Source: Nocardia carnea NBRC 14403 (GTDB lineage: Bacteria > Actinomycetota > Actinomycetes > Mycobacteriales > Mycobacteriaceae). Taken from it: a stretch of DNA of 64,000 nt. Numbering within the stretch: the first letter of the stretch is position 1; each line of letters opens with the position of its first letter. Made by a program: the position numbers and the translations under genes. Of the stretch, positions 1 to 64,000 are shown piece after piece. Under the pieces are notes generated by a model. That model searched no databases. It was not told the DNA's origin and saw only the letters and a program-made list of their open reading frames with translations. The DNA is taken from positions 1-64,000 of the forward strand of contig NZ_BAFV01000071.1 of the NCBI RefSeq assembly GCF_000308515.1, given 5' to 3'.

Positions 1-822
1 AGTCGCGGGGCGGGCAAAGGGATCGCGCTGGCCCTGGGCGAAACCGGGGCGACGGTGTACGTCACCGGGCGGACACAGAACGAAGGGGACGCCCCGCTTC
101 CGGGCACAGTTTTCGCTACCGCCGAAGAAATCACCCGGCGCGGCGGCCGGGGTGTGCCCGTAGTGCTCGATCATCGAGACGATGCGCAGGTGGAAGCGTT
201 GTTCGCTCGTCTTCGCGAAGAGCAGGGCCGCCTCGACATCCTGGTGAACAACGCCCTCGCGGTGCCCGACGCCCTGACCCGGAAAGGGCCGTTCTGGGAG
301 AAGCCGCTGTCTCTGCTCGACCTGCTGGATGTCGGGATGCGCTCGAGCTATGTCGCCAGTTATTACGCTGCACCGCTACTGGTGGCCAACGGCGCGGGAT
401 TGGTCGTGAACACTTCCTCGTTCGGGGGCACGTGCTACATGCATGGACCCGCCTATGGTGCGGGCAAGGCGGCGGTGGACAAGATGGCACACGATATGGC
501 TGTGGATTTCCGTCCGTGGAACGTGGCGGTCGTCTCGATCTGGATGGGTCTGCTCGCGACCGAGCGCACGCTCGCCGCATTCGCTGCGGACCCGGGCGCC
601 TACGACGGGCTCGCCGCGACCGCCGAATCGCCGGAGTTCACCGGCCGCGTGATCAATGCTCTCGCGTGCGACCCGGAGTTGATGAACCGTAACGGCCAGG
701 TACTGATCGGCGCTGAGATCGCGCAGGAACTCGGCGTCGAGGACACGCAGGGACAGCATCCGCCCTCGCACCGGCCGTTCCTCGGGGATCCGCCGGTGTT
801 CTCCGCGGCGGTCATCGACTGA
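1..822 (+). CDS. SDR family NAD(P)-dependent oxidoreductase (5' truncated by window edge)
   Basis: The frame is open from base 1, where it reads SRGAGKGIALALGETGATV. This is the glycine-rich cofactor loop of a Rossmann fold, so the true start lies a few codons to the left of the window. Later residues include LVNNA and a YGAGK catalytic pair near residue 157, as in classical short-chain dehydrogenases. The sequence resembles DHRS1-like SDRs, which also carry the 'LFARLREEQGRLDILVNNA' style of central segment. The substrate cannot be told. It ends convergently with the MFS gene about 70 bp away. I am sure of the family and not of the role. Confidence 0.9.
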   Translation, partial: SRGAGKGIALALGETGATVYVTGRTQNEGDAPLPGTVFATAEEITRRGGRGVPVVLDHRDDAQVEALFARLREEQGRLDILVNNALAVPDALTRKGPFWEKPLSLLDLLDVGMRSSYVASYYAAPLLVANGAGLVVNTSSFGGTCYMHGPAYGAGKAAVDKMAHDMAVDFRPWNVAVVSIWMGLLATERTLAAFAADPGAYDGLAATAESPEFTGRVINALACDPELMNRNGQVLIGAEIAQELGVEDTQGQHPPSHRPFLGDPPVFSAAVID

Positions 823-894
823 CCTCGAGCGTTATCTCGTTGCGTAGGCTGTGATCCACAGTCGCGGCCAGCGCATGGACACGGGGAACCTGCG

Positions 895-2160
895 TTATTC
901 CGACGGCGCCACAAGTCCGGATTCTTTCTGCCGGGCGCCTCGCCGGCGGGCAGGCGGAGGGCCGGGAGCCGAACCCGTCGAACTGCCGGCCACTGCGAGC
1001 GCGAACATAGCTGTCACCAGCATCCATCCGATGGCGGCTGTATCGAAAACGCTGAGCAGATAGCCTGCGATCATGGCACCGAAGGCGACCGCGCCGTCGG
1101 TCACCATCGACACCATGCCGACCGCGCGCCCCAGGACCTCTTCGGGAATCCGTTCCACCCGGAACAGTGTCAGTGCCACATTCACCACCACGCCGACCGC
1201 GCCTATACCGAACCACGCCGCACCGACCACCAGCGGGTGCGAGCTCAGCGCGATGGGGATCATCAATCCTGCCCAGCACCACAGCGACCAGCGATACAGC
1301 TGCTGGGCGCCGAATCGGGTTGCCAGTCCGGCCGCTACGGCGGATCCGAGGATGCCGCCTACTCCGGCGGCGCCCAGCACCACGCCGACCACCCAGACCG
1401 GCCGCTCCGACCGTTCGATATCGACGATGATCAGCAGGATGACGACCTGAATCACGATATTGGACAATCCGCTGATCACCGTGGAACTGCGGAGAAACGG
1501 CTCGCCGAGAACCAGCTGAGCCCCGGTCCGCAGCGTTGCCGGGGCGGATTCCGGCGATTCGGTATCGCGGCGTGGCTGTGCCGGGGCAACTTTGATCGAG
1601 GACAGGGTGCACAGGCAGACGAGGTAGGTGATGGCATCGGCAACGAACGGCACCCATCGGGCGAGACCGTATGCGGCCGCGCCGACGGCCCGGCCGATAA
1701 CCAGGGCAATGGGTTGTTCGGCCTCGAAAAGTGAGAACGCCGCCGGTCGTTGCGAGGTATCGACGATATCGCGGATCAGGGCCAGTTCGCTCATTCCGAA
1801 GAATACGAACGCGGTGCCTTCCACGAAGGCAGCAGCTATCAGTAGCAGTCCCGGCTCGGGTGGATCGAGCACTACGACCAGCCAAGCACAGCACGCCGCG
1901 GCGAGGCCGGCTGTCTGGCAGACGATCATGATGGTCCGGCGATCCCACCGGTCGGCGGCAACTCCCGCGGGCAGCTGGAATATCAGGGCAGGTAACGAGA
2001 TCGCGAACCCGACCCAGCCCGCGAGGGCCGCCGACCCGGTGATCGCAAGTGCCAGTAATGGGTAGGCGATGCGGACCCCGTGGAACCCGATCAGCGATAT
2101 CGCGTTACCGGACCACAGCAGTACGAAATTCCGGTTTCCGAAGACGCCGGAACGGGTCAT
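895..2160 (-). CDS. MFS transporter, probable exporter of the adjacent RiPP
   Basis: 421 residues from ATG at 2160 (MTRSGVFGNRNFVLLW). The start overlaps the radical SAM stop by 4 nt (ATGA), so translation is coupled. About 12 hydrophobic segments are visible, and the loop after TM2 carries the family-A motif form GVAADRWDRRT. It resembles the enterobactin/macrolide-efflux type (EntS/MefA-like, MFS_3) of actinobacteria. The frame stays open far upstream, but that part is Arg-rich and antisense to the maturase, so I rejected the longer start. Placed as the last gene of the precursor-maturase operon, it is the best candidate for export or self-resistance. The exporter role is inferred from context. 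Confidence 0.88.
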   Translation of the reverse strand: MTRSGVFGNRNFVLLWSGNAISLIGFHGVRIAYPLLALAITGSAALAGWVGFAISLPALIFQLPAGVAADRWDRRTIMIVCQTAGLAAACCAWLVVVLDPPEPGLLLIAAAFVEGTAFVFFGMSELALIRDIVDTSQRPAAFSLFEAEQPIALVIGRAVGAAAYGLARWVPFVADAITYLVCLCTLSSIKVAPAQPRRDTESPESAPATLRTGAQLVLGEPFLRSSTVISGLSNIVIQVVILLIIVDIERSERPVWVVGVVLGAAGVGGILGSAVAAGLATRFGAQQLYRWSLWCWAGLMIPIALSSHPLVVGAAWFGIGAVGVVVNVALTLFRVERIPEEVLGRAVGMVSMVTDGAVAFGAMIAGYLLSVFDTAAIGWMLVTAMFALAVAGSSTGSAPGPPPARRRGARQKESGLVAPSE

Positions 2161-3392
2161 CGGCCCGTCGCGGCCTGCAGATCGGCCCGGATCCGGGATT
2201 CGATATGCCGGATCAACTTTTCGAGGTCGGCGCAGTACACCGATGGGTTCCGGAACCCGCTTCCGGCCCGGTATCGATGAGCGTAATGTCCCGCACCGCA
2301 GACACGGTGGATCGGACAGGCGCGGCATTCGGGACCCAATGCGTCGGCGCCGATCTGCCGGGCGATCACCGCCGGTTCGTGTACCGCCCGGTCGAGCGCG
2401 TTCCCGCCGGTGCCACCCTCGATCCGGGCGGCGCCGGCGAAGGCGGATTTCAAGGCATCGACCTGTTCCAGGCTGCCGTCGGTTTCGATCACGGCGAGCT
2501 GGACCGGCGCGAGTCCCACCGATTCCGAGGAGCCGGTGCCGCCGAACAGCAACTCGATCACTTCGTCGAAAAGCCTGATGCGGGTTTCGGCGGCAGGGGC
2601 GCCGTACCAACGATCGAAGATCGCGATGAGCCAGTCGGCGTACGGCGTCCGGGTTCGGTCGGTGGTGCGTGCAGGGGGTGGCGTGGTCCAGTTGCCGTGG
2701 GGGAGGAGGAGATCGAGGGCGGGCGGTTCGAAGCCGACAAGCGCCTCATAGGTGTCGAGTGGATCATTGTCGATATCGATCGTGCAGAGCAGGCCCGAGT
2801 ACAGGTGCCGATATGCGGGCTGGTTCAGGAGCCGGAGTCCGGCGCTGACGTCGGCGTGACTACCGGCACCCCGCCGGTATTTCCGGTGCCGGTCGTGGCC
2901 GCGTTCGTCACCGTCGAGGCTTACGCCGATCTGCACATTGTGCCGGGCACAGATATCGAGGAAGTCCGCGTCGAGGAGGACACCGTTCGTCTGCATTCCC
3001 AGCCGGACTCGCGTGGCCGGTTCCACGATCTCGCGGGCGCGTCGTGCGAAACGATCCAGCGCCGTATGCCCGACGAGCAGCGGTTCACCGCCGTGGAAGA
3101 CCAGGCTCACTTCGGGCAGCGTGAATCGTGCGGCGTGGTCGCGGATCATCGTGCAGGCGTGGTCGAAGATCTGATCCGACATGGTTCTGGGCTGGTCTTT
3201 CCAGCTCTGATCGGACATCTCGTAGACGTAGCAGTAGTCACAGGCGAGATTGCAGCGGCTGTGGATCTTGACGACGTACTGCGTGAACGGCAGGCTCTGC
3301 CGCCGGGCCTCGCGGAGTTCTCGGGCATGCCGTTCGCCGGCCGGCCACTCCTCTGCCGGTGGGCCCTGGGTGAATTCCACGCTCGTGCTCAT
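2157..3392 (-). CDS. fxsB: FxsB-like radical SAM/SPASM RiPP maturase
   Basis: 411 residues from ATG at 3392, preceded by GAGGAAG at good spacing. The radical SAM cluster motif CNLACDYC gives C47, C51 and C54. A C-terminal SPASM-type cysteine set lies at about C356, C359, C365 and C387 (CRACPIHRVCGAG...VYC). FHGGEPLLVG and LDGD are typical of this radical SAM branch. Known FxsB proteins act on FxSxx precursors and belong to the maturases that link an aromatic side chain to the residue two positions later (three-residue cyclophanes). The neighbouring gene encodes exactly such a substrate. Unlike the long FxsB forms, no extra HExxH domain is fused. Gene order is precursor, hairpin, maturase, MFS. 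Confidence 0.92.
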   Translation of the reverse strand: MSTSVEFTQGPPAEEWPAGERHARELREARRQSLPFTQYVVKIHSRCNLACDYCYVYEMSDQSWKDQPRTMSDQIFDHACTMIRDHAARFTLPEVSLVFHGGEPLLVGHTALDRFARRAREIVEPATRVRLGMQTNGVLLDADFLDICARHNVQIGVSLDGDERGHDRHRKYRRGAGSHADVSAGLRLLNQPAYRHLYSGLLCTIDIDNDPLDTYEALVGFEPPALDLLLPHGNWTTPPPARTTDRTRTPYADWLIAIFDRWYGAPAAETRIRLFDEVIELLFGGTGSSESVGLAPVQLAVIETDGSLEQVDALKSAFAGAARIEGGTGGNALDRAVHEPAVIARQIGADALGPECRACPIHRVCGAGHYAHRYRAGSGFRNPSVYCADLEKLIRHIESRIRADLQAATGR

Positions 3393-3422
3393 ACCGACTT
3401 CCTCGCCGTTTCCAGGCGTCCG

Positions 3423-3450
3423 TGTCCCGGCGCGGGTGAGCGCCGGGACA
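3423..3450 (-). terminator. GC-rich hairpin between precursor and maturase genes (attenuator candidate)
   Basis: A perfect 10-bp inverted repeat TGTCCCGGCG / CGCCGGGACA with an 8-nt loop lies in the 71-nt gap between the precursor stop and the maturase start. There is no T-run, as is usual in high-GC actinobacteria. In RiPP operons such structures often lower read-through so that the precursor is made in excess; that role is inferred here. Confidence 0.55.
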
Positions 3451-3463
3451 GGATGTACAGGGT

Positions 3464-3694
3464 TCAGGCGCCCGGTTCGATGAACGAACTGAAGTTGCCT
3501 TTGCGCTCGATGAACGAGCTGAAGTTGCCCTTGTTCTCGATGAATGAGCTGAAGTTGCCACGTTTGCGGGCATCCGAGGAAACCAGATGTGCCCGCAGGA
3601 CATCGGGTACGGATGTCGATCCGGTCCACTGGTCGCTGAGCTCGGCGAGGCCCGCTCCGGCGGTGGCGCCGGTCGGGAGGGTGGAGAGGGACAT
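3464..3694 (-). CDS. fxsA: FxSxx-type RiPP precursor with three tandem GNFSSFIE cores
   Basis: 76 residues from ATG at 3694 (MSLSTLPTGATAGAGL), with GAAAGG about 7 nt upstream. An upstream in-frame extension exists but is Arg/Pro-rich and lacks support. The leader (about residues 1-45) contains the AELSDQW and VPDVLRAHL segments. The C-terminus repeats GNFSSFIE at residues 46-53, 56-63 and 66-73, separated by NK and RK, preceded by RKR and followed by PGA. Each unit has Phe-Ser-Ser, matching the F-x-S crosslink motif of FxsB substrates, plus a second Phe-Ile-Glu triad. Known FxSxx proteins carry one motif at the extreme C-terminus; this one has three and a PGA tail. Cleavage near the basic linkers could release three near-identical peptides (inference). 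Confidence 0.9.
   Translation of the reverse strand: MSLSTLPTGATAGAGLAELSDQWTGSTSVPDVLRAHLVSSDARKRGNFSSFIENKGNFSSFIERKGNFSSFIEPGA
3476..3559 (-). repeat. Three 24-bp core-coding repeats with 30-bp period
   Basis: Units lie at 3476-3499, 3506-3529 and 3536-3559. They encode identical octapeptides but differ at synonymous positions, for example the Phe, Asn, Ser and Gly codons. The protein sequence is therefore kept by selection and not merely by recent DNA duplication. Confidence 0.9.
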
Positions 3695-3872
3695 GATGTG
3701 CCTTTCTGTGGGATCTGCCGGACGGCCCCGCGCTGATCCGTGCACCGCACAGCCGTCTACCGGCCGGCGCAGAAGCAGGTGGGGGCTGCCCGTGAATCGG
3801 TTGAGGCCCATCGGCGGCCCGGGAGAATCCTTTCGGTGTCCGAGCGTCTGCGATGTGGCGCCCATCCCATCG

Positions 3873-3882
3873 GTAACGTTAC
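3873..3882. promoter_or_regulatory. Palindrome GTAACGTTAC upstream of the RiPP precursor
   Basis: A perfect 10-bp palindrome lies in the 267-bp gap between the LuxR-type regulator stop (3962) and the precursor start (3694), about 180 nt upstream of the precursor. The remaining gap has no gene. It is a possible operator, and the matching regulator is unknown. The inverted repeat at 6951-6980 upstream of the regulator shares the GTTACG/CGTAAC core. Confidence 0.35.
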
Positions 3883-3961
3883 GGCGGGAACTCCGGCGGC
3901 GGTATCGGTCATTCGCCCGGTTGCCGGATCGGTCGTATCGGACTGTTGACCGGCCCCGCGC

Positions 3962-6664
3962 TCAGACGTCCGAGGGGTCGTCGAGGTCGAGCGGAAGCCG
4001 AGCCAATGCTCGTCGATTGCTTACTCCGAGTTTGGGAAAGGCGCGGTAGAGGTGATGAGAGACGGTTTTTGGGCTGATATGCAGCCGGGCGGCGATCTGC
4101 CGGTTGGTTGCTCCGCCGGCTGCGAGTCGTACGACCTGTAGTTCCTGCGCAGTCAGCCGTGCCGATACGGCACCTGCGTGGGCGGGTGTCCCTTCGCCTG
4201 CCGCACGGAGTTCCGTACGCGCCCTCTCTGCCCACGGTAGGGCGCCGAGACGTACGAAAGTGCGCATCGCCGTGTGCAGTACGGTGCGTGCCTTCAATGT
4301 GAAGCGCTCACGACGCAGCCATTCGCCGTACAGGAGGCCGGTGCGGGCGTGGTCGAACCAGCGATGCGTATCGGCGTGCAGGGCCAGAGCCTGTGCGAAA
4401 GCGGCCCCATCCTGCTCGAGCAACCCGCGGCAACGGAGCAGCTGTGCCTCGATCCAGGATGCGGAGTTCGCGGCATGCCAGCGTTCCAGCAGTGACATCG
4501 GTTCGCCGGCCTGTTCCGGGTCGCACCGGGCTGCCGCCTCGATATGATCGCTGATCAGGGGAATCCAGCAGCCGATAGCCTGGTCTCGGTGGTCGGACGC
4601 TGCTTCGAAGTGGGCCAGCGCCGCCTCGTGACGTCCGTAACCCAGATCGAGAAGGCCCAGTGCCCATCGGGCATTGACCGAGCTGGTCGTGTCGAAGAGC
4701 GAAGCCGCACCGGGAAGGTTCTCTTCGGCCAGTCGTCGGCACAGGTCGTGCTCCCCGCGCACGGCAGCGAGAACAGCCAGGCCGGCCCCGGCGCGACCGG
4801 CGCGGTCGGGCTGGCCGATCTCATGGGCCGTCCGCAGACTCTCGGAGAATACTGTTTCGGCCTTCCGGAACTGGCCGAGCAGTGTTTCGGCGGCGCCCAG
4901 CGCGATACCGGCGAGGGGAAGACGCCCCGCCATTCCGCGCTCGCGGTACATCGTGTGCACTTCTGAGAATCGGGCGTGAGCATCATCGACCTCACCCGCG
5001 CTCATCGCCTGCACGGCGAGAACGAACTGGACCGAATGGTCTTCGGGAAATCGAGCCCGGCCGAGGCGGATTCCATCGCGGACGGTACGAACCGCCTGCG
5101 CTCGGTCGCCACGACCGTTGTGGAGAGCGAGCTGTCCGTCCAGCACGGCCAGATACCCTTCGCGTCGAGCGCTGGGGGGAAGAGTTTCCACTGCGGCCCG
5201 GGTGGTGAGTATCCGGGACGGATCGGGGTCGGGCCACACAGCTCCTGCCGCGTAGATGTGCATACGTGCTGCGGCATCCGGATTTGCGGAACACAGGTGG
5301 GCAGCCTCGGTGAATGCGTCGTACGCGCCGCGCGGGTCGCCCCGGGCGGAGAGTATCCGACCGCGTGCCGCGGAAAGGCGCGCCGCATCCGCGAAACCGC
5401 CGTCTTCCGAAGCGATTTCCTCTGCCAGTTCGAGGGCCCGATCTGCCTGCCCGGCTTCGATATCGGCTTCCAACGCCACCAGAAGCCGGTGGTGACGATC
5501 ATCCTGGGCGGGGGAGAGCCGGCCCGCATATTCGGAGGCGATCGCCGCACGCCGGTAGTCGTTGGTCCACCGTGCACTGTCGGCGACCGCGTCCAGAGCG
5601 GCTGCCACGGCTTCGTCGGGTGCGGTCGCGGCGGCGGCCAGATGCCAAGCCCGTAACTCGGGATCGTCGATGCTCGCCGCGATGGTGGCGTGTATGAACA
5701 GTCGCATGCTGTAGGGAGCCATCCGGTAGGCGGCGGCTCGTTCGAGCGGATGCCGGAAAGTGATCGAATAGCCCGAAATAGTGACAACACCGATTCGTTC
5801 CGCGGCATCCAGCGCCGCGGTGGTCGAGCCGAGTGCGGTGAGTACACGTACGGCGACGATGAGACTCCCACTGCAATCGGCGGCTACGACCAGCAGGGCG
5901 ATCCGGGTCTCTTCGGGCAGGACGCGGATCTCACGTTCGTACTCGCGTTGCAGGTGGTCGGTCAGCGCCAGCGGTCCCAGGGGCGGCAGACCGCTGTTCG
6001 CACCGGGCAGTTGGAGCAGGGCCGACGGGTTGCCGGCCGCGGTGTCGAGAACCCGCTCACATGTGTCGGCCGCGAGCCCGGGAACCTGCTCGGTCAGCAG
6101 GGCTTTCGAATCGTCTCTGCTCAGTGGCATCAGCTCTGTTTCGGGCAGTCCGCAGGTATTGCCCCGGGCCCGGGAAGTCACGAGGACCGCTGCCCGGTGT
6201 GCGGTGAGCCGACGCGTGGCGAAGGCCAATGCGTGCAGCGAAGGCTGATCCCACCAGTGAGCGTCATCGATCAGGAAGAGCACCGGGCGTTCGGCCGAGA
6301 GTCTCGACAACAGCGTGAGTAATCCGAGGCCGACCCGGTGGCTGTTGTCGTCCTCCTCGAGCGGGCCGGTTCCCGTCACCGGAGGTGAGGCTTCGCGGGT
6401 CGGTTCCGGTACTGCCTTTGCTGCGTCCGGTATCGGTGCGAGCAACTGGTGCAGCCCGCCGTACCGCAAGCCTGCTTCCTGCTCGGTTCCGCAGCAACGC
6501 AGAACAATCCAGTCTTCGCCCACAGAGTTCGCTGCATGGTCCAGGAGTGTGGTCTTGCCCTGTCCGGGCCCGCCGGTGATCAGCACCGAATTGCCGCGAC
6601 CGTCTCGGCTGTCGTCGATGAGTGTTGCGATCTGTTCGATTACATCATCACGCCCGTGCAGCAC
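3962..6664 (-). CDS. Large LuxR-family ATPase transcriptional regulator (LAL/MalT type)
   Basis: 900 residues, GTG start at 6664; this is the only start codon after the upstream in-frame stop. The N-terminal AAA/STAND ATPase has Walker A GGPGQGKTT at residues 31-39 and a Walker B FLIDDAHWWD near 135. A long helical TPR-like middle region follows. The C-terminal LuxR helix-turn-helix (LTAQELQVVRLAAGGATNRQIAARL) lies in the last 70 residues. Such LAL regulators commonly activate adjacent biosynthetic operons. It lies directly upstream of, and on the same strand as, the precursor-maturase-MFS genes, so it is the likely pathway regulator (inference). Confidence 0.92.
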   Translation of the reverse strand: MLHGRDDVIEQIATLIDDSRDGRGNSVLITGGPGQGKTTLLDHAANSVGEDWIVLRCCGTEQEAGLRYGGLHQLLAPIPDAAKAVPEPTREASPPVTGTGPLEEDDNSHRVGLGLLTLLSRLSAERPVLFLIDDAHWWDQPSLHALAFATRRLTAHRAAVLVTSRARGNTCGLPETELMPLSRDDSKALLTEQVPGLAADTCERVLDTAAGNPSALLQLPGANSGLPPLGPLALTDHLQREYEREIRVLPEETRIALLVVAADCSGSLIVAVRVLTALGSTTAALDAAERIGVVTISGYSITFRHPLERAAAYRMAPYSMRLFIHATIAASIDDPELRAWHLAAAATAPDEAVAAALDAVADSARWTNDYRRAAIASEYAGRLSPAQDDRHHRLLVALEADIEAGQADRALELAEEIASEDGGFADAARLSAARGRILSARGDPRGAYDAFTEAAHLCSANPDAAARMHIYAAGAVWPDPDPSRILTTRAAVETLPPSARREGYLAVLDGQLALHNGRGDRAQAVRTVRDGIRLGRARFPEDHSVQFVLAVQAMSAGEVDDAHARFSEVHTMYRERGMAGRLPLAGIALGAAETLLGQFRKAETVFSESLRTAHEIGQPDRAGRAGAGLAVLAAVRGEHDLCRRLAEENLPGAASLFDTTSSVNARWALGLLDLGYGRHEAALAHFEAASDHRDQAIGCWIPLISDHIEAAARCDPEQAGEPMSLLERWHAANSASWIEAQLLRCRGLLEQDGAAFAQALALHADTHRWFDHARTGLLYGEWLRRERFTLKARTVLHTAMRTFVRLGALPWAERARTELRAAGEGTPAHAGAVSARLTAQELQVVRLAAGGATNRQIAARLHISPKTVSHHLYRAFPKLGVSNRRALARLPLDLDDPSDV

Positions 6665-7150
6665 GCGGCCAACCTGTTCTTTCCGTCACGAGTCGGGAAT
6701 TGCCGCCGGGAGGGAGCCACGGTCGAGGACGTCTGGTGGAATCGGTTGTCGTGCTGCGTGATAGAGACCACCGGGAATCCGAACGGCTGGGTCCACTTCG
6801 AAGCGCGGCGGCCGTCGCAGGGGCCGAATCCGGGATGGCCGAATCCACGCGTCATCACCACCAGTGATACGGAGTCGCCACGAGCTTCCGGCCGGTGCAG
6901 CCACCCGTCGGAGGTGAGTCCGCCACTGCGGAATTCCGCATCGACAACGCCTTTCGTTACGTACCGCTGCGTAACGAAAGTACCCTTGTGGGTGTTACGA
7001 CGTCAATTCAGTGCTTCCGGTGCTTCGAGGGCCCACCGCGTCGAGCGCGGATCGCACTATTCGCTGCACGAACTCGTCGACAGGCTCGAGTTCGGGTACC
7101 AGTGCGTGTGAGCATCGGTCCGGTGACGAGGTCGCGCAGCCATTCGGGAT
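6665..7150. other. Gene-free interval upstream of the LuxR-type regulator
   Basis: 486 bp between the regulator start and the TetR stop. Frames open here on both strands give no recognisable protein and lack consistent third-position bias. The one clear structure is the inverted repeat at 6951-6980. It presumably contains the promoter of the regulator gene. Confidence 0.5.
6951..6980. promoter_or_regulatory. Perfect 11-bp inverted repeat, operator candidate
   Basis: CTTTCGTTACG (6951-6961) and CGTAACGAAAG (6970-6980) are exact reverse complements separated by 8 bp. The site is AT-richer than its surroundings and lies about 290 bp upstream of the LuxR-type regulator and about 170 bp past the TetR stop. 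The size and symmetry fit a dimeric repressor site. TetR at 7151-7753 is one candidate ligand. Confidence 0.5.
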
Positions 7151-7753
7151 TCACCCGGCACTCGGCGGCGTGGGCGCTGACAGGAGTTCCCAGAGGTAGG
7201 CCACATGGTCGGCCATATCGATCTCGGGGTCGTAGAGCCACTGTAGTTGCAGGCCGTCCATGAGAGCGACGGTGAGGACGGCGAAGCGCTGTGGGTCGAG
7301 GTGGGCAGGGAGCCGGCCGTCGCGCTGCAGGTCGGCGACGGCGTCGGCGGCGAGGCGGCGAATATCCTGATAGCGGTCGCGGAAGTAGGTGTGCGCGCGG
7401 TGTTCCGGTCTGGCGGCCTCGCCGGCGAAGCGGGTGTAGAGCTCGACCAGGCCGGGAACCTCGGCATTGTGCCGTAGCACCTGCATCAAACTGCTGGGGA
7501 TATCGGGAGCGGGATCGGCGGGCGGAACGAATGTGAGCCGGTCCGTGGCGTCACGGCGGGCGAGGATGGCAGTGAAGAGATCTTCTTTGCTGCCGAAGTA
7601 GTGCAGGAGCCCGGTCTGGCTGAGACCCACCGCGTCGGCGAGTTCGCGGACGGTGGTACGGCCGTAGCCGACCCGCGCGACGATCGCCGGCGCCGCCTCC
7701 AGGATCTCCTCCCGCTTGGCGACCCCTTTCGAATACGAACCACGTCGCGCCAC
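7151..7753 (-). CDS. TetR/AcrR family transcriptional regulator
   Basis: 200 residues, GTG start at 7753. The N-terminal TetR helix-turn-helix is clear at residues 14-60, with TTVRELADAVGLSQTGLLHYFGSKEDLF. The C-terminal half is a helical ligand domain of the kind seen in repressors next to catabolic genes. It is divergent from the GH3 glycosidase with 80 bp between the starts, so it most likely represses that gene and itself. The inducer is unknown, perhaps a glycoside or its product. Confidence 0.9.
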   Translation of the reverse strand: MARRGSYSKGVAKREEILEAAPAIVARVGYGRTTVRELADAVGLSQTGLLHYFGSKEDLFTAILARRDATDRLTFVPPADPAPDIPSSLMQVLRHNAEVPGLVELYTRFAGEAARPEHRAHTYFRDRYQDIRRLAADAVADLQRDGRLPAHLDPQRFAVLTVALMDGLQLQWLYDPEIDMADHVAYLWELLSAPTPPSAG

Positions 7754-7777
7754 GGCGTGACTGTACCCGGCATCCCG

Positions 7778-7806
7778 TTGTCAATGAAAACCGAATGGCG
7801 TACTGT
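7778..7806 (+). promoter_or_regulatory. Predicted promoter of the GH3 gene
   Basis: TTGTCA at 7778-7783 and TACTGT at 7801-7806 with exact 17-bp spacing, 28 bp upstream of the GH3 ATG and inside the TetR/GH3 divergent gap. This is a visual match only. Confidence 0.4.
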
Positions 7807-7833
7807 TTTTGGTATCCGACCGGAGGAGTCTCG

Positions 7834-10164
7834 ATGACGAGCCGTACCGATCTGTCCCAGTTGTCCCTCGCCGAGAAGGCCGCCCTCGGTAGCGGCGCCG
7901 ACTTCTGGACCACCGAGGCGATCGGCCCCGTTCCCGCGTTGACGCTGACCGACGGCCCACACGGGGTGCGCCGCCAGACCGGCGCGACGGATCACCTCGG
8001 CCTGGCGGGCAGTGAGCCGGCCACTTGCTTTCCGCCCGCGGTCGGGCTGGCGAACAGCTGGGATCCGGAGCTGGTACGCCGGGTCGGCGAAGCGCTGGGC
8101 CTGGAGGCGCGTGCCCTCGGCGTGGATGTGCTGCTCGGGCCCGGTGTGAACATCAAGCGCGATCCGCGCGGCGGCCGGAACTTCGAGTACTACTCGGAGG
8201 ATCCGCTGCTCACCGGCCGGCTCGGTGCGGCCTGGGTCGGGGGTGTGCAGAGCGCAGGAGTCGGCGCCTCACTCAAGCATTTCGCGGCCAACAACGCCGA
8301 ACACGACCGGATGCGCGCCAGCTCCGATATCGACCCGCGCCCGCTGCGCGAGATCTACCTGCGCGCTTTCTCGCATATCGTGCGCACCGCGCGGCCGTGG
8401 ACGGTCATGTGCTCCTACAACCGCATCAACGGTGTGTCCGCCGCGCAGAACCGCTGGTTGCTCACCGATCTCCTGCGTGGAGAGTGGGGCTTCGACGGTG
8501 TCGTAGTGAGCGACTGGGGTGCTGTGGTCGACCGCCCCGCCTCGGTGGCCGCCGGGCTGGACCTCGCGATGCCCGGCGGGCCCGGTGCCGGGGACGATCG
8601 GGTGGTCGCCGCGGTCGAGGCGGGCACCTTGGACGAGGCCGCGGTGACCGCCGCCGCCACGAACGTGGCCGGGCTCGCTGAACGAATCCACGCGGCGCGT
8701 ACTCGGACCGCGGTCGAGCCGGACGCGACGGCCGCGGCATCCCAGCAGGCGGGCCCCGGTGCGCACTCGGAGGGCATCGCCGTTTCCGGTGACCTCGCCG
8801 ATACCCACCATCGCCTGGCCCGGGAGGTCGCGGCCCGCTGCGTGGTCCTGCTGCAGAACGACCGCGACCTGCTGCCGCTGACCCCGGGACGCAAGATCAC
8901 GGTGATCGGCCCCTTCGCCACCGAACCCCGCTACCAGGGTGGCGGCAGCTCCCATGTCACCGCGACCCACGTCGAATCCCCGCTCCACGAGATCCGAACC
9001 CTCGGCGGCGACACCGTGACCTACCACCCCGGCTTCACGGTCGCGGCCGGCGACGCAGACCCCGCGGCCCTCCGTGAGGAGGCCGTTGCAGCGGCCCGGG
9101 ACGCCGAGGTGGCGGTCGTGTTCCTCGGCTTGGCTGCCGACCAGGAATCCGAGGGCTTCGACCGCGACCATCTGGAGCTTCCCGCCGAACAGCTGGATCT
9201 GCTCGCCGCGGTCGCGCGCGAGCAGCCGGACACAGTGGTGGTGCTCGCGCACGGCGGCGTGCTGCGACTGGAGCCGGTCGCCCGCCTGGCACCTGCGGTG
9301 CTGGACGGGGCACTGCTCGGCCAGGCCGGCGGCGGTGCGCTCGCCGATGTGCTGTTCGGTGCGGCGAACCCGTCGGGCCGGCTGGCCGAGACGGTCCCGG
9401 TACGCCTGCAGGACACTCCTGCCTACCTGAACTTCCCCGGCGAGAACTCGCATGTGCGCTACGGCGAGGGTCTTTTCGTCGGCTACCGCTGGTACGACGC
9501 CCGCGACCTGGACGTCTGCTATCCCTTCGGGCACGGTCTGTCCTACACCACCTTCGACTATTCCGGGCTTTCCGCGGAACCGGCGGGCGACGGATTCACC
9601 GTGCAGCTCACCGTGACCAACACCGGCTCCCGGCCGGGCCGCGAGGTCGTACAGATCTACACCGGGGTCCCGGACTCGGCCGTGCAGCGCCCGGTCCGTG
9701 CGCTGACCGGTGCCGCTGTCACCGGGGAGCTGGCACCCGGTGCGAGCGAACAGGTCACGATCGAGGTACTGCGGGAGGACCTTGCCTACTGGGAAACCCG
9801 CGTCGAACAGTGGGTGCTCGAGCCGGGCACCTACCGTATCTGGGCGGGCGCCTCCAGCCGGGATCTGCGCGCCGACACCGATATCGAACTGGCGGGCGAC
9901 GCACTGCGGGTACCGATCACCATCGATTCGACGCTCGGCGAGGCGATGGCCGATCCGCGCGCCGCCGCCGCGCTGAGTGCGGTGTTCGGCGAGATGGCCG
10001 ACACCATGGGCGGCGGTGACGCGCTCGGCGTGGACATGATGCGCATGATCGCCTCCATCCCGCTGAACCGGCTGGCCCTGTTCGGGATGCCATCGGAGCA
10101 ACTCGATGCCCTACTCGACGCAGCCGGCACCGCCGGCCCGGAGTCCGGCGAACGTGCCGGCTGA
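7834..10164 (+). CDS. Glycoside hydrolase family 3 beta-glucosidase-like protein
   Basis: 776 residues from ATG at 7834, chosen because GGAGGAG sits just upstream; a longer in-frame start has no such site. The N-terminal GH3 barrel has KHFAANN near residue 148, MCSYNRING near 191 and VVSDWGAV with the nucleophile Asp at about 227. A GH3 C-terminal domain and a fibronectin III-like domain (VQIYTGVPDSAVQRPVRAL) follow. No signal peptide is visible, so a cytoplasmic enzyme acting on imported short glycosides is likely. It hydrolyses terminal beta-linked sugars in known members; the specificity is not readable. The divergent TetR gene probably controls it. Confidence 0.93.
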   Translation: MTSRTDLSQLSLAEKAALGSGADFWTTEAIGPVPALTLTDGPHGVRRQTGATDHLGLAGSEPATCFPPAVGLANSWDPELVRRVGEALGLEARALGVDVLLGPGVNIKRDPRGGRNFEYYSEDPLLTGRLGAAWVGGVQSAGVGASLKHFAANNAEHDRMRASSDIDPRPLREIYLRAFSHIVRTARPWTVMCSYNRINGVSAAQNRWLLTDLLRGEWGFDGVVVSDWGAVVDRPASVAAGLDLAMPGGPGAGDDRVVAAVEAGTLDEAAVTAAATNVAGLAERIHAARTRTAVEPDATAAASQQAGPGAHSEGIAVSGDLADTHHRLAREVAARCVVLLQNDRDLLPLTPGRKITVIGPFATEPRYQGGGSSHVTATHVESPLHEIRTLGGDTVTYHPGFTVAAGDADPAALREEAVAAARDAEVAVVFLGLAADQESEGFDRDHLELPAEQLDLLAAVAREQPDTVVVLAHGGVLRLEPVARLAPAVLDGALLGQAGGGALADVLFGAANPSGRLAETVPVRLQDTPAYLNFPGENSHVRYGEGLFVGYRWYDARDLDVCYPFGHGLSYTTFDYSGLSAEPAGDGFTVQLTVTNTGSRPGREVVQIYTGVPDSAVQRPVRALTGAAVTGELAPGASEQVTIEVLREDLAYWETRVEQWVLEPGTYRIWAGASSRDLRADTDIELAGDALRVPITIDSTLGEAMADPRAAAALSAVFGEMADTMGGGDALGVDMMRMIASIPLNRLALFGMPSEQLDALLDAAGTAGPESGERAG

Positions 10165-10227
10165 GCCGGGCGTGTCCGCACCGAGCGCCCGGTAAGCTCT
10201 TGCCGCAACGCCACGGCCGAGGGGATC

Positions 10228-10326
10228 GTGGACCGCAACAGACTCTTGTCGTCACTGTTCCCACACAAGTGGCGGGAGCAGGTACCGCCGTTGGACCCGA
10301 ACCGATTCGGCCGAGGTGAGCAATGA
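10228..10326 (+). CDS. Possible 32-residue coupled small ORF ahead of MmcQ
   Basis: GTG at 10228, with GAGGGG just upstream, opens 32 codons (MDRNRLLSSLFPHKWREQ...). The frame ends with TGA overlapping the ATG of the next gene (ATGA). The coupling and ribosome site suggest real translation. There is no recognisable homology, and it could be a leader peptide or chance. Confidence 0.35.
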   Translation: MDRNRLLSSLFPHKWREQVPPLDPNRFGRGEQ

Positions 10327-10712
10327 CAATTTCCGGCACCGAGATACAGCGGCTCGCGCGGCGCACGGCGCAGCAGCTGCCCGGCGTCGATCACGGTCAC
10401 CCGTTCACACCGGGACTGGACGTGTACAAGGTGGTCGGAAAAGTGTTCTTGATCGTCACCGACGACCCTGGTGAACCCGTCGTAACCCTGAAGGTCGATC
10501 CGGCGCACGGCTCGGCGTTGCAGCGGTCTCACAGCAGTATCCAGCCCGGCCGGTATCTCGACAAACGTCATTGGTCGACGATTGCGGCAGGCCCGGGTGT
10601 CACCCGGGAGCTGGTGGAAGATCTCGTCAACGGCTCCTACGAGCTCGTTGTCGAGAAAATTCCACGGCGTCATCGTCCGCCTACGGGCGACGTCGCTCCG
10701 TCGGCGCGCTGA
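10323..10712 (+). CDS. MmcQ/YjbR family protein
   Basis: 129 residues, a single small domain of the MmcQ/YjbR type (double-wing DNA-binding-like fold). Seen are LPGVDHGHPFTPGLDVYKVVGKVFLIV near the N-terminus and a C-terminal LVEDLVNGSYELVV. Members occur widely in actinobacteria, and the exact role is not established. The start overlaps the stop of a possible 32-residue ORF. It converges on the DUF1634 gene. Confidence 0.85.
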   Translation: MTISGTEIQRLARRTAQQLPGVDHGHPFTPGLDVYKVVGKVFLIVTDDPGEPVVTLKVDPAHGSALQRSHSSIQPGRYLDKRHWSTIAAGPGVTRELVEDLVNGSYELVVEKIPRRHRPPTGDVAPSAR

Positions 10713-10746
10713 GTGGCGGCAGACGACGATCACAGCGCGAGATCGT

Positions 10747-10765
10747 GTCCCGGGACTGCCGGGAC
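10747..10765. terminator. Hairpin between convergent MmcQ and DUF1634 genes
   Basis: GTCCCGG and CCGGGAC form a perfect 7-bp stem with a 5-nt loop in the 86-bp convergent gap. It is a plausible bidirectional terminator without a T-tract. Confidence 0.4.
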
Positions 10766-10798
10766 CTGGAGCCCGGAGTTCCGGACCGCTGCCGCCGG

Positions 10799-11113
10799 CT
10801 ACAGGTGAAGGCCCGTCGCGCCACCGGCGATCACGAGGCCGATCACGACTGCCGTTACCGCGACGAACCGCCGGTCCGCCTGCCGGGCATAGTCGCCGAG
10901 CATGATGACCAGACGGACAAGAGGTAGCAGCACGAGGAGGCTGCATCCTGTGGCAAGCGCGATCGTGGACGGTTGCTGTGCGCCGGCGGCGCGGAGGATG
11001 ACGCCGAGGACGAGGAACGCCGTAGTCGACGCGGTTCCTACGCGCATGAGTGTTGCGAGCCGCTCGGCAAGAGCAGCATCATGATCCGAAGTCGAGGCCG
11101 CGCTGCCGTTCAT
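10799..11113 (-). CDS. DUF1634 small membrane protein
   Basis: 104 residues from ATG at 11113. Three hydrophobic segments are visible at about residues 25-45, 50-72 and 83-103. It matches the DUF1634 pattern, a family that is usually encoded next to TauE/SafE permeases. The start overlaps the TauE stop by 4 nt (ATGA). It is probably an accessory of the permease, and its biochemical role is unknown. Confidence 0.82.
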   Translation of the reverse strand: MNGSAASTSDHDAALAERLATLMRVGTASTTAFLVLGVILRAAGAQQPSTIALATGCSLLVLLPLVRLVIMLGDYARQADRRFVAVTAVVIGLVIAGGATGLHL

Positions 11114-11955
11114 GCCGGCACCGCCCAGCTCACTCCGAAGGCGTTGAGTGCCATGGGAACAGCCGAGACGAGTAGTACCACGGTGAACACGACACGGAGC
11201 CCGGGACCGGCAACACGCACCAGGATGCGCGCACCCAGCATCGATCCGGCGATCGAGCCGAGAACGACCGGTGCCGCGAGGGTGAGGTCCAACGTCCCGG
11301 AGACGAGATATGCCGCCGCGGCGCCACACGCGGTGACGCCGATCATGAGGTTGGCCGTCGCGGACGACACCTTGATGGGCAGCCGCATGGCCGCGTCCAT
11401 TGCCGGGATCTTCAGGACTCCGCTCCCGATGCCCAAGAGGGCGGACAGTGTGCCGGCACCGAACATGAACGTCATTCCGAGCGGCAGGCGTGACACCCCG
11501 TAGACCACGATCGATCCGTCGTGGTCGGTATAGGCGGCGTCCAAGGATCGGTGATCGTTCGATACGCCGGCCGGAGCCCGCGAACCGGCTCGCCGGCCGG
11601 TGAACATCTGTACGGCTGAAACCAGCAGGACGACAGCAAAGATTCCGTACAGAACACTTTCCGGAACAGTCCCGATCATGAGGACACCGACGACGGCGCC
11701 GAGGGCGGTCGCCGATTCCAGCACGACCGCGAGCCGTAGATTGGTCAATCCTGCTTCGAGGAATCGGGGCGCGCCGGCGCAGGAGCAGGCGATCACCGAG
11801 ACCAGTCCGACGGCGACCGCGGCCGGGAACGGTACATGGGCGTACAGGGTCAGCATCGGCACGACGAAGATGCCCCCGGCCATTCCCAGGGCGCTGCCCA
11901 CCCCGCCCGCGGCCAGGGCGCCGACAAGAAGAACGGTGAACTGCTCGGGTGTCAC
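11110..11955 (-). CDS. TauE/SafE family membrane permease (sulfite/organosulfonate exporter-like)
   Basis: 281 residues, GTG start overlapping the GntR stop (GTGA). Two repeated halves are seen, each opening with a GG.GS-type helix (GGVGSALGMAGGIFVVP and ALLGIGSGVLKIP). About eight membrane segments are present. Family members move small sulfur-containing or carboxylate anions. It is the middle gene of a GntR-TauE-DUF1634 operon, so its expression is probably set by the GntR protein. The substrate is not inferable. Confidence 0.9.
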   Translation of the reverse strand: MTPEQFTVLLVGALAAGGVGSALGMAGGIFVVPMLTLYAHVPFPAAVAVGLVSVIACSCAGAPRFLEAGLTNLRLAVVLESATALGAVVGVLMIGTVPESVLYGIFAVVLLVSAVQMFTGRRAGSRAPAGVSNDHRSLDAAYTDHDGSIVVYGVSRLPLGMTFMFGAGTLSALLGIGSGVLKIPAMDAAMRLPIKVSSATANLMIGVTACGAAAAYLVSGTLDLTLAAPVVLGSIAGSMLGARILVRVAGPGLRVVFTVVLLVSAVPMALNAFGVSWAVPA

Positions 11956-12698
11956 TGTTCGCCCTCGGGCGCGGTGGCAGCGCGTGGTAGCCGCGTGGTG
12001 AACGTGATCGCATCACCGCGATAGTGCAGCACCTCGTAGTCCACCGGCCGGTCTCCGGTGGTGTACGAGGTGCGCTCGATCCTGAACACCGCACTGCCCT
12101 CGGGGATATCGAGCGCATCGGCAATGCTCTTGTCGGCGGTGCTCGCCTGCAGCGCGTAGGACGCCTCGACCAGAGGTGTGCCGTGTCGCTGCTCCAACAG
12201 CGCGAAGATCGGCTCGTTTTCGAGGTCGTCCTGCGCGACCAGCCGCCCGAGATCCGAAGGGAGATAAGTGCGGTCGAAGGAGACCGGAACGCCTGCCGCC
12301 AGGCGGACTCGGTCTATACGGGTGACCGATGCCCCCAGGGGGAGCTCCAACGCGGTCCGCACCTCGGGTTCCGCCGCCCGATCCTCGATGCGGAGTACGC
12401 GAGCGCGGGTGTGGAGTCCCTGACTTCTCATATCCTCGACGAAACCGGTCAGCGCCGTGAGGGGCTGGATGATCCTCGGTGTCGCGACGTACGTCCCCCG
12501 TCCCTGCTTCGTGACCACCAATCGGCGGGATACGAGGTTCTGGATGGCCCTGCGCACCGTGATCCGGCTGACGCCGAACTGCTTGATCAGCTCATCTTCC
12601 GTGGGCAGGCGATCGCCTGGATGCAGGTCGACGCCGAGGCGCCCCGCGAGGGCGTTCTCGACCTGGGTGTACAGCGGGGGACCGGTCGGCGGTGCCAT
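11952..12698 (-). CDS. GntR family regulator, HutC/UTRA type
   Basis: 248 residues. The N-terminal winged helix includes LPTEDELIKQFGVSRITVRRAIQNLV at about residues 30-55. The C-terminal UTRA ligand domain has EDMRSQG and the closing YRGDAITFTTRLPR. It heads the operon with TauE and DUF1634 through a 4-nt overlap and is probably autoregulatory. An AT-rich palindrome lies 22 bp upstream of its start. Confidence 0.92.
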   Translation of the reverse strand: MAPPTGPPLYTQVENALAGRLGVDLHPGDRLPTEDELIKQFGVSRITVRRAIQNLVSRRLVVTKQGRGTYVATPRIIQPLTALTGFVEDMRSQGLHTRARVLRIEDRAAEPEVRTALELPLGASVTRIDRVRLAAGVPVSFDRTYLPSDLGRLVAQDDLENEPIFALLEQRHGTPLVEASYALQASTADKSIADALDIPEGSAVFRIERTSYTTGDRPVDYEVLHYRGDAITFTTRLPRAATAPEGEQ

Positions 12699-12720
12699 GA
12701 ACGAAACTATACATAATGTC

Positions 12721-12728
12721 GTTATAAC
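12721..12728. promoter_or_regulatory. Palindrome GTTATAAC in AT-rich leader of the GntR operon
   Basis: A perfect 8-bp palindrome sits within a distinctly AT-rich stretch (12705-12732) upstream of the GntR start. The position suits an autoregulatory operator or core promoter. It is not an exact HutC-type GTnTAnAC site. Confidence 0.35.
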
Positions 12729-12873
12729 AACTGCGCCTCTGCGTCTACGGCTCGCGGCTGCCGCGCATTGTGTCGATGATGCAGCCTCCTCGCGGGCGCG
12801 AGCCGAAACGCTGCCATCGGCAACTGGTGCTCAGTGGTCGACCGGCCGCGGAGAGCTCCGGAGGGCTACGGGT

Positions 12874-13212
12874 TCATTGCCGGTGTTCGCGGAGCTGGTC
12901 GCGTTCGGCGGTGAGTGCCGCGTTGACGTCACGAAGTATCGCGTTGGCATCTTCGAGTTCGAGAATGCGCCCGACCGCGGTGAGCGGGATCCCCTGACCG
13001 TTCAGTTCGGTGATGCGGTGTAGCCGTGCCAGATCGTTGTGGCTGTAGCGGCGGGTGCCGCCGGAGCTTCGCTCCGGGGTGACCAGCCCGTGGCGCTCGT
13101 AGAGTCGCAGTGTCTGGACTCCGACGCCGGCCAGTTCCGCGGCCACCGATATTGCGTACACACCGTGCCCGTCTCTCGGCCGGTGGTGGCCCTGGTCACC
13201 CGTACTACCCAC
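12874..13212 (-). CDS. MerR family regulator, HspR-like
   Basis: 112 residues, GTG start at 13212; an internal GTG (YAISVAAELAGV) is an alternative that would match the usual HspR start. The MerR helix-turn-helix (ISVAAELAGVGVQTLRLYERHGLVTPERSSGGTRRYS) is followed by a short dimerisation helix. HspR represses heat-shock genes in actinobacteria, and this gene is divergent from hsp20. No HAIR-type site (CTTGAGT-N7-ACTCAAG) is visible; the gap instead holds a CIRCE-like site, so direct control of hsp20 by this protein is open. Confidence 0.85.
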   Translation of the reverse strand: MGSTGDQGHHRPRDGHGVYAISVAAELAGVGVQTLRLYERHGLVTPERSSGGTRRYSHNDLARLHRITELNGQGIPLTAVGRILELEDANAILRDVNAALTAERDQLREHRQ

Positions 13213-13252
13213 TGGTTCTCACCACCCTCTCGTCAATGATCTGCCGCTACTA

Positions 13253-13279
13253 CTTGCACTCGACTGCATCGAGTGCTAA
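13253..13279. promoter_or_regulatory. CIRCE element (HrcA operator) upstream of hsp20
   Basis: CTTGCACTC-N9-GAGTGCTAA, compared with the consensus TTAGCACTC-N9-GAGTGCTAA: the right half is perfect, the left half matches 7 of 9, and the spacer is exactly 9. TTGCAC in the left arm and TAATAA at the right edge are 17 bp apart and may be the -35 and -10, so bound HrcA would block the promoter. Confidence 0.82.
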
Positions 13280-13355
13280 TAAATTATATGTGTCAGTTGG
13301 CACAGATTATCTGGTTTCTCTTTGACAGTGAAGGAGTGAACTGGAGGTGGCGACC

Positions 13356-13778
13356 ATGTTGATGCGCACCGATCCCTTCCGCGATCTGGATCGTCTGACC
13401 CAGCAGGTCTTCGGCACACCGGCCCGGCCGGCGGCAATGCCGATGGACGCCTGGCGCGAGGGTGACGACTTCTTCGTCGAGCTGGACCTGCCCGGCATCG
13501 ACCCGGACTCCCTGGATCTGGATGTCGAACGCAATGTGGTGACCGTGCGGGCATCACGCCCGGAACTGGATACCGATCGCGCGATGCTGGCCGCTGAGCG
13601 CCCCCGCGGTGTGTTCAGCCGGCAGCTGTTCCTGGGGGAGAACCTCGATACCGACGCAATCCGCGCCGACTACCGCGACGGCGTGCTGCGGCTGGTGATC
13701 CCGGTGTCGGAGCAGGCCAAGCCCCGCAAGATCGAGGTCACGCGCCACGACCACGAGCGTCAGGCCCTCACCGCCTGA
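13356..13778 (+). CDS. Hsp20/alpha-crystallin small heat shock protein
   Basis: 140 residues from ATG at 13356, with GGAGG 8 nt upstream; the in-frame GTG at 13347 overlaps that ribosome site and is unlikely. The ACD domain spans about residues 28-130, with [22 protein letters not shown] and the conserved [12 protein letters not shown]. The N-terminal [20 protein letters not shown] is typical of actinobacterial Hsp18/20. It is an ATP-independent holdase for unfolding proteins. Expression is probably HrcA-controlled through the CIRCE site upstream. Confidence 0.93.
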
Positions 13779-13811
13779 CCTTCCGGGGCGACGCCGAGAC
13801 GGTGGCCGACC

Positions 13812-14114
13812 ATGGCCTCATCGACCTGCACCACAGACAAGAGGCTATCGGGGGTCGAGGCCCGGCTGATCGGACTGGACCCGGGCTTCGAGCAGTTGTT
13901 CGTGGAGGTCGACGAGACGTTGTGTGCGGCCCTGGTCCGATGGAAACCGCGACTGCGCACGACCGTCGCCCCACGGCCGCGGACCATCGGCTCCAGCCGT
14001 CCGGCGTTGCGGCCACAGAGCCGACGGCCGGAACGGTTCCGGGCACGCGAACGCGGTCCGCCGAATCTCGCAGGCGTCCCGACGCCTAGACGAAACCGCC
14101 ATGAAGGGAGGTGA
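13812..14114 (+). CDS. Possible small hypothetical protein
   Basis: 100 codons from ATG at 13812. The first 45 codons have high third-position GC and protein-like content (VEARLIGLDPGFEQLFVEVD). The rest turns Arg/Pro-rich, as in random GC-rich DNA. There is no family match. It may be a remnant of a longer gene. Confidence 0.22.
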   Translation: MASSTCTTDKRLSGVEARLIGLDPGFEQLFVEVDETLCAALVRWKPRLRTTVAPRPRTIGSSRPALRPQSRRPERFRARERGPPNLAGVPTPRRNRHEGR

Positions 14115-14307
14115 TGTCCGTTCCCGAACACTCGGCACAGGGCCGGCCGTGAGCGGCGGAACATACCGAACGCGCAGCCCTGCACTGCGAGCAGCGAGGT
14201 GCCCACCGAGGCGCGTCCGCACTGCCACCGCACGTGGCCCGACACGGCTGGGCCGTGCGCTCCGGCCGGCCCTTCCCCTGATCATGATTCGAGAGAGGAA
14301 TGCCGCC

Positions 14308-14592
14308 ATGACCATACCCGCAACCGGCCCGGCCTCGATCGCATCGGCCTCCAACCCGCCCTCGCCGGCCGTATCGAACAAGCCGGGAGCACAGCCCACG
14401 ACGCCGAGGCCGGCTGTCGCACCACCCGGCCTCGGACCCGCAGCCGCGCGGCGCCGCACTACAGACTCTGCCGGGGACGCGGCAGACGACAATTCCGCCG
14501 ATGTGCACTGGCCTGATCCCAGCCCGCTGCATCGGTGGTGGACCGAGGTCATGGACGGCGCACATCTACCCCGGCCCCGCCACGCAGCCTGA
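14308..14592 (+). CDS. Possible Ala/Pro-rich small protein
   Basis: 94 codons from ATG at 14308, with GAGAGGA about 9 nt upstream. The composition is Pro/Ala/Ser-rich, and a tryptophan-containing C-terminal segment (VHWPDPSPLHRWWTEVMDG) follows. No homology is recognised. The ribosome site and codon bias favour a gene; low complexity argues for caution. Confidence 0.33.
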   Translation: MTIPATGPASIASASNPPSPAVSNKPGAQPTTPRPAVAPPGLGPAAARRRTTDSAGDAADDNSADVHWPDPSPLHRWWTEVMDGAHLPRPRHAA

Positions 14593-14825
14593 ACCGGGCG
14601 AGACCGGCGGCCGCCGTTGAACACCCGCACCGGCCGTGACAGACGGTGGACGTCACGAACCAGAACGGCGAGCGGAACCGTATGGCCGGCCGGGCTGATC
14701 ATGGCCCTCGCACCGGCGAGCGTCGCATTACTGCGGTGGCTGCCGGTGTGGTCCGGTCGGTTGCCACGTTGTGGATCGGGCACGGGCGCGGAGGCGGCGA
14801 CAAATTAGCGGTTCTGCCGGAGGAT

Positions 14826-15260
14826 ATGGCCATCAGGCAGTGGATTGTTCGGGCTGCTCGCCCGTTGGTGACGGTACAACCGCCGGCACCCCGCGATGAC
14901 CTACGGCCGCTGGTGACGATGGTGGGGATGCGTCGGTGGTCGGTTATGGGGCCGGCACGCGCGGGGCGCACGAAGTGTTTGCGCTGCAGGACCGTGTCGC
15001 CCGTCTGCTCGTTGTCGAGGCAGGGTTCCGGGTCATCGCCTGCGATCAGGATTGGACGTTGGGTCTTCGGTTGGACGCGTTCGTGTGTACTGGGGTCGGA
15101 GATCCCCGCGAAATACTCGCCGATGCCGATGCCGATGCCGATGCCGATGCCGATGCCGATGCCTTCGCCGCGACCGAGGAGGTCCTTGCGCTTGTTCGGT
15201 GGGCGCGCGCTTTCAATCGGCACCATCCCGCGGATCCGGTGCGGGTGGTGGGAGTGAGCC
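14826..15260 (+). pseudogene. Erythromycin-esterase-like protein, frameshifted and truncated
   Basis: From ATG at 14826 one frame reads MAIRQWIVRAARPLV...DDLRPLVTMVG. The match then continues in the next frame as GAGTRGAHEVFALQDRVARLLV, GFRVIACDQDWTLGLRLDAFV, GDPREIL and TEEVLALVRWARAFN, ending VRVVGVSP. This is the N-terminal third of the erythromycin esterase family, whose members are normally 400 residues or more. The frame change falls at the G-run 14924-14927, where one G appears lost. The family THG motif reads TRG here. A (CGATGC)7 expansion encodes Asp-Ala repeats within it. Not functional as written. Confidence 0.75.
15121..15162. repeat. Hexanucleotide tandem repeat (CGATGC)x7
   Basis: Seven exact copies of CGATGC, giving an Asp-Ala run in the esterase-like frame where the family has a short linker before TEEV. 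This is a typical slippage-prone microsatellite. Confidence 0.95.
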
Positions 15261-15582
15261 CGCACGCATGTTGCCTGCCCGATATCCCGACCAGGTCGTG
15301 CCGGCGTTCGGTCTCGACTCCGGACAGCTACCGAGCGGCCCGACTACCACCGGCTGACCCCTCGAGTCCGAAACCGGCGTCCTCACCTCCCCGTTGTCGT
15401 CGCCGTCCTGCTGGGAATGTGTTTGGCGCAGCAGAAGTGGTCGTACCGAGGGGTCTTTCATCGGGCAACAGCAACTGATCCCACTCGAAGCGCCGGGTGG
15501 GACCGGCCGTGCTGCACGTGGCGACGCTGGACGCAGTCGGGTTGATCTTGCCGACCGGTGGCGGTCGCATTCCGGGTGGCCT

Positions 15583-16254
15583 TCACCGGTGGCCCGGGTG
15601 CCGGGTTGCGAGATCGACAGCGGTGGCGAGTTCCGCGGCGTACTTGTCGAGATCGATCCGAGTCCGGCCGGCCAGCAGGAGCGGCAGTGCTTCCAGGGGA
15701 CGTTGGATCATGGTCGCGATCACCACCGGGTCGAAATCGCGGAACTCGCCGTCGCGCCGTCCGCGTCGCAGAATGCTCTGCAGGTTGGTCATCACCACAC
15801 CGTGTGGGTCGGCCTGAGTGACCGCCGGATTGGGCATCTCGTCGTGTTCTGCGGCGAAGATCGATTGGATTGCTCGCATCCGCGACCGGTGCTTGTCGAT
15901 GTAGGCGACGACGCCGGTGATGTAGGCACGCAACTCCGCTGCCGCAGATTCCGGATCCTCGGGCCGATCCGGCCGTTGCGAGATCGGCCGAGTGGCCGGA
16001 TCGATGGCCATACGGTCGAATAGGAACTGATCGATCGACTGGTAGATATCGTCGATGACCGCGTTCATCAGCTCGCGCTTGCTCGCGAAATGGTAGGAGA
16101 TGAGCCGGGTGCTGCTCAATCCGCCGCGCGCGGCTATCTTGGCGAATGTCGTTCGGGCGAAACCGAATTCTGCAATCGATTCGATCGTCGCCTCGATGAT
16201 CTGCGCCCGCCTCGACCGCGTCGCCGACGACTGGTCGTTTGTTGTCCCGGCCAT
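15583..16254 (-). CDS. TetR family transcriptional regulator
   Basis: 223 residues from ATG at 16254. The N-terminal helix-turn-helix has QIIEATIESIAEFGFARTTFAKIAARGGLSSTRLISYHFASKRELM, about residues 18-62. It is divergent from a multi-pass membrane protein gene, with a 24-bp perfect palindrome between them, so it probably represses both. The ligand is unknown; such pairs often concern drug or lipid export. Confidence 0.92.
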   Translation of the reverse strand: MAGTTNDQSSATRSRRAQIIEATIESIAEFGFARTTFAKIAARGGLSSTRLISYHFASKRELMNAVIDDIYQSIDQFLFDRMAIDPATRPISQRPDRPEDPESAAAELRAYITGVVAYIDKHRSRMRAIQSIFAAEHDEMPNPAVTQADPHGVVMTNLQSILRRGRRDGEFRDFDPVVIATMIQRPLEALPLLLAGRTRIDLDKYAAELATAVDLATRHPGHR

Positions 16255-16308
16255 TGACTTCTACTCCCTCTCGGCACCGATCTTGTCTTGTCGCTGGATG
16301 CAGCCTAG

Positions 16309-16332
16309 AGTTTTACTCAGCTGAGTAAAACT
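16309..16332. promoter_or_regulatory. 24-bp perfect palindrome, TetR operator
   Basis: Half-site AGTTTTACTCAG at 16309-16320 is followed without a spacer by its exact reverse complement. It lies 55 bp upstream of the TetR start and 19 bp upstream of the membrane protein start, overlapping the expected promoter of the latter. Confidence 0.8.
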
Positions 16333-16350
16333 ACCAGGGGAGTTGGGTGC

Positions 16351-17454
16351 GTGGAACAATCAGAAGTTGCCCCGGCGGTGCGGCGGCGTCGCGGCAAGGC
16401 GGCCTGGACGCTGCTCCTGCTGGCGCCGATCTGCGGCGAGTTGACGTTCTCGGCAGTGGGCATGCCGATCATGTGGCTGGTTTTTCCGGCGCTGATCCCG
16501 ATGTACGGGGCGGGGGTGCTGCTCGTGCGCGAGCTGGTGGTCCGGGCCGGAGGCGGTTGGCCGAGTTTGATCCTGATGGGGCTGGTGTACGAACTCGCCG
16601 AGGACGGCTTCGGTCTACAGGCGCTGACCAGTACGACGATGTACAACGCCGACGAATGGGGCTCGCGGTTACTCGGTTTCAACGCGACCTATTGGGAAAC
16701 CCAGGCCGGCTACCACATCGTGTTCAGCGTGATGATCCCCATCGTGATCACCGACCTGCTCTTCCCTGAACTGAAACAGCGTTCCTATCTGCGGCGGCGT
16801 GGTCTCGTGGGGGTCTCGCTCACCGCGCTCGCAGGCCTCGCGCTGGCGCGAGTGACATTCTCTGCCACCGAAGATCCCGGCTATCAGGCACCGATAGGGT
16901 TTTCGATCGGGCTCGTGATCGTCATGATCATCTTGTCCTTCGTCGCACTGCGGATTCTTTCGAACCGCGTATTGCCTGCCGGCCCTCTCCTGCAGGTGTC
17001 CGGCAACCACCGGGCGCCGGCCACGATTGTGATAGGTCCGGTCGCCGGTGTGGCAACGCTGGCCTTTTTGTGTCTGCTGTTCCCACGGGGTAATCCGCCG
17101 GAAGGTCCGGCCCTCGGCGAGGGCGTGTCCGTCTACCTTTCGATGGCGGCCGCTGCCGCAGTGGCGGTCGGGGTCTCGATGCTGATCCGCCGATGGTCCA
17201 GCTCCTCGGATTGGACTGACCGACATCTGATCTGGCTGGTCGGTGGCGCCCTGGTCGGCCACACCGCTGCCATGGTCCTCATGGTGCTTATCGACCCTCC
17301 CGACACACCGACCACGATCGCCGCTGTCACCACCGGAACGCTCGTGATAATCGTGACCGCGGTGCTTCTGACGAGATTGTCCGGGCGGGTGCTGCTTCGC
17401 GAGCAGGCAAGGCATGATCTGACAACACCGGCAACGTTATCCGGCCACGAATGA
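16351..17454 (+). CDS. Multi-pass membrane protein, probable TetR-regulated target
   Basis: 367 residues, GTG start at 16351 with AGGGGAG upstream. About nine to ten hydrophobic segments are spread over the length, without an ATPase or known transporter signature. LVYELAEDGFGLQALTS and YHIVFSVMIPIVITDLLFPEL are the most distinctive stretches. The family is not recognised. A transport or membrane-modifying role controlled by the divergent TetR is an inference from context only. Confidence 0.8.
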   Translation: MEQSEVAPAVRRRRGKAAWTLLLLAPICGELTFSAVGMPIMWLVFPALIPMYGAGVLLVRELVVRAGGGWPSLILMGLVYELAEDGFGLQALTSTTMYNADEWGSRLLGFNATYWETQAGYHIVFSVMIPIVITDLLFPELKQRSYLRRRGLVGVSLTALAGLALARVTFSATEDPGYQAPIGFSIGLVIVMIILSFVALRILSNRVLPAGPLLQVSGNHRAPATIVIGPVAGVATLAFLCLLFPRGNPPEGPALGEGVSVYLSMAAAAAVAVGVSMLIRRWSSSSDWTDRHLIWLVGGALVGHTAAMVLMVLIDPPDTPTTIAAVTTGTLVIIVTAVLLTRLSGRVLLREQARHDLTTPATLSGHE

Positions 17455-17576
17455 ATCGAGCCCGCACAGCAGTTCCGCGGCGGCGGGTGGTACTTCGCCG
17501 TGGAGTAGAAGCGCGCCTGGTTCGAGCGTCGGCGAGGCCGGATTTCCTCGGGTTCGCGCTGGACCCGGCGCAGTCC

Positions 17577-18953
17577 CTACAATCCGGGCGACCTCACCGT
17601 GCCCGGGCGGTAGCCGCCGCCGGCGTATTCGGGCAGGTTGATCTCGAGGCGGGCTCCGCCGCGGGGCGAGCTCGACAGTCGTGCGCTGCCGCCGGTGTGC
17701 CGGGCGGCTTCGGCGATGATGGCAAGGCCCAGGCCGGCGCCGCCGCGGGTGCGGCTGCGGTTGTCGTCGCTGCGTTCGAAGCGGCGGAACAGCCGGTCAC
17801 GGTCGGAGACCGGGACACCGTCGCCGTCGTCGTCGACCCAGAGGACAACCCGTTCGTTCTCGCAGCGCAGTGTGAAGTCGATGCGGCTGCGGGTGTGGCG
17901 GCGCGCATTATCGGTCGCATTGCGCACCGCCCTGGCCAGTAGCCTTTCGTCGGCGAGTACCCGGGCCGGCCCCACGGCCGCGATATCGACGGTGACACCG
18001 AGTTGGCGCAACCGGCTCGCTTCGGCGAGGACTATATCGTCGAGATCGACTTCGCCGCGGTTGTGGCCGCGGCCTTCCCCGAGACGTGCCAGCAGCAACA
18101 GATCATCCACCAGATCATGTAAACGGGCGGCCTCGCTGTCGACGACCCCGGCCAGCGATGCCAGATCGGTCGCCCCGGGATGCTGCAACGCGACCTGCGC
18201 GTGCTGGCGGATGGCGGCCACGGGCGAGCGCAGTTCGTGGGAGGCATCCGAGACGAACCGTTGCTGAGCCCGGTGCGATGACTCGAGCCGGTCGAGCATC
18301 CGGTTCATGGTTGCGGCCAGCCGCGCGACCTCGTCTTTCCCTGGGGGTGGATCCACCCGCCGGGAAAGATCCGCACCGATGGATTCGGCATCGAGCCGGA
18401 TGCGCTCGACCGGTCGCAGTGAGCGGCCGACTACCGCCCACATCAGTGCTGCGACGAAGGCGCTCACGGCGGGCACCGCGGCGGCCAGGAGCACAGCCGC
18501 CGACTGCACCGCGCTGTCGGCATCCTCGAGTGAGCGTGCGACGACAACGGATTGCACCGCTGCGGACTCCACCGGGATCGACGCCGATTGCACGACGTAG
18601 CTGTCTCCGCCGATGACGAAGCGCTCCGCGAACGGCACCGGAAGGGTCGGTCCCGCGGCGGAATCCCCCTCGGAGGTGGCGATCACGCGACCGTCCTGCT
18701 GGAGCTGGATGATGACATCGTCGACTTCCGACACCGGAAGCAATACCGGGTCTGCGGCGCTCTCGAGCCGGTGCTGCGCGTCCGTGGCGATCTGCGCGGC
18801 CTGGATATCGGCGGCCTTCGATTGCCCGGTGATCAGGGTGTGGCGGAACAACGCCAGAAAACTCACCGCACCGCAGGCCAGAACCGCCAGCACGATGGCC
18901 GTAGTCGTCACCGTGATCCGGACCCGCAGCGACGGTAGGCGCAGGTCAGACAT
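17577..18953 (-). CDS. Two-component sensor histidine kinase
   Basis: 458 residues. TM1 lies at about 12-36, an extracytoplasmic sensor at about 37-150, and TM2 at about 152-176. HAMP follows, then HisKA with SDASHELRSP (phospho-His at about 239) and HATPase_c with NATDNARRHT, DDGDGV and GGAGLGLAI. It is the EnvZ/OmpR class seen next to winged-helix response regulators. The start overlaps the regulator stop by 8 nt, so the two are co-translated. Confidence 0.93.
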   Translation of the reverse strand: MSDLRLPSLRVRITVTTTAIVLAVLACGAVSFLALFRHTLITGQSKAADIQAAQIATDAQHRLESAADPVLLPVSEVDDVIIQLQQDGRVIATSEGDSAAGPTLPVPFAERFVIGGDSYVVQSASIPVESAAVQSVVVARSLEDADSAVQSAAVLLAAAVPAVSAFVAALMWAVVGRSLRPVERIRLDAESIGADLSRRVDPPPGKDEVARLAATMNRMLDRLESSHRAQQRFVSDASHELRSPVAAIRQHAQVALQHPGATDLASLAGVVDSEAARLHDLVDDLLLLARLGEGRGHNRGEVDLDDIVLAEASRLRQLGVTVDIAAVGPARVLADERLLARAVRNATDNARRHTRSRIDFTLRCENERVVLWVDDDGDGVPVSDRDRLFRRFERSDDNRSRTRGGAGLGLAIIAEAARHTGGSARLSSSPRGGARLEINLPEYAGGGYRPGTVRSPGL

Positions 18954-19620
18954 CGGGCATCAGCCGATAACCAGCGCCGCGGATCGTGCGGATGGTATCG
19001 AGAGCGAACGGTTTGTCGATCTTGGCTCGCAGGTGTGCGATATAGACCTCGACGATATTGGAGTCACCGTCGAATTCGCCGTGCCAGACTCCGGCCAGAA
19101 TATCGCTTTTGGAGCGGATCACGCCGGGCTCGCGAGCGAAGAACGCCAGTACCGCGAATTCCCGGGCAGTCAGCCGTACCGGAGTGTCACCGCGCCGGAC
19201 CTCACGTGTGGCCGGGTCGAGCCTCAGACTCCCCACCCGCAGTGAGGTGGGGCGTTCCGGGCGGCCGCGGCGGATCAACGCGCGGAGCCGGGCGACGAGC
19301 ACCGGAAAATCGGCGGGTTTGATGACATAGTCGTCGGCACCGGTATCGAGGCCTTCGACCTGGTCCCATTCACCGTCCTTCGCGGTGAGCATGAGGATCG
19401 GTGTCCAGTTTCCCTCGTCCCGCAGGGTCCGGCATACCGCGTACCCGCTCATACCCGGCATCATCACATCCAATATGAGCGCGTCGTAGCGCACCTCACG
19501 CGCCCGCCACAGGCCGTCGGTCGCGGTGTAGGCGAGGTCGACGGCGAAACCCTCTGCCTGAAGCCCCCGCCTCAGCCCGTCGGCGAAGCGGCTCTCGTCG
19601 TCGACCACCAGGATGCGCAC
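18946..19620 (-). CDS. OmpR-family response regulator
   Basis: 224 residues, GTG start at 19620. The receiver has VVDDE at 5-9, the phospho-acceptor Asp51 in LILDVMMPG and Lys in MLTAKDG. The C-terminal winged helix has LTAREFAVLAFFAREPG and NIVEVYIAHLRAKID. It is the first gene of a two-gene operon with the kinase. The signal and regulon are unknown. Confidence 0.94.
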   Translation of the reverse strand: MRILVVDDESRFADGLRRGLQAEGFAVDLAYTATDGLWRAREVRYDALILDVMMPGMSGYAVCRTLRDEGNWTPILMLTAKDGEWDQVEGLDTGADDYVIKPADFPVLVARLRALIRRGRPERPTSLRVGSLRLDPATREVRRGDTPVRLTAREFAVLAFFAREPGVIRSKSDILAGVWHGEFDGDSNIVEVYIAHLRAKIDKPFALDTIRTIRGAGYRLMPDV

Positions 19621-19779
19621 GGCATCCAGTATGAATCGACACCGTGGGCCCGTTTCAACCGTGCTGTTCGCACACCGAGGTCGATGCAGTTAGGCGCTGC
19701 GACCTGTCGTTAATGCTGGCTTAAGCATTCGCCGGGCACCATGGCCGCGGCCGTTCACCATGAGAAGGAGTGCAACAGG

Positions 19780-20355
19780 ATGGGCGTAACCCTCGCGAAG
19801 GGTGGCAATGTATCGCTGTCGAAACAGGCACCGCATCTGACCGCGGTCGCGGTCGGTCTGGGCTGGGATGTGCGGTCGACCACGGGTGCCGAGTTCGACC
19901 TCGATGCCAGCGCCATGGCGACCGGGCCCGATCAGAAGGTCCTCTCGGATCAGCACTTCGTGTTCTACAACAACCTGCGTTCGCCCGAGGGCAGTATCGA
20001 GCACACCGGCGACAACCTCACCGGTGCGGGTGACGGCGACGACGAGGTGATCAATGTCGACCTGGCCGCCACTCCACCCACGATCACCAGCATCTTCTTT
20101 CCCGTCTCGATCCATGACGCGAATGCGCGGCAGCAGTCGTTCGGGCAGGTCCGCAATGCGTTCATCCGGGTCGTGGACCGGACGACGGGTTCGGAACTGG
20201 CCCGCTACGACCTGACCGAAGATGCCTCGACCGAAACCGCCATGGTGTTCGGGGAACTCTACCGCCACGGTACGGAGTGGAAGTTCCGCGCCATCGGCCA
20301 AGGGTATGCCTCCGGGCTGGCCGGAATCGCCCGCGACTACGGCGTCAACATCTGA
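19780..20355 (+). CDS. TerD family calcium-binding stress protein
   Basis: 191 residues from ATG at 19780 with GAAGGAG upstream. It opens with MGVTLAKGGNVSLSK. The calcium-site acidic residues are intact in FDLDASAMATGPD and TGAGDGDDEVI, and the late motif DLTEDASTETAMVFGELYRH is present. Such proteins take part in tellurite and general stress tolerance. It stands alone here, without the TerB/C/Z partners, and is followed by an RDD membrane protein. Length is normal. Confidence 0.95.
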   Translation: MGVTLAKGGNVSLSKQAPHLTAVAVGLGWDVRSTTGAEFDLDASAMATGPDQKVLSDQHFVFYNNLRSPEGSIEHTGDNLTGAGDGDDEVINVDLAATPPTITSIFFPVSIHDANARQQSFGQVRNAFIRVVDRTTGSELARYDLTEDASTETAMVFGELYRHGTEWKFRAIGQGYASGLAGIARDYGVNI

Positions 20356-20510
20356 TCTCGCCGAAAGCGTCGCTTGCCGGCCGAGCCGACCTCGACCGTG
20401 CCTACCAGTGGGGTTTCCGCGGCCCCGGTCGCAAGTAGCGCGACCTGCCACCGGGCAGGCGGAACCCGGTCCGGTCGATCAGTTCCGGTCTCTATCACAA
20501 GGAAGAATCA

Positions 20511-20990
20511 ATGAGCACAGACGGATACGATCCCCGACTCGGAACCCCTGTGGGGACCGCACCGGCTGGTCTGGGTAAACGTGCCGGCGCCCGTTTCATC
20601 GACTGGATCGTCGCCGGCGTTGTCGGGGCAATCCTGTTCTGGCTACTGAACAAATCCACCGGCATTCCCGAGTGGGTCTCTATCCTGCCCGGCGCAGGAT
20701 TCGGCTTCCTGTACTTCGTCGGCTTCGAGGTCACCACAGGGGCCACCCCGGGCAAGAAGCTGCTCGGGTTGCATGTCGAAGGGGCGGGCGGGGCGGCCGA
20801 GCCCGGTCTCAAAGAATCCGCGTTCCGCAACTCCTACATGCTGCTCAATCTCATCCCGTGTATCGGCGGCGTGCTGTGGTTCTTCGCCGCCCTGGGCATA
20901 GCGGTGACCATCGGCTCCAGCCCCACCAAACAGGGCTGGCACGATCGCTTCGCGGCCGGGACACGGGTCGTCGAGGACCAGTCGGGGTAG
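20511..20990 (+). CDS. RDD family membrane protein
   Basis: 159 residues with three to four hydrophobic segments. The R-D-D-type signature appears as RAGARFIDWIVAGVVG near residue 22, and TTGATPGKKLLGLHV is typical of the family. The last segment ends with KQGWHDRFAAGTRVV, also conserved. The function is unknown. It may share a transcript with TerD upstream, with a 155-bp gap. Confidence 0.88.
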   Translation: MSTDGYDPRLGTPVGTAPAGLGKRAGARFIDWIVAGVVGAILFWLLNKSTGIPEWVSILPGAGFGFLYFVGFEVTTGATPGKKLLGLHVEGAGGAAEPGLKESAFRNSYMLLNLIPCIGGVLWFFAALGIAVTIGSSPTKQGWHDRFAAGTRVVEDQSG

Positions 20991-21100
20991 CGCGGCCGGG
21001 CCGGACGAAAACTGATGAGCCGGACCGGCATCGTGGCTCCGCTGGTGGCAGACGACACGACGCCACCGGCTCGCGCAACGTTTGCCGTCGGCTGCGTCGA

Positions 21101-21406
21101 TCAGCTACCGGGCGGCGTACCCGCGGCAGGCTTCTTCTTGAACAGGGTGATACCGAAGCCCAATACGGTGATCCCGAAGAAACACAGCAGCAGGCCGCCT
21201 ATCTGCGCCTCGGCGTCGGTGTCCGGACTACGTGCGGAGTTCGAGGAGTTGGCGACGACATAGCTCGGATCGACAATCGCCTGGATCCCGACGACGAACA
21301 AGGCCAGTGCGGATAAGACCAGCATGATCCCGCCGACGAGGCGGCGGGTCGTCCGGCGCCGCGGGGCAGCGTGCTGGTCATGCTCCGAGGCATTGGACAG
21401 TGGCAT
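21101..21406 (-). CDS. Small two-TM membrane protein, hypothetical
   Basis: 101 residues with a basic N-terminus (RRRTTRR) and two membrane segments at about 24-46 and 71-89. A Ser/Asn-rich loop separates them. No family is recognised. The regular hydrophobic pattern and the normal start context support a real gene. Confidence 0.65.
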   Translation of the reverse strand: MPLSNASEHDQHAAPRRRTTRRLVGGIMLVLSALALFVVGIQAIVDPSYVVANSSNSARSPDTDAEAQIGGLLLCFFGITVLGFGITLFKKKPAAGTPPGS

Positions 21407-21500
21407 AGTTCCCCAAAATATACGGTGATAGTGCGGTAGATCCCTGTTCCGGCGCGGATAGCCCGGCCGATCGCCCGGGCCGGCCGGCCGTGCTACCCGG

Positions 21501-22961
21501 TCAGCAGCGTTCCCGTGGCCGCAGTCCTTGTTGCGTGGCGGGGCGGTTGCGGTAGGTGTCCTCCGCGAACCGCAGAAAGTACTGCAGATCCGCGAAGTCG
21601 GAGACAGGACCGAAGGAGACCCGGATCGCGCCGCCGCTGGGCAGACCGAGTGCCGTGATGTATTCCTCCATGGTGGCCATGCGCGTCCGGAACAGGCGGC
21701 TCAGGACCGGCAGGCTGATCCCGAAAGCGGCCTCGCCTGCCCCTGGATTACAGAAACAGCCGGTACGCAGGGAGATACCGGCTGCCGCCGACTCGGTGGC
21801 GATCAGGCGCTCGTCGATGACGATGCCTTCCGGGTCGAGGAAGTTGAACGTGACGGTGCCCCCGCGGCGCGCGGTATCCACCGGACCGTAAATCCGAATC
21901 ATCGGCGCCCCGTTGTCGTGGTGCAACGAGCTCAGCCGGTCCAGCAGCCAGCCGGTGAGGCAGGTGACGCGGCGGCGCACCGTATCGAGGCCGATTTCGC
22001 GCAGCCAATCGAGACCGAAGGTCACATCCGGGATGGACAGGAAGTTCAGTGTCCCGTCCTCGAATGCCGACTCGTCGTCGGCCGCGACGTGCCAATTGCC
22101 CTGCAGGCTCGCCGCGGCGATGGTGCCGCCCGCGAACCACGGCCGGCGCAGCCGGGCCAGCGTCGATCGGCGCGCGACGAGACAGCCGACGCCGGTGGGG
22201 TAGCCGAACAGCTTGTACCAGCTGATCGGGACGAAATCCGGCTGCACCACGCTCAGGTCGAGTGCGTTGGCCGGGAGGTAGGCGGCGGCATCCAGTAGTA
22301 CGTCGTAGCCGCGTCGGTGCGCGAATTCCACCCAGTCCAGGGGGTGCTGGACGCCCGTGAAATTGCTCTGTGCCGGGTACGCGAACAGTCCACGACCTCC
22401 GGTGGTGGTGATGCGGCCAGGGCGCAGGGCCGCGTCGACCGCTTCGTCGGTTGTGCGCAGGTCGGGTGTGTCGATAGGCGCGTACACCACCCGCCCACCG
22501 CGTGCCCGGGCGAATTCGCGGATACCGATCACAGAGTTGTGATTATCGGCGGCCACCACGTATCGCGAACCGCGGGTGAACGGATACGCCTCGCCCACGA
22601 GGCGGCAGGCCGCGGAGGCATTGGCGGTGAAGATCACACAGTATTCCGCGGGGTCGGCATTGAGATACGCCAGCACCGCGCGGCGGGCCTGCTCGACCGA
22701 ATCGGTGGCGGCCCGCGAGGTCGGATTCTCCGAATGCGGGTTGCCGAAACATTGTTCGGCCAGCCTGGCTTCGTGGGCCTGATGCTGAGCGGTTGCGGCG
22801 AGCCCGGCGCCGGCGAAGTCGAGATACACCACACCACCGTCGTCCAGATACCGGTACTCGGTGCTGCGCAGCAGATCCAAGGCGCCGGTGGTCTCGTAGT
22901 CGGGGTGAGCAGCCAGGAATTCTGCTGGGTCGGCGATCGTTTGTTCTCGGCTCGTATTCAC
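21501..22961 (-). CDS. Class V aminotransferase-fold PLP enzyme, molybdenum-cofactor-sulfurase-like
   Basis: 486 residues from GTG at 22961, with AGGAG upstream; the longer open frame to 23366 is Arg/Gly-rich and rejected. Matches to the MOCS N-terminal domain are VYLDFAGAG, CFGNPHSENPTS, CVIFTANASAACRLVGEAYPF, SWYKLFGYPTGVG with the PLP Lys at about 250, and RTGCFCNPGAGE with Cys402 and Cys404. MOCS proteins carry a MOSC domain after this; here it is absent. A cysteine-desulfurase-type activity on Cys is therefore likely, while the acceptor is uncertain. Confidence 0.88.
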   Translation of the reverse strand: MNTSREQTIADPAEFLAAHPDYETTGALDLLRSTEYRYLDDGGVVYLDFAGAGLAATAQHQAHEARLAEQCFGNPHSENPTSRAATDSVEQARRAVLAYLNADPAEYCVIFTANASAACRLVGEAYPFTRGSRYVVAADNHNSVIGIREFARARGGRVVYAPIDTPDLRTTDEAVDAALRPGRITTTGGRGLFAYPAQSNFTGVQHPLDWVEFAHRRGYDVLLDAAAYLPANALDLSVVQPDFVPISWYKLFGYPTGVGCLVARRSTLARLRRPWFAGGTIAAASLQGNWHVAADDESAFEDGTLNFLSIPDVTFGLDWLREIGLDTVRRRVTCLTGWLLDRLSSLHHDNGAPMIRIYGPVDTARRGGTVTFNFLDPEGIVIDERLIATESAAAGISLRTGCFCNPGAGEAAFGISLPVLSRLFRTRMATMEEYITALGLPSGGAIRVSFGPVSDFADLQYFLRFAEDTYRNRPATQQGLRPRERC

Positions 22962-23210
22962 ATGCGACTCCTGTGTGCGGCATAATCGGCCGAGTACTGT
23001 TTTTGTCCGGCGACTGCCGCAACAGACTCGCGCAAAACCGCCCCCGCCGCCACCGCTCGCGTTGCCGAGTGTGGGAAGGCCGGTCGCGCAGGATCTATTC
23101 CAGAACGATTCGCCACGCCGGCGTCGCGCCGTGCTCCGGCCCCGCTCGACCTGTGGGTTCATGCAGAAACCTGGGATCGGTAGGCGGCGAATACGGCATC
23201 TACTCACTGC

Positions 23211-23609
23211 ATGACATCTACGCAGCCTCCCGCAAACGAGCCGCAGTCCGCCGGTATGGACAAGAAGACCAGTGCGATCCTGTCCTACGCACTGGGGTGG
23301 CTCACCGGAATCATTTTCCTGTTCGTCGGCAAGAACGATTCCGATGTGAAATTCCACGCCTCGCAATCGATTGTCTTTTTCGGGGCGGTCTCGGCGGTCA
23401 ATATTGTTTTGAGTATCATCGGCTCGTTCCTCGGAGCCCTGGGGATCATCTTCGGCCTCGCCGGCCTCGCAGTCGTCGTTTTCGCGGTTGTCGTCTGGGT
23501 TATGGCCATGGTCGAGGCGAACAACACCGGCGGTGTCCGTGCGGAACTTCCCATTGTCGGAAAATTCACCGCCCCTTATGCCGATCGGCTGGCCAACGCG
23601 GTCAAGTAA
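23211..23609 (+). CDS. DUF4870 family membrane protein
   Basis: 132 residues. After a short hydrophilic N-terminus comes MDKKTSAILSYALGWLTGIIFLF, then VKFHASQSIVFF, both hallmarks of DUF4870 (Tic20-like). Three to four membrane segments are present. The function is not known. Two strong hairpins follow the stop. Confidence 0.85.
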   Translation: MTSTQPPANEPQSAGMDKKTSAILSYALGWLTGIIFLFVGKNDSDVKFHASQSIVFFGAVSAVNIVLSIIGSFLGALGIIFGLAGLAVVVFAVVVWVMAMVEANNTGGVRAELPIVGKFTAPYADRLANAVK

Positions 23610-23661
23610 CGTCCATATTCGAAGTCCGGAGATGGATCGTCGTCGGGAGTTCTGTCGCCCT

Positions 23662-23721
23662 CCCGCCGACGGTCGGCGGGGGTGGTCCGGAGATCAGCGG
23701 CCCGAGGTAGCCTCGGGCCGC
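23662..23721 (+). terminator. Tandem hairpins downstream of the DUF4870 gene
   Basis: Hairpin 1 is CCCGCCGAC / GTCGGCGGG (23662-23680). Hairpin 2 is GCGGCCCGAGG / CCTCGGGCCGC with a TAG loop (23697-23721). Both are perfect and GC-rich, 50-110 bp past the stop. They should insulate the kinase gene that starts at 23837. Confidence 0.7.
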
Positions 23722-23836
23722 CGGCGTCCGCGCGGAACAACCGTTATCTCGCGGACGCCCTGATCATGCTGTTGCATCAACCTCTGGAGCAAGTCGCGAT
23801 CGAACCACCGAGAACAGTTTCGGGTAGGTTTCGCTC

Positions 23837-24622
23837 GTGGTCGATAGTTTTGGCCCGTACCGGCTCGAGGAACTGCTCGGCCGCGGGGGCATGGGTGAGG
23901 TGTGGCGGTGTTTCGACACCGAGCAGCAGCGTGAGGTCGCGGTCAAGTTGTTGCCGCCGGCATTGTCCGGTGATGCCGAGTATGTGGCGCGGTTCCAGCG
24001 AGAAGCCCGTGTCGCGGCGCGGCTGACCGATCCGCATATCGTTCCGATTCACCGGTTCGGGGAATACGACGGCCGCTTGTTCATCGACATGCGCCTCGTC
24101 GAGGGACGTGACTTGGCCGAGGTGCTCTCGGTGACCGGAGCGCTCGCTCCGGCGCGGGCAGTCACCGTGGTGGAACAGCTGGCGGCGGCACTCGACGACG
24201 CCCACGACGCGGGGCTGATCCACCGTGATGTGAAACCGGCCAATGCGATGGTCACCAACGGAGTCCCGGAATTCGTCTACCTCACCGATTTCGGCATCGC
24301 ACAGATCGTGGATTCGGCTACCAGGTCGCGGTTGACCATGACCGGTGACACCATCGGAAGCCTCGAATACATGGCGCCGGAGCGGTTCGGCGCACGACCG
24401 GTCGATCGGCTTGTCGATGTCTACTCGTTGGGTTGCGTGCTGTACGAGTGCCTCACAGGTGTGAAGCCGTACCCGTATGGGGAGTTCGGTGCACTCATCA
24501 ACGCCCACTTGAATCAGCCTGCACCGCAACCGAGTGACACATCCCGCCCTGGTCGCGTTCGACCCGGTGATCGCTCGCGCACTGGCCGAAGACCCTGCCG
24601 ATCGGTATACCACCTGCGGTGA
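23837..24622 (+). CDS. Serine/threonine protein kinase domain (5' part of a frameshifted kinase-WD40 gene)
   Basis: GTG start at 23837. A Hanks-type kinase is complete: GRGGMGEV P-loop at 15-22, VAVK Lys37, HRDVKPAN with Asp132, DFG with Asp152, and APE at 181. After HLNQPAPQPS (about residue 233) the match jumps to the next frame, and the rest of this frame (DTSRPGRVRPGDRSR...) is off-frame noise. The continuing match starts at 24534-24540, so one extra base (or a real +1 shift) near 24536 splits the gene. The joined product would have about 645 residues. Confidence 0.85.
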   Translation: MVDSFGPYRLEELLGRGGMGEVWRCFDTEQQREVAVKLLPPALSGDAEYVARFQREARVAARLTDPHIVPIHRFGEYDGRLFIDMRLVEGRDLAEVLSVTGALAPARAVTVVEQLAAALDDAHDAGLIHRDVKPANAMVTNGVPEFVYLTDFGIAQIVDSATRSRLTMTGDTIGSLEYMAPERFGARPVDRLVDVYSLGCVLYECLTGVKPYPYGEFGALINAHLNQPAPQPSDTSRPGRVRPGDRSRTGRRPCRSVYHLR

Positions 24623-25772
24623 GCTGGCCGCTGCCGCACGCGCCGCGCTCACCGCTACACCGGCCACCGCGGCGACTGTCGTACGTGGGCCCGGCGTGGT
24701 CCCTGGCGCGGTCCCCGGCGCGGGCAGCGGCCGCCCAGGCCGCGCCCGCCGCCGGCTGTGGATCGTCGCCGCGATCGTCGTCGCGGTCATCACCCTCGCG
24801 GTCGGCACCACTCTTGCCGTGCGGCTCGGGGATGACGACGATTCCATCGCCACGCTGACCGGCCCCGCAGGCGAGGTGACCACGATTACCACCGCCCAAC
24901 GCGAGGGCCGCCAGGTCATCATTTCCGGCAGCGCAGACAACTCTGTCCACACCTGGGACCTCGCGAGCGGCCAACCGGTCGGCACGCCCCTGACCGGCGA
25001 CGAGGGCGTCGAAGCCATCGCCACCGCCCAACGCGACGGCCGCACAGTCATCGTCGCCGCGTGCCGAGACACAATCCGGCTCTGGGATCTCGCCACCGGC
25101 CGAGCTGTGGGACATCCACTGACCGGCCAACGCGGCACCGACCTCGATGCGCTCACCACGACCCGACTCGACGGTCGTACCGTGATCGTCGGCGCCCGCT
25201 GGGACTATCTCGAGGCCTGGGACCTCGCCGATGGCGAACCGGTCGGCACACCCCAAAAGGGGCACACAGATTACGCCACCGCTATCACCACCGCCGAACG
25301 CGAGGGCCGCGTGGTCGCCGTCACCAGTAGCAACGATAAGACGATTCGCATCTGGGACCTCGCCACAGGCGACCCCGTGGGCCCGCCGCTGACCGGTCAC
25401 ACCGATACCGTCTACAGCGTCGCGACCGCCCGACTCGACGGCCGTACCGTCATCGTCTCCGCCGCCACCGACAAGACGATTCGCATCTGGGATCTCGCCA
25501 CCGGTCGACCGGTCGGTACACCCATCACCGGATCAGCGGCCCTCTCGTGGACCCTGACGACGTCGCAGCGCGACGGCCGCACCGTCATCATCGCCGGCGG
25601 CTTCGACAACAAGATCCATGTCTGGGACCTCGCCACCGGTCAACCAGTGGGCAAGCCTCTCTCCGGCCATACCGATAGGATCACGGCTGTCACGACCGCG
25701 CAACGCGACGGCAGGACTGTCATCGTCTCCGGCGGCAAGGACAAAACGGTGCGCGTCTGGAACATGCCCTAG
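24534..25772 (+). CDS. WD40-repeat sensor portion of the split kinase gene
   Basis: The frame opens at GTG 24534 and starts with HPALVAFDPVIARALAEDPADRY. This is the end of a kinase domain, so the piece belongs to the preceding kinase. A linker, one TM segment (LWIVAAIVVAVITLAVGTTLAV) and about seven WD40-like repeats of 44 residues follow (DGRTVIV...IWDLATG.PVG..LTGH). That is a membrane-anchored extracellular propeller, as in PknD-like receptor kinases. It could only be a separate protein if translation restarted at the GTG. Confidence 0.82.
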   Translation: MTHPALVAFDPVIARALAEDPADRYTTCGELAAAARAALTATPATAATVVRGPGVVPGAVPGAGSGRPGRARRRLWIVAAIVVAVITLAVGTTLAVRLGDDDDSIATLTGPAGEVTTITTAQREGRQVIISGSADNSVHTWDLASGQPVGTPLTGDEGVEAIATAQRDGRTVIVAACRDTIRLWDLATGRAVGHPLTGQRGTDLDALTTTRLDGRTVIVGARWDYLEAWDLADGEPVGTPQKGHTDYATAITTAEREGRVVAVTSSNDKTIRIWDLATGDPVGPPLTGHTDTVYSVATARLDGRTVIVSAATDKTIRIWDLATGRPVGTPITGSAALSWTLTTSQRDGRTVIIAGGFDNKIHVWDLATGQPVGKPLSGHTDRITAVTTAQRDGRTVIVSGGKDKTVRVWNMP

Positions 25773-25778
25773 TTCGGA

Positions 25779-25808
25779 TCCCGGCCTCTGAGCTGCTCCG
25801 GGCCGGGA
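25779..25808 (+). terminator. Stem-loop after the kinase-WD40 gene
   Basis: TCCCGGCC / GGCCGGGA is an exact 8-bp stem with a 14-nt loop, starting 7 bp after the stop, in the convergent gap before the protease gene. Confidence 0.45.
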
Positions 25809-25951
25809 CATTGACGAGGGAAGCAGCGGGCGCAGGATGTCATCGGTCGCGATTTCCGCCTCCGCCCGGGGGGAAATTGCAGTTCACGCCGTTGAGGGCG
25901 GGCCACTACGACCACTTCCTCCATCGGCGACACCTGATTCGTATCGAGGAA

Positions 25952-28573
25952 TCAGCGGTCCTTGTCGAGTACGTCGAGTGCATTCAGACGGGCGATGAGT
26001 GCGTCGTACGCGGTGCGGGCGGCCAAGCCCTTGGACATCGATCCGTTGAACAGTTCGGCATTGCCGTCCTGAATGCCGTTGCGGCAGTCGGTGCCCGCGG
26101 CGGCGGCCAGGGCCAAACTCGCCGACCACGCGCGCTGTGCCTCGTCATCCGGGATCGGGACGAATGCCATCGACTCCTCCGCGTCGCGAACGACGGCGGA
26201 ACACACCGGTACGAAAATCGCGGGCTCGATCGGTACCGACGGCAACCCTGCCTGCTCGGCTGCGCGGAGGGCGTCGCCGGAAGCAGTGGCCCATTGCCGG
26301 AAACCCACGCCGAACCTGGCGACCCTGTCGTAGCCGCCGACCCGCAGCCACGCCCAGACCTGCTGCTGGATCACGTCCGGTGTGCGCGGAGGCTTGGTGC
26401 CGAAGGTCATTTCCGCACCGGGTGGAGGTTCCTCGCGGTTGTAGTAATTGATCGCCGTGTTGGCACCGAGAGCGATCACGGATCCGCACGCGGCCACTAC
26501 GACGAGCCTGCGTACCAGCAGGGATTCGGGTCGGCGAACCTCATCGTCGGCTACCGGCCGGCCGCGCCGAGCGACCAGGCGACGGACACCGTCGGCAACG
26601 ACGGCGCCGGCCAGTGCGCCGATCGCGGCGAGATAGATGCTCAGTCCCAGGACGAACGGAACCTGTAGCGTGACAACATCCCACGCTGCGTCCGGCCGCC
26701 AGTGGCAGAAATGCCCCATGACCTGCATCGGTTCGATACAACCGTCCAGCGCCGCCAGCAGGAAAAGTCCCAGTAGTCCGATGAGGCCGGCTCCACCGGT
26801 CGCCGCCAACGCGGTGACCATCCGGAACCGGCTGGTTATCGCGGCCACCGTGGCTGCCGTCAACACCAGGGCGGTCCCCAGGCCCGCCGTCAACCGCAAC
26901 GGATAAGTGAATATCCACTCATCGGTCATCTGGCCCAACGGTGGCTGGCCAGGGTGCAGGCCCACCATGACCAACACGATGGCCGAGATGCACAGCACCC
27001 CACCGGCCACGGAGGCCACGGCCACCCGCCGAATCGACATCGTGTCTTGCGTCTTCGCATAGTTATCCGGCGATTCGAGGCCATGGGCTGCCCGTCGAAC
27101 CCACGTCGGTGTCTCGGTCACCGGCCTGCGCACGGCGGCCAGCAACGGGAACACCCAGAGCGCGGCCGCACCCACGAAGACCATCGGGCGGTTCGCCAGA
27201 TCCGCGAGTAAGAAGAACCAGTGGGGAGTGCCCGGCAGAGTCAGCTGCTCGGAACGAATCGGCCCGATCAGCAGCAGGAACGGCCCGCTCATCCAATAGC
27301 CGTACCAGGTGCCGAAAACGACGAGCGCAGCGGACAATCCGAGTATCTGCACCGAACGAACAGACCGTCCGCGACATCCGCGAATCCACAACTCGGCGCA
27401 CTGCGTGACCCACCAGGCGAACACCGGCCCGGTCACGGCGAAGACAAGCAAAATCTGCGGGTTCGGCGGCAACAACTCGTCGCCCGCAGTCCTGAATGAG
27501 ACCAGCTCGCCCACAGCCATTCCGGCGGCGAGCCAGACTCCCGCGCCCCAGCCGGAAGGCATCGGGCGTCCGGTCAGCACGGCGTAACCGACTGCGCGCC
27601 ACAGGATATATCCCACGATGCCGACCACGAGCGAGGCGGTCAGCCACACCGACAGGTCGTCGATCAGGCCGAAACTCCAGTTCCACCCGAATCCCGCCGA
27701 CATGGTGGGGATTGCGAGGTTTGCGACCTGTGCTGTGAGTCCGGTGAGGAACATCGGCAAGGCAGTGGCGGCGAACAGACCGGTGGGGTCGTTCAGCGAC
27801 CGTTCGCGTTCCGGCCATCCGGGATGGGTACGCCATAGCCCGAGGAACCGCTGCCAGCCCTCGAATCGAGGCCGTGACCTCTGCTGCTGTCGATTCCGCC
27901 ACGCGAACGCGCTGGGTCCGGCGAGGCGCGCGGCGTCGGCGTCGGCGTAGTACTCGCGGTTGCGCAGGATGTCGGCCCGGACCAGGAAGGTCACAGTCAG
28001 CAGGACGGTTACGCGAATGACACTGCGTACGCCTAGTTCCCAATGGGCACGCCAGACGTCGGGGTGCATGGCCAGCGACACCAAGTCGCCGATCACGTAG
28101 GGAAGCACCACGCAGATCAACAGGGATCGCCAGAGTGCCACCGTGGCATAGGTGATGTCGACATCGCGGTTGCGGATATGCGCAAGTTCGTGCAGGACCA
28201 CATCACGGAGCACACCCGGATCGGTGCTGCTGCGCGCGACCAGCCCAGCGGTGAGGCACACCGTATACCGGCCCAGCCGTCCGAATACGACGGCACTGAC
28301 GGCGTCGGCACGCGGATCGATCACGAACCGCGGAGTTTTCGGCAGAGCGGCGATTGCTACGAGTTCCCGTAATTGACAAGCCAGTTCGTCGGACGAGTCC
28401 AGATCGACCGCCAGTAGCGGGCCACCGCGCCGGTGCCGCCACGCCGGCAACAAGAGGTAGATCACCGCCGCGACCACGAATACCGCCGCGGTGCCGAATG
28501 CCATCCACCAGACCGGCGGCTGGACACCGTGGGAGGCCTCGCACGACTCGATGAACGCGAGAGAGCCGAGCAT
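25952..28573 (-). CDS. M48-type membrane metalloprotease, large multi-pass
   Basis: 873 residues from ATG at 28573. HELAH at 128-132 follows LRDVVL, and NREYYADADAARL near 205 supplies the third zinc ligand, as in M48 (HtpX/Ste24-type) peptidases. About 12 further membrane segments continue toward the C-terminus. The frame remains open and coding-like upstream to a TAG at 28810, encoding a further TM (AIRFALLLSFIVVDSLSLLS). That extension has no ATG, GTG or TTG; an ATC at 28795 sits 7 nt after AGGAAGG. The true start may thus be non-canonical. The gene follows a hypothetical gene in the same direction. Confidence 0.85.
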   Translation of the reverse strand: MLGSLAFIESCEASHGVQPPVWWMAFGTAAVFVVAAVIYLLLPAWRHRRGGPLLAVDLDSSDELACQLRELVAIAALPKTPRFVIDPRADAVSAVVFGRLGRYTVCLTAGLVARSSTDPGVLRDVVLHELAHIRNRDVDITYATVALWRSLLICVVLPYVIGDLVSLAMHPDVWRAHWELGVRSVIRVTVLLTVTFLVRADILRNREYYADADAARLAGPSAFAWRNRQQQRSRPRFEGWQRFLGLWRTHPGWPERERSLNDPTGLFAATALPMFLTGLTAQVANLAIPTMSAGFGWNWSFGLIDDLSVWLTASLVVGIVGYILWRAVGYAVLTGRPMPSGWGAGVWLAAGMAVGELVSFRTAGDELLPPNPQILLVFAVTGPVFAWWVTQCAELWIRGCRGRSVRSVQILGLSAALVVFGTWYGYWMSGPFLLLIGPIRSEQLTLPGTPHWFFLLADLANRPMVFVGAAALWVFPLLAAVRRPVTETPTWVRRAAHGLESPDNYAKTQDTMSIRRVAVASVAGGVLCISAIVLVMVGLHPGQPPLGQMTDEWIFTYPLRLTAGLGTALVLTAATVAAITSRFRMVTALAATGGAGLIGLLGLFLLAALDGCIEPMQVMGHFCHWRPDAAWDVVTLQVPFVLGLSIYLAAIGALAGAVVADGVRRLVARRGRPVADDEVRRPESLLVRRLVVVAACGSVIALGANTAINYYNREEPPPGAEMTFGTKPPRTPDVIQQQVWAWLRVGGYDRVARFGVGFRQWATASGDALRAAEQAGLPSVPIEPAIFVPVCSAVVRDAEESMAFVPIPDDEAQRAWSASLALAAAAGTDCRNGIQDGNAELFNGSMSKGLAARTAYDALIARLNALDVLDKDR

Positions 28574-28819
28574 TTCGGTGGACTTGTACGCCTGCGTCAG
28601 ATCGTAACCGACCGCCAGGCGGCAGAGTTCGGACCAGGTTCGGTCGCCTCCGCGATACGTCGCCGCGGCCGACGACAGCAGTGACAGGCTGTCGACGACG
28701 ATGAACGACAGCAGGAGTGCGAACCGAATCGCGGTGCCCGCCGCAAAGACCCTGGTGTGGGCGGACGTTACGTTTGTGTTCGAATCACCGGAGATGGTGA
28801 GGCCTTCCTACGCAGCCGA

Positions 28820-29377
28820 TCAGTGCGGCACACCGGCGTCACTGTCCGGCCCTGCCTCCGAACCGGCCGCGGAACTCCGGCCATCTTCCGGTGTGTGATC
28901 GGGATCGGGCGCCGCGCCGAGTGCCAGCCGGCCTGCTACGGCATCGGCAACGAGCCGTGCCCGCTCCTCATCCATTCCGCTGTCGGTGGCGGACTGCAGC
29001 ACTCGTGCCCGTACTTCGGCGATCTGGTCCCGCGTCATCTCGGGGACGGCCGATGCGGCTTCGGTACGGCCGAGCAGTCTGCGGAGCCCGAAACGTGCCG
29101 CCTTGCCGCCGCCGGTGATCGCGCTGTTGGTGAATCGCTGCGCGGCCTCGTTCACCACTATCCACACCACGGGGCTCGCCAGGACGACCATCTCGTCGAG
29201 GCCGAATCCGAGCAGGTCGCGGCCACGGCGACGCCGACTCAGCAATCGAACGACCCGCTCGTCGTCCAGTTGTCGTAACCGGTCGACAAAGGGCAACTCG
29301 TCGGGAGCGATATCGGCGATGACGTCTCGGACGACATCCCTGATCAGCAGCACCCGGTCGCCGTTCTCCGCACTCAT
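28820..29377 (-). CDS. Hypothetical protein upstream of the M48-type protease
   Basis: 185 residues from ATG at 29377. No family is recognised. The N-terminal third is acidic/helical (RDVIADIAPDELPFVDRLRQLDD) and leads into a basic stretch, RRRRGRDLLGFG. A weakly hydrophobic segment VLASPVVWIVV follows, then an acidic, Gly/Ala-rich C-terminus. It is immediately upstream of the protease and may be a partner or regulator of it. I infer pairing only from the position. Confidence 0.7.
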   Translation of the reverse strand: MSAENGDRVLLIRDVVRDVIADIAPDELPFVDRLRQLDDERVVRLLSRRRRGRDLLGFGLDEMVVLASPVVWIVVNEAAQRFTNSAITGGGKAARFGLRRLLGRTEAASAVPEMTRDQIAEVRARVLQSATDSGMDEERARLVADAVAGRLALGAAPDPDHTPEDGRSSAAGSEAGPDSDAGVPH

Positions 29378-29770
29378 CGACTGTTCCCCTCCGGCGCGTC
29401 ATGCGGGTCGCATGCATCGCCCGGCATCTCCAGCAGCAGTTGACGAAGGAGCTTGCCGCAGTGGCTGTTATACGTCAACTGCATGGACGAAGCGCGGAGC
29501 TGGGTTCCTCGGTAGTCGATCGGAGCACTTCTGGTCCATCGACGGAATGCCCGGCGAAAGGCGCTGGCTCAGGAATAGCTGAGGCGGGCAGCGAGGTCCG
29601 CGATCGACTCGTCCCGTGGACCAATGCTTCGACCACAGGTAGTGGGTTTCAGCAGCACATCGGCGAGTCCGGGTATGCTGACTGGATCCCGAAACGCTCT
29701 GGCTCTGTGAGGGTTCCGAGGTGCGCGTGGTTGGTTTCTGTTGTGTCCTGCTCTGCCTCGGGAGGTCGTC
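29378..29770. other. Gene-free interval with a 10-bp inverted repeat
   Basis: No supported gene. GCAGTTGACG (29436-29445) and CGTCAACTGC (29473-29482) are exact complements separated by 27 bp, about 60 bp upstream of the leftward hypothetical gene. They may be paired operator half-sites or an RNA stem. Confidence 0.4.
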
Positions 29771-30295
29771 GTGCGTTTCGGCCGATTCGTACCAGTTGTT
29801 GCCGCGGTGATGCTCGCCGCGCTCGTCTCCGGCGGCCCGGCTGCCGCACAGGACGATTACGCGCAGACGGGGCTCACCCTGCACAACCAGTACCGGGCCG
29901 AGCACGGTTCTCCGGCCATGACCTCGACCCAGAATCTGAACAGCCTGGCCCAGCAATGCGCGCAGTACTACGCCGCCAAGCGAACGATCGATCACAGCTG
30001 CCCCCACAAGAACGGCGCCGGGGAGAACCTCGTCGGGGGAGAGGGCAGCTGGGACGCCGTCTCCTTTGTGCAGATGGGCACCCAGATGTGGTACGACGAG
30101 ATCCAGAGCTACGACTTCGACAACCCTGGGTTCAGCATGGCAACGGGTCATTTCACGCAGATGGTGTGGAAGGCCAGCACCCGGCTCGGTATCGGCCACG
30201 CTTCGGAGGACGGCTACACAGTCGGCGTCGCTCTCTACAGCCCACACGGCAACGTTGAGGGTCAGTTCCCCCAGAACGTGACACGCCCGCGCTGA
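29771..30295 (+). CDS. Secreted CAP (SCP/PR-1) domain protein
   Basis: 174 residues, GTG start with GGAGG 6 nt upstream. A signal peptide is seen (RFGRFVPVVAAVMLAALVSGGPAAA). The CAP domain follows: LTLHNQYRAEHG near residue 35, LAQQCAQYYAAK, GENLVGG, and the conserved GHFTQMVWKAST with active-site-like His. Two cysteines probably form a disulfide. Such exported proteins occur in mycobacteria and Nocardia; the molecular role is uncertain. Confidence 0.92.
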   Translation: MRFGRFVPVVAAVMLAALVSGGPAAAQDDYAQTGLTLHNQYRAEHGSPAMTSTQNLNSLAQQCAQYYAAKRTIDHSCPHKNGAGENLVGGEGSWDAVSFVQMGTQMWYDEIQSYDFDNPGFSMATGHFTQMVWKASTRLGIGHASEDGYTVGVALYSPHGNVEGQFPQNVTRPR

Positions 30296-30582
30296 GCCCG
30301 GTCTGTCGTAGCCGGACGGTAGATATCGCCGCCAAGGTTCGGCCATCGACGTGATGCGCCGCCGGGGACCGAATGTATGCGACGACGGAGGAGAGCACCG
30401 CGAAGTAGCGCCGGTCGGCGGTCGACGTGCCCGGCGCTGGGGGAGTTGGATTCAGCCTGAGCGAGACCGGCGACTCACCGCCGCTGTCTGCCTACCGTTT
30501 CCCTACGTCCGGGTCCGCGGTGGAGGAATCCCGGCGAGACGAGACCGGTCCGAGTGCGGAACGGCGCGATGCGGAGTGCGCG

Positions 30583-32190
30583 ATGAAACGAACCGTTGCC
30601 CTGTCGGGGATACTGGCCGTGACACTTGCCCTCGGTGCCTGTGCGGATTCCGGGCCCGAGGGCGGGGTTACGGGGCCGCCGCAACCCGGAGGAACGCTGC
30701 GGTACGGCCTGTCCCAGGCGCCGACCTGTTCCGACCCGGCGCAGAGCGGCACCAATCAGACCCTCTACGTCACCCGGCAGATCGCCGATTCGCTGACCGA
30801 TCAGGACCCGGCCACCGGCGAAATCCGGCCGTGGCTGGCGCAGCGCTGGGAGGTGAGCCCGGATGCCACCACCTTCACGTTTCATCTACGCGACGGTGTG
30901 ACCTTCGGCGACGGCACCCCGTTGACCGCGGACTCGGTGCGGGCCACATTCGATTCGATCGTGCATACCCTCGGCGGTGCCAAGGCGCCGCTGGCGACGA
31001 CCTACCTCGCGAACTACACCGGGACCGACGTAGTGGGCCCGCTCACCGCGCGAGTGCGGTTCGGCACACCCAACGCCCAATTCCTGCAGGCGACCTCGAC
31101 ACCGCAGCTCGCCATCCTGGCGGCGGCGACGACTGCGAAGCCGGCCGAGCAGCGATGCCTCGGGGATGTCATCGGCAGCGGGCCCTTCACCTATGCCGAG
31201 TACCGCCAGGGCGATAAGGTCACGCTGACGAAACGGGCCGGATACAACTGGGGCTCGGCGGTATTCGCTCATCAGGGTGAAACGTATCTGGACGGGATCG
31301 AGTTCACCGTCGTGCCGGAATCGGGTGTGCGCACCGGCAGTCTGGCATCGGGTCAGCTCGACGCGATCAGCGATGCCCTGCCCCAAGACATTCCGCAGAT
31401 CGAGGCCGCCGGCGGGCGGGTGGCGACTGCCTCGAATCCCGGAATCACCTTCGGGCTGCAGCCGAATGTGACCCGCGGTCCGTTGCGGGACCGGGCGGTG
31501 CGTGCCGCGCTGGTGTCGGCGATCAACCGGCAGGAACTCGTCGATACCGTTCTGGGCCCGCAGTTCCGGGCCGCCACCAGCCCTCTCGCCCATACAACTC
31601 CCGGGTACGCGGACCTGGCGGCAGATACCGGATTCGATCTGCCCGCCGCGCAGCGCATCCTCGACGCGGCCGGCTGGTTCGCCGGCGCCGACGGGATCCG
31701 TGTGAAGGACGGGCAGCGGCTGTCGTTCGGCGTGCTCTTCAGCCAGGTATTCGCCGGAAACCAGGCAATTCTGGAATTGCTTCAGCAGCAGTTATGGGCG
31801 GCGGGAGTCGATCTGCGGCTGGAACTTGCCTCCAACGCCGACTACACCGTGCGGCAGAACACCAAGGATTTCGACACGATCTACTACAACACCACTCGCG
31901 CCGACGGCGACATCCTGCGCACCAACTTCGGGCTCGACGGCCGCAACCTCAATGCGCGCGGGGCGATGCCCGCGCTCGATGCGCCACTGTCCGGACAGTT
32001 GCGCACCCTCGACACCGGCGAGCGCAACCGGTTGATCGGCGAGGCACAGCGGCTGCTGCTCGCCGAAGGGCTGTGGATCCCCACGATCGAGCTTTCGCAG
32101 GCCATCGGCGTCACGGGTGCGGTGCAGGACCTGTCGTTCGAGGCCTCGGCGCGGTTGCAGTTCTACGACACCTGGCTGAGCGGCCGGTGA
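30583..32190 (+). CDS. ABC transporter substrate-binding lipoprotein, family 5 (operon A)
   Basis: 535 residues from ATG at 30583. A lipoprotein signal ends in LALGAC. SBP_bac_5 hallmarks are GGTLRYGLSQ, PWLAQRWEVSPDATTFTFHLRDGVTFGDGTPLTADSV and DRAVRAALVSAINRQELV. The protein binds peptides, nickel or other small ligands in known members. It heads an eight-gene operon with permeases, a double ATPase and flavin monooxygenases, so the ligand is more likely an organosulfur or related compound. The stop overlaps the next start (GTGA). Confidence 0.93.
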   Translation: MKRTVALSGILAVTLALGACADSGPEGGVTGPPQPGGTLRYGLSQAPTCSDPAQSGTNQTLYVTRQIADSLTDQDPATGEIRPWLAQRWEVSPDATTFTFHLRDGVTFGDGTPLTADSVRATFDSIVHTLGGAKAPLATTYLANYTGTDVVGPLTARVRFGTPNAQFLQATSTPQLAILAAATTAKPAEQRCLGDVIGSGPFTYAEYRQGDKVTLTKRAGYNWGSAVFAHQGETYLDGIEFTVVPESGVRTGSLASGQLDAISDALPQDIPQIEAAGGRVATASNPGITFGLQPNVTRGPLRDRAVRAALVSAINRQELVDTVLGPQFRAATSPLAHTTPGYADLAADTGFDLPAAQRILDAAGWFAGADGIRVKDGQRLSFGVLFSQVFAGNQAILELLQQQLWAAGVDLRLELASNADYTVRQNTKDFDTIYYNTTRADGDILRTNFGLDGRNLNARGAMPALDAPLSGQLRTLDTGERNRLIGEAQRLLLAEGLWIPTIELSQAIGVTGAVQDLSFEASARLQFYDTWLSGR

Positions 32191-33155
32191 CAACGATGGC
32201 CCGCTATATGACGATCCGGGTGCTCCAGGCGGCCGGTGTGCTGTGGGCGGCGTTCACCGTCACTTTCGCGGTGCTGTTCCTCCTGCCGGCGGACCCGGTG
32301 CAACTCGCGGTGGACGCGAGCCCGGGAACACCGCTCGACGCCGCCGCGGTCGCCGAACTGCAGGCCCGGTACGGGCTGGACCGACCGGTGTGGGAACAGT
32401 ATTGGACCGCCTTGACCCATGCCGTTCAGGGCGACCTCGGATTCTCCCTGACCACCGGTCAATCCGTTACGGCCGCCCTCGGCGAGGCACTGCCGTCGAC
32501 CCTGGCGCTCGCCGGATCCGCCCTGGCGCTTGCGGTGGTGTTCGGTGCCGGGCTGGCCTCGGCCGCCGCTTACACGGAACGCCCGTGGCTGCGCGGACTG
32601 CTGACGGCCCTGCCGTCGGTGGGTGCGGCGATGCCGACCTTCTGGGTGGGGTTGCTGCTGTTGCAGCTGTTCTCCTTCCAGCTCCGCCTGGTTCCGGCCT
32701 TCGGTGGCACGGGTTTCGCCGGGACTGTGCTGCCCGCACTGACGTTGGCCGTGCCGGTGGGGGCGGTGATCGCACAGGTGCTGTACAGCAATCTGATCAC
32801 CACCTGGCAGCAGCCGTTCGTGGCGATCGCCTTCGCCAAGGGCGCCTCTCGCGCCTGGGTGCTGTGGTGGCACGTGCTGCGGGCGGCGGTCGGTCCGGCG
32901 CTCACCGTCGCCGGCATCTGGGTGGGCACGGTGCTCGCCGGATCGGTGATCGTGGAAACGGTTTTCGCGCGGGCGGGTATCGGCCGGCTCACCCAGACTT
33001 CGGTGCTGAACCAGGACATTCCGGTGGTACAGGGGATCGTGCTGCTCGGGGCGGCGGCGTACGTGCTGGTGAATCTGCTGGTGGATCTGGTGTATCCGCT
33101 GGTGGACGCGCGCGTGGTGGAGCGGCACCGAGGGAAGGAGCCGGCTCGTGCTTGA
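32187..33155 (+). CDS. ABC transporter permease, DppB/OppB type (operon A)
   Basis: 322 residues from GTG at 32187; ATG at 32196 is an alternative. Typical DppB features are LPADPVQLAVD, GLDRPVWEQYW, the six-TM layout and the EAA-loop region near KGASRAWVLWWHVLRAAV. It overlaps the SBP stop by 4 nt and the next gene by 8 nt. It forms the membrane channel with the following permease. Confidence 0.92.
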   Translation: MTTMARYMTIRVLQAAGVLWAAFTVTFAVLFLLPADPVQLAVDASPGTPLDAAAVAELQARYGLDRPVWEQYWTALTHAVQGDLGFSLTTGQSVTAALGEALPSTLALAGSALALAVVFGAGLASAAAYTERPWLRGLLTALPSVGAAMPTFWVGLLLLQLFSFQLRLVPAFGGTGFAGTVLPALTLAVPVGAVIAQVLYSNLITTWQQPFVAIAFAKGASRAWVLWWHVLRAAVGPALTVAGIWVGTVLAGSVIVETVFARAGIGRLTQTSVLNQDIPVVQGIVLLGAAAYVLVNLLVDLVYPLVDARVVERHRGKEPARA

Positions 33156-34221
33156 CTTCCGCAGGAACGGCGCTGCGGCGAAGCGCCCGGACCTCGTGCG
33201 ATCGTCGCCCACGGACATTCGGGCCGCGCGCGATGTGGACGCTGCGGCGGACGGAGACTCTGCGGCGAAAGTGAACGCGGAGCAGGTGGGGGAGTCGACC
33301 GCGGCTGCGGGAGGTGTGCGCGGAGAAGCCGCGGCGGATGTGGGCGAGGACGCGCAATCGAAAACAAACGGTGCCGCCGGGCCGGCCCCGGGCGGGAGCC
33401 GCGCACGGTTCCGCGAGCGCACGAGATGGCCGGCTGTGAGTGTGGCGGTTTCGGTGGGCTTCGTTGTGCTCGTGCTCGGCTGGGCGCTGGTGCCGGGGCC
33501 GTTCACCGACCGCGACCCGTTGATCGGGGTGCCGAGCGAGAAATTCCAGGGTCCTGGCCTCGACCACTGGTTCGGGACCGACAACCTGGGCCGCGACCTC
33601 TACACCCGGGTAGTGCACGCGGCGGCCCTGTCGTTGACCGCGACGGTGCTCGCGGTCGCGATCGGCCTGGTGGCCGGTTCGCTCCTCGGTCTGCTCTCGG
33701 GTGCGGTGGGCGGCGTCCTCGACAGTGCGTTGATGCGCGGGGTGGATGTTCTGCTCTCCATTCCGGAACTGCTGCTGTCGCTGGCTCTGGTGACCGTTCT
33801 CGGATTCGGCACCGGCAATGTGGCGCTCGCGGTGGGTCTCGCGCTCGTCGCGCGGTTCGCCCGGGTGATGCGCGCGGAGGTGCTCCGGGTGCGCCGGGCC
33901 GCCTATGTGGAGGCCGCGTATGCCTCGGGTGTGCGCTGGTATGTCGTGCTGGTACGGCACGTACTGCGCAATGCCTACGCACCGGTGGCGGCGCTGGCCG
34001 CCGTGGAATTCGGGCTCGCGGTGCTCGCCGTGTCCTCGCTGAGTTTCCTCGGATACGGTGCTGCGCCGCCGACTCCGGAGTGGGGCTCGCTGATCTCGGA
34101 AGGACGCAACTATCTGGCCACCGCGTGGTGGCTCACCACCCTGCCCGGCCTCGTGATCGTCGCGCTGGTACTGGCGACCCAGCGCCTGGGCCGGGCACTC
34201 GCCCAGGAGGGACTGCGATGA
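33148..34221 (+). CDS. ABC transporter permease, DppC/OppC type, with long N-terminal extension (operon A)
   Basis: 357 residues, GTG start at 33148. The usual DppC part begins near residue 90 ([18 protein letters not shown]), followed by [24 protein letters not shown] and the EAA loop [18 protein letters not shown]. The first 85 residues are hydrophilic and low-complexity (Ala/Asp/Glu/Gly), longer than the roughly 30 usual residues. An internal start would remove the 8-nt overlap with the upstream gene, so I keep the long form. Confidence 0.9.
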
Positions 34222-34451
34222 ACCGAGACGACAACCGCCGGACCACGAGTACGGCCGCCGAGCCGGTGGCCGGAGCAATGCACGGGACCGGCGAACGGTC
34301 CGCGCACAGCGATACAGCACCCGATCCGGCGCCGGACCCGATTATTACGGCGGTGCGCCGCACGGCCGGCTTCCTCCGGGAAGGATGGTCGTTCACCACC
34401 CGGTTGGCCGAACGGATGCCGCGCGCGTACTTCGCCGGATGGTCACTGTGA
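34218..34451 (+). CDS. Small ORF between permease and ATPase genes (operon A)
   Basis: 77 codons, starting in an ATGA overlap with the permease stop and ending in a GTGA overlap with the ATPase start. The chain of overlaps suggests it is translated and couples the two genes. The N-terminal half is hydrophilic and disordered; the C-terminal third ([24 protein letters not shown]) could be amphipathic. No homologue is recognised. Confidence 0.55.
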
Positions 34452-36112
34452 CAGGAGCGGCCGTGCTCGCCGGAAACGGGATCGGTGCCGTGGCCGGGGA
34501 CCCGGTCCTGCGGGTCCGAGATCTGCGGGTGGACTATCGCACCGGCCGCACCGCCACCACGGCGGTCGACAGTGTGTCGCTCATGATTCACCGCGGGGAA
34601 ACCGTCGCGCTCGTCGGGGAGTCGGGGTCCGGGAAATCCAGTCTGGCCCACGCGGTGATCGGTCTGCTGAGTGGCGGGGGCGCGATTACGGCGGGCACCG
34701 TCACATTCGGTGGCCGGCGGTTGGACCGGCTGACGCAGCGGGCGTGGCGGCGGGTGCGCGGTGCCGAAATCGGGCTCGTTCCCCAAGATCCGGCAGTATC
34801 GCTCAATCCGGTACTGCGGATCGGCGATCAGGTCGGCGAGACCTTGCGGATCCACGGGCGCGCGGACCGGCGCACGGCCTGGGCGGAGGCGGTCCGCATC
34901 CTGGACGAGGCCGGGATCGACCGGCCCGAACTCCGCGCCAGGCAGTTTCCGCAGGATCTTTCGGGAGGCCAGCGTCAGCGCGTGCTGATCGGGATCGCGC
35001 TGGCGTGCCGGCCGCGTCTCGTGATCGCCGATGAACCGACCAGCGCGCTCGATGTCACCGTGCAGCGGCGCATCCTGGATCACCTCGCGGGCCGTACCGC
35101 CGAATCGGGGACGGCGGTACTGTTGATCACCCACGATCTCGGTGTTGCGGCCGATCGCGCCGACCGGATCGTGGTCCTGCGCCACGGCCGGATCGTGGAG
35201 AGCGGCGCGGCCGCGGAGGTGCTCACCGGACCCCGCCACGAGTACACGCGCCGCCTGCTCGACGCGGCGTCGGGTGCGCGCCGCCCCGAGCGGGCCACCC
35301 GTCCGCGCGCGGCCACACCGCTGCTGTCGGCCCGGAACCTGCACAAGACTTTTCCGGTCGGCCGCGGTGCCGGCCTCACGGCTGTCGATGATGCCGCCCT
35401 GACGATCGATCGCGGGGAAACGCTGGCCCTCGTCGGGGAATCCGGTTCGGGCAAATCCACGACCGCGCGGATCATCGCCCGGCTCGAGGCGCCCGATCGT
35501 GGCACCGTCGTGTTCGACGGCACCGATATCGGCACGCTGCGCGGCTCGCGGCTGCGGGAATGGCGGCGACGCGTCCAGATCGTGTACCAGAACCCCTACG
35601 GCTCGTTGAATCCGAAGCTCACTGTCGAACGGATCGTCGCCGAGCCGCTGCAGGCGTTCGGTATCGGTTCCCCGGCGATACGCCGGGAGCAGGTCACCGA
35701 ACTACTGGACCGGGTGGCCCTCCCGAGTTCCAGTGCGCGGCGACGGCCGGCGGAATTGTCGGGCGGACAGCGGCAGCGGGTGGCCATCGCCCGGGCACTG
35801 GCGCTTCGCCCGGACCTGGTCGTTCTCGACGAACCCGTATCCGCGCTGGATGTTTCGGTCCAGGAACAGATCCTGGAGCTACTCGGCGAACTGCAAACCG
35901 ACCTAGCCCTCAGCTATCTGTTCATCTCCCATGACCTGGCTGTAGTGCGCGATGTCAGCGATCGTGTCGCCGTGATGCTTGCCGGGCGAATTGTCGAAAC
36001 AGGGCGTACCGCAGCGGTGTTCGAGGCACCGCGGCACGAGTACACCCGTGAGCTGTTGCTCGCGATTCCCGGCGCCGCACGGCGCCACCGGCAGAAGGAA
36101 AGGACCATGTGA
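34448..36112 (+). CDS. Fused double ABC ATPase, DppD-DppF type (operon A)
   Basis: 554 residues from GTG at 34448. Two complete nucleotide-binding domains are present: Walker [10 protein letters not shown] near residue 57 and GESGSGKST near 333. Signatures are [12 protein letters not shown] and [12 protein letters not shown], and Walker B is LVIADEP and LVVLDEP. It powers the importer made with the two preceding permeases. Most peptide importers use two separate ATPase genes; a fusion is common in actinobacteria. The stop overlaps the next gene. Confidence 0.94.
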
Positions 36113-37200
36113 TGCCACCCGCCGCATCGCTGCTGCTCGCCGTCGAACTGGACGGCACCGGCGCGCATCCCGCATCCTGGCGGCGCCCGGATTCGCGGGC
36201 CGAGGACCTGTTCACCGCCGATTTCTGGGTGGACGCGGTCACCGCCGCCGAACGGGCCGGACTCGACCTGGTGTTCCTACCGGATTCCTTCGCACTGCAA
36301 TCCGGGGGTGCACGCGGCCGGCTCGACGCGGTCGGGATCGCCGCGCGAGTCGCGCCGGCGACCACCCGTATCGGCCTGATCCCACAGGGGCCTGTCACCC
36401 ATACCGAACCGTTTCATCTGTCCAAGGCCGTCGCCAGTCTCGACTTCGCCTCGTCCGGCCGGGCCGGTTGGGAGGTGACCGTCTCGCCCGGCGCCGAACA
36501 GGCCCGGTTGTTCGGGCGCAAACCGGAACAGCCGGACAGCGCGCTGTGGCATGAAGCGGACGAGGCGATCGAGGTGGTCGCCCGGCTGTGGGACAGCTGG
36601 GAGGACGACGCGGAGATCCGCGATGCGCCGACCGGCCGGTTCATCGACCGCGGCAAACTGCACTACATCGACTTCACCGGCGACAACTTTTCGGTGAAGG
36701 GCCCCTCGATCACCCCGCGGCCGCCCCAGGGGCAGCCGTTGATCGCGATCCGGGCGGACGGCCCGCACGCCACCCGCGTGGCCGTGCACCGGGCAGATCT
36801 GCTCCGCATTTCCGCGCCGGATCTCGCGACGGCCGCCGAGACCAGGTCGGTATTACGGGCGGCCACCGCCGCCGCGGGCCGGGATCCGGACCTGGTCCGG
36901 ATATTGCTCGATATCGAGGTCCATCTCGCCGCGTCGGACCAGGCGGCGGCAGCGGAGGTAGCGCAATTGGATTCCTGGAGCACCGGTCCGGCCTCGGCCT
37001 CGCTGCGCCACATCGGCACTCCGGCCTCGCTGCGTGAACTCGTCGGGCAGGCCCACCGCGAATGCTCTGCCGATGGGCTGGTCCTGAAACCACTGGCACA
37101 GGCCGCGTTCCTGGACCGCATTCCCGCACCGCTGCCGACCCTGCGCGGCCGCCTGGGGTTGCCGCGGCCTCTGAACCGTTATGTGACCGAAGGAGTATGA
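36109..37200 (+). CDS. LLM-class flavin-dependent monooxygenase, NtaA/SnaA/DszA-like (operon A)
   Basis: 363 residues from GTG at 36109, with ATG at 36112 as the alternative. It has the luciferase-like TIM barrel motifs [51 protein letters not shown] and [15 protein letters not shown]. Known relatives use FMNH2 from a separate reductase to oxidise sulfones, sulfonates or chelators, breaking C-S or C-N bonds. The substrate is unknown. It is coupled by overlaps to the ATPase and to the next monooxygenase. Confidence 0.9.
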
Positions 37201-38567
37201 ACGTGTCGACAGGTGTGACCGGCAAGCAAATTCATCTCGCAGCCCATTTCCCCGGCGTCAACAACACCACGGTGTGGAACGATCCCGAATCCGGGAGCCA
37301 GATCGATTTCGGCTCGTTCGTCCATCTGGCCCGCACGGCCGAGCGGGGACTGTTCGATTTCTTCTTCCTCGCCGAGGGCCTGCGGTTGCGCGAACACCGC
37401 GGCCGGATCCACGACTTGGACGTCGTCGGCCGGCCCGACACCTTCACAGTGCTCAACGCGCTCGCCGGGGTGACCACGCGGCTGGGGCTGGCGGGCACCA
37501 TCAACACCACCTTCAACGAACCGTTCGAACTGGCGAAGCAGTTCGCCACACTGGATCATCTCTCGGGCGGGCGGGCCGCCTGGAATGCCGTGACCTCGTC
37601 CGATGCGTTCACCGGGGAGAACTTCCGCCGTGGCGGCTACCTCGATCATTCCCAGCGTTATACGCGTGCCGCCGAGGTCGTCGCCGCCACTCGCAGGCTG
37701 TGGGACAGCTGGTCCGGCGACGCACTGGTCGTCGACCGCGACCGCGGTGTCTTCACCCGGCAGCTTCCCGAGGTGCGTTACCGGAGCGGACACTTCGATA
37801 TCTCCGGCCCCTTCGTCCTGCCACGCAGCCCCCAGGGCTATCCCGTACAGCTCCAGGCCGGTGACTCCGAGGAGGGCCGGGAATTCGGCGCCGCCACCGC
37901 GGACGCGATCTTCAGCCGGCACGGGGAACTCGAAGCGGGACAACAGTTCTACACCGATATGAAGAAACGGCTGGCCAAGTACGGCCGCGACCCCGGTGAC
38001 CTGCTGATCCTGCCCGCCGCCACCTTCGTGATCGGTGACAGCGCCGCCGACGCCGAGGAACGGGCCCGGGAGATCCGGTTGCGGCAGGTGAGCCCGCAGA
38101 CCGCGATCTCCTTCCTCGAACAGGTGTGGGGCCGAGACCTCTCCGCCTACGATCCCGACGACCCCCTGCCGGAGCTCGAACCGCTCGACGATGTGACCAT
38201 CACCCGCGGCCGGGTCCGCCACACCAGAGACCCCGAAGCCCTGGTGCGCCAGTGGCGGGCACGTGCCGACGCGGAGAAACTGAGTATCCGCGAACTCGTC
38301 ATCGAGGTCACCGCCCGCCAGCAGTTCGTCGGCACACCCGCCGCCATCGCGGCGGAGATCGATCGCTACGTACAGGCGGACGCGGCCGACGGTTTCATAC
38401 TCGTACCGCACCTCACTCCCGCAGGCCTGGACGAATTCGTCGACACGGTGGTGCCGGAACTACAGGACCGCGGTAGCTTCCGCACCGAATACGAGGGAAC
38501 GACGCTGCGCGAACATCTCGGCATGCGCCATCCGCACGGCGCCGCAGAGCAGATGCGCGCATCATGA
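37197..38567 (+). CDS. NtaA/SnaA/DszA family FMNH2-dependent monooxygenase (operon A)
   Basis: 456 residues from ATG at 37197 (ATGA overlap). It closely follows the NtaA/SnaA/DszA pattern: QIHLAAHFPGVNNTTVW, FFFLAEGLRLREH, GLAGTINTTFNEPFELAKQFATLDHLSGGRAAWNAVTS, RSPQGYPVQLQAGDSEEGREF, and a C-terminal DGFILVPHLTPAGL. Length is normal for the family (430-460). It is likely the main C-S or C-N cleaving enzyme of operon A. No flavin reductase is encoded in the window. Confidence 0.93.
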   Translation: MNVSTGVTGKQIHLAAHFPGVNNTTVWNDPESGSQIDFGSFVHLARTAERGLFDFFFLAEGLRLREHRGRIHDLDVVGRPDTFTVLNALAGVTTRLGLAGTINTTFNEPFELAKQFATLDHLSGGRAAWNAVTSSDAFTGENFRRGGYLDHSQRYTRAAEVVAATRRLWDSWSGDALVVDRDRGVFTRQLPEVRYRSGHFDISGPFVLPRSPQGYPVQLQAGDSEEGREFGAATADAIFSRHGELEAGQQFYTDMKKRLAKYGRDPGDLLILPAATFVIGDSAADAEERAREIRLRQVSPQTAISFLEQVWGRDLSAYDPDDPLPELEPLDDVTITRGRVRHTRDPEALVRQWRARADAEKLSIRELVIEVTARQQFVGTPAAIAAEIDRYVQADAADGFILVPHLTPAGLDEFVDTVVPELQDRGSFRTEYEGTTLREHLGMRHPHGAAEQMRAS

Positions 38568-39697
38568 CCACACCCTTGTCTGTCCTGGACCTTTCCCCTA
38601 TCAGCACGGGGTCGGATGCGCGGCAGGCGATTCGCAACACCATCGATCTCGCCCGGCACGCCGAAGCCTGGGGATACCGGCGGTATTGGGTCGCCGAACA
38701 TCACTTCGTAGCGGTGGCTTCGTCGGCGCCGACCGAATTGATCGCGCTCATCGCCGCCGCCACCGAGACCATCCGGGTCGGTTCCGCCGCTGTCCAGGCG
38801 GGCTATCGGACCGCGGCGTCGGTGGTGGAGGCCTTCGGCACCGTCGATGCGCTGTACCCGGGCAGGCTGGATCTCGGGCTGGGACGTTCGGCGCATCGCC
38901 TGCCACAACTGCGCGCCATGGGGACTCCGCCGTCCCTGCGCTCACCACGACCGACCGTGGTGCGTGACGGGGTGGTCGTCCCGCCCCCGTTCGCACCCGC
39001 GCAGATCCGGGATACGAGCCGGCTCGCGGCCTCGCTCGAGGCGCTACTGCTGCCCGGCGCCGAACCGCCGGACTACGCCGAACAGATCGCGCAGATCCGT
39101 GCCCTGCTGGCCGGGACGTACACGACCGCCGACGGAATCCACTTGCGGGCTGTCCCGGGAGAGGGAGCCGATGTGCAGGTGTGGCTGTTCGGCAGCAGCG
39201 GCGGGGAGAGCGCGCAGCTGGCGGGGTGCCTCGGGCTGCCGTTCGTGGCCAACTACCACGTATCGCCGGGGACGATCCTGGAAACCGTGGCGGCCTATCG
39301 CGCGGCGTTCCGGCCGTCGGAGCAGTTCCGGGAGCCCTATCTGGTGGTTTCGGCCGATGTGGTCGTTGCCGAGGACGAAGCCCGGGCCCGCCATCTCGCC
39401 GCCACCTACGGGCACTGGGTGGCCAGTATCCGCAGCGGCGCGGGAGCGACCGAATATCCGGATCCCGAGACCGCGCCGCCGCTGACCGATTACCAGCTCC
39501 GACTGGTCGACGACCGGGTGAACACTCAGTTCGTCGGAACGCCGGCCGCCGTGGCTGCGCGATTGTCTGCACTACAGCAGCTGACCGGCGCCGACGAACT
39601 GGTGATCACGAGCGTCACCCACCGGCACGCGGACCGATTGACTTCGCACCGCCTGCTCGCCCGGGAATGGGGACTCGAGGGTGCCCGCGGGTCCTGA
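38564..39697 (+). CDS. LLM-class flavin-dependent oxidoreductase, MsnO8-like group (operon A)
   Basis: 377 residues from ATG at 38564 (ATGA overlap). It begins SVLDLSPISTGSDARQAIRNT and contains ARHAEAWGYRRYWVAEHH, RVGSAAVQAGYRTAASVVEAFGTVDALYPGRLDLGLGR, and PFVANYHVSPGTILETVAAYR. This is the luciferase subgroup without the NtaA C-terminal tail. It is the last gene of operon A, ending inside a 24-bp palindrome. The substrate is unknown. Confidence 0.9.
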   Translation: MTTPLSVLDLSPISTGSDARQAIRNTIDLARHAEAWGYRRYWVAEHHFVAVASSAPTELIALIAAATETIRVGSAAVQAGYRTAASVVEAFGTVDALYPGRLDLGLGRSAHRLPQLRAMGTPPSLRSPRPTVVRDGVVVPPPFAPAQIRDTSRLAASLEALLLPGAEPPDYAEQIAQIRALLAGTYTTADGIHLRAVPGEGADVQVWLFGSSGGESAQLAGCLGLPFVANYHVSPGTILETVAAYRAAFRPSEQFREPYLVVSADVVVAEDEARARHLAATYGHWVASIRSGAGATEYPDPETAPPLTDYQLRLVDDRVNTQFVGTPAAVAARLSALQQLTGADELVITSVTHRHADRLTSHRLLAREWGLEGARGS

Positions 39698-39714
39698 CCG
39701 GGCCCGGTCAGGAC
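39691..39714 (+). terminator. 24-bp perfect palindrome ending operon A
   Basis: Half GTCCTGACCGGG is followed directly by its exact complement, forming a 10-bp stem with a GGCC tetraloop. It overlaps the last stop codon of operon A and lies between two convergent operons. It is a good intrinsic terminator candidate for one or both. Confidence 0.65.
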
Positions 39715-39880
39715 GCGCCGCCGCGGGTCAGGGTCGAGCGCAACCGATCGGTGCGGTGAGTGCCGTATCCGCCGCGACCGGCCGGATAGCGACGATGACC
39801 GGAGTCAGCGGTATAACGCCATACGATTCATGTGTCGGCACCGCGAGCCACTGGGGCCCTGTCCGGCGCCGCCAGCCCGA

Positions 39881-41215
39881 CTACCCGTCGCAGTGCCGCT
39901 GCCAGCGAGGCAGGGGCGCGGAGACCATGCGGTCCCGAGGCGCTGCGGCGGCGGCGAGATGACCGCGCAGCGTGGTGGTTTCGTAGTCGGCGCGGAAGAG
40001 GCCGCGAGATACCAGCAGCGGGACCAGTTCGTCGGCGATCACCTCGAGGCTGTCGACGAGGATATCGGGTTGCAGGTTGAAGCCGTCGCAGGCGTAACTG
40101 CGGTACCACTGCTCGATGCGGTCGGCCAGTTGCTCCGGGGTGCCCACGAAACCGCCGTGCCCGGAACCGGAGTAGCGCGTCTCGCGCAGGTACTCCCGGA
40201 CGGTCGGGCGGGTCTGCCGGATCTGCTCGAGAATGGATTCGCGGAAACCGATACTGCCGGTGAAGATCTCCGGATCGGCGGGGCCGCGCAGTGCCTCGTC
40301 CGGGAACTGCTCGTCGAGATCTAGGGTGGCGATATCGACCCCGATGGCATGGGAGAGCCAGGCCGCCGAATACGCGCTGGGGCTCGACTCGTACAGTTCG
40401 TCGACGCGGCGCCGAGCCTCTTCCTCGGTGGATCCGAGGGTCAGTAGCAGGCCGGGCATGATCGCGATGTCGCGGGGGTCGCGGCCGGCCCGCGCCGCAC
40501 CGGCCTGCACGGTCCGGTAGTGCTCGCGCGCAGTCTCGAGTGTGATCTCGGCGGTGAATACGCCGTCGGCGTAGCGGGCGGCGATATCGCGGCCTCCGGG
40601 GGATCCGCCGGCCTGGAACAGGACCGGCATACCCTGTGGTGAGGCGGGTGCGCGGAATTCGCCGTCGTAGTCGAAATGAGTGCCGTGATGGCGGACCCGG
40701 GAACCGGTTCCGGCGGCCGACCACAGGGCGCGGGAGAGTTCGGCGAATTCGGCGCCGCGTTCATAGCGTCGGCTGCGGGGAATCACCTGCTCGAGGCCGA
40801 AATTGGCGGCGGACCGGTCGTCGCGGGTGGTCACCAGGTTCCAGCCGGCGCGGCCGTGCGAGACGTGGTCGAGGGTGAGGATACGGGCGGCCAGGTCTAC
40901 GGGGTCGTTGAAGGTGGTGGACGCAGTGGCGATGAGGCCGACATGCTCGGTGGTCCGGGCGATATGCGCCCACACGACCGCCGGGTCGAGCCGGATGGGG
41001 TTGGCGTCGTAGGCAGGATCACCGAGACTCAGTGCGTCAGCGAGGAATACCGCGTCGAGCCGGGCGCGTTCGGCGAGCCGGCCGATCCGCTCCCAGTACG
41101 CGGGTTCGACGAAATCCTGGGCCCCGAGAAGCGGTGACCGCCACGCGGCGGGGATATAGCCGTAGACGAGCACATTGACACCGAGAAGGACGTGGCCGGT
41201 GCGGGGTTCGGTCAT
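39881..41215 (-). CDS. NtaA/SnaA/DszA family FMNH2-dependent monooxygenase (operon B)
   Basis: 444 residues from ATG at 41215. Motifs are WRSPLLGAQDFVEPAYWERIGRLAERARLDAVFLAD, HVGLIATASTTFNDPVDLAARILTLDHVSHGRAGWNLVT, ASPQGMPVLFQAGGSPGGRDIAARYADGVF and CDGFNLQPDILVDSLEVIADELVP. It lies four bases downstream of the acyl-CoA-dehydrogenase-like gene and is the last gene of operon B. It is distinct in sequence from the operon A enzyme, so a different substrate is likely. Confidence 0.93.
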   Translation of the reverse strand: MTEPRTGHVLLGVNVLVYGYIPAAWRSPLLGAQDFVEPAYWERIGRLAERARLDAVFLADALSLGDPAYDANPIRLDPAVVWAHIARTTEHVGLIATASTTFNDPVDLAARILTLDHVSHGRAGWNLVTTRDDRSAANFGLEQVIPRSRRYERGAEFAELSRALWSAAGTGSRVRHHGTHFDYDGEFRAPASPQGMPVLFQAGGSPGGRDIAARYADGVFTAEITLETAREHYRTVQAGAARAGRDPRDIAIMPGLLLTLGSTEEEARRRVDELYESSPSAYSAAWLSHAIGVDIATLDLDEQFPDEALRGPADPEIFTGSIGFRESILEQIRQTRPTVREYLRETRYSGSGHGGFVGTPEQLADRIEQWYRSYACDGFNLQPDILVDSLEVIADELVPLLVSRGLFRADYETTTLRGHLAAAAAPRDRMVSAPLPRWQRHCDG

Positions 41216-41219
41216 CCGG

Positions 41220-42473
41220 TCACGCTCCTTGGCCTTGCGGGCGCAGGAAGGAGTTCGATCCGCCTGCCGGTGGTGTGCCGTTGACGTAGTAGTCACCCAG
41301 TACTCGTTCCTTGAACACGCGGGGGTTGTGCGAGGCGAGGGTGCGGGCATTGCGCCAGTGCCGGTCGAGGCCCGCGTCGACCGCGGTCGCGGAGGCGCCG
41401 AGGGCGTCGAACACGGTACCGGTGACCTCGAGCGCGGATTCGATGACGACCGTTTGCGCCTCGTGGGTGCGCACGGTCGCCTGGACGAGTGCCCTATGCT
41501 CGGACTCCGCGTCCTGCTGGAAGTGGGCTTCGGCAACGGCGTCGAGAGTGGCCGCCTGCTTTTCCAGCGCCGCCTCCGCCGCGAACACCCGAGTGGCCAG
41601 GATGCCGATGCGCTGCTGGAGCAGGGGGTCGCCGGCAGGTACCTCGTCGAGGCCCAGCGGATAGTTGCGGGGCCGGCGGCGCAGTGCGGCGGTGCCGTCA
41701 CGGAACGCCGCCCGGGCGATGCCGGTCAGCACCGACAGCAGCGCAGTCTGATAGAAGAGCCCCTGATAGGCGAAGCGTTCCTCGGCGGGGAACAGGCCGT
41801 GTTCGTCCACCACCGCGTCGCGATACCGGGCCGATCCGCTGGCGGTGGTCTGCTGGCCGAAGCCGGCCCAGTCGTCGACGAGGGTGACTCCGGGCTGCTC
41901 CCGTGGGACGAGCACGGTGACCAGGCGGTCGTCGGCGTCCTTGCCGATCACATCGAGCCAGTCCGCGTAGAGGCTGCCCGTCGCATAGAACTTTTCGCCG
42001 GTGACCCGGGTGACGCCGTCGACGGTGCTGATCCGGGTGCCGATATCGCCGAATTTCGCGTTGTTGGCCTCGGTCCAGCCGCCGCCGACGAACTCGCCGC
42101 GACGGAACCGTTCGAGCCAGATCCCGGTGGCCGGATGCTCCGGTGAGTTCAGCCGGTCCTCGACGAAGGCGAGATGGTTGCGGAAGATATGCGCCACATT
42201 GGCGTCGGCGGCGCCGAGATCGGCGAGCAGGCGGAACAATTGCTGCAGGGTCGCGCCGTCGCCGCCCAGTTCGCGGGGGATCCGCAATCGGGAGAATCCG
42301 GCGTCGACCAGGTGACGGACCTGCTCGTAGGGGAATTCGCGGGCACGTTCCCGGGCGAGGTTGCCTTCGGCGATACGATCGAAGACGGGTTGATAGGTCG
42401 CGCTGAGGGATTCGTATCCGGCGTCGGGGGCCGCCGGCAGCGATCTCCGATCGGTCGAGGTGGAGGCTGTCAT
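41220..42473 (-). CDS. Acyl-CoA dehydrogenase-fold monooxygenase, DszC/SfnB-like (operon B)
   Basis: 417 residues from ATG at 42473. The acyl-CoA dehydrogenase fold is clear: FSRLRIPRELGGDGATLQQLFRLLADLGAADANVAHIFRNHLAFVE, GGGWTEANNAKF, KFYATGSLYADWLDV, and HWRNARTLASHNPRVFKERVLGDYYVNG. The family pairing with NtaA/DszA-type enzymes and the C-terminal HNPRVFK pattern place it with DszC/SfnB, flavin monooxygenases that oxidise sulfur centres. It may prepare the substrate for the downstream NtaA-type enzyme. Confidence 0.9.
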   Translation of the reverse strand: MTASTSTDRRSLPAAPDAGYESLSATYQPVFDRIAEGNLARERAREFPYEQVRHLVDAGFSRLRIPRELGGDGATLQQLFRLLADLGAADANVAHIFRNHLAFVEDRLNSPEHPATGIWLERFRRGEFVGGGWTEANNAKFGDIGTRISTVDGVTRVTGEKFYATGSLYADWLDVIGKDADDRLVTVLVPREQPGVTLVDDWAGFGQQTTASGSARYRDAVVDEHGLFPAEERFAYQGLFYQTALLSVLTGIARAAFRDGTAALRRRPRNYPLGLDEVPAGDPLLQQRIGILATRVFAAEAALEKQAATLDAVAEAHFQQDAESEHRALVQATVRTHEAQTVVIESALEVTGTVFDALGASATAVDAGLDRHWRNARTLASHNPRVFKERVLGDYYVNGTPPAGGSNSFLRPQGQGA

Positions 42474-42510
42474 GGGGTCCCTTCGGTAAGTCGGTGCACT
42501 GCGCGCGGTT

Positions 42511-43497
42511 TCAGCGGTAGACGGCGGGCGATGGTTCGGCGAACGCCGGTGGGGCGCCGGCCGGCAGATCGACGGGCGGCGCCAGGCCCAGCACAGCCCG
42601 CAGGGTCGTATGGGGGTCGAGAGCGCCGAGTTCACCGTGGTCCGCCACGAATGCGGCCACAGTGCGCAGCAGGTCGGTGGCGGTCTCGGCGGGGGAGCCG
42701 CCGGTGCCGGTGCGGAGCAGGATTCCGTGGGCGCCCGCGGTCAGCAGGCCGGCGGCGGTATCGATATCCGCGGCCTCGGCGACAACTGGAGTGGTGCTGT
42801 GTTCCAGGGCAGCGGCGACGGAACCACGGTCGGGGAAGCCGCCGAGTACGGCGAGCTCGCCCGTATCGGGTCGGGACGTCCCCGATTCCGGAACTGTGAC
42901 GAACCGGGCGAGAACCGGTGTGCCCTGGAGCGAGGCCGGAATACTGAGTGGTCCGGCCGTGCGGGCGGCACCGAGGTGGTCCACCCGGCGAATCAGGTCG
43001 GACCGCACCAGGATCCCACTGTCCTTGTCGCCGATGATGCTGTCGCGGGGCCAGCTCTGCCACAACCCGATCAGGGCGCGGGCAGTATCCGCGGTGGTCT
43101 CCGACCCGAGTTCGGCGCTGCTGCCCAGACCCGCTCCGCTCCAGGCATCACCGGTGCGGCCGCGGGAATCGCGGTCGCCGAGCAGGATTCCGGACCGGCC
43201 CCGGGTGAGGTGATCCAGCGAGAGCGCCCGCCGGGCGAGGTTGTAAGGCAGGTCGATATGGGCGGCAGCGGCGAAGAGTGCGGGCGGTCCGCCGTAGGTG
43301 GCGAGTGCCGTGGCCAGGAGGCTGGGGTCGAGATCGGTGGCCGTGGGGCCCGTGAGCCGGTCGATTCCGATCACCGCGAACGCGGCCGGCTGCCGCTCCC
43401 ACGCGGTGCGCAGGGTGTTGTCGGCGAGGATCGCCGCGGCTTCGGCGGTAGTCACCGCCAAGGCAAGGATCGGGGTGCCGGAGCGTGCAGAGGTCAT
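42511..43497 (-). CDS. Short LLM-class flavin-dependent oxidoreductase (operon B)
   Basis: 328 residues from ATG at 43497 (ATGA overlap with the ATPase stop). Luciferase-like elements are reduced but visible: HIDLPYNLARRALSLDHLTRGRSGILLG and AGAHGILLRTG. It is shorter than the 360-460 typical length, with a loss of the C-terminal helices. It could be an accessory or a flavin-binding relative and not the main oxygenase. Its position between the ATPase and the DszC-like gene supports a role in the same pathway. Confidence 0.8.
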   Translation of the reverse strand: MTSARSGTPILALAVTTAEAAAILADNTLRTAWERQPAAFAVIGIDRLTGPTATDLDPSLLATALATYGGPPALFAAAAHIDLPYNLARRALSLDHLTRGRSGILLGDRDSRGRTGDAWSGAGLGSSAELGSETTADTARALIGLWQSWPRDSIIGDKDSGILVRSDLIRRVDHLGAARTAGPLSIPASLQGTPVLARFVTVPESGTSRPDTGELAVLGGFPDRGSVAAALEHSTTPVVAEAADIDTAAGLLTAGAHGILLRTGTGGSPAETATDLLRTVAAFVADHGELGALDPHTTLRAVLGLAPPVDLPAGAPPAFAEPSPAVYR

Positions 43498-45248
43498 GCC
43501 GCCTGTTCTTTCCGTCGGCCGAGATCGGCGTCGAGTAGTGCGCGGGTCTCGGCGGAGCGCGCGCTGTCGTACAGGTGTGCGGTGGGGAATTCGTCGACCA
43601 GCCGGCCACCGGTGAGTACACCGATCCGGTCGCTGACCCATTCCACGAGCCCCAGATCGTGACCGATGAACACACAGGTCAGGTTCAGGCGTCCGCGCAG
43701 CTCGAGCAGTAGGTCGATGATCTCGGCCTGGGTGGAGACATCCAGCGAGGAGGTCGGCTCGTCGAGGATCAGCAGATCGGGTTCCGGCGCCAGCGCCCGC
43801 GCCAGGCAGACCCGCTGCGCCTGGCCACCGGACAGTGCGTGCGGGTACCGGTCGGCGAAATCGGCGGCCAGGCCGACGAGCGCGAGCGACCGGGCCACCG
43901 CCTCCGCCGCCGGCTTCCGGTTCCGCACCCGGCCGAAGCGGTACAGCGGCCGGGCGATCTGCTCCCCGACACGCAGCGCGGGGTTGAGCGCGCCGACCGG
44001 GTCCTGGAAGACATATTGCAGTCGCGACCGCAGCGCGCGCAGTTCGGCCGGTGCCGCACCGGTGACCCGATTTCCGTCGAAGGTCACCGAACCCGCGGTG
44101 GCCGGCAGCAGTCCTCCCAGTACGCGGCCCAGGGTCGACTTCCCTGAGCCGGAAGGCCCGATCAACCCATAGATTTCGCCGGGCGCCACGGTGAGCGACA
44201 CATTGTCCACCGCGACGAATTCCCGTGCGGTGACCCCGGTTCCGAATCCACCCACCCGGAATCGCTTGGAGACCGCATCGAGCCGCACGACCGGTACGGT
44301 GTTCCCGGTGCCGGCACCGGTCGCGGACACGGGCCGGACGCGTGGCGACGCCAGGCGACGCGGTCCGTCCCACTGTGGCAGGGTCGCGCGTTTACCCAGC
44401 CGGGGCACCGCATCCAGCAGCCGCCGGGTGTACGGGTGATCGGGCGCGGTGAGCACCTTCTCCCGGGCTCCGGCTTCGACGATCCGGCCCTGGGCGAGCA
44501 CGGCCACCCGGTCGGCCATATGGGCGACCACGTCGAAATCGTGGGTGATCAACAGCAGCGCCGATCCCGTGGCGCGGGTGATATCGCGGAGCAGATCGAG
44601 GATCTGGCGCTGGACGATGGTGTCGAGCGCGGTGGTCGGTTCGTCGGCGATCAGTACCAGCGGTTCGGCCAGGGCGGCCAGCGCGAGCGCGACCCGCTGG
44701 CGCATTCCGCCGCTGAGTTCGTGCGGATAGGAGGCCAGAACGCGGTCCGGAGCATCGAAACCGACCTGCGTGAGCCAGCCGGCCGCCAGTGTGCGACGCG
44801 CGGACCGCCGCAGCTCCGGGCGATGGTGGACGATGATCTCGTCGAGCTGGGTGTCGATGCGGTGCGCCGGATCCAGGGCGCCGAGCGGGTTCTGGAAGAC
44901 CATGCCGATCCCGGACCCGCGGTAGGTGCGGAGCCGGCGGTCGGGGAGCGCGGTGAGCTCGACGACATCGTTCGGATCGGGGCGGAAGCGGACGGCCCCG
45001 CCGGTAATCCGTGCGTCGTGTGGCAGCAGGCCGATGATCGCGGCCGCCGTGAGGCTCTTCCCGGAACCGGATTCCCCGACGAGGGCCAGTACTTCGCCGG
45101 CGGTGAGGGTGAACCGGATATCCGCGACCGTCGGGTCGCCGGGTTCGTCGCCGGGGTAGGCGATGCTCAGGTTGTCGACTTCGAGGACGGTGCGCGTTGC
45201 GGCACCGGCTTCGCCGGGGCGGGTATGCGGTGTGGACAGCGTGGTCAT
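43494..45248 (-). CDS. Fused double ABC ATPase, DppD-DppF type (operon B)
   Basis: 584 residues from ATG at 45248 (ATGA overlap with the permease stop). NBD1 has [22 protein letters not shown] and LVLIADEP. NBD2 has GPSGSGKST, ALSGGQAQRVCLARAL and LLILDEPTSSLD. The two-domain layout matches the operon A protein, though the sequences differ. It energises the operon B importer. Confidence 0.94.
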   Translation of the reverse strand: MTTLSTPHTRPGEAGAATRTVLEVDNLSIAYPGDEPGDPTVADIRFTLTAGEVLALVGESGSGKSLTAAAIIGLLPHDARITGGAVRFRPDPNDVVELTALPDRRLRTYRGSGIGMVFQNPLGALDPAHRIDTQLDEIIVHHRPELRRSARRTLAAGWLTQVGFDAPDRVLASYPHELSGGMRQRVALALAALAEPLVLIADEPTTALDTIVQRQILDLLRDITRATGSALLLITHDFDVVAHMADRVAVLAQGRIVEAGAREKVLTAPDHPYTRRLLDAVPRLGKRATLPQWDGPRRLASPRVRPVSATGAGTGNTVPVVRLDAVSKRFRVGGFGTGVTAREFVAVDNVSLTVAPGEIYGLIGPSGSGKSTLGRVLGGLLPATAGSVTFDGNRVTGAAPAELRALRSRLQYVFQDPVGALNPALRVGEQIARPLYRFGRVRNRKPAAEAVARSLALVGLAADFADRYPHALSGGQAQRVCLARALAPEPDLLILDEPTSSLDVSTQAEIIDLLLELRGRLNLTCVFIGHDLGLVEWVSDRIGVLTGGRLVDEFPTAHLYDSARSAETRALLDADLGRRKEQAA

Positions 45249-46132
45249 CGGCGGTTTCCTCGGGTGCGGGGGTTCGACAGGTCGTGCAGGGCGTCGCCGA
45301 GCCAGTTGAAGGCCAGGGCGACGACCACGACCGCGAGGCCCGGGATCACCGCCACATGCATATGCCCGGATAGCACGACCTTCGCGCCGGACGCGATCAT
45401 CTGGCCCCAATCGGGGGTCGGGGGCTGCACGCCGATTCCTACCGCGCTCAGGCTCGCCGAGAACACCACCATGGTGGCGACCATGCCGGTGCCGTAGACG
45501 ACGATTGCGCCGCGCACATTCGGCAGTACTTCGCGCACCATCAGCTCCCACCGGGTGGCGCCGAGCGCGGTGGCGGCCTCGACGTACTCGCGCTGGACCT
45601 GCTGTTTCACCTCGGTGAACACCACGCGGGTCACATAGGGGACCACGGTGAACGCGATCGCCGCCACCACGACCACGGGCCCGGGGCGCAGGACGGCGGC
45701 CAGCGCGACCGCCACCAGAATCACCGGAAAGGCGAACAACATGTCCACGACCCGCATCACGGCACCGCTCACCTTCGGGCCGGCGAAACCGGCGAGCAGC
45801 CCGGCTCCGGACCCGGCCACCGTGGCCGCGGCTACCGCGAGAACCGCCAGCAGCAGCGAGGTCCGGCCACCCCAGAGCAGCCGGCTCAGCAGGTCCCGGC
45901 CGAGATCGTCGGTGCCCAGCAGATGCCCGGCGCTGCCGGGCGGCAGGAACTTGGCGGACGGATCGGTCACCAGCGGGTCGTAGGGCGCGAGTACGGGCGC
46001 CAACAGAGAAACGACCACCACGGCGCCGATGAGTACGACGGCGGCGACGAATTGCGCGCTGTAGCGCCGCCCGCGGATTTCTCGCCGACCGGCGGCCAGC
46101 GGCGGACGGGACACTCGGACGGAGACCATCAC
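45245..46132 (-). CDS. ABC transporter permease, DppC/OppC type (operon B)
   Basis: 295 residues from GTG at 46132 (GTGA overlap); ATG at 46129 is a near alternative. LLGTDDLGRDLLSRLLWGGRTSLLLAVLAV and the EAA loop REYVEAATALGATRWELMVREVLPN identify the family. Six membrane segments are present. The N-terminus is short, unlike the extended operon A permease. Confidence 0.93.
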   Translation of the reverse strand: MMVSVRVSRPPLAAGRREIRGRRYSAQFVAAVVLIGAVVVVSLLAPVLAPYDPLVTDPSAKFLPPGSAGHLLGTDDLGRDLLSRLLWGGRTSLLLAVLAVAAATVAGSGAGLLAGFAGPKVSGAVMRVVDMLFAFPVILVAVALAAVLRPGPVVVVAAIAFTVVPYVTRVVFTEVKQQVQREYVEAATALGATRWELMVREVLPNVRGAIVVYGTGMVATMVVFSASLSAVGIGVQPPTPDWGQMIASGAKVVLSGHMHVAVIPGLAVVVVALAFNWLGDALHDLSNPRTRGNRR

Positions 46133-47079
46133 GTGCCTCGCAATCGTGGATCGAGCGCGTCGACGATGACATCGGTGACGAGATTGACCACCAGATAGCA
46201 CAGCGCCACCAGCACGATCCCGCCCTGGATCACCGGATAGTCTTTACCGTTCACGGCATTCACCAGCTGGGTGCCGATACCGGGCCAGTTGAACACGATT
46301 TCGACGAAGAACACTCCGGTGATCAAGGTGCCGATTTCGAGGCCGGTGATATTGACCAGACTCGGCAGGATATTCCGGAAGACATTCTTGCCGTAGATCT
46401 TTCGTCGCGGCATCCCTTGCGACCGGAAGGTGCGCACATACTCGGTGCCGGTTTCGCGCACGATGCCGATCCGGACGAACCGGGCCAGTACCAGCATGGA
46501 GATCAGTGCGGCCGATATCGCGGGCAGCACCAGATGCTGCAGGAGATCGCCGAATCCACCGCCGCCGCGGGACTGCATCCCGCCCACGGGTAGCCAGCCC
46601 AGTTGCAGGGCGAACACGCTGATCAGCACCAGCCCGAACCAGTACACCGAGAGATTGCTGCCGATCTGGGCTACCAGCATCACCGCGCGATCCACCCAGG
46701 TGCCGTGCCAGATCCCGGCGACAGCGCCGATCAGCGTGCCGAACACCACGCACACCACGGTCCCGGCGACGGTGAGTATCAGCGTGTTGAGGAAGGGCGA
46801 GACGAGGATATCGAATACCGGCGTACCCAGGGTCAGCGACAATCCGCCGCCGTCGGCGGCGAGATTCTTCAGCCAGACGAAGTACTGCTCCCACAGCGGG
46901 CGGTCCAGCCCGTAGGTGGCACGCAGGTCGTCGAGCTGTTGGGGTGTGAACCGCAGAGCGAACTGATCCACCGGGTCGCCCGGGGTGAGCGCGCCGAGCA
47001 GGAATGCCAGCACCGAAACGAGGAACAGGATGGGCAGCACATTGAGGACCCGCAACCCGATATGACGCAACCGGTTCAT
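46129..47079 (-). CDS. ABC transporter permease, DppB/OppB type (operon B)
   Basis: 316 residues from ATG at 47079 (ATGA overlap with the SBP stop). The family pattern is clear in LTPGDPVDQFALRFTPQQLDDLRATYGLDRPLWEQYFVWL, GTEYVRTFRSQGMPRRKIYGKNVFRNILPS and VFNWPGIGTQLVNAVNGKDYPVIQG. It is the partner of the next permease in the operon. Confidence 0.94.
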   Translation of the reverse strand: MNRLRHIGLRVLNVLPILFLVSVLAFLLGALTPGDPVDQFALRFTPQQLDDLRATYGLDRPLWEQYFVWLKNLAADGGGLSLTLGTPVFDILVSPFLNTLILTVAGTVVCVVFGTLIGAVAGIWHGTWVDRAVMLVAQIGSNLSVYWFGLVLISVFALQLGWLPVGGMQSRGGGGFGDLLQHLVLPAISAALISMLVLARFVRIGIVRETGTEYVRTFRSQGMPRRKIYGKNVFRNILPSLVNITGLEIGTLITGVFFVEIVFNWPGIGTQLVNAVNGKDYPVIQGGIVLVALCYLVVNLVTDVIVDALDPRLRGT

Positions 47080-48653
47080 CGGGTACCCGATAACCAGACC
47101 GGGGAAAGGTCGTACCAGTTCGTGGCCGGGAACACGAAACCTTCCACGTTCGGACCGGTCGCGTAGTAGCGGTTCAGGTTCACTGCGGGAATCACCAGGG
47201 CCTCGTTCCGCAGCTTCTGCTCGGCCTGTTTCCACAACCCGATCCGCGCACCCTCGTCGGGAGCGTGCAGGGCTGTTTCGATGGCCGCGGTCACCTGAGG
47301 ATGTTCGGCCGGGTCCAAGCCGCGGTTCTGTAAACCGGTGTACCCGTTGTGCAGCCATTCGGCGTTCGTCTCACCGAACTCGTCGATACTCAGGCCGTCG
47401 CCCGGTTGCGGGTTGCGGATGCGCGACGAGTAGTTGACGCGGTCGAGGCTGACGATATCGACCTCGACGCCGATCTCCTTCAGATGAGCTTGCAGCCATT
47501 GGCCCACATTCTCGTTCGCCACATCGATGACGAGGCCGAACCGGAGTTCCCCGGGGCCGTAACCTGCTTCGGCGAGCAGCCGCCGGGCGCGGTCCGGGTC
47601 GTAGGGGAAATCCCGCACCGCCGGGTCGAAGGCTTCGTTGCCCGGCGGCAGGAACGAATACTGGGGTGTGGCATACCCGTTGTAGACCTCTTTCGCCAGG
47701 GCATCCCGGTTCAAACCGTGGATGAGAGCCTTGCGTACGCGGGCGTCGTCGAATACGGGATTTTTCCGGTTGAAGGAGAAGTACACGAGTTCGGCGCCGG
47801 TGCCCGCGGGGACGTCGAAGCCCGCGTTCTCCAGGGATTCGACATCGTCGGGCGGGACGTAGCTGACCAGGTCCACTTCACCGTTCAGCAGGGAGGCGAC
47901 CCGGGTCTGGTTGTTGGGAATCACCCGGAAGGTCAGCGTATCCAGGCGCGGTCGAGTACCCCAGTAGCCGGGATTGCGTTGCAGCACGATGCGATCGCCG
48001 ATCGCGCGGGATTCGAACCGGTACGGGCCGGTGCCTTCGGGATGTTCGGCGAATCCGTTGTTCCCGTACTTTTCCCACACCGCCGGGTTCCCGATGGGAA
48101 GTGTGTACATGGATTGCGCCAGGATGCGCGGGAAGCCGAGGAAGGGCTTGTCGAATTCGAAGGTGTAGCTGTGTGTACCGGTGGGGCGGGCAGCACGAAG
48201 ATTGTCGAACCACACCTGTACCCGGCCCGCGCTCTCCTCGTCGAAGAACTCGTAGGAGCGATCCCAGACCCGCCGGACATTCTTGTCCAACGCGGCCGCG
48301 TCGAACGGGGAGTCGTCGTGGAAAGTGACACCTTCGCGGAGCTGGAAATTCCAGACGCGACCACCGGCACTGTGCTCCCATTTCGTTGCCAGCACCGGAA
48401 CCAGGCCGGGTACACCTGTCGTGGCGGTCAGGTCTTCCCCGACGAGCGGTTCGAAGATATTGCGGGAGACCCGGTAGGTCTCCCAGAAGGTCTGCCGGTG
48501 CGGGTCCAGCCCGCGTGGTTCCAGATACAGGCCGCTGATGAATTCGCCGCCGTCCACCGGGGTTCCGCCGTTCCCGCCGGCCGAGCAACCGGTGAGCAGG
48601 ACCACGGCGGCCAAACCTGCCGCGAGAAGGGTGTAGCGCTTGTTCCTACGCAC
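47076..48653 (-). CDS. ABC transporter substrate-binding lipoprotein, family 5 (operon B)
   Basis: 525 residues, GTG start at 48653. The lipobox is LLTGCS. SBP_bac_5 elements are LYLEPRGLDPHRQTFWETYRVSRNIFEPLV, LATKWEHSAGGRVWNFQLREGVTFHDDSPFDAAAL, EGTGPYRFESR and DARVRKALIHGLNRDALAKEVY. It opens the transporter part of operon B after an 82-bp gap from the LLM gene upstream, which may hold an extra promoter. It differs clearly from the operon A lipoprotein, suggesting another ligand. Confidence 0.93.
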   Translation of the reverse strand: MRRNKRYTLLAAGLAAVVLLTGCSAGGNGGTPVDGGEFISGLYLEPRGLDPHRQTFWETYRVSRNIFEPLVGEDLTATTGVPGLVPVLATKWEHSAGGRVWNFQLREGVTFHDDSPFDAAALDKNVRRVWDRSYEFFDEESAGRVQVWFDNLRAARPTGTHSYTFEFDKPFLGFPRILAQSMYTLPIGNPAVWEKYGNNGFAEHPEGTGPYRFESRAIGDRIVLQRNPGYWGTRPRLDTLTFRVIPNNQTRVASLLNGEVDLVSYVPPDDVESLENAGFDVPAGTGAELVYFSFNRKNPVFDDARVRKALIHGLNRDALAKEVYNGYATPQYSFLPPGNEAFDPAVRDFPYDPDRARRLLAEAGYGPGELRFGLVIDVANENVGQWLQAHLKEIGVEVDIVSLDRVNYSSRIRNPQPGDGLSIDEFGETNAEWLHNGYTGLQNRGLDPAEHPQVTAAIETALHAPDEGARIGLWKQAEQKLRNEALVIPAVNLNRYYATGPNVEGFVFPATNWYDLSPVWLSGTR

Positions 48654-48735
48654 TGGGCCGCATACTTTCCGTCGGTATCGAGGGCTTCCGACGTAGAAAC
48701 ATAAGTTGATTCGACTGGGCGCTCACGGCATTGGC

Positions 48736-49815
48736 TCAGCGTGATTCGTTTCTGCCCGGCTGCGTGGCCGGGAGGTCCGGACGGGGGTTCGTTCCCGCGC
48801 GTTTCCAGCCGAGAGCGGGGGCGATGAGTTCGACGGTGTCGTGCAGGATCTGCTCGTAGTCGTCGCGATGGAATTCGTAGGGCAGTTCGAGGCGCAGTTC
48901 GGTGGTGTGGGCGAGCACCGGATCGGTGCGTAAGCGTTCGACTATCTGCTCGGCGGGACCGGCCAGATCCGAGGCGAACAGGATTCGCCGCTCGCCTTGC
49001 GGAGCGAGGGTCCGGTCGTGCCGGGCGGCCGCATACTGCCGGTAGCGCTCCCGGGTCGCGCGGCCGGCGCTGTCGAAGGGGGCGATTACCCGGCCGACCG
49101 CCACCCTGGCCGGCCGGGACGAATCGATGCGGCGGCGGTACTCGTCGAGCAAACTCAGCTGGGTGGTGGCGAAATCGTCGCTGTGTTCGCCGAATACGAT
49201 GTTCCCGATGAGCAGGTTGAGGCCGGTCTCCCCGGCCCAGCGCACCGAGCGGGTGCTGCCGCCGCCGTACCAGAGCCGGTCGATCAACCCGGGGCTGTGC
49301 GGTTGCAGGCGGGGGCGTTGGCTGTTACCGGGGGAATGGATCACCGTATCCGGGCCGCCCAGATAGTTGCCGCGCAGATTGTCCATCAGGCGGGCGATCC
49401 GTCCGTAGGACAGGTCGTAGGTGCGCCAGTCGCCGTCGAAGACGAGATCACCGATCAGGTCTGCGTGCGGCGGGGTACCCGCGCTGAAACCGGGTTGCAG
49501 CCGCCCACCGGACAGCACATCGGCCATCGACAGGTCCTCGGCCAGCCGGAAGGGGCTCTCGTAGCCGACGGGGATCACGGCGGTCCCCAGCTCGACCCGG
49601 CTGGTGCGCTGGGCGGCGGCGGCCAGGAACACCGCCGCCGACCCCACGCCGTGCTCCAGATGCCGCTGCCGGATCCAGGCCCCGTCGATACCGAGGCGTT
49701 CGCCGTACTCGAACAGCCGCAGAGTGTCCTCGAGCCCGGCAGCGGGATCCCCGTCGGGATAGTTACCGGGGGTGAGCAGCGAGAGTTTCCTGATCGACGG
49801 TTCGCGGGCGCCCAT
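48736..49815 (-). CDS. LLM-class flavin-dependent oxidoreductase (operon B)
   Basis: 359 residues from ATG at 49815. Luciferase-family features are LSLLTPGNYPDGDPAAGLEDTLRLFEYGERLGIDGAWIRQRHLEHGVG, RVELGTAVIPVGYESPFRLAEDLSMADVLSGGRLQPGFSAG, and RYRQYAAARHDRTLAPQG. It begins 5 nt downstream of the DUF1684 gene, so the two are co-transcribed. The substrate is unknown. Confidence 0.9.
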   Translation of the reverse strand: MGAREPSIRKLSLLTPGNYPDGDPAAGLEDTLRLFEYGERLGIDGAWIRQRHLEHGVGSAAVFLAAAAQRTSRVELGTAVIPVGYESPFRLAEDLSMADVLSGGRLQPGFSAGTPPHADLIGDLVFDGDWRTYDLSYGRIARLMDNLRGNYLGGPDTVIHSPGNSQRPRLQPHSPGLIDRLWYGGGSTRSVRWAGETGLNLLIGNIVFGEHSDDFATTQLSLLDEYRRRIDSSRPARVAVGRVIAPFDSAGRATRERYRQYAAARHDRTLAPQGERRILFASDLAGPAEQIVERLRTDPVLAHTTELRLELPYEFHRDDYEQILHDTVELIAPALGWKRAGTNPRPDLPATQPGRNESR

Positions 49816-49820
49816 CGGAT

Positions 49821-50633
49821 TCAGCCGCGCTCGTAGGGGATCTTCTCGCCTGCCTCGATCGCGACCGGCAGCCGGTTCTCGGCCGGCGGTAGTGGGCAGG
49901 TCGCGAGATCGGTGTACGCGCAGGGCAGGTTGACCGCGCGGTTGAAGTCCAGGGTCACCGTGCCGTCGGCAGCGGGTGGCGGGAGCTGCAATACACGGTT
50001 GGCGGCGTAGGTCGTCACACCGGAGGTCGCATCGGTGAACAGCACCGTCAGGTGCCCCGCCGCCTTCCCGGGAAACGCGGTGAGCCGCAGTTCGTGCCCG
50101 CCCACCTCGAACTCGATCTGCCCGGGCGCGTCGTAGACGTGCTCGAGCCCTTCCACCGCGGCGCCCACCGTGGTGGGCCGTGGCTCTGCGAAAGCGGTGT
50201 ACCGTCCTCCGAGCACCCACTTCGGGTCAGGAGCATAGGCCGGGGTGCCGCGGAAACCGGTGCGCAACGGGTTGTCCGGATGCCGCGGACGGACGATATC
50301 GTGCCCGCCGCGTGTGGCGACCTCGATCACGGCGTCACCCCAGACCGCGTTGATCCCGCCCCGTTCCGGGATGACGCCGAAGCGATGGTCGCCACGGACC
50401 GCATTCCCCTCGATCAGCAGCTCCTCGTCGTCGCCGAGGACCACCCTGACCCCGCCGGGTCCGGTGGACCAGATACCCGGTGCATCGGGGAAACGCTGCG
50501 GTGCCACCGTGACCCAGTGCAGGCCGGTGACGGCCAGGAAGCCGTGCGGATCGGCCAGGTTCGTTTCCTGCTGCCGATGCCAGTCCCGCCATTCGGCGGT
50601 GAAGATATCGGCCGAGGTCGCGGCTGTCGTCAT
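49821..50633 (-). CDS. DUF1684 family protein (operon B, first gene)
   Basis: 270 residues from ATG at 50633. The DUF1684 core is evident: FTAEWRDWHRQQETNLADPHGFLAVTGLHWV, YDAPGQIEFEVGGHELRLTAFPG, LTVLFTDATSGVTTYAANRVL and DFNRAVNLPCAYTDLATCPLPPAENRLPVAIEAGEK. The family has no proven reaction; a beta-rich binding or hydrolase fold is likely. It leads operon B, which suggests it acts on the same compounds as the monooxygenases. Confidence 0.9.
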   Translation of the reverse strand: MTTAATSADIFTAEWRDWHRQQETNLADPHGFLAVTGLHWVTVAPQRFPDAPGIWSTGPGGVRVVLGDDEELLIEGNAVRGDHRFGVIPERGGINAVWGDAVIEVATRGGHDIVRPRHPDNPLRTGFRGTPAYAPDPKWVLGGRYTAFAEPRPTTVGAAVEGLEHVYDAPGQIEFEVGGHELRLTAFPGKAAGHLTVLFTDATSGVTTYAANRVLQLPPPAADGTVTLDFNRAVNLPCAYTDLATCPLPPAENRLPVAIEAGEKIPYERG

Positions 50634-50696
50634 GGATATTCCCTCCGAATACGGGGCAAGACCGTGGTGCGATCATCCGCCGCGGTAACCGAACGA

Positions 50697-50706
50697 GAAA
50701 CGTTTC
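50697..50706. promoter_or_regulatory. Palindrome GAAACGTTTC upstream of operon B
   Basis: A perfect 10-bp palindrome of LacI-operator style lies 64 bp upstream of the DUF1684 start, in the 209-bp divergent gap with the NUDIX gene. No LacI-type gene is in the window. It may govern operon B. Confidence 0.4.
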
Positions 50707-50842
50707 CGATCGGCCTGATTCTGTGCCCGCGGCCGCCGGCCGGCGCGAGCAGCGGCGGCCCGGCGGACATGGATGGTGGCTGAAGCTTCCGCCACCGACC
50801 GTGGTTCGGCTTGCCGGGAGGTATTCGGGCAAACTTCACGCC

Positions 50843-51310
50843 ATGAAGTACAGCGCTGGAGTTCTGCTGTTTCGTCGTGCGCCCGAGGTGCACGTGCTGC
50901 TGGGGCATATGGGCGGGCCGCTGTGGGCGCGTAAGGATTCGGGGGCGTGGTCGATTCCCAAGGGGGAGTACGAACCGGCGACCGAGGAGGCTCGCGCCGC
51001 CGCGGCCCGCGAATTCGACGAGGAGTTGGGTATGCCGGTGCCCGACGGGGAGTGGATCGCGTTGGGTGAAGTGCGGTACGGCAGCGGTCGGAGTAAGAAG
51101 CAGGTCACGGTGTGGGCGGTCGAGGGCGAGCTCGATCCGGCTCGGGTGGTGCCGGGGACATTCGAGATGGAGTGGCCGCCGCGGTCCGGCGAGTACCGCG
51201 CTTTCCCCGAGGTCGATCGGGTCGAATGGTTCGATCTGACCACCGCGCACGATAAGCTGACCACCGGCCAGCGGCCATTGCTGTCCCGGCTTGCCGAGCG
51301 ACTTCGCTGA
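50843..51310 (+). CDS. NUDIX hydrolase
   Basis: 155 residues from ATG at 50843. The Nudix box G-x5-E-x7-REFxEELG is seen at about residues 41-63 (KGEY, AAREFDEELGM). The N-terminus SAGVLLFRR and GHMGGPLWARKDSGAWSIPKGEYEP match the small actinobacterial NUDIX group. It hydrolyses a nucleoside diphosphate linked to another moiety; the substrate is not determinable. It is divergent from operon B. Confidence 0.92.
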   Translation: MKYSAGVLLFRRAPEVHVLLGHMGGPLWARKDSGAWSIPKGEYEPATEEARAAAAREFDEELGMPVPDGEWIALGEVRYGSGRSKKQVTVWAVEGELDPARVVPGTFEMEWPPRSGEYRAFPEVDRVEWFDLTTAHDKLTTGQRPLLSRLAERLR

Positions 51311-51348
51311 CATCGACGGAGCACCTCGAGAACTGAATTAGTATCGAG

Positions 51349-52548
51349 GTGGTGAGCACTCCGTCGCCGGATACGGCGATCCGATCGGATTCGCGTACCT
51401 CATCCGGGCCCGTGCGGGCACTCGCGGTCACGGCGACGATCGTCGCCGTGCTGCTGGTCCTCTTCGCTGTCCCGTGGTGGACGCTGGTGATGTCCGGAAC
51501 TCGGTGGCCGGCACCCGTGGTCGCACTGGGAACAGCGGCCTTCGTGATAACCCTCGTGGTTCTACCCGTGACGCTGGTACTGAGCCACGGCCGCCGCCAT
51601 CTCGACTGGGCAGGCATGATCGGCGACTCCATCCTGGGAATTGTGTGGGTGCTCTTCGCGTGGTCGGTGATCGGCACCATCGCGCGGCTCGTACTCGCGT
51701 TCGTAGGCGTCGAGGACCCGGTTCGCTCACGGTCGGTGGCCACAGCGGTCGTTCTCGTCACCGTAGCTCTCCTGATCTGGGGCAACCGGGAGGCGATGCG
51801 AATTCCTCGGATAAAGCATGTGGACGTCACCCTGCCGCGACTCGGCCCTGGCCTGGACGGCACCCGGGTCGTCGCCGTCACCGATACCCATTTCGGTCCG
51901 ATCAACCGGACGACGTGGTCGCTCGGTGTCGCTGCGGCCGTGAACGAACTACGTCCCGATATCGTGGCCCATGTCGGTGATATCGCCGATGGCCCCGTGG
52001 CGCTACGACGTGGGCAGGCGGCCCCGCTCGGCACCATGGAGGCCGGGCTCGCCCGGGTCTATGTCACCGGCAACCACGAGTACCTCGGAGAGGCGCAGGG
52101 CTGGCTCGACCACATGGAGTCGATCGGCTGGAAAACTCTGCACAACGAGCATATTGTCGTCGAGCGCGGCGGCGACCGCCTCGTCCTTGCGGGCGTCGAC
52201 GACGCCACTGCGAAGTCGGCGAAACTGACTGGTCACGGCGCGGACTTCGAAAATGCCTTGGCGGGAGTCGATCCCGGGCTGCCGGTGCTCATGCTCGCGC
52301 ATCAACCGAAGCAGGTTGTCGAGTCCGCGGCCGCCGGTGTCGACCTCCAGATCGCCGGCCATACCCACGGTGGGCAGATCTGGCCGTTCAACTACCTGGT
52401 CCGCCTCGATCAACCCACCGTTCACGGGTTGAGCCGGCACGGCGAACGGACACAGCTGTACACCAGCCGGGGCTCGGGTTTCTGGGGCCCTCCTTTCCGT
52501 ATCTTCGCGCCCAGTGAAATCACGGTGATAACGCTTCATTCCGCTTGA
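51349..52548 (+). CDS. Membrane-anchored metallophosphoesterase (YkuE/YaeI-like)
   Basis: 399 residues; GTG at 51349, with a second GTG directly after it. Four membrane segments occupy about residues 20-145. The calcineurin-like domain has VTDTHFG, HVGDIADG, TGNHEYLG, LAHQPKQV and AGHTHGGQIWP, giving the full metal ligand set. It is probably a phosphodiesterase at the membrane. It converges with a broken CGNR gene 5 bp away. Confidence 0.92.
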   Translation: MVSTPSPDTAIRSDSRTSSGPVRALAVTATIVAVLLVLFAVPWWTLVMSGTRWPAPVVALGTAAFVITLVVLPVTLVLSHGRRHLDWAGMIGDSILGIVWVLFAWSVIGTIARLVLAFVGVEDPVRSRSVATAVVLVTVALLIWGNREAMRIPRIKHVDVTLPRLGPGLDGTRVVAVTDTHFGPINRTTWSLGVAAAVNELRPDIVAHVGDIADGPVALRRGQAAPLGTMEAGLARVYVTGNHEYLGEAQGWLDHMESIGWKTLHNEHIVVERGGDRLVLAGVDDATAKSAKLTGHGADFENALAGVDPGLPVLMLAHQPKQVVESAAAGVDLQIAGHTHGGQIWPFNYLVRLDQPTVHGLSRHGERTQLYTSRGSGFWGPPFRIFAPSEITVITLHSA

Positions 52549-52553
52549 CGGCA

Positions 52554-53000
52554 CTATCCGCGGCAGTGGGTCGAAGGTGTCCGGAGTTTCTCGGATCTAC
52601 GGCGCTGGTAGTGCCGGGCCACGCGCATACGGTTGCCGCAGAGAGCGGCCGAGCACCAGCGCCGGCGCGGGTTGGTGGGCAGGAACCAGATCACGCAGTC
52701 GTAGGCGTCGCATTGCCGGATCGTGGTGACCGCGAGATCGGCCAGCAGGTGGGCGGTGGATTCGGCGAGTTCGGCGGCCAGACGCTGCCCGGGGGTGCCC
52801 GTACGCCGGCGGACGGCGGTCAGGCCGGTGTCTTCCCACCTCAGGTGCGTGATCGCGGGGGCTGCGTGTTGGGCGTGTTCGAGCGCAAGGGAAGTGAGCT
52901 CGGAACATATGGGCGGCGGTTCGACCGAGGTGTCTCGGTCGAATCCACGCCCTCGGCGATCAGCGCGATCGGGTCGGTGAAGCGGCCCTCACCGACCGGG
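52554..53000 (-). pseudogene. CGNR zinc-finger transcriptional regulator, frameshifted
   Basis: On the minus strand, ending at TAG 52554-52556, the frame reads LTSLALEHAQHAAPAITHLRWEDTG, LAAELAESTAHLLADLAV, then CDAYDCVIWFLPTNPRRRWCSAALCGNRMRVARHYQRRR. This is the zinc-binding CGNR C-terminal domain with CxxxxC, C and CGNR all present. No ATG or GTG opens this frame upstream before a TGA. A coding-like N-terminal piece (GEGRFTDPIALIAEGVD) lies in another frame. The break falls at a perfect hairpin at 52920-52943. It is likely inactive, or misread at one base. It begins just after the P450 stop. Confidence 0.7.
52920..52943. repeat. Perfect 10-bp stem hairpin inside the broken CGNR gene
   Basis: TTCGACCGAG and CTCGGTCGAA are exact complements with a 4-nt loop GTGT. 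The frame change of the CGNR gene occurs here. Such a structure can promote slippage or sequencing artefacts, or may act as a terminator for the upstream P450 gene. Confidence 0.6.
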
Positions 53001-53016
53001 CCACCGAAACCACGGG

Positions 53017-54297
53017 TCAGGGGGTGGCCAGCCGGACCGGCATGCGTTTGATGCCGTGGATGAGTGCGCTGTGCCCGTATTCGGGTTCACCGAGTTCGAC
53101 CGGCGGAACCTTGGTGATCAGCTCCCGGAACAAATGCTTCAATTCCATGCGGGCCAGCCAGGCGCCGAGGCAGTGGTGAGGGCCGCCGCCACCGAAGCCG
53201 GCGTGGTGGTTCGGGTCGCGGGTGACGTCGAACGCGTGCGGATTGTCGAACGCCGACTCGTCGCGGTTGGCGGAACTGTAGAACATCACGACCTTCTCAC
53301 CTGCCGCAATCGGGGTTCCGGCGATCTCGGTATCGCGGGTCGCCCGGCGAGCGAAGTGCACCACGACGCTGCCCCAGCGGATGAACTCCTCGATCGCGGT
53401 GTTCATACGCCCGTCGAGATCCTCGCGCAGCCGGTCCACTTGGCTCGGATGCTCCACAAGCGCTTTGAAGGCATGGGAGGTGGTCTGTTTGGTGGTGTCG
53501 TTGCCGGCGGCGGAGATCAGCACCATGAACGCGCCGATATCCTCATCGCTGAGGCGATGCCCGTCGACTTCGGCGGCGATCATCGCGGTCATGAGGTCGT
53601 TGTGCGGTTCCGCACGGCGCCGCCGGGCCAGGTCGGTGCCGGCGGAGTGGAGGATGCCGATCTGCTTGTAGAAGAACTCGGCGCGCTCCTCGAGGCTGGT
53701 GTACTCGAGGTCGGTGGTGCCGAACAGGGCTTCGGTGGCGAACGCGACCGCCTCGCGGTCGGCCTCGGGGATGCCGATCATCTGCGAAATCGTTTGCATG
53801 GGCAGTTTCCGGGATACCGCGTCGACGAAATCGAGGGTTTCACCGGTCCGCAGATCGGCGACGAAATCGTCGACGATCCGCGTGGCATTGGCGCGGACCT
53901 GCTCTTCCACCCGCTGGATCTGGCGCGGAGTGAACGCCGAACTGATCAGTTTCCGGTAACGGGTGTGCCGGGGCGCATCCAGGGCGATGAAGAATTTGGT
54001 GCTGTATTCGACATCGGGCGGCATATACCCCAGGGTCGTGCCGTCTTCCGAGGAGAAGATCTCCGGGTTCCGGCTGACCTGCACGATATCCCGGTACCGG
54101 GTGACAGCCCAGAAACCCGGATCGGGATCGGCGAAGATCAGGGAATCCGGCGGGGCATGCCAGGTGAGGCCCTCGGCCCCGCGCAACCGGGCGAACGCCG
54201 CCTCCCGGCCGTCGAAATCCTTTTCCCAGAACTTGTAACTGGAGATATCGACCTCATGATGGGGTCGTGTGGACGCCGCGCTGCCTGTTAGTGTCAT
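53017..54297 (-). CDS. Cytochrome P450 (lipid/steroid-type, CYP124/125/142-like)
   Basis: 426 residues from ATG at 54297. I-helix AGNDTTK is at 264-270, ExxR at 304-307 in EEFIRW, and the heme-binding loop FGGGGPHHCLGAWLAR has axial Cys376. YMPPDVEYSTKFFIALDAPRHTRYRKLISSAFTPRQI is characteristic of mycobacterial sterol and fatty-acid side-chain P450s. It oxidises a hydrophobic substrate using ferredoxin partners that are not encoded nearby. An upstream in-frame extension belongs to transposase debris. Confidence 0.92.
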   Translation of the reverse strand: MTLTGSAASTRPHHEVDISSYKFWEKDFDGREAAFARLRGAEGLTWHAPPDSLIFADPDPGFWAVTRYRDIVQVSRNPEIFSSEDGTTLGYMPPDVEYSTKFFIALDAPRHTRYRKLISSAFTPRQIQRVEEQVRANATRIVDDFVADLRTGETLDFVDAVSRKLPMQTISQMIGIPEADREAVAFATEALFGTTDLEYTSLEERAEFFYKQIGILHSAGTDLARRRRAEPHNDLMTAMIAAEVDGHRLSDEDIGAFMVLISAAGNDTTKQTTSHAFKALVEHPSQVDRLREDLDGRMNTAIEEFIRWGSVVVHFARRATRDTEIAGTPIAAGEKVVMFYSSANRDESAFDNPHAFDVTRDPNHHAGFGGGGPHHCLGAWLARMELKHLFRELITKVPPVELGEPEYGHSALIHGIKRMPVRLATP

Positions 54298-54450
54298 GAC
54301 CGCCTCCGAACCGAGTGTGCTCTCCCCATGGTGGCACTCCTGCGCGTCGGGGGGGCACGGAATCGACCTGGACACCGACCCCGGGCCGCGGTGCGTGGTC
54401 GGGATCGGCGATTTCCGGCATCGGTGCGCATATGGTCGGCCACAGGCCAG

Positions 54451-54570
54451 ATCCAGCGGGAACGACGCCCGCGGGTCGACCACCGTGGTCGTGACCTTGA
54501 AGGTGCGGGGGCTGATCCCCTCGATCCCGATAGAGGCCATGAAAGCGGCCGGACCGCACCGCGACTTCAC
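54451..54570 (-). pseudogene. IS3-family transposase orfB remnant
   Basis: About 40 codons on the minus strand read MASIGIEGISPRTFKVTT and DPRASFPLDL, matching a short conserved stretch of IS3-type OrfB just before the catalytic DDE part. The rest is lost or shifted. Here the reading continues into the P450 leader without a stop. The remaining 54298-54691 sequence has no gene. Confidence 0.6.
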
Positions 54571-54691
54571 CTCTGCATCGCCGGCTCGATGGGAATCCCT
54601 GATGCTCGGTCACCATCGGCATCGACTGCGGTCCCGCGGTCGGCTGGACGATATCTACGGCGAACGAACCTATGAAGCGGGTTCTCTGTGC

Positions 54692-55636
54692 TCACCGCTG
54701 TATGGTGCGACGGAGCTGTGACAGCGACAGTCCGGGACGGTCTTCGGCTCCAAGCGCTCGAATTCCGAGTAGGGCGAGGGCGAAATCCGCGTACTCGATA
54801 GCGATCTGTTCGGGTGTTGCGGGCCCTTCGAGCCGGAACCATTGTGGTAGTGAGGTGCACATTGTCGTGATGGCCCGGCCCGCGACTCGCGCTCGGGCGG
54901 TGGTCAGGTTCGCCTCGTTCAGGGCTGTGTCGATGTCCTCGTCGAGGATGTACTGGAGTTCGTTGCGGGAGTGGGTGATCCGTCGCCGATTGTCTCGAGT
55001 CAGGCTGCGCATTTCGCTTGCTCCGATGAACGCGAGTTCGCGGTGGTGGGTGTGGAAGAGGGCGAGCGCTTCGACGACGTGGGATACGCGGTCGCGTCCG
55101 GTGTTCGCGTCGCGCCGTGCCGCGCGTACCCGCCAGTGCAGTTCGTTCATGGTCAGGTCGAGCGCTCGTACCAGCAGTTGTTGTTTGTCGCGGTAGTGGT
55201 GGTAGACGCCGGGCACGCTCATTCCGGCGCGGCGTGCGATCGAACGCATGGTCGCACCGTGGTAGCCGGTTTCGACGAAGGCGGAGATCGCCGCGGCGAG
55301 TACCGGGTCGATGTCCAGTGGCGGGAACTTCCGCCAAGCGTTGGGCGACTCGGTGCCCGGTTCGACCGGAGACCCGAGCCGGTCACGCGGTCGGAGTTTT
55401 CCGCCGGTGGGCGATTCGTGTTCGCCGACCAGCCAGGACACGGTGGTGCCGAGAACTGTCGCCAGCGCGTGTAGTCGCGGGATGGATATGCCGGTTTTAC
55501 CGTTCTCCACGGCGCTGAGGGTGGCTGGGCTGATCTCCAGCTGTTGTGCGGCCGCCCGCAGCGAGAGACCTGCCGCGACCCTCGCCTGCCGTACTCTCGC
55601 CCCGGCGTTGTGCCGATCCCCGATCGATTTACGCAT
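54692..55636 (-). CDS. XRE-TetR fusion transcriptional regulator
   Basis: 314 residues from ATG at 55636. It carries two DNA-binding heads: an XRE helix-turn-helix at about 12-68 (ARVAAGLSLRAAAQQLEISPATLSAVENG) and a TetR helix-turn-helix at about 115-160 (GYHGATMRSIARRAGMSVPGVYHHYRDKQQLLVRAL). A helical C-terminal ligand domain follows. It is divergent from an acyl-CoA dehydrogenase operon, so it probably controls fatty-acyl or related catabolism. An inverted repeat sits just upstream of its start. Confidence 0.9.
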   Translation of the reverse strand: MRKSIGDRHNAGARVRQARVAAGLSLRAAAQQLEISPATLSAVENGKTGISIPRLHALATVLGTTVSWLVGEHESPTGGKLRPRDRLGSPVEPGTESPNAWRKFPPLDIDPVLAAAISAFVETGYHGATMRSIARRAGMSVPGVYHHYRDKQQLLVRALDLTMNELHWRVRAARRDANTGRDRVSHVVEALALFHTHHRELAFIGASEMRSLTRDNRRRITHSRNELQYILDEDIDTALNEANLTTARARVAGRAITTMCTSLPQWFRLEGPATPEQIAIEYADFALALLGIRALGAEDRPGLSLSQLRRTIQR

Positions 55637-55639
55637 ATT

Positions 55640-55656
55640 GTTCAGCTTATCTGAAC
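55640..55656. promoter_or_regulatory. Inverted repeat GTTCAG-N5-CTGAAC at the XRE-TetR start
   Basis: Exact 6-bp arms with a 5-bp spacer lie directly upstream of the ATG at 55636, in the 131-bp divergent gap. The position fits autoregulation by the XRE-TetR protein. Confidence 0.45.
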
Positions 55657-55767
55657 GTTGGCTCTCCTGTCTGACCTGCGATTGACAACGTAAATGGAGG
55701 CATGTCACTCTGCTTGCATGTTGGTGGCCGAGCGAGCGTTCGGCAAACGAGATGGAGGAGCCGACCC

Positions 55768-56976
55768 GTGGCGATCGATCTGTCCCTTCCCGGCGAGGTG
55801 CAAGCACTCGTCGATCGGACCCGTAGCTTCGTTCGTGAACATGTCGTTCCACTCGAGGACGCGCACGACGGTGATATCGCCGCGGCGGGCGGTGACAAGT
55901 TCCGGGTGGAGTTGCAGCAGGCGGCGCGGGACGCGGGAGTGTTCGCGCCGCACGCGCCGGTCGAGTACGGCGGGCACGGTCTGGGGATGTCGGACCGGGC
56001 GCCGGTCTTCGAGGAAGCCGGCTATTCCCTGTTCGGTCCGACGGCACTGAATATCGCCGCGCCGGACGAGGGCAATGTACATATGCTCGCGCATATCGCG
56101 AACCCGGAGCAGAAGGCGCAGTACCTCGCACCGCTCGCGCACGGCGACGTGCGTTCGGCGTTCGCCATGACCGAGCCCGCCCCCGGCGCCGGGTCGGATC
56201 CCTCCGCGCTGACCACCCGCGCGGTCCGGGCCGAAGGCGGCTGGCGGATCAACGGCACCAAATTGTTCATCACCGGCGCGGACGGTGCTGGTTTTTTCAT
56301 CATCATGGCGCGCACCTCGGGCGAACCGGGGGAGCGGGGCGGTGCGACGATGTTCCTGGCCCCGGCCGATACCCCGGGTATCCGGGTGGGACGTCATCTC
56401 GACACGCTGGACCGGTCGATGGTCGGCGGCCATTGCGAAGTGTTCTTCGTGGATCTGCTGGTCCCGGACTCGGCGGTCCTGGGCGAGGTCGACCGGGGTT
56501 TCGAATACGCTCAGGTGCGCCTCGGACCGGCCCGGATGACACATGTGATGCGCTGGCTGGGTGCCGCCCGCCGGGGTCACGATGTGGCGGTGGCCCAGGT
56601 GGCCCGGCGTGAAGGATTCGGATCGAAACTAGGCGATCTCGGCATGGTCCAGAAAATGGTCGCCGACAACGAGATCGATATCGCCGCCACCCGTGCCCTG
56701 CTCACCCGCGCCTGCTGGGAACTCGACCGTGGCGAATCCGCCGGTAACGCCACCTCGATCGCGAAGACCTACGCGGCCGAGGCGATCTTCCGGATAGTCG
56801 ACCGCAGTATGCAGATGTGCGGCGGTCTCGGGGTTTCCGGTGACCTGCCACTGGCGCGGCTCTCGCGTGAGGTGCGCCCGTTCCGTATCTACGACGGCCC
56901 CTCGGAGGTGCATCGGTGGGCGATCGCCAAACGCACGGTCGGTGCCGCCAAACGCGCGCTGCGGGACAGCGAATGA
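55768..56976 (+). CDS. Acyl-CoA dehydrogenase
   Basis: 402 residues, GTG start at 55768 with GGAGGAG upstream. Acyl-CoA dehydrogenase features are FAMTEPAPGAGSDPSALTTRAV, GWRINGTKLFITGADGAGFFI, MVQKMVADNEIDIAATRALLTRACW and the C-terminal RIYDGPSEVHRWAIAKR. It oxidises an acyl-CoA to the enoyl-CoA with FAD. It is the first of three genes linked by ATGA overlaps, with a phosphotransferase and an SDR, a combination typical of ACAD10/11-like hydroxy-acid catabolism. Confidence 0.94.
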   Translation: MAIDLSLPGEVQALVDRTRSFVREHVVPLEDAHDGDIAAAGGDKFRVELQQAARDAGVFAPHAPVEYGGHGLGMSDRAPVFEEAGYSLFGPTALNIAAPDEGNVHMLAHIANPEQKAQYLAPLAHGDVRSAFAMTEPAPGAGSDPSALTTRAVRAEGGWRINGTKLFITGADGAGFFIIMARTSGEPGERGGATMFLAPADTPGIRVGRHLDTLDRSMVGGHCEVFFVDLLVPDSAVLGEVDRGFEYAQVRLGPARMTHVMRWLGAARRGHDVAVAQVARREGFGSKLGDLGMVQKMVADNEIDIAATRALLTRACWELDRGESAGNATSIAKTYAAEAIFRIVDRSMQMCGGLGVSGDLPLARLSREVRPFRIYDGPSEVHRWAIAKRTVGAAKRALRDSE

Positions 56977-57995
56977 ACCTACCGGGTATGGATGTCGCCG
57001 CACTCGAGCGGTACCTGCGCGCGCAGGGGATCGAGGTGCGCGGTGACCTGCGGGTGGAGCTGATCAGCGGTGGCCGGTCGAATCTGACCTTTACCGCAGC
57101 CGACGACGTATCGCGATGGGTGGTCCGCCGCCCACCTGTATCAGGACTCACCCCGTCGGCACACGATATGGCCCGCGAATACACGGTGACCGACGCGCTA
57201 CAGACCTCTGCGGTACCTGTGGCGAAAACGATCGCGTTCGACGCGGAAGGTACCGCGCTGGGCGCACCGATGACGGTCGTCGAATTCGTCGACGGGACCG
57301 TGATCCGCGACCAGGACGACCTCGCCGCGCTCAGTGATGAGCAGGTGAGTGCTGCCGTTGCGGAGCTGGTGCGGGTACTCGCCGAGTTGCACGCGGTGGA
57401 TCCCGCGGCGGTGGGGCTGGAAAAGTTCGGCCGGCCCGCAGGGTTTCTCACCCGTCAGGTGAATCTGTGGGCCTCCCAATGGGAGCGGGTCAAAACCCGT
57501 GAACTCGCCGATGTCGCGGCCCTGCACGCGGCACTGGTGGACGCAGTACCCGCGGAATCGGCGGCCTCGATCGTGCACGGCGACTTCCGTATCGACAACA
57601 CCATTCTCGACTCGGCCGACCCCGGCCGGGTGCGCGCGGTGGTCGACTGGGAACTGTCCACCCTCGGTGATCCGCTCACCGACGCCGCGCTGATGTGCGT
57701 GTACCGGTCGCCGGTGTTCGACCTGGTCCTCGGCTCCCGTGCCGCGTGGACCAGCGACCGGATGCCCGCACCCGACACACTCGCCCAGGCCTATGCCACC
57801 GCATCGGGTCGCGACCTCGGCAACTGGGGCTTCTATCTCGCCCTCGCCAATTTCAAACTCGGCGTGATCGGCGAAGGTATCACCCACCGGGCCCGGCACG
57901 GTTCGGACGCGGGTTCGGCCGCCGGACGAGCGGCCGAAGCCACCCCGGAGTTCATGGCGGCCGGGCTGCGCGCATTGAAAGGCGGCCCGAAATGA
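56973..57995 (+). CDS. Phosphotransferase (APH/ACAD10-like kinase family)
   Basis: 340 residues from ATG at 56973 (ATGA). Aminoglycoside-phosphotransferase fold: SGGRSNLTFTA loop near 34, VRRPP, HGDFRIDNTILD with the catalytic Asp at about 206, and VVDWELSTLGDPLTDAAL. In animal ACAD10/11 and bacterial counterparts such kinases phosphorylate 4-hydroxyacyl-CoA ahead of the dehydrogenase. The gene order here supports that, as an inference. Confidence 0.92.
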   Translation: MNLPGMDVAALERYLRAQGIEVRGDLRVELISGGRSNLTFTAADDVSRWVVRRPPVSGLTPSAHDMAREYTVTDALQTSAVPVAKTIAFDAEGTALGAPMTVVEFVDGTVIRDQDDLAALSDEQVSAAVAELVRVLAELHAVDPAAVGLEKFGRPAGFLTRQVNLWASQWERVKTRELADVAALHAALVDAVPAESAASIVHGDFRIDNTILDSADPGRVRAVVDWELSTLGDPLTDAALMCVYRSPVFDLVLGSRAAWTSDRMPAPDTLAQAYATASGRDLGNWGFYLALANFKLGVIGEGITHRARHGSDAGSAAGRAAEATPEFMAAGLRALKGGPK

Positions 57996-58741
57996 CCGGC
58001 GCCACCATGAAAACCGCACTCATCAGCGGCGCAACCCGCGGTATCGGCCTGGGTATCTCGACACTTCTCGCCCGGCAGGGCTACGCGCTGACACTCACCG
58101 CTCGCGATGCCGAGCGCCTGGACGCGGTCGCCGCCGAGCTGCGTGCGGCCGGCGCCGCCGATATCGTGACGGTCGCTGCGGATATGGCCGACGGTGACGG
58201 TATCGAGCGGGTGCTGGGCGCGCATTCGGAGCGCTTCGACACGATGTCCGCCCTGGTCCTCAATGCGGGAGTCGGTACCGCCGGCGCGCTCGCCGATGCC
58301 TCGATGCGGCGTTTCGACAAAACCCTGGCCGTGAACCTGCGCGCACCGGTACAGCTCATCCAAGGTGCTCTGCCGATGCTGCGGGCAGGCGCGGCGGCCG
58401 ACCCCGGCCGCGGCGCGAAGGTGATCGCACTCGCCTCGATGGCAGGTGTATACGCCGAGGCCGGATTGGCGGTGTACGGCGCGGCCAAGGCGGCGCTCAT
58501 CTCGCTGATCGCGACCTTGAACGCCGAAGAATCACCCAACGGCGTCACGGCCACCAGCATCGCACCCGGCTACGTGGACACCGAGATGAGCGCATGGATC
58601 CACGACCGCATCCCGCCCGAACGGATGCTGGCCGTGAACGACGTGGTCGAGATGGTCGACGCGCTGCTGCGGCTGTCCTCACGTGCGGTCGTACCGAATA
58701 TCGTGATGTCGCGCGCCGGAACCGACGGATTCCACGCATAA
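57992..58741 (+). CDS. SDR family oxidoreductase
   Basis: 249 residues from ATG at 57992 (ATGA overlap). SGATRGIG is the cofactor loop, NAGVG follows, and catalytic Ser-Tyr-Lys is seen as ASMAG with YGAAK. ATSIAPGYVDTEMSAW closes the substrate loop. It is the third gene of the acyl-CoA dehydrogenase operon and likely acts on a hydroxy or keto intermediate. Confidence 0.94.
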   Translation: MTGATMKTALISGATRGIGLGISTLLARQGYALTLTARDAERLDAVAAELRAAGAADIVTVAADMADGDGIERVLGAHSERFDTMSALVLNAGVGTAGALADASMRRFDKTLAVNLRAPVQLIQGALPMLRAGAAADPGRGAKVIALASMAGVYAEAGLAVYGAAKAALISLIATLNAEESPNGVTATSIAPGYVDTEMSAWIHDRIPPERMLAVNDVVEMVDALLRLSSRAVVPNIVMSRAGTDGFHA

Positions 58742-58864
58742 CGGACAGGGCGAGCGGGCGGGAATTTCCGGGACTGTCGGCTGCGGCCCGCTGCTCGTGG
58801 GCGCGGGTGTCCCGGTCCTCGAACTTGCCGATGAGCAGGCATCTCTGGAACAGGCATACCTCGA

Positions 58865-59143
58865 ATTGACCTCGGCCGACAGTGAATAGTCGACCGCGCG
58901 GCGCATGACCTCGGCTTCTTGTTCCAACTGACGGATTCGTTTACGCGCTTCGCGTAGCTCGGCCGACTCATCACGGGTGGCGCCGGGCCGGTGACCGTCT
59001 TCGATATCGGCTTGTCTGAGCGAGTTCTTCACACAGCTCTGCGAGATTCCGCAATCCTTGGCGATCTAGGTCAACGAGATCTCGCCCTTGCGGGCAACCG
59101 CGACGACGTCGCGGCGGAACTCCTCGGGATACGGCTTCTGCAT
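58865..59143 (-). pseudogene. IS3-family transposase orfA remnant with in-frame stop
   Basis: From ATG at 59143 the frame reads MQKPYPEEFRRDVVAVARKGEISLT, a stop (TAG at 59066-59068), then IAKDCGISQSCVKNSLRQAD and a leucine-zipper-like helix ELREARKRIRQLEQEAEVMRRAV. This is a typical IS3 OrfA with its helix-turn-helix. TAG replaces the usual Gln codon. After about 93 codons the match ends. The flanking 58742-58864 and 59144-59296 hold no gene. Confidence 0.78.
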
Positions 59144-59296
59144 GGGGGATATCCTTCCAGCGAGGACGAACCCTCACAGGTCAGGAGTCAACCGAACTGG
59201 AGGCAGTCCCGACTTCGTGGAGGCTGCCTCCGCTGCGGTGAGAGGTGGGGTAGGTAAGCTGCAACAAGGCCGGTTGGTGGTTCGAGGGGGAGTTCC

Positions 59297-60379
59297 TTGT
59301 CAGCGATGTCACGGGTGATGTCGATAGTGGCGGCATCGACACTGCTGTCGGGATGTACGGGCGCGGTGTCGTCACCGTGGGAGCCACCGGCGGCGCCGGA
59401 AGCCCAAACATTTACGACGTTCGGCCGTCCGGTGCCCTCGGCGGATTACATCAAGTTGCAGGCGGCAGCGCAGGTGCGTTCAGTGGATCCGTGTGGCGTA
59501 CTGAATCCCGACAGCTTGTCCCGGTACGGCCCGATTATGACGGTGGGCCCCAGCCGCGCGCTGTCGGAATGCGTAATCAATATCGCGGTTGCCGGACAGT
59601 CGCTACCCGCCGATATCAAGCTCGATCTCGCGGCCAACAGTCCTTCCCCCGATGACGACACCAGGACCATCGCGGGAGAGACGGTGGCATTCGACACCCT
59701 TTTATCGACCGGGTACAGCTGCCACTACCAAGTGCCCATGCGATTCCGGTCGACCGAGACACCGGATACGGGCCCGGAAACAACAGTGCCCGACATCGTC
59801 GAGCTGCCGCCGGTTCCCTATATGTCGGTGGCGGCCTCCAGTTTCGACTCCGTCGACGGCGGTGACTGCCGTGTGGCCGAGGAAGTGATCGCCGAGATCG
59901 TGGCAACCTTCGCCGAAGACCGAGTGCCACAGCGCGACCAACACACCATGGGTATCCCGCTGGCACAGCGAAGTCCATGCGAGCTCATCGAACATTTCCC
60001 GCCCGAGTTTCCAGCGGAGCGGTTCGACGTGACCACTGCCCCGTATGAATGCAAGGCCTGGGTCGGGGGCGAAATCATCGGTGTCAGGTTCCAGGTCGGG
60101 GACGGGGACACGGCGATGCGGCCGGTGAGCGGTCAACGGGCAGAGACCATCGCGGGATACCCGGTCCTGGTCAGTGAAGACGATTGGCCGGGCGGTCCGA
60201 AGTGTGTCTTCAACTTCGCTGCCGGCCCGATATACGACGGAGTCCGCCCAGGCACGGCCGGCCCGGCCTGGGTCCGTGACGATGCCCGAGTCCAGCCGAC
60301 TGTGCAGCTGAACGGACCGTGCTCGCCGGCCCGCGCGGTGCTGCCGGCAGCACTCGAGTTGTTCGGGGCCAACCGATGA
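59297..60379 (+). CDS. DUF3558-like two-domain lipoprotein
   Basis: 360 residues; TTG start at 59297 suits the GGGGGAG just upstream, while ATG at 59306 is an alternative. The lipobox is LLSGCTG. Two similar units begin with Cys-containing motifs: SVDPCGVLNPDSL near 63 and RSPCELIEHFPPEF near 232, each followed by paired Cys. It is surface-anchored and of unknown function. It overlaps the next lipoprotein gene by 4 nt and belongs to a group of four relatives. Confidence 0.85.
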   Translation: MSAMSRVMSIVAASTLLSGCTGAVSSPWEPPAAPEAQTFTTFGRPVPSADYIKLQAAAQVRSVDPCGVLNPDSLSRYGPIMTVGPSRALSECVINIAVAGQSLPADIKLDLAANSPSPDDDTRTIAGETVAFDTLLSTGYSCHYQVPMRFRSTETPDTGPETTVPDIVELPPVPYMSVAASSFDSVDGGDCRVAEEVIAEIVATFAEDRVPQRDQHTMGIPLAQRSPCELIEHFPPEFPAERFDVTTAPYECKAWVGGEIIGVRFQVGDGDTAMRPVSGQRAETIAGYPVLVSEDDWPGGPKCVFNFAAGPIYDGVRPGTAGPAWVRDDARVQPTVQLNGPCSPARAVLPAALELFGANR

Positions 60380-61356
60380 CCCGCCTGTACGCGGCCATAT
60401 GCGCGTTGCTGGCGGCCGTGCTGCTGTCGGGATGCGCGGTCGAAGGACTGGCTGTGCCAGTCGGTTCCGGTTACCGGGCGATGCTCGGACCTGATCACGA
60501 GCGCGCGATTGCGATCCAGAGCAACCGCGATCATGCCCGCCGGCTCGATCCCTGCGCGATGGTCGACGAAGCAGCGGTCATCGCCGCAGTGGGCACACCA
60601 CGCCATTTCGGCGCCCACAATGAACCGGACGAGTGCGAACTGCGGTTCGACCGCAACACCGCGATCGGCGGCGTCGGCTCGCTTACGGTGTCGCTGACTG
60701 TAGTCGAGGACGGCAGTGGGCAGAAGTTCCAGGTCGGAGACCGTATCGCGCACACCCTCGACAGTGGCAACCTCTGCCATATCAGCCTGACCTACGACGA
60801 TATGCGGTCATTTTTCTACTCACTCAGCGGTCGCGACGACGCCGACCTCTGCGGGCAACTACGGCAGATCGTGACCGCCTCCGCGCCGCTGCTCGACCGC
60901 GCGCCGAAACGGCCGGAGTCCGCCCGCATGCCGGCCACCAAAGCGTGGACATTGGACCCGTGTGCCGCGCTGAGCAGCGCCTACGGCCTCGACCAGGAGA
61001 TCACCGTCGGTGGGATCGACCCGTTCGAATGCGACTTCCGCCTCGGGTACGAGCATCGGCCCGATGAGCTGAACCGATTCCGCATCGCCTTTTTCCATCG
61101 CTCGGAGGGCTCGGCGAATCACCCCCAACCTCATGTCCGGCGACTGCAGATCGTCGGTGTCGACGCCGCCGAGCACAGCGGAGAGAACGACTACTGCATC
61201 ATCGAAATCAACGTCGGAGCCGATAACCCGTTTCCGGTGGTCAACTACGACGGGCAACCGGAACAGTGGATCGAGGCGATGAAGGTCAGTGGTCACGGCT
61301 GCACCGAAACCCGGCGCATCGCCGTCGCCGCCGTGAAGGAATACCAGAAGAAGTAA
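60376..61356 (+). CDS. DUF3558-like two-domain lipoprotein
   Basis: 326 residues from ATG at 60376 (ATGA overlap). The signal peptide ends in LLSGCAVEG. Two copies of the RLDPCAMVDEAAV / TLDPCAALSSAYG element are visible at about 56 and 193, with partner cysteines nearby. It is co-transcribed with the preceding paralogue. The role is unknown, and the location outside the membrane is clear from the lipobox. Confidence 0.85.
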   Translation: MTRLYAAICALLAAVLLSGCAVEGLAVPVGSGYRAMLGPDHERAIAIQSNRDHARRLDPCAMVDEAAVIAAVGTPRHFGAHNEPDECELRFDRNTAIGGVGSLTVSLTVVEDGSGQKFQVGDRIAHTLDSGNLCHISLTYDDMRSFFYSLSGRDDADLCGQLRQIVTASAPLLDRAPKRPESARMPATKAWTLDPCAALSSAYGLDQEITVGGIDPFECDFRLGYEHRPDELNRFRIAFFHRSEGSANHPQPHVRRLQIVGVDAAEHSGENDYCIIEINVGADNPFPVVNYDGQPEQWIEAMKVSGHGCTETRRIAVAAVKEYQKK

Positions 61357-61373
61357 CCGGGGGACCTTCGGGA

Positions 61374-62486
61374 TCAGGTAGGCGGCGCGGCGCGGTAGGC
61401 GGCGATGATGGCGGAGGCTACTTCATCGAGTCGTGGGCAGTCGTCACGTGCAGTGAGTTCGACGACGTCGACCCAATGGTCCGAGAATGCCCAATAGTCG
61501 TCGGTCGGGGGACCGTCTGCGTCGATATCGACGACGCGTGGATCGGTTTCGCCCAGGTAGATATCGAGCGAGCAGGTATCGGACTGCACGGCACGCACAC
61601 CGTCGATGGTCCTGACCGGGTAGTCGAGTACGTGGGCGTGGAAGAGCATGTCGAGTGTTTTCTGGGTGTTTGTCCAGCCGTACTGGGTCGACTCGTCTTC
61701 ACCGTCGAATCGGAATTCGCAGGTGGAGGCCACGAGGCCGGTGAAGATCTGCCACCGGGAGTAGTCGATATCGAGGTGGTCCAGCGCGGCGCAGGGGTCG
61801 ATGTTCGCCAATGGTGTGTTGAACCCGTGGGTGGTGTCGCGTCGCAGGGGCGTTGTGTCGAGTGTCGGTAGCGCTGCGGCGACGAAGTCGAGTCCTTCGT
61901 CGCAGGCGTTGAGTTCGTGACCGAACCCTTCGGGGCCGTCCTTGGAGTGCACCCAATAGCTGAAACCGCGCTCACGATACGGAACGGTGATGAGGCACCC
62001 CAGCCCAGCCTGTGTGTTGACCGGCAACCCGTTCACTGTGGCGTTGGCCGGCTCGGCGCTGCGGGAACTCAGGTCCGCCACCACCTTGTAGATCCCTTTC
62101 TCGGTGACCGACGGCCTGAACACGACCTGGCATTCGGAAAAGGCTTGTGCGCCCCCGAAGTAGGTCGGGGCGCCGAGTGTGGCAATGGCTGCGTCGTTGA
62201 TGAATCCGCACGGGTCGAGCATCCGGACGTGATCGCGCCAGAGCACGTTGTCCAGGTCCTCATGGCCGAGCTGGTCTCGATAGGTGCCGGCAAAACCCGC
62301 CGGCAGCGGATATCCCTGCACCGTCGACGTGCATCCCACCAGGGTCGTGACACACAGCATGACGACGGCGGCGATCGTGCTGATCCTGGCGAACTGCGGT
62401 TTCGGAAGACTCCCCACACCCGTAACACTATCCGGCTGTGGGGGCGGGATGGTGACAGTGGGACGACTCCTGTCTAGGCTCGGCAC
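61374..62486 (-). CDS. DUF3558-like two-domain lipoprotein
   Basis: 370 codons from GTG at 62486; GTG at 62417 is the alternative and gives a more usual signal peptide before the lipobox LVGCTS. MLDPCGFINDAAI and NIDPCAALDHLDI mark two repeat domains, with matching cysteines. It lies 13 nt within the end of its upstream paralogue, so the two are one leftward transcript, convergent with the previous pair. Confidence 0.82.
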   Translation of the reverse strand: MPSLDRSRPTVTIPPPQPDSVTGVGSLPKPQFARISTIAAVVMLCVTTLVGCTSTVQGYPLPAGFAGTYRDQLGHEDLDNVLWRDHVRMLDPCGFINDAAIATLGAPTYFGGAQAFSECQVVFRPSVTEKGIYKVVADLSSRSAEPANATVNGLPVNTQAGLGCLITVPYRERGFSYWVHSKDGPEGFGHELNACDEGLDFVAAALPTLDTTPLRRDTTHGFNTPLANIDPCAALDHLDIDYSRWQIFTGLVASTCEFRFDGEDESTQYGWTNTQKTLDMLFHAHVLDYPVRTIDGVRAVQSDTCSLDIYLGETDPRVVDIDADGPPTDDYWAFSDHWVDVVELTARDDCPRLDEVASAIIAAYRAAPPT

Positions 62487-63634
62487 CGGGCCATCGCGGG
62501 ATACCGGGAGCGGTTCGCTTCACAATGGGTGTTGTAGAGGTCGACGATCGTTTCGGCCATCTCGCGGGCCGCGTCGCACCCGCTTTCGTCGACAGCGACA
62601 TGGATCATGTGCCCCAGAGACACCTCACCGCCGGTATCTTCAGGTCGAGCGTCGGGGTCTGCGGCGATAACGATCTGGCAGAACGAGGGATTGCGGTACT
62701 TGTTGCCGCGCGTTTGAACCGCGGGGTGGCCGCCGACGGTGATCCGGGATTCTTCTTTGCGGTAGGCGCCCGGTTCCAGGGCTGCGGACACGACGCCGAA
62801 GGTGTACCACACGTGATGGGCATTGGCGTGATTGTCCGGATCGGTCACGAAATTGCACTGCCAGCCGAAAGAGTCGGCGTGGGGGTAGAACCGCAGGGTA
62901 GGCGCCCCTGCGGCCTCCGTGGACAGAACCGCGCACGGATCCAGGGTCGCCAGCGGATGATTCACCTGGGCGTGAGCCGGGAACGAGGGATGCTCCGTGA
63001 ACGGCGGTGCGTCGGCGCGCTGTGGTAGCTCGTCAACGGGCAATGCCGTTAGTGGGATACCCGCTGTGGCGACGGCTTGTGCGGTAGGGCAGAGGTCTTC
63101 ACGAGGTTCACGGCCGGAATCCATCAGGCCCCCTGGGGCGCTCACTCTGTATGCCAGGCCGATGTGTCGGGCTTCGTCGAACATGATGAGAGCGGTGCAG
63201 AAATCCGGAGTCGCGCTGATCCGGATCGGTGTCCCCGCCACCGGAGTGCCATAGGTGCCGGTGCTCGTCGTGAACTCGACGGAGACTTCCCGGATCTGCA
63301 ACGGTCCTGCGGGTGGGGAGAATCTGCTGCTGCATTCTCCGTATGTGTTGTTCGCGCCGATATAAGTCGCCGGTCCGATCGAGGCGAGGACATCGGTATC
63401 GAGAAGACCGCAGGGATCCATCGCCCGCATCGACGCGCGATAAGGCAGTGCGGCTTTCTGGTCCGCGGTCAGGAAGTCCGGATAGGGCAAGGCTGTTGGG
63501 GTGGTATCGGAGGCGGCCGCGGGTTGCGGTGGCGCAGACGATGTCGAGCAACCTGTTACACCCACACCCAGTAGGATTGCGACCGCCATCGCAGCAGACC
63601 GGAGAATTCCTGAACGGAATGATCGAAATGGCAT
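62474..63634 (-). CDS. DUF3558-like two-domain lipoprotein
   Basis: 386 residues from ATG at 63634. The lipobox is GVTGCST. AMDPCGLLDTDVL near residue 72 and TLDPCAVLSTEAA near 230 mark two domains, with extra cysteines as in the other three proteins. It is the leftward partner of the preceding gene. The proteins are probably exported binding or envelope proteins; family members in mycobacteria and Nocardia lack a known function. Confidence 0.88.
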   Translation of the reverse strand: MPFRSFRSGILRSAAMAVAILLGVGVTGCSTSSAPPQPAAASDTTPTALPYPDFLTADQKAALPYRASMRAMDPCGLLDTDVLASIGPATYIGANNTYGECSSRFSPPAGPLQIREVSVEFTTSTGTYGTPVAGTPIRISATPDFCTALIMFDEARHIGLAYRVSAPGGLMDSGREPREDLCPTAQAVATAGIPLTALPVDELPQRADAPPFTEHPSFPAHAQVNHPLATLDPCAVLSTEAAGAPTLRFYPHADSFGWQCNFVTDPDNHANAHHVWYTFGVVSAALEPGAYRKEESRITVGGHPAVQTRGNKYRNPSFCQIVIAADPDARPEDTGGEVSLGHMIHVAVDESGCDAAREMAETIVDLYNTHCEANRSRYPAMARCRA

Positions 63635-63870
63635 AAGCCCCCCTGTATCTCACATTGAACGACACCTACGGTACCCAACCGTCGACCCGCGATCCCTCAT
63701 CGGCCTGGCTTGGAGGTAGGTCCGGCGCCACGGTGACGGTACTTTCGCTTCGTAACGCTCGGCTCGTTCTCTATGCGCGGATCATCGAGTGCGAGGCGGC
63801 GCTCAACATCAGTGCGAATAAAGCCATGGCGGGTGTACTGACGTTCAGCGGGAGTGTCCTATCGATTTCG

Positions 63871-64000
63871 TCAAGGGCAGCGGCAGGGGCAGTGCCTGAT
63901 GATGACGTAGTGCCCGGCGGTCTCCTGGAACTCGACGGCCGCGGCGATAGCCGCGTCGTCGAGTGTCCTGTCGGGGTTGGGAACGACGACGAGTTTGTCG
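63871..64000 (-). CDS. C-terminal fragment of a gene entering from the right, unknown
   Basis: On the minus strand a clean frame runs in from the window edge (DKLVVVPNPDRTLDDAAIA, then FQETAGHYVIIRHCPCRCP) and stops at 63871-63873. The high third-position GC and the cysteine-rich end support a real gene. The family is not recognised. The 236 bp between it and the lipoprotein start hold no gene. Confidence 0.55.
   Translation of the reverse strand, partial: DKLVVVPNPDRTLDDAAIAAAVEFQETAGHYVIIRHCPCRCP

Follow-up and report, generated by a model that had tools for sequence, protein, structure and literature searches.

The closest described counterparts of the locus reported here are actinobacterial systems in which a precursor peptide of the FxSxx-COOH family (TIGR04268) is paired with the maturase FxsB (TIGR04269). 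The MscB enzymes grouped by InterPro under IPR026335 are, we take it, the same family as FxsB. MscB forms a C4(Phe)–Cβ(Ser) bond in peptides termed triceptides, according to a review (PMC11002830); these share the Phe-x-Ser motif with the present locus, which differs in having several cores per chain. ChlB is styled a multiple cyclophane synthase in the title of its paper, with several rings per peptide. Radical SAM enzymes that act on repeats are already known, an example being TvgB on TVGG repeats (PMC9062424), and so are multi-core RiPP precursors: in the microviridin precursor AMdnA and the cyanobactins (PMC5934393), one precursor carries several cores for one enzyme, as here, but the enzyme family and the ring chemistry differ. 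Our literature searches, outside the scope of which the main triceptide papers fell, found no paper on tandem-core FxsB substrates, and we make no claim of a first description.

The window, by which we mean the whole 64-kb stretch of Nocardia DNA that was analysed, contains an operon with the following features.

895–2160, minus strand: MFS exporter (PF07690 and PF05977 over cut-off), its start overlapping the maturase stop (ATGA)
2157–3392, minus strand: FxsB-family radical SAM/SPASM peptide maturase, 411 aa (TIGR04269, 9gm3 match, Cys columns)
3423–3450, minus strand: predicted RNA hairpin in the gap between precursor and maturase genes, 11 pairs, 6-base loop, no T run (fold z, covariation)
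3464–3694, minus strand: precursor peptide gene, 76 aa, leader (residues 1–45) plus three cores (translation; kin in 8 other Nocardia genomes)
3536–3559, minus strand: core 1, GNFSSFIE, residues 46–53, then linker NK (sequence, codons)
3506–3529, minus strand: core 2, GNFSSFIE, residues 56–63, then linker RK (sequence)
3476–3499, minus strand: core 3, GNFSSFIE, residues 66–73, then tail PGA (sequence)
3962–6664, minus strand: large ATP-binding LuxR-type regulator, 900 aa (PF13191 and PF00196 over cut-off)

The precursor gene (3464–3694, minus strand) translates as MSLSTLPTGATAGAGLAELSDQWTGSTSVPDVLRAHLVSSDARKRGNFSSFIENKGNFSSFIERKGNFSSFIEPGA. Three GNFSSFIE units with a 30-bp period, the linkers NK and RK and the PGA tail had been read there in a preliminary description, and the translation confirmed them, as did Tandem Repeats Finder (3477–3559, period 30, 2.8 copies, 90% match, score 131). 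Chance origin of the repeats is excluded by the eight other Nocardia genomes in which a related leader is followed by 2, 3 or 9 cores. A longer in-frame ORF starts at 3865; the ATG at 3694 directly follows the ribosome-site-like sequence AGAAAGG, and homologues have a similar site at the matching start, with a purine-rich, ribosome-site-like sequence ahead of the aligned start in all nine multi-core precursors.

By both its profile and its C terminus, the window precursor falls outside the FxSxx-COOH family. It ends in FSSFIEPGA, placing F-x-S-x-x away from the extreme C terminus, and neither TIGR04268 nor any other NCBIfam family matched it at E ≤ 1; against Pfam, a single sub-threshold match was obtained (RHH_6, 17.6 versus 27 bits). 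The earlier suggestion that this precursor class escapes the FxSxx-COOH model holds for the genus, as none of 148 Nocardia genomes passed the TIGR04268 cut-off of 28 bits (best, 26.5 bits; 25.0 bits for the match at the single-core locus of G316). For comparison, a Dactylosporangium ORF (L060) reached 28.8 bits. At E ≤ 1, the model matched in 148/148 Nocardia and 8/14 control genomes, none over cut-off; these sub-cut-off matches are mostly chance. The earlier statement that FxSxx proteins normally carry a single C-terminal motif was checked by eye on the loci found here: 9 of 70 non-Nocardia loci (L028, L036, L038, L043, L044, L057, L060, L064 and L084) have an ORF that could plausibly encode an FxSxx-COOH peptide, with a single FxS among the final 45 residues shown, and none was recognised at the remaining 61. 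ORFs before FxsB in an actinobacterial MAG (L034) and in Mycolicibacterium rhodesiae (L061) end in FGAFNQHSSSPW, a different putative core. At seven Actinomadura loci (L022, L024, L025, L027, L030, L041 and L050), no FxSxx precursor was recognised near FxsB; an ORF resembling, by eye, the end of an acetyltransferase lies ahead of FxsB in each.

The maturase that adjoins the precursor does belong to the FxsB family, as had been proposed: it scores 464.9 bits against TIGR04269 (cut-off 370) and is not a YhhB protein, scoring 363.3 bits against NF041707 (cut-off 445). No further match above the FxsB cut-off was found in the window's genome. The CxxxCxxC motif occupies residues 47–54 and the SPASM-region cysteines are C-terminal; 8 of the 10 Cys columns listed are invariant across the 10 enzymes compared, and invariance extends over CxxxCxxC and four C-terminal Cys columns. 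The nearest solved structure is the radical SAM domain of ChlB (ChlB/ChlBH, PDB 9gm3 and 9gmc; E = 2.6e-68), and sulfatase-maturase kin are also present in the PDB. In this comparison of the enzymes alone, ChlB is reported to be fused to an HExxH hydroxylase domain, whereas the 411-aa window enzyme has no such extension.

Tandem cores of this kind recur within the genus. A maturase match at E ≤ 1e-40 was present in 34/150 Nocardia genomes, and a profile of 14 precursors matched in 23/148 at E ≤ 0.01. Nine of the 148 sampled genomes, the window's included, carry a similar leader followed by 2 to 9 FxSxI cores (G000, G022, G221, G237, G331, G426, G440, G476 and G495); the other 14 profile-matching genomes gave single-core or weak matches. 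Core counts over the nine are 2, 2, 2, 2, 2, 3, 3, 3 and 9, with two cores in N. carnea, N. speluncae, N. rhamnosiphila, N. grenadensis and N. cyriacigeorgica, three in the window, N. wallacei and G331, and nine in G476; the species names are those of records L008–L013, whose pairing with genomes we infer from agreeing precursor and identity values. At least two conserved cores thus stand behind one leader, across species, in nine genomes, as defines a multi-core RiPP. Multi-repeat homologues beside FxsB, the search for which had been put forward as a check, exist in eight other Nocardia genomes with their cores conserved. No tandem FxS cores were found outside Nocardia by a loci scan, a phylum profile search or a family single-protein search. 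The scan, which took 5-mers repeated at least three times in ORFs of 40–260 aa and is blind to two-core arrays, returned FxS arrays in Nocardia alone, besides other kinds of repeats; the profile search of 396 phylum genomes found the window, G022 and one weak match (G654, E = 5e-4), and the single-protein search of 401 family genomes found five Nocardia genomes.

The nine-core precursor of G476 (L095, 957–1394) is 145 aa long, with seven FNSAI cores followed by two FNSFI cores. Over the span displayed, five consecutive units are codon-identical and the adjacent ones almost so; the near-identity of the middle 33-bp units in DNA suggests a recent expansion. Upstream of a second FxsB gene in the same genome (L125) lie two near-identical single-core precursor genes in tandem, with the core FCSFI, and G336 has the same arrangement with the core FNSFI (L099); in both, the whole gene rather than the core is duplicated. 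On the minus strand of L131 (G419), FSS/HSS repeats (FSSFSSFSSHSRHSSFSSFSSHSSWSR) form the end of a 92-aa ORF that lies 5′ of a divergent FxsB-like gene and may, from its sequence, be another repeat-type substrate. An FxsB fragment at a contig end in G408 (L115/L127), which shares 74% identity with the window's enzyme and precedes the MFS gene, may mark a tenth multi-core locus, the precursor of which would fall past the contig end.

Every one of the nine multi-core loci keeps the order LuxR–precursor–FxsB–MFS. Among the remaining Nocardia FxsB stretches, several of which extend only ~1.5 kb upstream, the sole LuxR match is a weak C-terminal one in L123. MFS genes homologous to the window's lie near FxsB in the nine multi-core loci and in many single-core loci. 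Single-core Nocardia FxsB loci (L156, L158) resemble the multi-core loci in their maturase (54–66% identity), F-x-S core, related leader and, in many, MFS gene, but have one core per gene, no full-length LuxR match upstream and, in most, a hydroxylase. Set against the FxSxx-COOH/FxsB system, the Nocardia arrays share an FxsB over the cut-off, an F-x-S-x-I core, a short leader and an actinobacterial host; unlike it, they have 2–9 cores instead of one, a four-residue tail except in N. cyriacigeorgica, a precursor without a model match and no neighbouring HExxH hydroxylase. The SDR gene adjoining the window operon (1–822) finds no match within the 13 kb that surround the operon in N. carnea (L008), the closest relative found, so that the operon flank differs between close species.

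The gap between precursor and maturase genes contains a GC-rich hairpin, the intergenic RNA having a fold z of −3.24 against dinucleotide shuffles. Across six aligned species of the nine with multiple cores, the three most divergent left out, 8 of its 11 pairs never vary, two are compensatory and the outermost is open in three species. Covariation support is modest: 7/500 shuffles reach the covariation score and 55/500 the number of double-change pairs. Folding predicts a hairpin at the same place in 9/9 multi-core loci (z −1.1 to −4.2, mononucleotide shuffles) and in five single-core loci (z 0.0 to −3.3). No promoter-like site was found within 3300–4100 and no terminator-like site at the hairpin, which may be an attenuator or an mRNA-stability element.

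On balance, we think it likely that these loci are multi-core RiPP operons in which every core receives a ring and the array is probably cut into one-ring peptides. Recruited through its conserved leader, the precursor would be acted on by the FxsB-type radical SAM enzyme; in each F-x-S core this enzyme would join the Phe ring to the β-carbon of the Ser two residues on. Every core would then carry a single strained three-residue cyclophane, so that the window peptide would have three and its relatives between two and nine. Owing to the hairpin 3′ of the precursor gene, mRNA for the precursor would outnumber that for the enzyme; the LuxR-type regulator would control the operon and the MFS protein would export the product. 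A host protease encoded outside the operon would remove the leader and probably cut the array into small one-ring peptides. By analogy with MscB, Phe–Ser ring chemistry with one cyclophane per core is the most likely outcome, and the F-x-S motif of the window cores fits the triceptide definition; cleavage into units, export, regulation and the role of the hairpin we only infer. Rings on some cores only are conceivable.

Whether the array would be cut can be approached through its linkers and its exporter. The basic linkers had been read as possible cleavage signals, a rule that does not extend to the family: Lys or Arg occurs at 11/19 core boundaries, namely 10/11 outside G476 and 1/8 within it, and a dibasic pair at 2/19 (ERKGN, DKKGN). 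One boundary in G331 is just SGN, and the G476 linkers read ANDDHA six times, TNEGHA and SNKDHA. This lack of conservation weakens the case for a common cutting rule. An uncut array, a single chain with several cyclophanes of the repeat-based multi-ring type in which copy number would tune length or avidity, is a possible but less likely reading. Linkers that diverge while cores stay fixed, at spacings of 3, 5, 6 or 9 residues, would suit it, as would the failure to recognise a protease gene in the window operon, and related enzymes that act repeatedly on one chain are known in ChlB and TvgB (PMC9062424). Against an intact chain, the same family of MFS protein occurs in single-core and nine-core loci, and 8/9 precursors repeat one core protein sequence, as expected if each core gives one small product. 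MFS-type exporters usually carry small molecules. The presence of the window-type MFS in many single-core loci favours small released units, and we place cutting of the array ahead of an intact chain, though not by much.

The cores themselves are under strong purifying selection. In the alignment of 14 precursors (A1), F48, S50 and I52, the F, S and I of FxSxI, are the sole invariant columns. Codon counts over six of the nine multi-core species, leaving out the three most divergent, gave pN 0.031 in both the first and the last core (GNFxSFI) with pS of 0.45 and 0.40, respectively, against pN 0.231 and pS 0.41 in the leader. Within genes, counted in all nine multi-core precursors, differences between cores are synonymous only in the window, N. 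carnea, N. speluncae and G331; the three FSSFI cores of the window show four pairwise differences at two codons and no nonsynonymous difference. Core codons are identical in 4/9 precursors, which therefore offer no codon evidence by themselves. G476 mixes FNSAI and FNSFI, whereas each of the other eight keeps one core protein sequence throughout. The x of F-x-S is constant within every precursor (9/9): those of the window and N. speluncae have Ser, and the remaining seven have Asn. This uniformity within precursors fits selection on each unit, or homogenisation among the units of a gene. In 8/9 precursors, the last core is followed by four residues, the second of them Pro; the precursor of N. 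cyriacigeorgica ends directly after the last core, FNSFI. Phe-Ile-Glu, put forward earlier as a second crosslink site, did not survive the comparison as a family feature: Glu follows Ile in 14/28 cores, the others having D, S, G, A, T, V or a stop codon, and FxS is followed by Phe in 21 cores and by Ala in 7.

These counts bear on two further readings. Modification of a single core, probably the last, with the rest as spacers or decoys from repeat expansion, would accord with the single C-terminal core of canonical FxSxx precursors and with the single-core Nocardia relatives, in which one suffices. We regard it as improbable, since the first and last cores have equally low pN and eight of the nine precursors, G476 being the exception, show no nonsynonymous difference between cores (synonymous differences in four, none in the other four). 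Functionless repeats left by neutral slippage of a short tandem DNA repeat, to which the shift in copy number between close species (three in the window versus two in N. carnea and N. speluncae), the five codon-identical consecutive units of G476 and the identical core codons of four precursors might point, are very improbable, disfavoured by the codon changes: across species, first and last cores combine a low pN with a normal pS, the differences within the four precursors that have them are synonymous, and all nine precursors in the LuxR–precursor–FxsB–MFS order retain at least two cores.

A maturase tree of 24 of 40 rows, from which most rows lacking a recognised precursor and some loci were dropped while three such outgroup rows were kept, groups the window with two species that have two cores, N. 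carnea and N. speluncae (98/96), within a larger block of two- and three-core species (98/86). The nine multi-core maturases fall into at least two blocks, but one origin of the multi-core state is not rejected (single clade: p-AU 0.22; 52% of 200 bootstrap trees). By comparison with its two-core sisters, core 2 of the window is the unit without a counterpart, and the third core may be a gain in the window or a loss in the sisters.

In tblastn searches at E ≤ 1e-5, the HExxH β-hydroxylase (TIGR04267 in the three proteins scanned) matched neither the 64 kb of the window nor any multi-core locus of the nine. A match was found in 23/34 other Nocardia FxsB stretches, with loci at the same place merged, a two-FxsB stretch counted once and some stretches truncated after 1.5 kb or by the end of a contig, so that the gene could be missed, and in 42/70 non-Nocardia loci. 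In the window's genome, TIGR04267 gave nothing over cut-off (21.8 versus 40 bits). The absence is not unique to multi-core loci, for it extends to the single-core loci L014, L099/L157 and L105/L159; L106/L160 and L124, which have no recognised precursor, and others known as short stretches also lack the gene. Nor is it genome-wide, as G331 and G476 have a hydroxylase beside a second FxsB gene (L129 and L125). A tentative reading is that the multi-core loci may form a Nocardia FxsB branch without a locus hydroxylase and with its own LuxR regulator, in which the single core would have been expanded into an array; one enzyme would then produce, whatever the linker, an expandable chain of two to nine strained, concatenated rings, with ring number evolving by unit duplication.

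If each core is modified, a single enzyme and leader would handle one to nine rings across linkers of 3 to 9 residues. The Nocardia loci would then be a natural series for the movement of radical SAM enzymes along repeats (order, processivity and leader reach) and a scaffold for many cyclophane copies per chain. They represent a substrate class overlooked by the FxSxx-COOH annotation model, and, with one to nine copies among relatives, the peptide family seems to evolve through multiplication of its active unit.
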